A DNA stretch of 10,021 nucleotides from Candidatus Magasanikbacteria bacterium RIFCSPLOWO2_02_FULL_44_11 (lineage in GTDB: Bacteria; Patescibacteriota; Patescibacteriia; Magasanikbacterales; GWA2-37-8): positions 1 to 10,021 of the forward strand of contig MFQK01000010.1 of the NCBI GenBank assembly GCA_001783035.1, given 5' to 3'. Below, piece by piece: positions 1 through 10,021 of the stretch. Positions within the stretch are counted from its first letter, which is position 1. Each line of letters opens with the position of its first letter. Both the position numbers and the translations under genes were made by a program. The notes under the pieces were generated by a model. The model had not been told where the DNA came from. It made no database searches and saw only the letters and a list, made by a program, of their open reading frames with translations.

Positions 1-86
1 CCTAAGAAGCCTAGCACTTCATCGTACCACTGTTTTGCTTTCTTTAAGTCCTTTACCGTCAGGACAAAATGGCTTTTGGATGACAT
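1..86 (-). CDS. VOC-superfamily (glyoxalase/bleomycin-resistance fold) protein, N-terminal fragment
   Basis: An ATG at 86-84 opens a frame that runs off the left edge after 28 codons. The visible residues include HFVLTVKDLKKAKQWYDEVL followed by GFLG. This is the typical first beta-strand and helix of the vicinal oxygen chelate fold: a metal-ligand His or similar in the opening strand, then a 'D...a..fY...LGf' helix. Members include glyoxalase I, fosfomycin and bleomycin resistance proteins and ring-cleavage dioxygenases, so substrate and reaction cannot be assigned from 28 residues. No clear Shine-Dalgarno precedes the ATG. On the minus strand it is the most downstream cargo gene of the putative cassette array. 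Its cassette would start at 154, giving a 5' untranslated stretch of about 68 bp. The fold assignment is fairly safe and the function is open. Confidence 0.7.
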   Translation of the reverse strand, partial: MSSKSHFVLTVKDLKKAKQWYDEVLGFL

Positions 87-148
87 AAATTAAAATCAAA
101 TTATTTTTTCAAAACAAATCAATATGATTTAAAGGGAAAGTGTATTTT

Positions 149-248
149 GCAGAACGTATCGGCATATCTGACGTTTCGCCACACCCATTATATTTTAATA
201 GAGTGGCGAAATGTGGCTTTAGCCCTTGCAGATATGCCGTGTTATATG
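149..248 (-). repeat. attC-like palindromic site A (3' end of the secreted-protein cassette)
   Basis: On the plus strand the site reads GCAGAAC (149-155), a 4-nt spacer GTAT, arm CGGCATATCTG (160-170), inner arm GTTTCGCCAC (173-182), a 20-nt loop and inner arm GTGGCGAAAT (203-212). A 16-nt one-sided bulge follows (213-228), holding a small GGCT/AGCC hairpin. Then come arm CAGATATGCCG (229-239), a 1-nt spacer T and GTTATATG (241-248). The outer arms are an 11-bp perfect match. AAC and GTT take the place of the invariant integron core triplets, but the rest departs from the RYYYAAC/GTTRRRY consensus. The stop codon of the upstream gene lies at 253-255, just outside the site. Confidence 0.6.
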
Positions 249-252
249 ATGT

Positions 253-903
253 TTATTTTTTCGTACTTGCTATTAGCACGATGCCTCCTATTAAAACCAA
301 AGCTCCTATACCAGCACCATACCAAAGAATATTTTTTTCTTTTGAGTAAATCAGTTTTTCCTTTTGTCCGTTGCTAGGTCTCCAAAAGACTTTATCTCCA
401 TCAAAATGAAAATCTCTTTCTGTGCCGCCGGAATTTATAAAGACTTGAAGGGCGGCATCATCTGGATATTTTATTCTTACTAATTTTGCATCTGAGTAAT
501 TGGACCCAGCAACTTCGTACGTCCCCCAAGCAGGGGTATAAAAATTATCGTCTTTATTAAGAGACATTACATATTTTTTATCTATAGCTACCATCTTAGC
601 TTCTTCAGGGGAAAAATTTATTGCGCCTTCAAAATTTCTCACCCCTATCTCGTCCCCCTCTTTGAGGGAGGAAATTTGATTTTGAGGAAAAATGAAGATA
701 ATTTTTATGCCACGGGCATTATCCATATCGTCAGGGGCGGACATGACCTCGCCAAGTATGAGAGTGTCTTGTTTGTGGCCGCCCAAGAGACAGCTGAGTG
801 GATCGCAGGCATAAGTTGTTGGTGCGATTAAAAAGGCACAGAAAGAGATTCCGAGAAAGAAAAAAATATTCTTGATCATTGTGTTAGAAAAAATAAATTT
901 CAT
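253..903 (-). CDS. Secreted, C-terminally membrane-anchored hypothetical protein (cassette cargo)
   Basis: A 216-residue protein of unrecognised family. Residues about 9-32 form a hydrophobic signal segment ending in APTTYA, with likely cleavage before Cys33. The mature protein starts CDPLSC (Cys33, Cys38), then a roughly 150-residue polar, beta-rich domain containing LGEVMS, and ends with a transmembrane helix (about 195-212) and STKK. It therefore probably faces the exterior, tethered at its C terminus with a short cytoplasmic Lys tail. The second Met (codon 9) gives an equally good signal peptide and may be the true start. The first ATG lies only 4 bp inside the inferred cassette boundary, so translation from it would have almost no leader within the cassette. 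The stop codon abuts attC-like site A. No catalytic motif is seen, and a sortase substrate is unlikely because there is no LPxTG. Confidence 0.7.
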   Translation of the reverse strand: MKFIFSNTMIKNIFFFLGISFCAFLIAPTTYACDPLSCLLGGHKQDTLILGEVMSAPDDMDNARGIKIIFIFPQNQISSLKEGDEIGVRNFEGAINFSPEEAKMVAIDKKYVMSLNKDDNFYTPAWGTYEVAGSNYSDAKLVRIKYPDDAALQVFINSGGTERDFHFDGDKVFWRPSNGQKEKLIYSKEKNILWYGAGIGALVLIGGIVLIASTKK

Positions 904-907
904 ATAA

Positions 908-916
908 CGTTCCAGA
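908..916. repeat. Left copy of 9-bp target-site duplication of the IS
   Basis: CGTTCCAGA at 908-916 is repeated exactly at 2236-2244, immediately outside the two terminal inverted repeats. The length fits IS4-family insertion. Removing one copy and the IS rebuilds a continuous palindromic site whose arm CAGAATATG pairs with 2331-2339. Confidence 0.85.
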
Positions 917-932
917 CACTAGTGTTGCGTTA
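917..932 (+). repeat. Left terminal inverted repeat of the IS
   Basis: CACTAGTGTTGCGTTA matches the complement of 2220-2235 at 15 of 16 positions. Similarity stops abruptly beyond it on the inner side, and the target duplication begins directly on the outer side. Confidence 0.85.
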
Positions 933-1008
933 AGCAACATTTCGTTCCTTAAAATTTAGCTAACTATAAAGCAAATTTGGCATTTTTGGCTTGTATACGA
1001 CTTGAATC

Positions 1009-1017
1009 TGGTATGAT
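1009..1017 (+). promoter_or_regulatory. Probable transposase promoter (extended -10)
   Basis: TGG followed by TATGAT (1012-1017) makes an extended -10 box about 30 bp before the transposase ATG. Only a weak -35 is present (CTTGTA, 990-995, 16-bp spacer), which fits a low-level, extended -10 promoter. Confidence 0.45.
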
Positions 1018-1018
1018 G

Positions 1019-1041
1019 ATTTTATTAACTTTTAATAAAAT
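1019..1041. promoter_or_regulatory. Perfect hairpin just upstream of the transposase start
   Basis: ATTTTATTAA (1019-1028) and TTAATAAAAT (1032-1041) form a 10-bp perfect stem with a 3-nt loop, ending 5 bp before the ATG at 1047. In IS10 and IS50, upstream inverted repeats block translation of transposase from read-through transcripts. A similar role is inferred here. There is no recognisable Shine-Dalgarno between stem and ATG. Confidence 0.45.
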
Positions 1042-1046
1042 TATCT

Positions 1047-2222
1047 ATGTTTCAAGGTCAATATGTTTTTTCGCAAATCGCTGAACTCATCCCTCGCCAC
1101 GAATTCGATAAGTGTGTCAAACGATACAATGGCAATATCCGCGTTCGCAACCTATCTTGCCGCGATCAGTTGCTCGCTCTGATGTTCGGCCAACTAACAA
1201 ACCTGCGCAGTTTACGCGGCATCGTCCTCTGTTTAAATGCTCACGCGAATTTGCTCTATCACCTTGGTTTCAAGTCAAAACATTTTACTTTATCAACTGT
1301 GTCTCGCGCCAATGAAAATCGCGACTGGAAAATTTATCATGATTTGGCGCAGACGCTGATTACCAAAGCCAGAAAACTATACCTTAACGATAATGATTTT
1401 GCAATTGACATCGATGGCGCGGTCTATGCCCTTGATTCCACCATCATCGATCTGTGTCTCGCTACGTTCAGATGGGCATATTTCGAACTGGGAAAGTCCG
1501 CCGTTAAGATTCACACCCAACTAGATCTGCGAGGCAATATTCCCTCGTTTTTCCTAATAACCAAGGCCAAAACGCATGATATTAATTTTTTAGACATTCT
1601 CGAGTTCGAAGCAGGAGCAATCTATATTATGGATCGCGGCTACTTCGACTTCGAGAGATTATTTAAAATTCACAGCGCTAAAGCCTACTTCGTCATTCGT
1701 GCCAAGAAAAGTATTTCTTAGGAACGGATATATTCACGAACCGTTGACCGTTCAACCGGTTTACGGTGTGACCAGACCATCAAACTCAACAACTTCTATT
1801 CTAAAAAGCATTATCTGGATAAATTACGGCGGGTAAAATATTACGATCAAATTACCAACCAATATTACACCTACTTAACCAACAACTTTGGGGCAAGCGC
1901 CAAAACAATCGCCGACCTTTACAAGCACCGCTGGCAAATTGAATTGTTCTTCAAATGGATTAAACAACATCTAAAGATTGAGGTGTTCTGGGGTAGATCG
2001 ATCAACGCCGTTAAGACCCAAATTTGTATTGCCATCTGTACGTTTCTCCTCGTTGCCATCATGAAAAAAGAACTTAAGATAAAACGCGACCTTTACGAAA
2101 TTCTACAAATTTTGTCCTTGTCCCAATTTGAAAAAACCCCTATAAACACGCTAGTTTCTAAGTTTGAACCACTAAGTTTTAATGAACAGGCTCAGAAACG
2201 CTTATTTTCATTGGATTTCTAA
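1047..2222 (+). pseudogene. IS4-family DDE transposase interrupted by one in-frame TAG
   Basis: The frame codes for 391 codons with a single TAG at codon 225 (1719-1721). Both halves are in the same frame, so this is a nonsense codon, not a frameshift. The N terminus (about residues 1-75, PRHEFDKCVKRY and DQLLALMFGQL) resembles the DUF4372 region of IS4-type transposases. The catalytic triad is intact: Asp130 in YALDSTIID, Asp196 in IYIMDRGYF and Glu299 in the signature Y292-x2-R295-x3-E299-x6-K306 (YKHRWQIELFFKWIK). The missing residue lies between Asp196 and Glu299, in the stretch AKKSIS-x-ERIYSRTVDRSTG. The truncated 224-residue product would lack Glu299 and should be inactive. The family assignment is firm. 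Readthrough or a sequencing error at the TAG cannot be excluded. Confidence 0.88.
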
Positions 2223-2235
2223 CGCAACATTAGTG
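2220..2235 (-). repeat. Right terminal inverted repeat of the IS
   Basis: TAACGCAACATTAGTG is the complement of the left end with one mismatch. The first three bases are the transposase stop codon. Confidence 0.85.
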
Positions 2236-2244
2236 CGTTCCAGA
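2236..2244. repeat. Right copy of 9-bp target-site duplication of the IS
   Basis: CGTTCCAGA, identical to 908-916. It includes the spacer and the first four bases of the outer arm of attC-like site B, showing that the IS landed inside that site. Confidence 0.85.
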
Positions 2245-2348
2245 ATATGCGATGTTTGCTAGCGGTATAATATGCCCGCAGGGCGACCGCTGGCAAACAT
2301 GGGTGTAGCGACCAGAGGGGAGCGAAACCACATATTCTGTGTTATAGG
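2236..2348 (-). repeat. attC-like palindromic site B, split by the IS (left remnant at 901-916)
   Basis: With the IS removed, the plus strand reads CATATAAC (901-908), a 4-nt spacer GTTC, arm CAGAATATG (2241-2249), CG and inner arm ATGTTTGCTAGCGGT (2252-2266). A loop follows, then inner arm ACCGCTGGCAAACAT (2286-2300), a 30-nt one-sided bulge (2301-2330), arm CATATTCTG (2331-2339), a 1-nt spacer T and GTTATAGG (2341-2348). The outer arms pair 9/9 and the inner arms 14/15. Spacing (4 nt and 1 nt) and the side of the bulge match site A. The loop holds a GCCC/GGGC hairpin (2273-2284). The stop of the next gene lies at 2354, directly outside the site. Confidence 0.6.
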
Positions 2349-2353
2349 TTGTT

Positions 2354-2632
2354 TTATTCATCGTCCATGTAGAATCTTTGTCCCCAGAATGAAATAAAAT
2401 AATAATCATCAGCACAAGCATCTATTTTTGCGCCGAACGGCACCCATTTAACGTTTAAGCATGATCCATCACAGTCACAAGTATTTTTAGGTTTCTTAAA
2501 ATTCTCCGTGTCATTCCCGCGAAAGAAACTACTTTCCACAATGTCTTCTCCGTTATCGATCCAAAGCCAAGGTGACGTGAAGGCCAAGGCAAATAGACCA
2601 ATGATAAAAATGCTGATTATTATTTTTTGCAT
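2354..2632 (-). CDS. Small membrane-anchored hypothetical protein (cassette cargo)
   Basis: A 92-residue protein not recognised as a known family. Residues 3-20 form one hydrophobic segment (signal anchor or uncleaved signal). The rest is acidic and aromatic-rich, with Cys52, Cys54, Cys58 and Cys73 (TCDCDGSC and DACADD), suggesting an exported domain with disulfides or a bound metal. The ATG at 2632 is preferred over an upstream in-frame TTG at 2647 because MQKIIISIF gives a normal signal-type start. The GGAT just before it is too close to be a good ribosome site. It sits 95 bp downstream of the methyltransferase, with no attC-like site between them. Both would then share one cassette and rely on the same upstream transcription. 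Its stop codon is 5 bp from site B. Confidence 0.6.
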   Translation of the reverse strand: MQKIIISIFIIGLFALAFTSPWLWIDNGEDIVESSFFRGNDTENFKKPKNTCDCDGSCLNVKWVPFGAKIDACADDYYFISFWGQRFYMDDE

Positions 2633-2727
2633 ATCCAGATTTATCAATTATTTCGATGTTGAAGTGAACAAAGAAATATCCGCGTGGTTTTAATGCTCTA
2701 AAAGTTTCTGGAATTAATTTTTCTTTT

Positions 2728-3339
2728 TTATGGTTTCTTTGCAAAAATCTCCATTCCTTTTTTGCCGACCCAGTAACTAAATTTAAGAATTTTAAAATTG
2801 CGTTGAGTAAGTAAATTTTTGAATGATTTTGCAGTAAGGCGTTTTTTAAGTAAACCATCATTACCGGAATCAAATGCCTCGTAGTCCTCATTTTTATCGC
2901 TAACAACTGAAGTAATATATAAAATGCTATCTTTTTTAAGTAAAGTGCTTAGTTTGTTCAAAAATTTATCTTGCTCATTTATTGAGATGTGTTGAAAAAC
3001 ACGACAACACCAAATGCCATCATATTTATTAGTGGCTGATAATTTCATTACATTCGCAATTTTAAAATTCGTTTTTGGTGCAAATTTTTTAGCTAAGCTG
3101 ATCATTTTCTTTGATACATCTATACCAAAAACCGAACAACCGTTATCAGTTAAAAATTTTGAATCCTGTCCGCCTCCACAACCAATATCTAAAACTTTGG
3201 CTTGGATCGGCAAAAAAGTTAAAAACGTCTTTAGTGAAGGAATAGACAGTTGTTCACCGTAGCCATGTTGGTTTGTATATTCCTTGGCAATTTTGTCGTA
3301 AGATTTTGCGATCGGTTTTTGCATATTTGCTTTAGTCAT
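2728..3339 (-). CDS. Class I SAM-dependent methyltransferase (cassette cargo)
   Basis: A 203-residue single-domain methyltransferase. After the SYDKIAKEYTNQH helix typical of small-molecule methyltransferases, motif I is VLDIGCGGGQ (49-58), and the acidic residue ending strand 2 is Asp74 in FGIDVSKKM, expected to hold the SAM ribose. NKYDGIWCCRVFQHI (104-118) is the motif IV/post-II region, LLKKDSILYI (133-142) the strand before motif VI, and SYWVGKKGMEIFAKKP the C terminus. Length and motif order are those of a complete Methyltransf_11/25-type enzyme. The substrate cannot be read from sequence. No Shine-Dalgarno precedes the ATG, which lies 19 bp inside the inferred cassette start. It is the first coding cassette behind the divergent promoter region at 3539. 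Confidence 0.88.
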   Translation of the reverse strand: MTKANMQKPIAKSYDKIAKEYTNQHGYGEQLSIPSLKTFLTFLPIQAKVLDIGCGGGQDSKFLTDNGCSVFGIDVSKKMISLAKKFAPKTNFKIANVMKLSATNKYDGIWCCRVFQHISINEQDKFLNKLSTLLKKDSILYITSVVSDKNEDYEAFDSGNDGLLKKRLTAKSFKNLLTQRNFKILKFSYWVGKKGMEIFAKKP

Positions 3340-3352
3340 AAAATGGAATGGC

Positions 3353-3392
3353 GTATAACATATCCGAGTATGCGTATATTCTGTGTTAAACG
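3353..3392 (-). repeat. Minimal attC-like site C
   Basis: The plus strand reads GTATAAC (3353-3359), a 4-nt spacer ATAT, arm CCGAGTATG (3364-3372), CG, arm TATATTCTG (3375-3383), a 1-nt spacer T and GTTAAACG (3385-3392). The 4-nt/1-nt spacing and the CG inside the outer arm are those of site B, and the arm TATATTCTG nearly equals CATATTCTG of site B. The inner stem and bulge are missing, and the two arms pair only 6/9. GTTAAAC fits the integron GTTRRRY consensus exactly. It is either a degenerate or truncated attC or a hybrid formed by deletion. Confidence 0.5.
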
Positions 3393-3492
3393 ATCCGAAC
3401 GGAGCGTAGCGGAGTGAGTGCGCAGCGGGGCGCGACTAAAAGGAGCCTAATTAAAATATCTCAAATTATTTGCTGATCAAAATTTCGTTTAA
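3359..3492 (-). other. ORF-less 134-bp unit at the proximal end of the array
   Basis: On the minus strand this unit starts TTAAACGA and ends with CGTTTAAC of site C, so its ends are complementary over nine bases when the G at 3493 is included, as in a circularised cassette. It contains no credible ORF in either direction. The interior has an AT-rich half and a GC-rich half (3394-3447) with repeated GCG and CGGAG words, like the loops of the other palindromes. It may be a decayed cassette or a promoter-carrying spacer. The outer boundary at 3493 is where the array meets the uvrB upstream region. Confidence 0.4.
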
Positions 3493-3514
3493 CTCGCTTG
3501 TATCTTTACAATTT

Positions 3515-3543
3515 TTGGTAGAATGTTAAAATCGGCGTATTAT
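3515..3543 (+). promoter_or_regulatory. Probable uvrB promoter
   Basis: TTGGTA (3515-3520), a 17-bp spacer and TATTAT (3538-3543) match the sigma70 consensus at 4/6 and 5/6. Transcription would start near 3550, giving a 5' leader of about 130 nt that carries the small ORF and the direct repeat. No SOS box of the LexA type was seen. Confidence 0.5.
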
Positions 3544-3567
3544 ACCTACTTTAAGCTACTTTGTATT
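3539..3567 (-). promoter_or_regulatory. Possible promoter driving the cassette block
   Basis: On the minus strand a perfect TATAAT lies at 3544-3539, fully overlapping the uvrB -10. The -35 position (AATACA with a 17-bp spacer, 3567-3562) is poor. It points into the cassettes, whose genes have almost no leaders of their own, and so would act like the Pc promoter of an integron. The function is inferred from position and the -10 alone. Confidence 0.35.
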
Positions 3568-3579
3568 TATAGGTAGTCT

Positions 3580-3675
3580 ATGGGAAATAATAACACGCGA
3601 GATGATGTTGTGCAATTATTGTCCGGCGATTATCATTATAGTCCGGCGATACGGAATATTAAAAGTCCTTTATAG
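3580..3675 (+). CDS. 31-residue leader ORF upstream of uvrB
   Basis: ATG at 3580 is preceded by AGGT (3571-3574) at a workable distance, one of the few plausible ribosome sites in the window. The peptide MGNNNTRDDVVQLLSGDYHY plus SPAIRNIKSPL ends at TAG 3673-3675, two bases before the uvrB ATG. Such an arrangement allows translational coupling, and uvrB itself has no better ribosome site. The peptide is not recognised and has no membrane segment. It may be a regulatory leader, a small protein or chance. The tight junction and ribosome site favour a real translated frame. Confidence 0.35.
   Translation: MGNNNTRDDVVQLLSGDYHYSPAIRNIKSPL
3621..3650 (+). repeat. Exact 10-bp direct repeat with 20-bp period before uvrB
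   Basis: GTCCGGCGAT occurs at 3621-3630 and 3641-3650, separated by an AT-only-plus-one-C spacer. A period of 20 bp is close to two helical turns, as for paired binding of a protein on one DNA face. The copies fall in different reading frames of the leader ORF, so coding does not explain them. Confidence 0.5.
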
Positions 3676-3677
3676 GT

Positions 3678-5753
3678 ATGAATTTTAAATTGGAGTTCAA
3701 CTATAAACCGGCGGGCGATCAGCCCAAGGCGATAGAACAATTGACCGAAGGAATAAAAAAAGGGTTTGATCGACAAACTTTGCTTGGCGTTACCGGTTCC
3801 GGCAAAACTTTTACGATGGCAAACGTTATTCAAAATGTACAGAAGCCGACTTTGGTTATCGCGCACAATAAAACATTGGCGGCTCAGCTATGTAATGAAT
3901 TTAGGGAATTTTTTCCAAATAATGCGGTGGAATATTTTGTCAGTTATTACGATTACTATCAGCCGGAAGCGTACATGCCAAATACCGACACCTATATTGA
4001 AAAGGAAGCGATGATCAATGAAGAAATTGATCGACTACGCCACGCTTGCACGCAAGCGCTTCTGACCCGCGAAGATGTTATTATCGTGGCTTCGGTTTCG
4101 GCGATTTACGGTTTAGGTTCGCCGACCGAATATGAAAAAATTGTTTTGCATCTTCGTAAAGGCGAGGCGCTTGATCGACGTACTATGCTTGAGCAATTAA
4201 TCGCTATGCAATTTGTGCGGACCAATGCCGATTTGCGCCGCGGCCAATTCCGGATACATGGCCAGGTTTTTGAAATCATGCCGGTGAATGAAGATGCGAT
4301 TTATCGTTTTGAAATTACCAATCGCATTGAACGGATTGAATTGGTTGACAGTGTCACGAGAGCCGTCCGGCGCGAACAAGAAGATGCTTGGTTTTTTCCC
4401 GCTAAACACTATGTCGTAGGCGATTCGGCACGGGAGCGAGCCTTTAAGAGTATCCAAAAGGAATTGGAAGAGCAATTGGCATTGTTTGAAAAGCAGGGGA
4501 AGGTTTTGGAGTATGAACGTCTTAAGCGTCGCGTGCGTTATGATATTGAAATGATAAAAAATATCGGGTACTGCAACGGTATTGAAAATTATTCCCGACA
4601 TTTTGAAGAGCGTCTGGCGGGGGAGCCGCCTTTTACGCTTTTGGATTATTTCAGTCATGGTAAAAAGGATGCTTTTTTGACGGTTATCGATGAGTCGCAT
4701 GTCACCGTTTCGCAGATTCGCGGAATGTATTTTGGCGATAAGTCGCGTAAAGATACGCTGGTGGAGCACGGTTTTCGTTTGCCGAGCGCGCGTGATAATC
4801 GTCCGCTGATGTACGAAGAATTTGATGAACGTGTCGGCCAAGTGGTTTATGTTTCGGCCACGCCGAGTGAGTATGAAATAAAAGTCAGCCAACAAGTGGT
4901 GGCACAGGTAGTGCGCCCGACGGGATTGATTGACCCGGAAGTTTTAATTTTGCCGATTGTCGGCAATAAAGAAAAAGGGACAAAATCGCAAGTGGAAGAT
5001 TTAATCGTTCGCATTGAGGAACGAATCGCGCAAGGGGAGCGCGTACTCGTGACGACACTCACGAAAAAAATGGCCGAGGACTTGGCTGATTATTTAAAAG
5101 AGAAGAAAATAAAAGTATCCTATCTGCATAGCGATATTGATACATTGGAACGCATCGAAATAATTACCGATTTACGTCGTGGGAAAGTTGACGTCATTGT
5201 TGGCGTAAACTTGTTGCGGGAAGGCTTGGACATGCCGGAGGTATCATTGGTCGCGATACTCGATGCGGACAAGGAAGGTTTTTTACGGAGTGAAACAAGT
5301 TTGATCCAGACAATAGGACGCGCCGCGCGCAATGTGAACGGTCAAGTTTTGTTGTACGCCGATCAGATAACCGGTTCCATTACACGCGCGATCGATGAAA
5401 CACAACGACGTCGCACTATTCAGCTGGCTTATAATAAAGCGCACGGTATTACACCGCAAACCATTCAAAAAGCGATCCATAATTTGTTGGAAGAGTTTGG
5501 TATTACCGCCGACAAGGCCAAGCGCGGTGAGAGGGGCAAACGCGCTCGTGAGCGGAACATTGCCGAGCTCGACTTGTTGGGTGACGCCCGGCCGCTTGAA
5601 GTTATTATTAAGGATAAAGAAAACCAGATGCGCGAGGCGGCGAAGGATCTGGAATTTGAATTAGCGACTATTTTGCGCGATGAGATTCGTGAATTACGGG
5701 TGCGGGCAAAGACAACAGAGGTCAAAGAAAAGAAAAAGCGAGTTAAAAAATAA
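3678..5753 (+). CDS. uvrB: UvrB, DNA-damage-verifying helicase subunit of the UvrABC excinuclease
   Basis: Full-length UvrB of 691 residues. UvrA delivers it to damaged DNA. It opens the strands, verifies the lesion and recruits UvrC for incision. Visible landmarks: GDQPKAI (13-19), Walker A GVTGSGKT (37-44), the tyrosine-rich beta-hairpin EYFVSYYDYYQPEAYMP (85-101) that locks onto one strand, Walker B DESH (338-341) followed by FRLPSARDNRPL, helicase motif VI QTIGRAAR (544-551), and a C-terminal UVR motif (about 647-676) that contacts UvrC. The start is fixed by the conserved FNYKPAGDQPKAIEQL opening. It follows a small leader ORF by two bases and probably depends on the promoter at 3515-3543. 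All catalytic residues are present. The GC content is higher than in the cassette genes. Confidence 0.98.
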   Translation: MNFKLEFNYKPAGDQPKAIEQLTEGIKKGFDRQTLLGVTGSGKTFTMANVIQNVQKPTLVIAHNKTLAAQLCNEFREFFPNNAVEYFVSYYDYYQPEAYMPNTDTYIEKEAMINEEIDRLRHACTQALLTREDVIIVASVSAIYGLGSPTEYEKIVLHLRKGEALDRRTMLEQLIAMQFVRTNADLRRGQFRIHGQVFEIMPVNEDAIYRFEITNRIERIELVDSVTRAVRREQEDAWFFPAKHYVVGDSARERAFKSIQKELEEQLALFEKQGKVLEYERLKRRVRYDIEMIKNIGYCNGIENYSRHFEERLAGEPPFTLLDYFSHGKKDAFLTVIDESHVTVSQIRGMYFGDKSRKDTLVEHGFRLPSARDNRPLMYEEFDERVGQVVYVSATPSEYEIKVSQQVVAQVVRPTGLIDPEVLILPIVGNKEKGTKSQVEDLIVRIEERIAQGERVLVTTLTKKMAEDLADYLKEKKIKVSYLHSDIDTLERIEIITDLRRGKVDVIVGVNLLREGLDMPEVSLVAILDADKEGFLRSETSLIQTIGRAARNVNGQVLLYADQITGSITRAIDETQRRRTIQLAYNKAHGITPQTIQKAIHNLLEEFGITADKAKRGERGKRARERNIAELDLLGDARPLEVIIKDKENQMREAAKDLEFELATILRDEIRELRVRAKTTEVKEKKKRVKK

Positions 5754-5768
5754 CCCGCTCAAATGTAA

Positions 5769-5797
5769 TTGACCTAAACCGATAATTTATCTACAAT
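5769..5797 (+). promoter_or_regulatory. Promoter of the SanA-like gene, apparently leaderless
   Basis: TTGACC (5769-5774), an exact 17-bp spacer and TACAAT (5792-5797) match the sigma70 consensus at 5/6 each. The expected start point (5803-5805) coincides with the ATG at 5803, so the mRNA would have little or no 5' leader. No terminator separates it from uvrB, so some read-through from uvrB is possible. Confidence 0.65.
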
Positions 5798-5802
5798 TTT
5801 AT

Positions 5803-6420
5803 ATGCCTATGAAAAAAATTATTTTTAAAGCAATACTGATTGGAATCGGCGTGCTCGTTTTTGCCAATATGGTGATTTTGTCGTATTCGCGTTTTATTGT
5901 TAAAGATACGAGTGCCCTACCGTATCGGGAAGTGGCGCTTATTTTCGGTGGCGGTATGGAAGAAGATGGCTCGATGAATAAGATGCAGACCGATCGAGTG
6001 ATACGCGGTATTGAACTGTATAAGTCTGGCAAGGTTGATAAACTCATGATGACCGGCGATGATGGCTTTCACCACGACGATGAGGTAGGTGCTATGAAAG
6101 CCTATGCTGTGCAGGCAGGAGTTCCCGCAGAAGATATTTTGGTTGATCCGCACGGTTACCGCACCTATGAAAGCTGCTATCGTGAACGTGTTGTCTATGG
6201 TATGACGTCCACCATCGCGATTTCGCAATCGTTCCATTTGCCGCGCATCGCTTATCTATGTTCTCGTATTGGAATTAAAACCACCGGCGTCTCAGCTGAT
6301 TTACGTGATTATAACTGGAAGAATTCTTATTACAGTAATATACGTGAGGTTCTAGCCAGACTGAAAGCGGTTTGGCAGGTCGAAATCACTCGACCACAAC
6401 CAACAAGTTTAGAAAAATAA
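5803..6420 (+). CDS. SanA/ElyC/YdcF-family (DUF218) membrane protein
   Basis: A 205-residue protein with an N-terminal membrane anchor (about residues 6-28) and a soluble DUF218 domain. Motifs in order: VALIFGGGM (44-52), DRVIRGIELYKSGKVDKLMM then TGDDG (64-88), VDPHGYRTYESCYR (114-127), and AISQSFHLPRIAYLCSRIG (139-157), which is the conserved T/S-x-SFHxPRA-like core, followed by GVSAD. In Escherichia coli, SanA and ElyC affect envelope permeability and peptidoglycan or lipid-carrier metabolism, but the reaction is not established, so no function is claimed here. The charge pattern (MKKIIFK before the helix) suggests the domain lies outside the membrane. Met1 (leaderless) and Met3 are alternative starts. 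The stop codon lies inside the arm of the palindrome that begins at 6414. Confidence 0.88.
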   Translation: MPMKKIIFKAILIGIGVLVFANMVILSYSRFIVKDTSALPYREVALIFGGGMEEDGSMNKMQTDRVIRGIELYKSGKVDKLMMTGDDGFHHDDEVGAMKAYAVQAGVPAEDILVDPHGYRTYESCYRERVVYGMTSTIAISQSFHLPRIAYLCSRIGIKTTGVSADLRDYNWKNSYYSNIREVLARLKAVWQVEITRPQPTSLEK

Positions 6421-6537
6421 ATTACATAATTTTAAACAACATTTCGCAGGGCGTCCTCGCGGACGACCGAGAACGAAGCAAAAACGGCCGCGATCGGCCG
6501 TTTTATGCTGTTTGTTTAGAGTTATGTAATTTATTTT
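6414..6537. repeat. Large palindrome whose arms include both flanking stop codons
   Basis: AAAATAAATTACATAA (6414-6429) is perfectly complementary to 6522-6537. Further in, AAACAACA (6434-6441) pairs 7/8 with TGCTGTTT (6506-6513). The interior holds a CGTCC/GGACG hairpin (6452-6465), a GACCGAGAACGAAGC word and a terminator. The outer arms contain the TAA of the SanA-like gene and, on the other strand, the TAA of the lipoprotein gene, so both genes end in the same AAA-TAA-ATT sequence. Confidence 0.75.
6481..6504. terminator. Bidirectional intrinsic terminator between convergent genes
   Basis: A 10-bp perfect stem AAAACGGCCG / CGGCCGTTTT with the loop CGAT is flanked by A and T runs on opposite sides, so it can stop transcription from both directions. 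It sits between the SanA-like gene and the convergent lipoprotein gene. Confidence 0.85.
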
Positions 6538-6959
6538 ACTATCAATTTAATTTCGTTTGAGGTCTGCAAGCATTCACCATCCTTTAGTTCACAGACACGA
6601 AAATAGCGATTACCGGATTTAACTCCACTCCAAATGTATTCGCGGGTGCTGCCGACAAGGTCTTGCCAATAAGCGCCTTGTCCGACTTCGCGTCCCGGAG
6701 TAGAACCGTGAATAAGGCGAAAACGGTTTGTTGGATCCATGTTTGTCGGTGTATTCCATTGTAATTTAACTTCACCAGCATTTTCCATCGCTTCACCGCT
6801 CAAGGTAAATGCGTTGGCGGTCTGGTCTGGCGAGGCGCTTGTTTCGTTTGGTGTTTGATTTGGTTGGTTGGTCGTGGGCGTGGCAGCAGGTTGGTTACAG
6901 CCGGCTCCGATCATAACAAGTCCCATCAGTATTGAAACAACGAAACTTTTTTTCCGCAT
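6531..6959 (-). CDS. Small lipoprotein with a fibronectin type III-like domain
   Basis: A 142-residue protein. MRKKSFVVSILMGLVMIGAG then Cys21 forms a lipoprotein signal peptide. The lipobox (IGAG-C) has Gly rather than Leu at -3, which is atypical but acceptable. A low-complexity Pro/Thr/Asn/Gln linker follows (22-50), then a beta-sandwich-like domain (about 50-142) with EVKLQWNTP, YIWSGVKSGNRYFRVCEL and SNEIKL, the strand pattern of fibronectin type III repeats (Trp in strand B, Tyr-x-Arg-Val in strand F). Cys121 and Cys128 could form a disulfide. It is probably exposed on the cell surface, and its partner is unknown. An AAGGAG sequence (complement of 6983-6988) is 23 bases before the ATG, too far for a standard ribosome site, and an in-frame stop rules out a longer start. 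Confidence 0.8.
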   Translation of the reverse strand: MRKKSFVVSILMGLVMIGAGCNQPAATPTTNQPNQTPNETSASPDQTANAFTLSGEAMENAGEVKLQWNTPTNMDPTNRFRLIHGSTPGREVGQGAYWQDLVGSTREYIWSGVKSGNRYFRVCELKDGECLQTSNEIKLIVK

Positions 6960-7002
6960 AATATTTTTTTAAGAGTAAAATTCTCCTTAACACAATAGTT
7001 TT

Positions 7003-7031
7003 ACTATAAGACAAAGACGTTTTTTTAGCAA
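7003..7031 (-). promoter_or_regulatory. Promoter of the lipoprotein gene
   Basis: On the minus strand TTGCTA (7031-7026), a 17-bp spacer and TATAGT (7008-7003) match the consensus at 4/6 and 5/6. The start would be near 6997, giving a leader of about 38 nt. It is back to back with the uvrA promoter, 10 bp apart. Confidence 0.55.
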
Positions 7032-7041
7032 TAGCTATTCA

Positions 7042-7070
7042 TTGACTTATACACTTTTTTTTGATACGAT
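7042..7070 (+). promoter_or_regulatory. Promoter of uvrA
   Basis: TTGACT (7042-7047), a 17-bp spacer and TACGAT (7065-7070) match sigma70 at 5/6 and 5/6. Transcription would start near 7077 and leave a leader of about 64 nt. The leader contains a small hairpin with an ACCC/GGGT core (about 7105-7122) followed by T-rich sequence, perhaps a weak attenuator. Confidence 0.6.
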
Positions 7071-7140
7071 ACATTCGTTCTTTTCTTTATTATTCTCTTA
7101 GGTAAGACCCTTTTTGGGTTCTTTTGTCGTTTGTGTCGGT

Positions 7141-9726
7141 ATGCAGGAAAAAATAGTCATTAAAGGCGCGCGCGAGCATAATTTAAAAAATATCTCGCTC
7201 GAGCTGCCGCGCAATAAAATGGTTGTGTTTACGGGATTGTCCGGATCGGGCAAATCCAGTTTGGCGTTTGATACGATTTTTGCGGAAGGCCAGCGTCGGT
7301 ATATTGAAAGCTTATCGGCCTATGCCCGCCAATTTTTGGGCGGTATGCAAAAACCGGATGTGGATGAAATAGAAGGATTGTCGCCGGCAATTTCCATTGA
7401 CCAAAAAGCCCACAGTGCCAATCCGCGTTCGACCGTAGCGACCATCACTGAAGTCTATGATTATTTGCGCATACTTTATGCCCGCATCGGGCAGCCTTAT
7501 TGTCCGCTTGATGGCACTAAAATTGAAAAGATGACGCTCGACCAGATGATCGCTACGATTGTGAAGGCGATCAAAAAAGAACAGGCGACCGGAAAAGGCA
7601 AAGAAATATCCATTATGGCTCCGGTTGTCCGCGGCCGTAAAGGCGAATATTATCAGATGCTTTATGATATTTATAATTCCGGTTATCTGGAAGTGCGCGT
7701 GGATGGTGAAATTAAAAGTTTGCGCGAACGGATCATTTTATCCAAAAATAATAAACACATCATCGAGGTAATCGTGGATAGATTTTCCGGCAACTTGGAA
7801 TATCTGACGACCAAAGACGGGGAGCAACGGCTGGCGGAGGCGGTGGAAAACGCGATCGATTTATCCAACGGGTTGTGTACCGTGATTTATCCAAATGGCC
7901 AGGAACATATTTATAGTACGGAATATTCTTGTCCGATTGATGGTTTCAGTTTTCCCGAAATCGAGCCCCGATTGTTCAGTTTCAACAGTCCTTATGGTTA
8001 TTGTGAAACTTGTACGGGACTCGGTACTAAGGAGCTTTTTAGCGAAGAAGAATGTCCGGTCTGTAACGGCAAACGTTTAAACAATACGGCGTTGAGCGTC
8101 AAAGTGGGCGGTAAAAATATTTGGGAGGCCACTACCTTAATGATCGGAGAAGCGCGGGAATTTTTCGCGCAGGTGGAAATGGATCTTAATAAGTCGGAGC
8201 ACGAAATTGCCGGTGTGATATTGAAAGAAATCGGCAATCGCTTGCAGTTCATGTTTGATGTCGGTCTACACTATTTAAGTTTACATCGTAAGGCCGGCAC
8301 ATTATCTGGCGGTGAGGCGCAACGCATTCGTTTGGCTTCGCAAGTTGGTACCAAATTGGTTGGCGCTTTGTATGTGCTCGATGAACCGACTATCGGTCTT
8401 CATCAAAGGGACAATGATCATTTGGTGAAAACATTGCGCAGTTTATGTGATGTCGGTAACACTATTATTGTTGTCGAACATGATGAAGATACTATTTTAA
8501 CAAGTGATTGGCTGGTTGATTTTGGTCCCGGCGCCGGCAAGCATGGTGGAGAGGTTGTCTTTTCCGGTCCGCTTAATATTATTTTGTCCGGCAAACAGGG
8601 AAAGTCGCAACGCGATGAGGAAACAAAATGCGCCATCCTGGGCAGCGCGAAAGATTCTTTGACCGGTAAATATTTGCGCGGCGAAATGAAAATTGCGATC
8701 CCGTCTGAACGGCGTAAGGTTGATCGGGCGACCCCGTTTATTAAAATTAAAGGAGCTGAGGAGCATAATCTTAAAAAGATTAATGTCGACATTCCCTTGC
8801 GCAGGTTTGTGTGTTTGACGGGCGTGTCAGGTTCCGGCAAGTCCACGCTCATGCACGATATCTTGCAACAAGCGATGACGAATACGTTTTATCGTACCAG
8901 TCGCCGTGTTGGCAAGCACCAGAAGATTACCGGAACTGAGTATCTTGATCATATGGTCACCATCGATCAAAGTCCGATCGGCCGCACTTCTCGTTCCAAT
9001 CCCGCCACGTATACAAAAGCGTTTGATCATATCCGAGATCTGTTTGCTGAAACTCCGGAGGCAAAAATCAGGGGTTATAAAATCGGTAAATTCAGTTTTA
9101 ACGTGCCGGGGGGACGGTGTGAAAATTGTGAAGGCAAGGGTATTATAGAAATTGAGATGCATTTTTTGCCGAGCGTGGAAATTGTCTGCGACGTTTGCAA
9201 AGGCAAACGATTTACGAATGAAATTTTGCAAGTGCATTATAAGGGAAAGAATATTGCCGATGTCCTGAATATGACTATCGAAGATGCGGAAGATTTTTTT
9301 ATGGATATTCCGATGGTTAATGATAAATTAAAATTATTGAACCAGGTGGGATTAAGTTATTTGACACTTGGCCAATCGGCCACGACTTTATCAGGCGGTG
9401 AAGCGCAGCGTATTAAATTGAGCCGCGAACTGTCCAAGCGTAGTACGACGAAAACACTGTATTTACTCGATGAACCGACGACCGGCCTTCATTATGATGA
9501 CGTACGAAAGCTGTTGGAGGTTTTGCAGCGCTTGGTTGGACAAGGCAATACGGTCATGGTCATTGAACATAATCTTGATGTTATTAAATGCGCCGATTGG
9601 ATTATTGACCTCGGTCCAGAAGGGGGAGACAAAGGTGGGCAGGTGATCGCTACCGGCACTCCCGAGGAAGTTGCTAAAAAGACAGCAAGTTTCACGGGGC
9701 ATTATTTAAAGAGGGTTTTAAAATGA
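7141..9726 (+). CDS. uvrA: UvrA, DNA damage-recognition ATPase of excinuclease, lacking the insertion domain
   Basis: UvrA dimers scan DNA, recognise distortions and load UvrB. The ATG at 7141 (MQEKIVIKGAREHNLKNI) matches the family start; an upstream in-frame TTG at 7114 has no conserved extension. Length is 861 residues, against about 940-950 in well-studied UvrAs. Landmarks: Walker A GLSGSGKS (32-39), a UvrB-binding region (about 125-245), signature LSGGEAQRIRLASQVG (388-403), Walker B YVLDEPTIGLH (411-421), second Walker A GVSGSGKS (561-568), zinc module C660-x2-C663-x19-C683-x2-C686, second signature at 750 and Walker B YLLDEPTTGLH. Two oddities: the first zinc module reads CPID (264-267) where the second Cys is expected, and only 13 residues separate C291 (CETC) from C305 (CPVC), so the roughly 100-residue insertion domain is absent. 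The inter-domain linker has about 16 extra residues near 485-500. It has its own promoter and is followed by uvrC. Confidence 0.98.
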   Translation: MQEKIVIKGAREHNLKNISLELPRNKMVVFTGLSGSGKSSLAFDTIFAEGQRRYIESLSAYARQFLGGMQKPDVDEIEGLSPAISIDQKAHSANPRSTVATITEVYDYLRILYARIGQPYCPLDGTKIEKMTLDQMIATIVKAIKKEQATGKGKEISIMAPVVRGRKGEYYQMLYDIYNSGYLEVRVDGEIKSLRERIILSKNNKHIIEVIVDRFSGNLEYLTTKDGEQRLAEAVENAIDLSNGLCTVIYPNGQEHIYSTEYSCPIDGFSFPEIEPRLFSFNSPYGYCETCTGLGTKELFSEEECPVCNGKRLNNTALSVKVGGKNIWEATTLMIGEAREFFAQVEMDLNKSEHEIAGVILKEIGNRLQFMFDVGLHYLSLHRKAGTLSGGEAQRIRLASQVGTKLVGALYVLDEPTIGLHQRDNDHLVKTLRSLCDVGNTIIVVEHDEDTILTSDWLVDFGPGAGKHGGEVVFSGPLNIILSGKQGKSQRDEETKCAILGSAKDSLTGKYLRGEMKIAIPSERRKVDRATPFIKIKGAEEHNLKKINVDIPLRRFVCLTGVSGSGKSTLMHDILQQAMTNTFYRTSRRVGKHQKITGTEYLDHMVTIDQSPIGRTSRSNPATYTKAFDHIRDLFAETPEAKIRGYKIGKFSFNVPGGRCENCEGKGIIEIEMHFLPSVEIVCDVCKGKRFTNEILQVHYKGKNIADVLNMTIEDAEDFFMDIPMVNDKLKLLNQVGLSYLTLGQSATTLSGGEAQRIKLSRELSKRSTTKTLYLLDEPTTGLHYDDVRKLLEVLQRLVGQGNTVMVIEHNLDVIKCADWIIDLGPEGGDKGGQVIATGTPEEVAKKTASFTGHYLKRVLK

Positions 9727-9744
9727 TCAGATTGAATTGTATTT

Positions 9745-9842
9745 CATGGCATTCAATGGCATTTTGAGCGGGTTCGACGACCGCAGTCGTCGCCCTGAGG
9801 CCTCGCGGCCGAGGAAAGCGAAAAATGCTGTTGAATGCCATG
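9745..9842. repeat. Large palindrome between uvrA and uvrC
   Basis: CATGGCATTCAA (9745-9756) plus GCATTTT (9759-9765) pair with 9822-9842, leaving two mismatched positions in 21. The interior carries two GC-rich hairpins, CGACGAC/GTCGTCG (9775-9792) and GGCC/GGCC with the loop TCGC (9799-9810), then GAGGAAAGCGAAAAA. There is no long T run after the stem, so it is at most a partial terminator. It may instead modulate read-through into uvrC or protect the uvrA mRNA. Its core resembles that of the palindrome at 6414-6537. It fills most of the 153-bp gap between uvrA and uvrC. Confidence 0.75.
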
Positions 9843-9879
9843 TCCGTTCAAAGTACCATTATAAGTCCATTGGATAAAT

Positions 9880-10021
9880 ATGTCGTTACTAATTAATGGA
9901 CAATTTAATAAGCGAATAGAGATGTTGCCCGATGAACCGGGAATTTATCTTTTTTATAATGTCCACGGTGAATTAGTGTACGTTGGCAAAGCGACATCGC
10001 TCAAGAGTCGGGTGACGAGTT
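9880..10021 (+). CDS. uvrC: UvrC, N-terminal fragment (GIY-YIG nuclease domain)
   Basis: ATG at 9880 opens a frame that runs off the right edge after 47 codons. Residues 13-47 show the start of a GIY-YIG domain: [20 protein letters not shown] followed by [13 protein letters not shown]. The GIY and YVG tripeptides and the Lys after Gly are in the usual positions for UvrC (LPxxPGvYxF...YVGKAxxLrxRV). UvrC makes the 3' incision with this domain and the 5' incision with a later RNase H-like domain, which is outside the window. The neighbouring uvrA and the LP-x2-PG start favour UvrC over a stand-alone GIY-YIG protein. GGAT at 9872-9875 is a weak ribosome site. No separate promoter was found, so transcription may come through the palindrome from uvrA. 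Confidence 0.9.

Follow-up and report, generated by a model that had tools for sequence, protein, structure and literature searches.

A cassette array beside uvrB in a Magasanikbacteria genome: probable remnant of a Patescibacteria integron variant with an I2-less integrase

The cassette array, its leader and a neighbouring short reading frame

The window analysed here, 10,021 nucleotides of contig MFQK01000010.1 from a tiny, uncultured Candidatus Magasanikbacteria bacterium, contains an integron-type cassette array (1-3492, minus strand) that has no intact integrase and adjoins a putative uvrB (3678-5753, plus strand; the gene name is that of an earlier, sequence-only reading). That reading had proposed a CALIN-like array that lacks an integrase and sits next to uvrB in a CPR genome, and our analysis supports it. 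The outermost G|TT boundary separates G 3493 from T 3492 on the minus strand; G|TT was also found on that strand at each of the boundaries previously placed at 154/155, 907/908 and 3358/3359.

All units lie on the minus strand. The first (3359-3492) is gene-less, and its start, G|TTAAACGA, pairs fully with the start of its own site, TCGTTTAAC. The second runs from 3358 to 908; its part at 2245-3358 carries a methyltransferase (2728-3339; Methyltransf_25, 63.2 bits, cut-off 27) and a 97-aa ORF (2354-2647). Next comes a cassette (155-907) with a 216-aa exported-looking ORF (253-903), whose start G|TTATATGA is a full match to its own TCATATAAC. The last (1-154) starts at G|TTCTGC.., is truncated by the contig end and encodes a VOC/glyoxalase-type protein, a 28-aa fragment of which matches PF00903 with 25.6 bits (cut-off 20.6). 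No Pfam match was obtained for the 216-aa or the 97-aa ORF. The complementarity of each unit start to its own site, claimed earlier for three units, thus holds in full for two; the pair TTATACGC and CCTATAAC of unit 3358 to 908 is the weakest, with 4/6 matches beyond the core. The cargo was likewise said to be all in one orientation with stop codons abutting the sites, which we confirmed, the stops of the 216-aa and 97-aa ORFs lying no more than a few bases away.

Three attC-like sites were located on the minus strand with R1, a custom covariance model trained on 17 sites (one from the window, two from contig 17 and 14 from related genomes). Site A (145-251), which closes the 216-aa cassette, scored 66.8 bits and belongs to the training set; site B (2230-2351, last base 908), outside the training set, scored 57.2 bits; and the short, degenerate site C (3349-3395) scored 24.6 bits (E 0.0142, whole assembly). 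A search of Rfam gave two matches, both sub-threshold. Over the 983-kb assembly, R1 found the three window sites and only four others, all four in a second array at the start of contig 17, which is more than chance would give. Palindromes scattered singly had been named as evidence against an array; instead, all seven model sites of the assembly (7/7) lie in two arrays. Of the features that mark an integron, an attC array with AAC/GTT cores and palindromic arms is present. An intact array-linked integrase was found neither in the window nor on contig 17, and elsewhere in the assembly, which is 95% complete, there is only a Xer-type gene. With three sites in the window and four on contig 17, both arrays qualify as CALINs (at least two attC sites without an integrase).

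The 3' arm of site B is interrupted by an insertion sequence (909-2244, plus strand) flanked by an 8-bp target duplication, GTTCCAGA, at 909-916 and 2237-2244, with inverted repeats at 917-932 and 2220-2235. Its transposase is in two pieces (1047-1721 and 1944-2222), and we take the element to be of IS4 type from the DUF4372 and DDE_Tnp_1 pair on the first piece. Joining the flanks in silico restored an intact site, with G|TTATATGA directly after it. Within the array, 909-2244 is the only segment with a transposase, shared terminal repeats and a target duplication.

The leader (3493-3579, minus strand) includes ..AAGCGAG|TT, an attI-like insertion point, and, at 3539-3544, a TATAAT-like box that is aimed into the array and looks promoter-like by eye. 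Over query positions 24-151 of 154, the leader is 92% identical to its counterpart in the contig 17 array; in 56 other genomes, the leader DNA matched only two stretches of 19 and 27 bp. The attI-like end is not clearly similar to the GTTNGNATAAAGGTAG|TT form of the relatives. Between the array and uvrB lies a 31-codon ORF (3580-3675, plus strand) that reads MGNNNTRDDVVQLLSGDYHYSPAIRNIKSPL up to its stop codon and ends in IRNIKSPL. Its C-terminal motif was found elsewhere only in an integrase context (4.28 million codons searched), and the ORF occupies the position of the integrase in two related genomes (G003 and G018). The N-terminal half has no strong similarity to the integrase family. The ORF is probably a former integrase gene with an internal deletion.

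Array-linked integrases in related genomes

The arrays of other Ca. Magasanikbacteria and further Patescibacteria adjoin an intact tyrosine recombinase of ~280 aa. The integrase sought in the lineage by the sequence-only reading is therefore present: in G003 and G018 it directly precedes uvrB, and in G012 it lies ~2 kb upstream of that gene. At 45 integrase loci, every one of the 63 model sites counted is upstream of the integrase and on the strand opposite to it (63/63), and the same was computed outside the order for 59/59 same-contig sites at up to 25 kb in 21 genomes, a count that omits one site (G446:C45:1-95) on the integrase's other side that, at 38 kb, is beyond the 25-kb limit. Among the matches listed for 379 genomes of the phylum, 40 genomes have both integrase and sites, 11 the integrase only, 23 sites only and 305 neither. 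Integrase-positive genomes without a site, again among the matches listed, number 7/47 in the order and 11/51 in the phylum, and those with sites and no detected integrase 12 and 23, respectively. No R1 sites were found at four divergent integrase-like loci.

An attI beside a divergent integrase, a further mark of an integron, is present in the relatives; the window has lost its integrase. Cassettes in one orientation at G|TT were also found: genes follow the array sense in 57/61 intervals, and there are boundary-exact copies. In four genomes (G029, G044, G050 and G069), the same cassette start occurs exactly at G|TT both after the attI-like point and after attC, so that identical starts follow different sites. 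Of the boundary-precise movement expected earlier, spread among relatives was thus observed; for the window's own units, none of the relatives examined carried the same cassettes. An automatic check of the attI boundary succeeded in 6/27 loci because the integrase start points are rough, and the attI argument is therefore based on the identical cassette starts.

The IntI-specific patch that had been expected is not carried by the array-linked integrases, as judged from motif spacing and from alignment to VchIntIA (PDB 2a3v). The spacing between the flanking motifs is 61-63 residues in 20/20 phylum integrases and 61-64 in 33/37 order integrases, and 103-104 in 17/20 IntI rows; this measure is rough, giving 106 for a Nitrospirae protein outside IntI, 117 for the assembly's own Xer, 84 or none for the IntI rows L157, L162 and L169, and no value for L129. 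The alignment skips residues 186-240 of 2a3v, and a structure model has no helix at the I2 position. These integrases are without the ~42-residue IntI-specific region that includes the I2 helix. In a recombinase tree built from 16/40 order integrases, 14/20 phylum integrases and 41/52 named rows, all 20 IntI rows group in a single clade (100/100) that contains none of the 35 CPR rows. One further integrase-row analysis took 22/40 order rows.

A proposed integron variant and competing explanations

We propose, with a probability of roughly 85%, that what the window preserves is the attI end of a widespread Patescibacteria variant of the chromosomal integron, one that used an I2-less integrase and has decayed here to a CALIN-like remnant. 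The sites, the arrays, their boundaries, the linkage to the integrase and the lack of the IntI region are computational results; recombination itself we infer. A tyrosine recombinase that is encoded divergently beside the array and belongs to a group outside the IntI clade would insert, at G|TT, cassettes ending in attC hairpins. The strand used and the chemistry are likewise conjectural: the enzyme would most likely act on one folded attC strand. Rather than docking extrahelical bases, it would most likely recognise the AAC/GTT core, a stem of 11 bp and an unpaired spacer that is asymmetric, with mostly A on one side and three or four bases on the other. In the window's genome, an internal deletion of the integrase gene and the insertion sequence in one attC would have left the array CALIN-like.

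The I2-less recombinase might instead use ordinary double-stranded Xer-type sites, with the palindromes serving another role such as transcription termination, which we regard as unlikely. The enzyme fold is indeed as near to XerA/Xer as to IntI, and the bias towards bottom-strand folding is weak: the bottom strand was the more stable in 82/87 and 60/68 sites and, nearly equally, in 378/435 shuffled interiors, so that we rejected its stability as evidence. Against this stands the strong covariation of L'' and L', with 96.9% of the L stem paired and 251 double-change cells, a value reached by 0/500 shuffles. Moreover, the fold is kept while the site sequences differ, and, as would follow if the folded site is the substrate, the first bases of each cassette are matched by its own R''; own-cassette complementarity exceeds that of non-own pairs. 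Stem counts excluded 34/121 and 21/89 sites that had no clear core, were too long or contained N. A three-way-junction attC was also considered and rejected, branching (52/62) showing no excess over shuffled interiors (243/310).

The attC sites with extrahelical bases typical of integrons were not found as a rule: an extra base in the L'' arm was the best fit in only 3/87 and 3/68 sites, under a model whose ungapped training stems may cause bulged sites to be under-counted. Canonical controls are few (three sites, in L160 and L162, all bulged). They come from a one-bulge scan of 20 IntI loci, upstream DNA being scarce in most of these; of its four array-sense matches, the three in L160 and L162 resemble attC, with the extra base placed in the L'' arm.

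It is quite improbable that the window is an ordinary CALIN, with a canonical I2-bearing IntI acting in trans or from other bacteria to bring in and move its cassettes, and with the neighbouring recombinases as bystanders. CALINs are common and their cassettes can be moved in trans, according to the available text of PMC9668308, and neither the window nor contig 17 encodes an intact integrase. However, the TIGR02249 cut-off for canonical integron integrases was exceeded in 0/379 Patescibacteria genomes and by 3/3 canonical controls, an I2-less recombinase stands at the attI end of the array in every same-contig case counted, and R1 found no sites in the 20 canonical-IntI loci. It is scarcely credible that the units are transposons with inverted repeats at their ends, a reading that the sequence-only analysis had already judged to explain them less well: the array does hold one true insertion sequence (909-2244), but the other units have neither a transposase nor a common terminal sequence and begin at G|TT next to an attC or attI-like site. 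The identical cassette starts in relatives already contradict this reading.

Returning to the integron variant, we also consider it somewhat better than an even chance that integrons whose integrases lost or never had I2 represent another route to recombining folded attC sites. This route would be spread across the Patescibacteria, with integrases in two non-IntI clades and attC sites mostly without extrahelical bases, and it may preserve a pre-I2 stage.

Relation to known integrons and recombinases

The Patescibacteria arrays share with sedentary chromosomal integrons such as that of VchIntIA (PDB 2a3v) a divergent integrase, attI, head-to-tail cassettes in one orientation, AAC/GTT cores, crossover at G|TT, palindromic attC sites and gene-less cassettes, and 2a3v is the top sequence match in the PDB for their integrases. 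They differ in that the integrase is ~42 residues shorter around the I2 helix and falls outside the IntI clade, and in that attC mostly has no extra base in the L'' arm. As in CALINs, the window and contig 17 arrays occur without an intact integrase in the assembly; unlike a CALIN, the window still has its attI-like leader and what is probably left of an integrase gene. The integrons of Archaea also lie outside the classical phyla and come mostly from metagenome assemblies, but archaeal IntIs are described as having the IntI-specific additional domain (PMC9668308, available text), which the Patescibacteria integrases do not. XerA-type recombinases (PDB 5hxy and 4a8e; NCBIfam NF040815) are similar in length and in a domain make-up without I2; against the NF040815 cut-off of 220 bits, three of five integrases scored well above, one at 234.8 and one below. 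In contrast to XerA, the Patescibacteria integrases are tied to attI and attC arrays and end in ..SPL as IntI does, and by sequence profile 2a3v outscores XerA for them.

According to PMC7790495, capturing cassettes requires the I2 helix, the innovation by which a double-strand recombinase became an integron integrase; the absence of intermediates is named there as a limit. If our reading is true, natural I2-less integrases, with attC sites mostly lacking I2-docked bases, would be such intermediates or a second solution, and would provide small-genome Patescibacteria with a gene-capture platform. Arrays run by a recombinase without a part thought essential for integrons would also make the origin of integrons testable. 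Patescibacteria are not among the 14 phyla with integrons listed in the accessible text of one review (PMC8618304), and the literature searched, in the text available and with preprints and most subscription papers outside its scope, held no report of Patescibacteria integrons with I2-less integrases. IntegronFinder has been run on bacterial MAGs including CPR, with only complete integrons kept (PMC12259885, as far as its accessible text goes). Programs that require the IntI domain would presumably call such integrons CALINs or miss them. Matches to R1 were also seen in one Spirochaetota locus (L121) and one Bacteroidetes locus (L168).

The array beside uvrB and its counterpart on contig 17

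The window carries the eroded end of a chromosomal integron (1-3492, minus strand). Read on the minus strand, leftwards from uvrB, a leader ending in AAGCGAG is followed by four units, each starting behind a G: the first, of 134 bp and without a gene, starts with TTAAACGA; the second, with a methyltransferase and a 97-aa ORF, with TTATACGC; the third, with a 216-aa ORF, with TTATATGA; and the fourth, encoding a VOC-type protein truncated at the contig end, with TTCTGC. The 3' arm of the attC-like site closing the second unit (site B) is split by an insertion sequence, which has a target duplication (GTTCCAGA, 909-916 and 2237-2244), inverted repeats at 917-932 and 2220-2235, and a first transposase piece matching DUF4372 and DDE_Tnp_1. 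When this element is left out and the flanks are joined, an intact site is obtained, followed by G|TTATATGA. The sequence-only reading had described units whose first bases pair with the palindrome downstream of each, boundaries at AAC/GTT and one shared gene orientation; all are present in the sequence, and its interpretation as an integron-type array lacking an integrase is supported.

Elsewhere in the assembly, site B matches DNA at one place, on contig 17. This contig opens with an array of four minus-strand sites, preceded by a leader that shares 92% identity with the window's; a recG-like gene (named by eye from the translation) adjoins the array. Our covariance model of attC-like sites, R1, was trained on 17 sites (one from the window, two from contig 17 and 14 from related genomes); the entire 983-kb assembly contains 7 model sites at E ≤ 0.05, all within these two arrays. 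The methyltransferase cassette of contig 17 has a long inverted repeat on both sides (AAATAATTTGCCCCCAATTTTTAT and its complement, approximately 2173-2198 and 2929-2953, by eye). Two intergenic palindromes of the window, at 6410-6541 and 9745-9842, lie beyond the array (arms of 30 and 21 nt, 90% complementary; spacers of 72 and 56 nt), and neither was called by the R1 scan of the window.

An integrase outside the IntI definition

The notable finding sits in the relatives, whose integrons are probably operated by recombinases that do not pass the test by which IntI is defined. The integron-integrase family TIGR02249 scored above cut-off in none of the 86 genomes of the order, among the matches listed; many frames of 259-390 codons in these genomes match its positions ~2-180 and 237-314, with the middle absent. 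The system probably behaves like an integron, yet is not a member by the IntI criterion. NCBI names the proteins of this family as integrases of Candidatus Magasanikbacteria, and the named relatives include Moranbacteria and Peregrinibacteria. The integrases of loci L067 (G029:C5) and L068 (G073:C2) have extra residues beside the NGR-GG loop, by eye at a position different from the I2 region; in the genes, these resemble small palindromic insertions.

In the window's own genome, the only recombinase found was of the Xer type. The integrase gene lies directly upstream of uvrB in two relatives (G003 and G018) and ~2 kb upstream in a third (G012). At the corresponding place, window 3580-3675 holds the ORF MGNNNTRDDVVQLLSGDYHYSPAIRNIKSPL*, which ends in the C-terminal residues of the integrase family. 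In the loci searched, translated in six frames (4.28 million codons), the motif [RK][NSK]IKSPL* occurs 28 times, 24 times in integrase context and 4 times at the window's single place in overlapping loci. We read this ORF as an integrase gene with an internal deletion, the first half being less certain.

Fourteen loci selected on the integrase alone carry sites and cassettes of the same kind, on the strand opposite to the integrase and behind a short leader. Model sites were found in 12 of them, 9 of the 14 having contributed training sites (none came from L063, L065, L066, L071 or L072); the other two have <150 bp before the contig end. With 40 further regions added, there were 45 loci with an integrase match, and all 63 of their sites lie upstream of the integrase on the opposite strand. 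Sites were present in 24 of the 28 integrase loci with >1 kb upstream, the remaining 4 encoding divergent proteins (40-43% identity). Among the matches listed, 52/86 genomes of the order have sites at E ≤ 0.01: 40/47 integrase-positive genomes versus 12/39 others (counted by hand, with a Fisher test applied).

Probable traces of cassette insertion

Four traces in the sequence are those expected if circular cassettes had been inserted at attI and attC. First, the initial bases of cassettes match their own R'' arm at 4.22 of 6 positions, versus 3.22 for other cassettes (59 own and 154 non-own pairs), and at 5.52 versus 3.63 in a second set (46 and 208 pairs); the own-R'' sums were reached by 0/10000 permutations in both sets. 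The lower value of 4.22 probably reflects intervals hiding an undetected gene-less cassette. Second, the L stem covaries: in an alignment fitted to the covariance model, 96.9% of cells are paired and 9/11 pairs changed on both sides (251 such cells), with 0/500 shuffles as high and slid controls far lower. Third, the longest ORF is in array sense in 57/61 intervals; 2 further intervals have no ORF of 60 aa.

Fourth, different sites are followed by identical cassette starts, the identity setting in exactly at G|TT. G013 has the same 206 bp after an attC and after an attI-like sequence, with leftward identity of 33%. Identical starts after attI and attC were also found in G029 (62 bp, up to the locus end), G044 (95 bp), G069 (65 bp) and G050 (six copies, 64-184 bp), and in G033 a start of 108 bp is shared between two attC sites. 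Cassette starts of 25-33 bases are common to different genomes, including contig 17 of the window's assembly. At 8130-13800 of L062 (G050:C8), one gene-less cassette is present six times in a single array, once right after attI.

Spread across the phylum and beyond

Sites at E ≤ 1e-5 were found in 63 of 379 Patescibacteria genomes, among the matches listed, and the integrase at E ≤ 1e-50 in 57, of which 51 score at least 260 bits. With these 51, both elements co-occur in 40 genomes, the integrase alone in 11, sites alone in 23 and neither in 305, among the matches listed. Outside the order, all 59 same-contig sites within 25 kb (21 genomes, among the matches listed) lie upstream of and opposite to the integrase, as do 89/89 sites in 20 regions, an overlapping set picked for holding both elements. 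In locus L113 of the Peregrinibacteria, the model finds two sites, likewise upstream and opposite.

In many genomes the integrase lies within ~600 bp of a contig end (G013:C10, G075:C81, G010:C1, G054:C13, G049:C9 and G047:C1); assemblies therefore seem to break at arrays, and array lengths are underestimated. R1 also matched near recombinases without I2 in one Spirochaetota genome (L121, 11718-11825) and one Bacteroidetes genome (L168, 15667-15804), a possible sign of wider spread.
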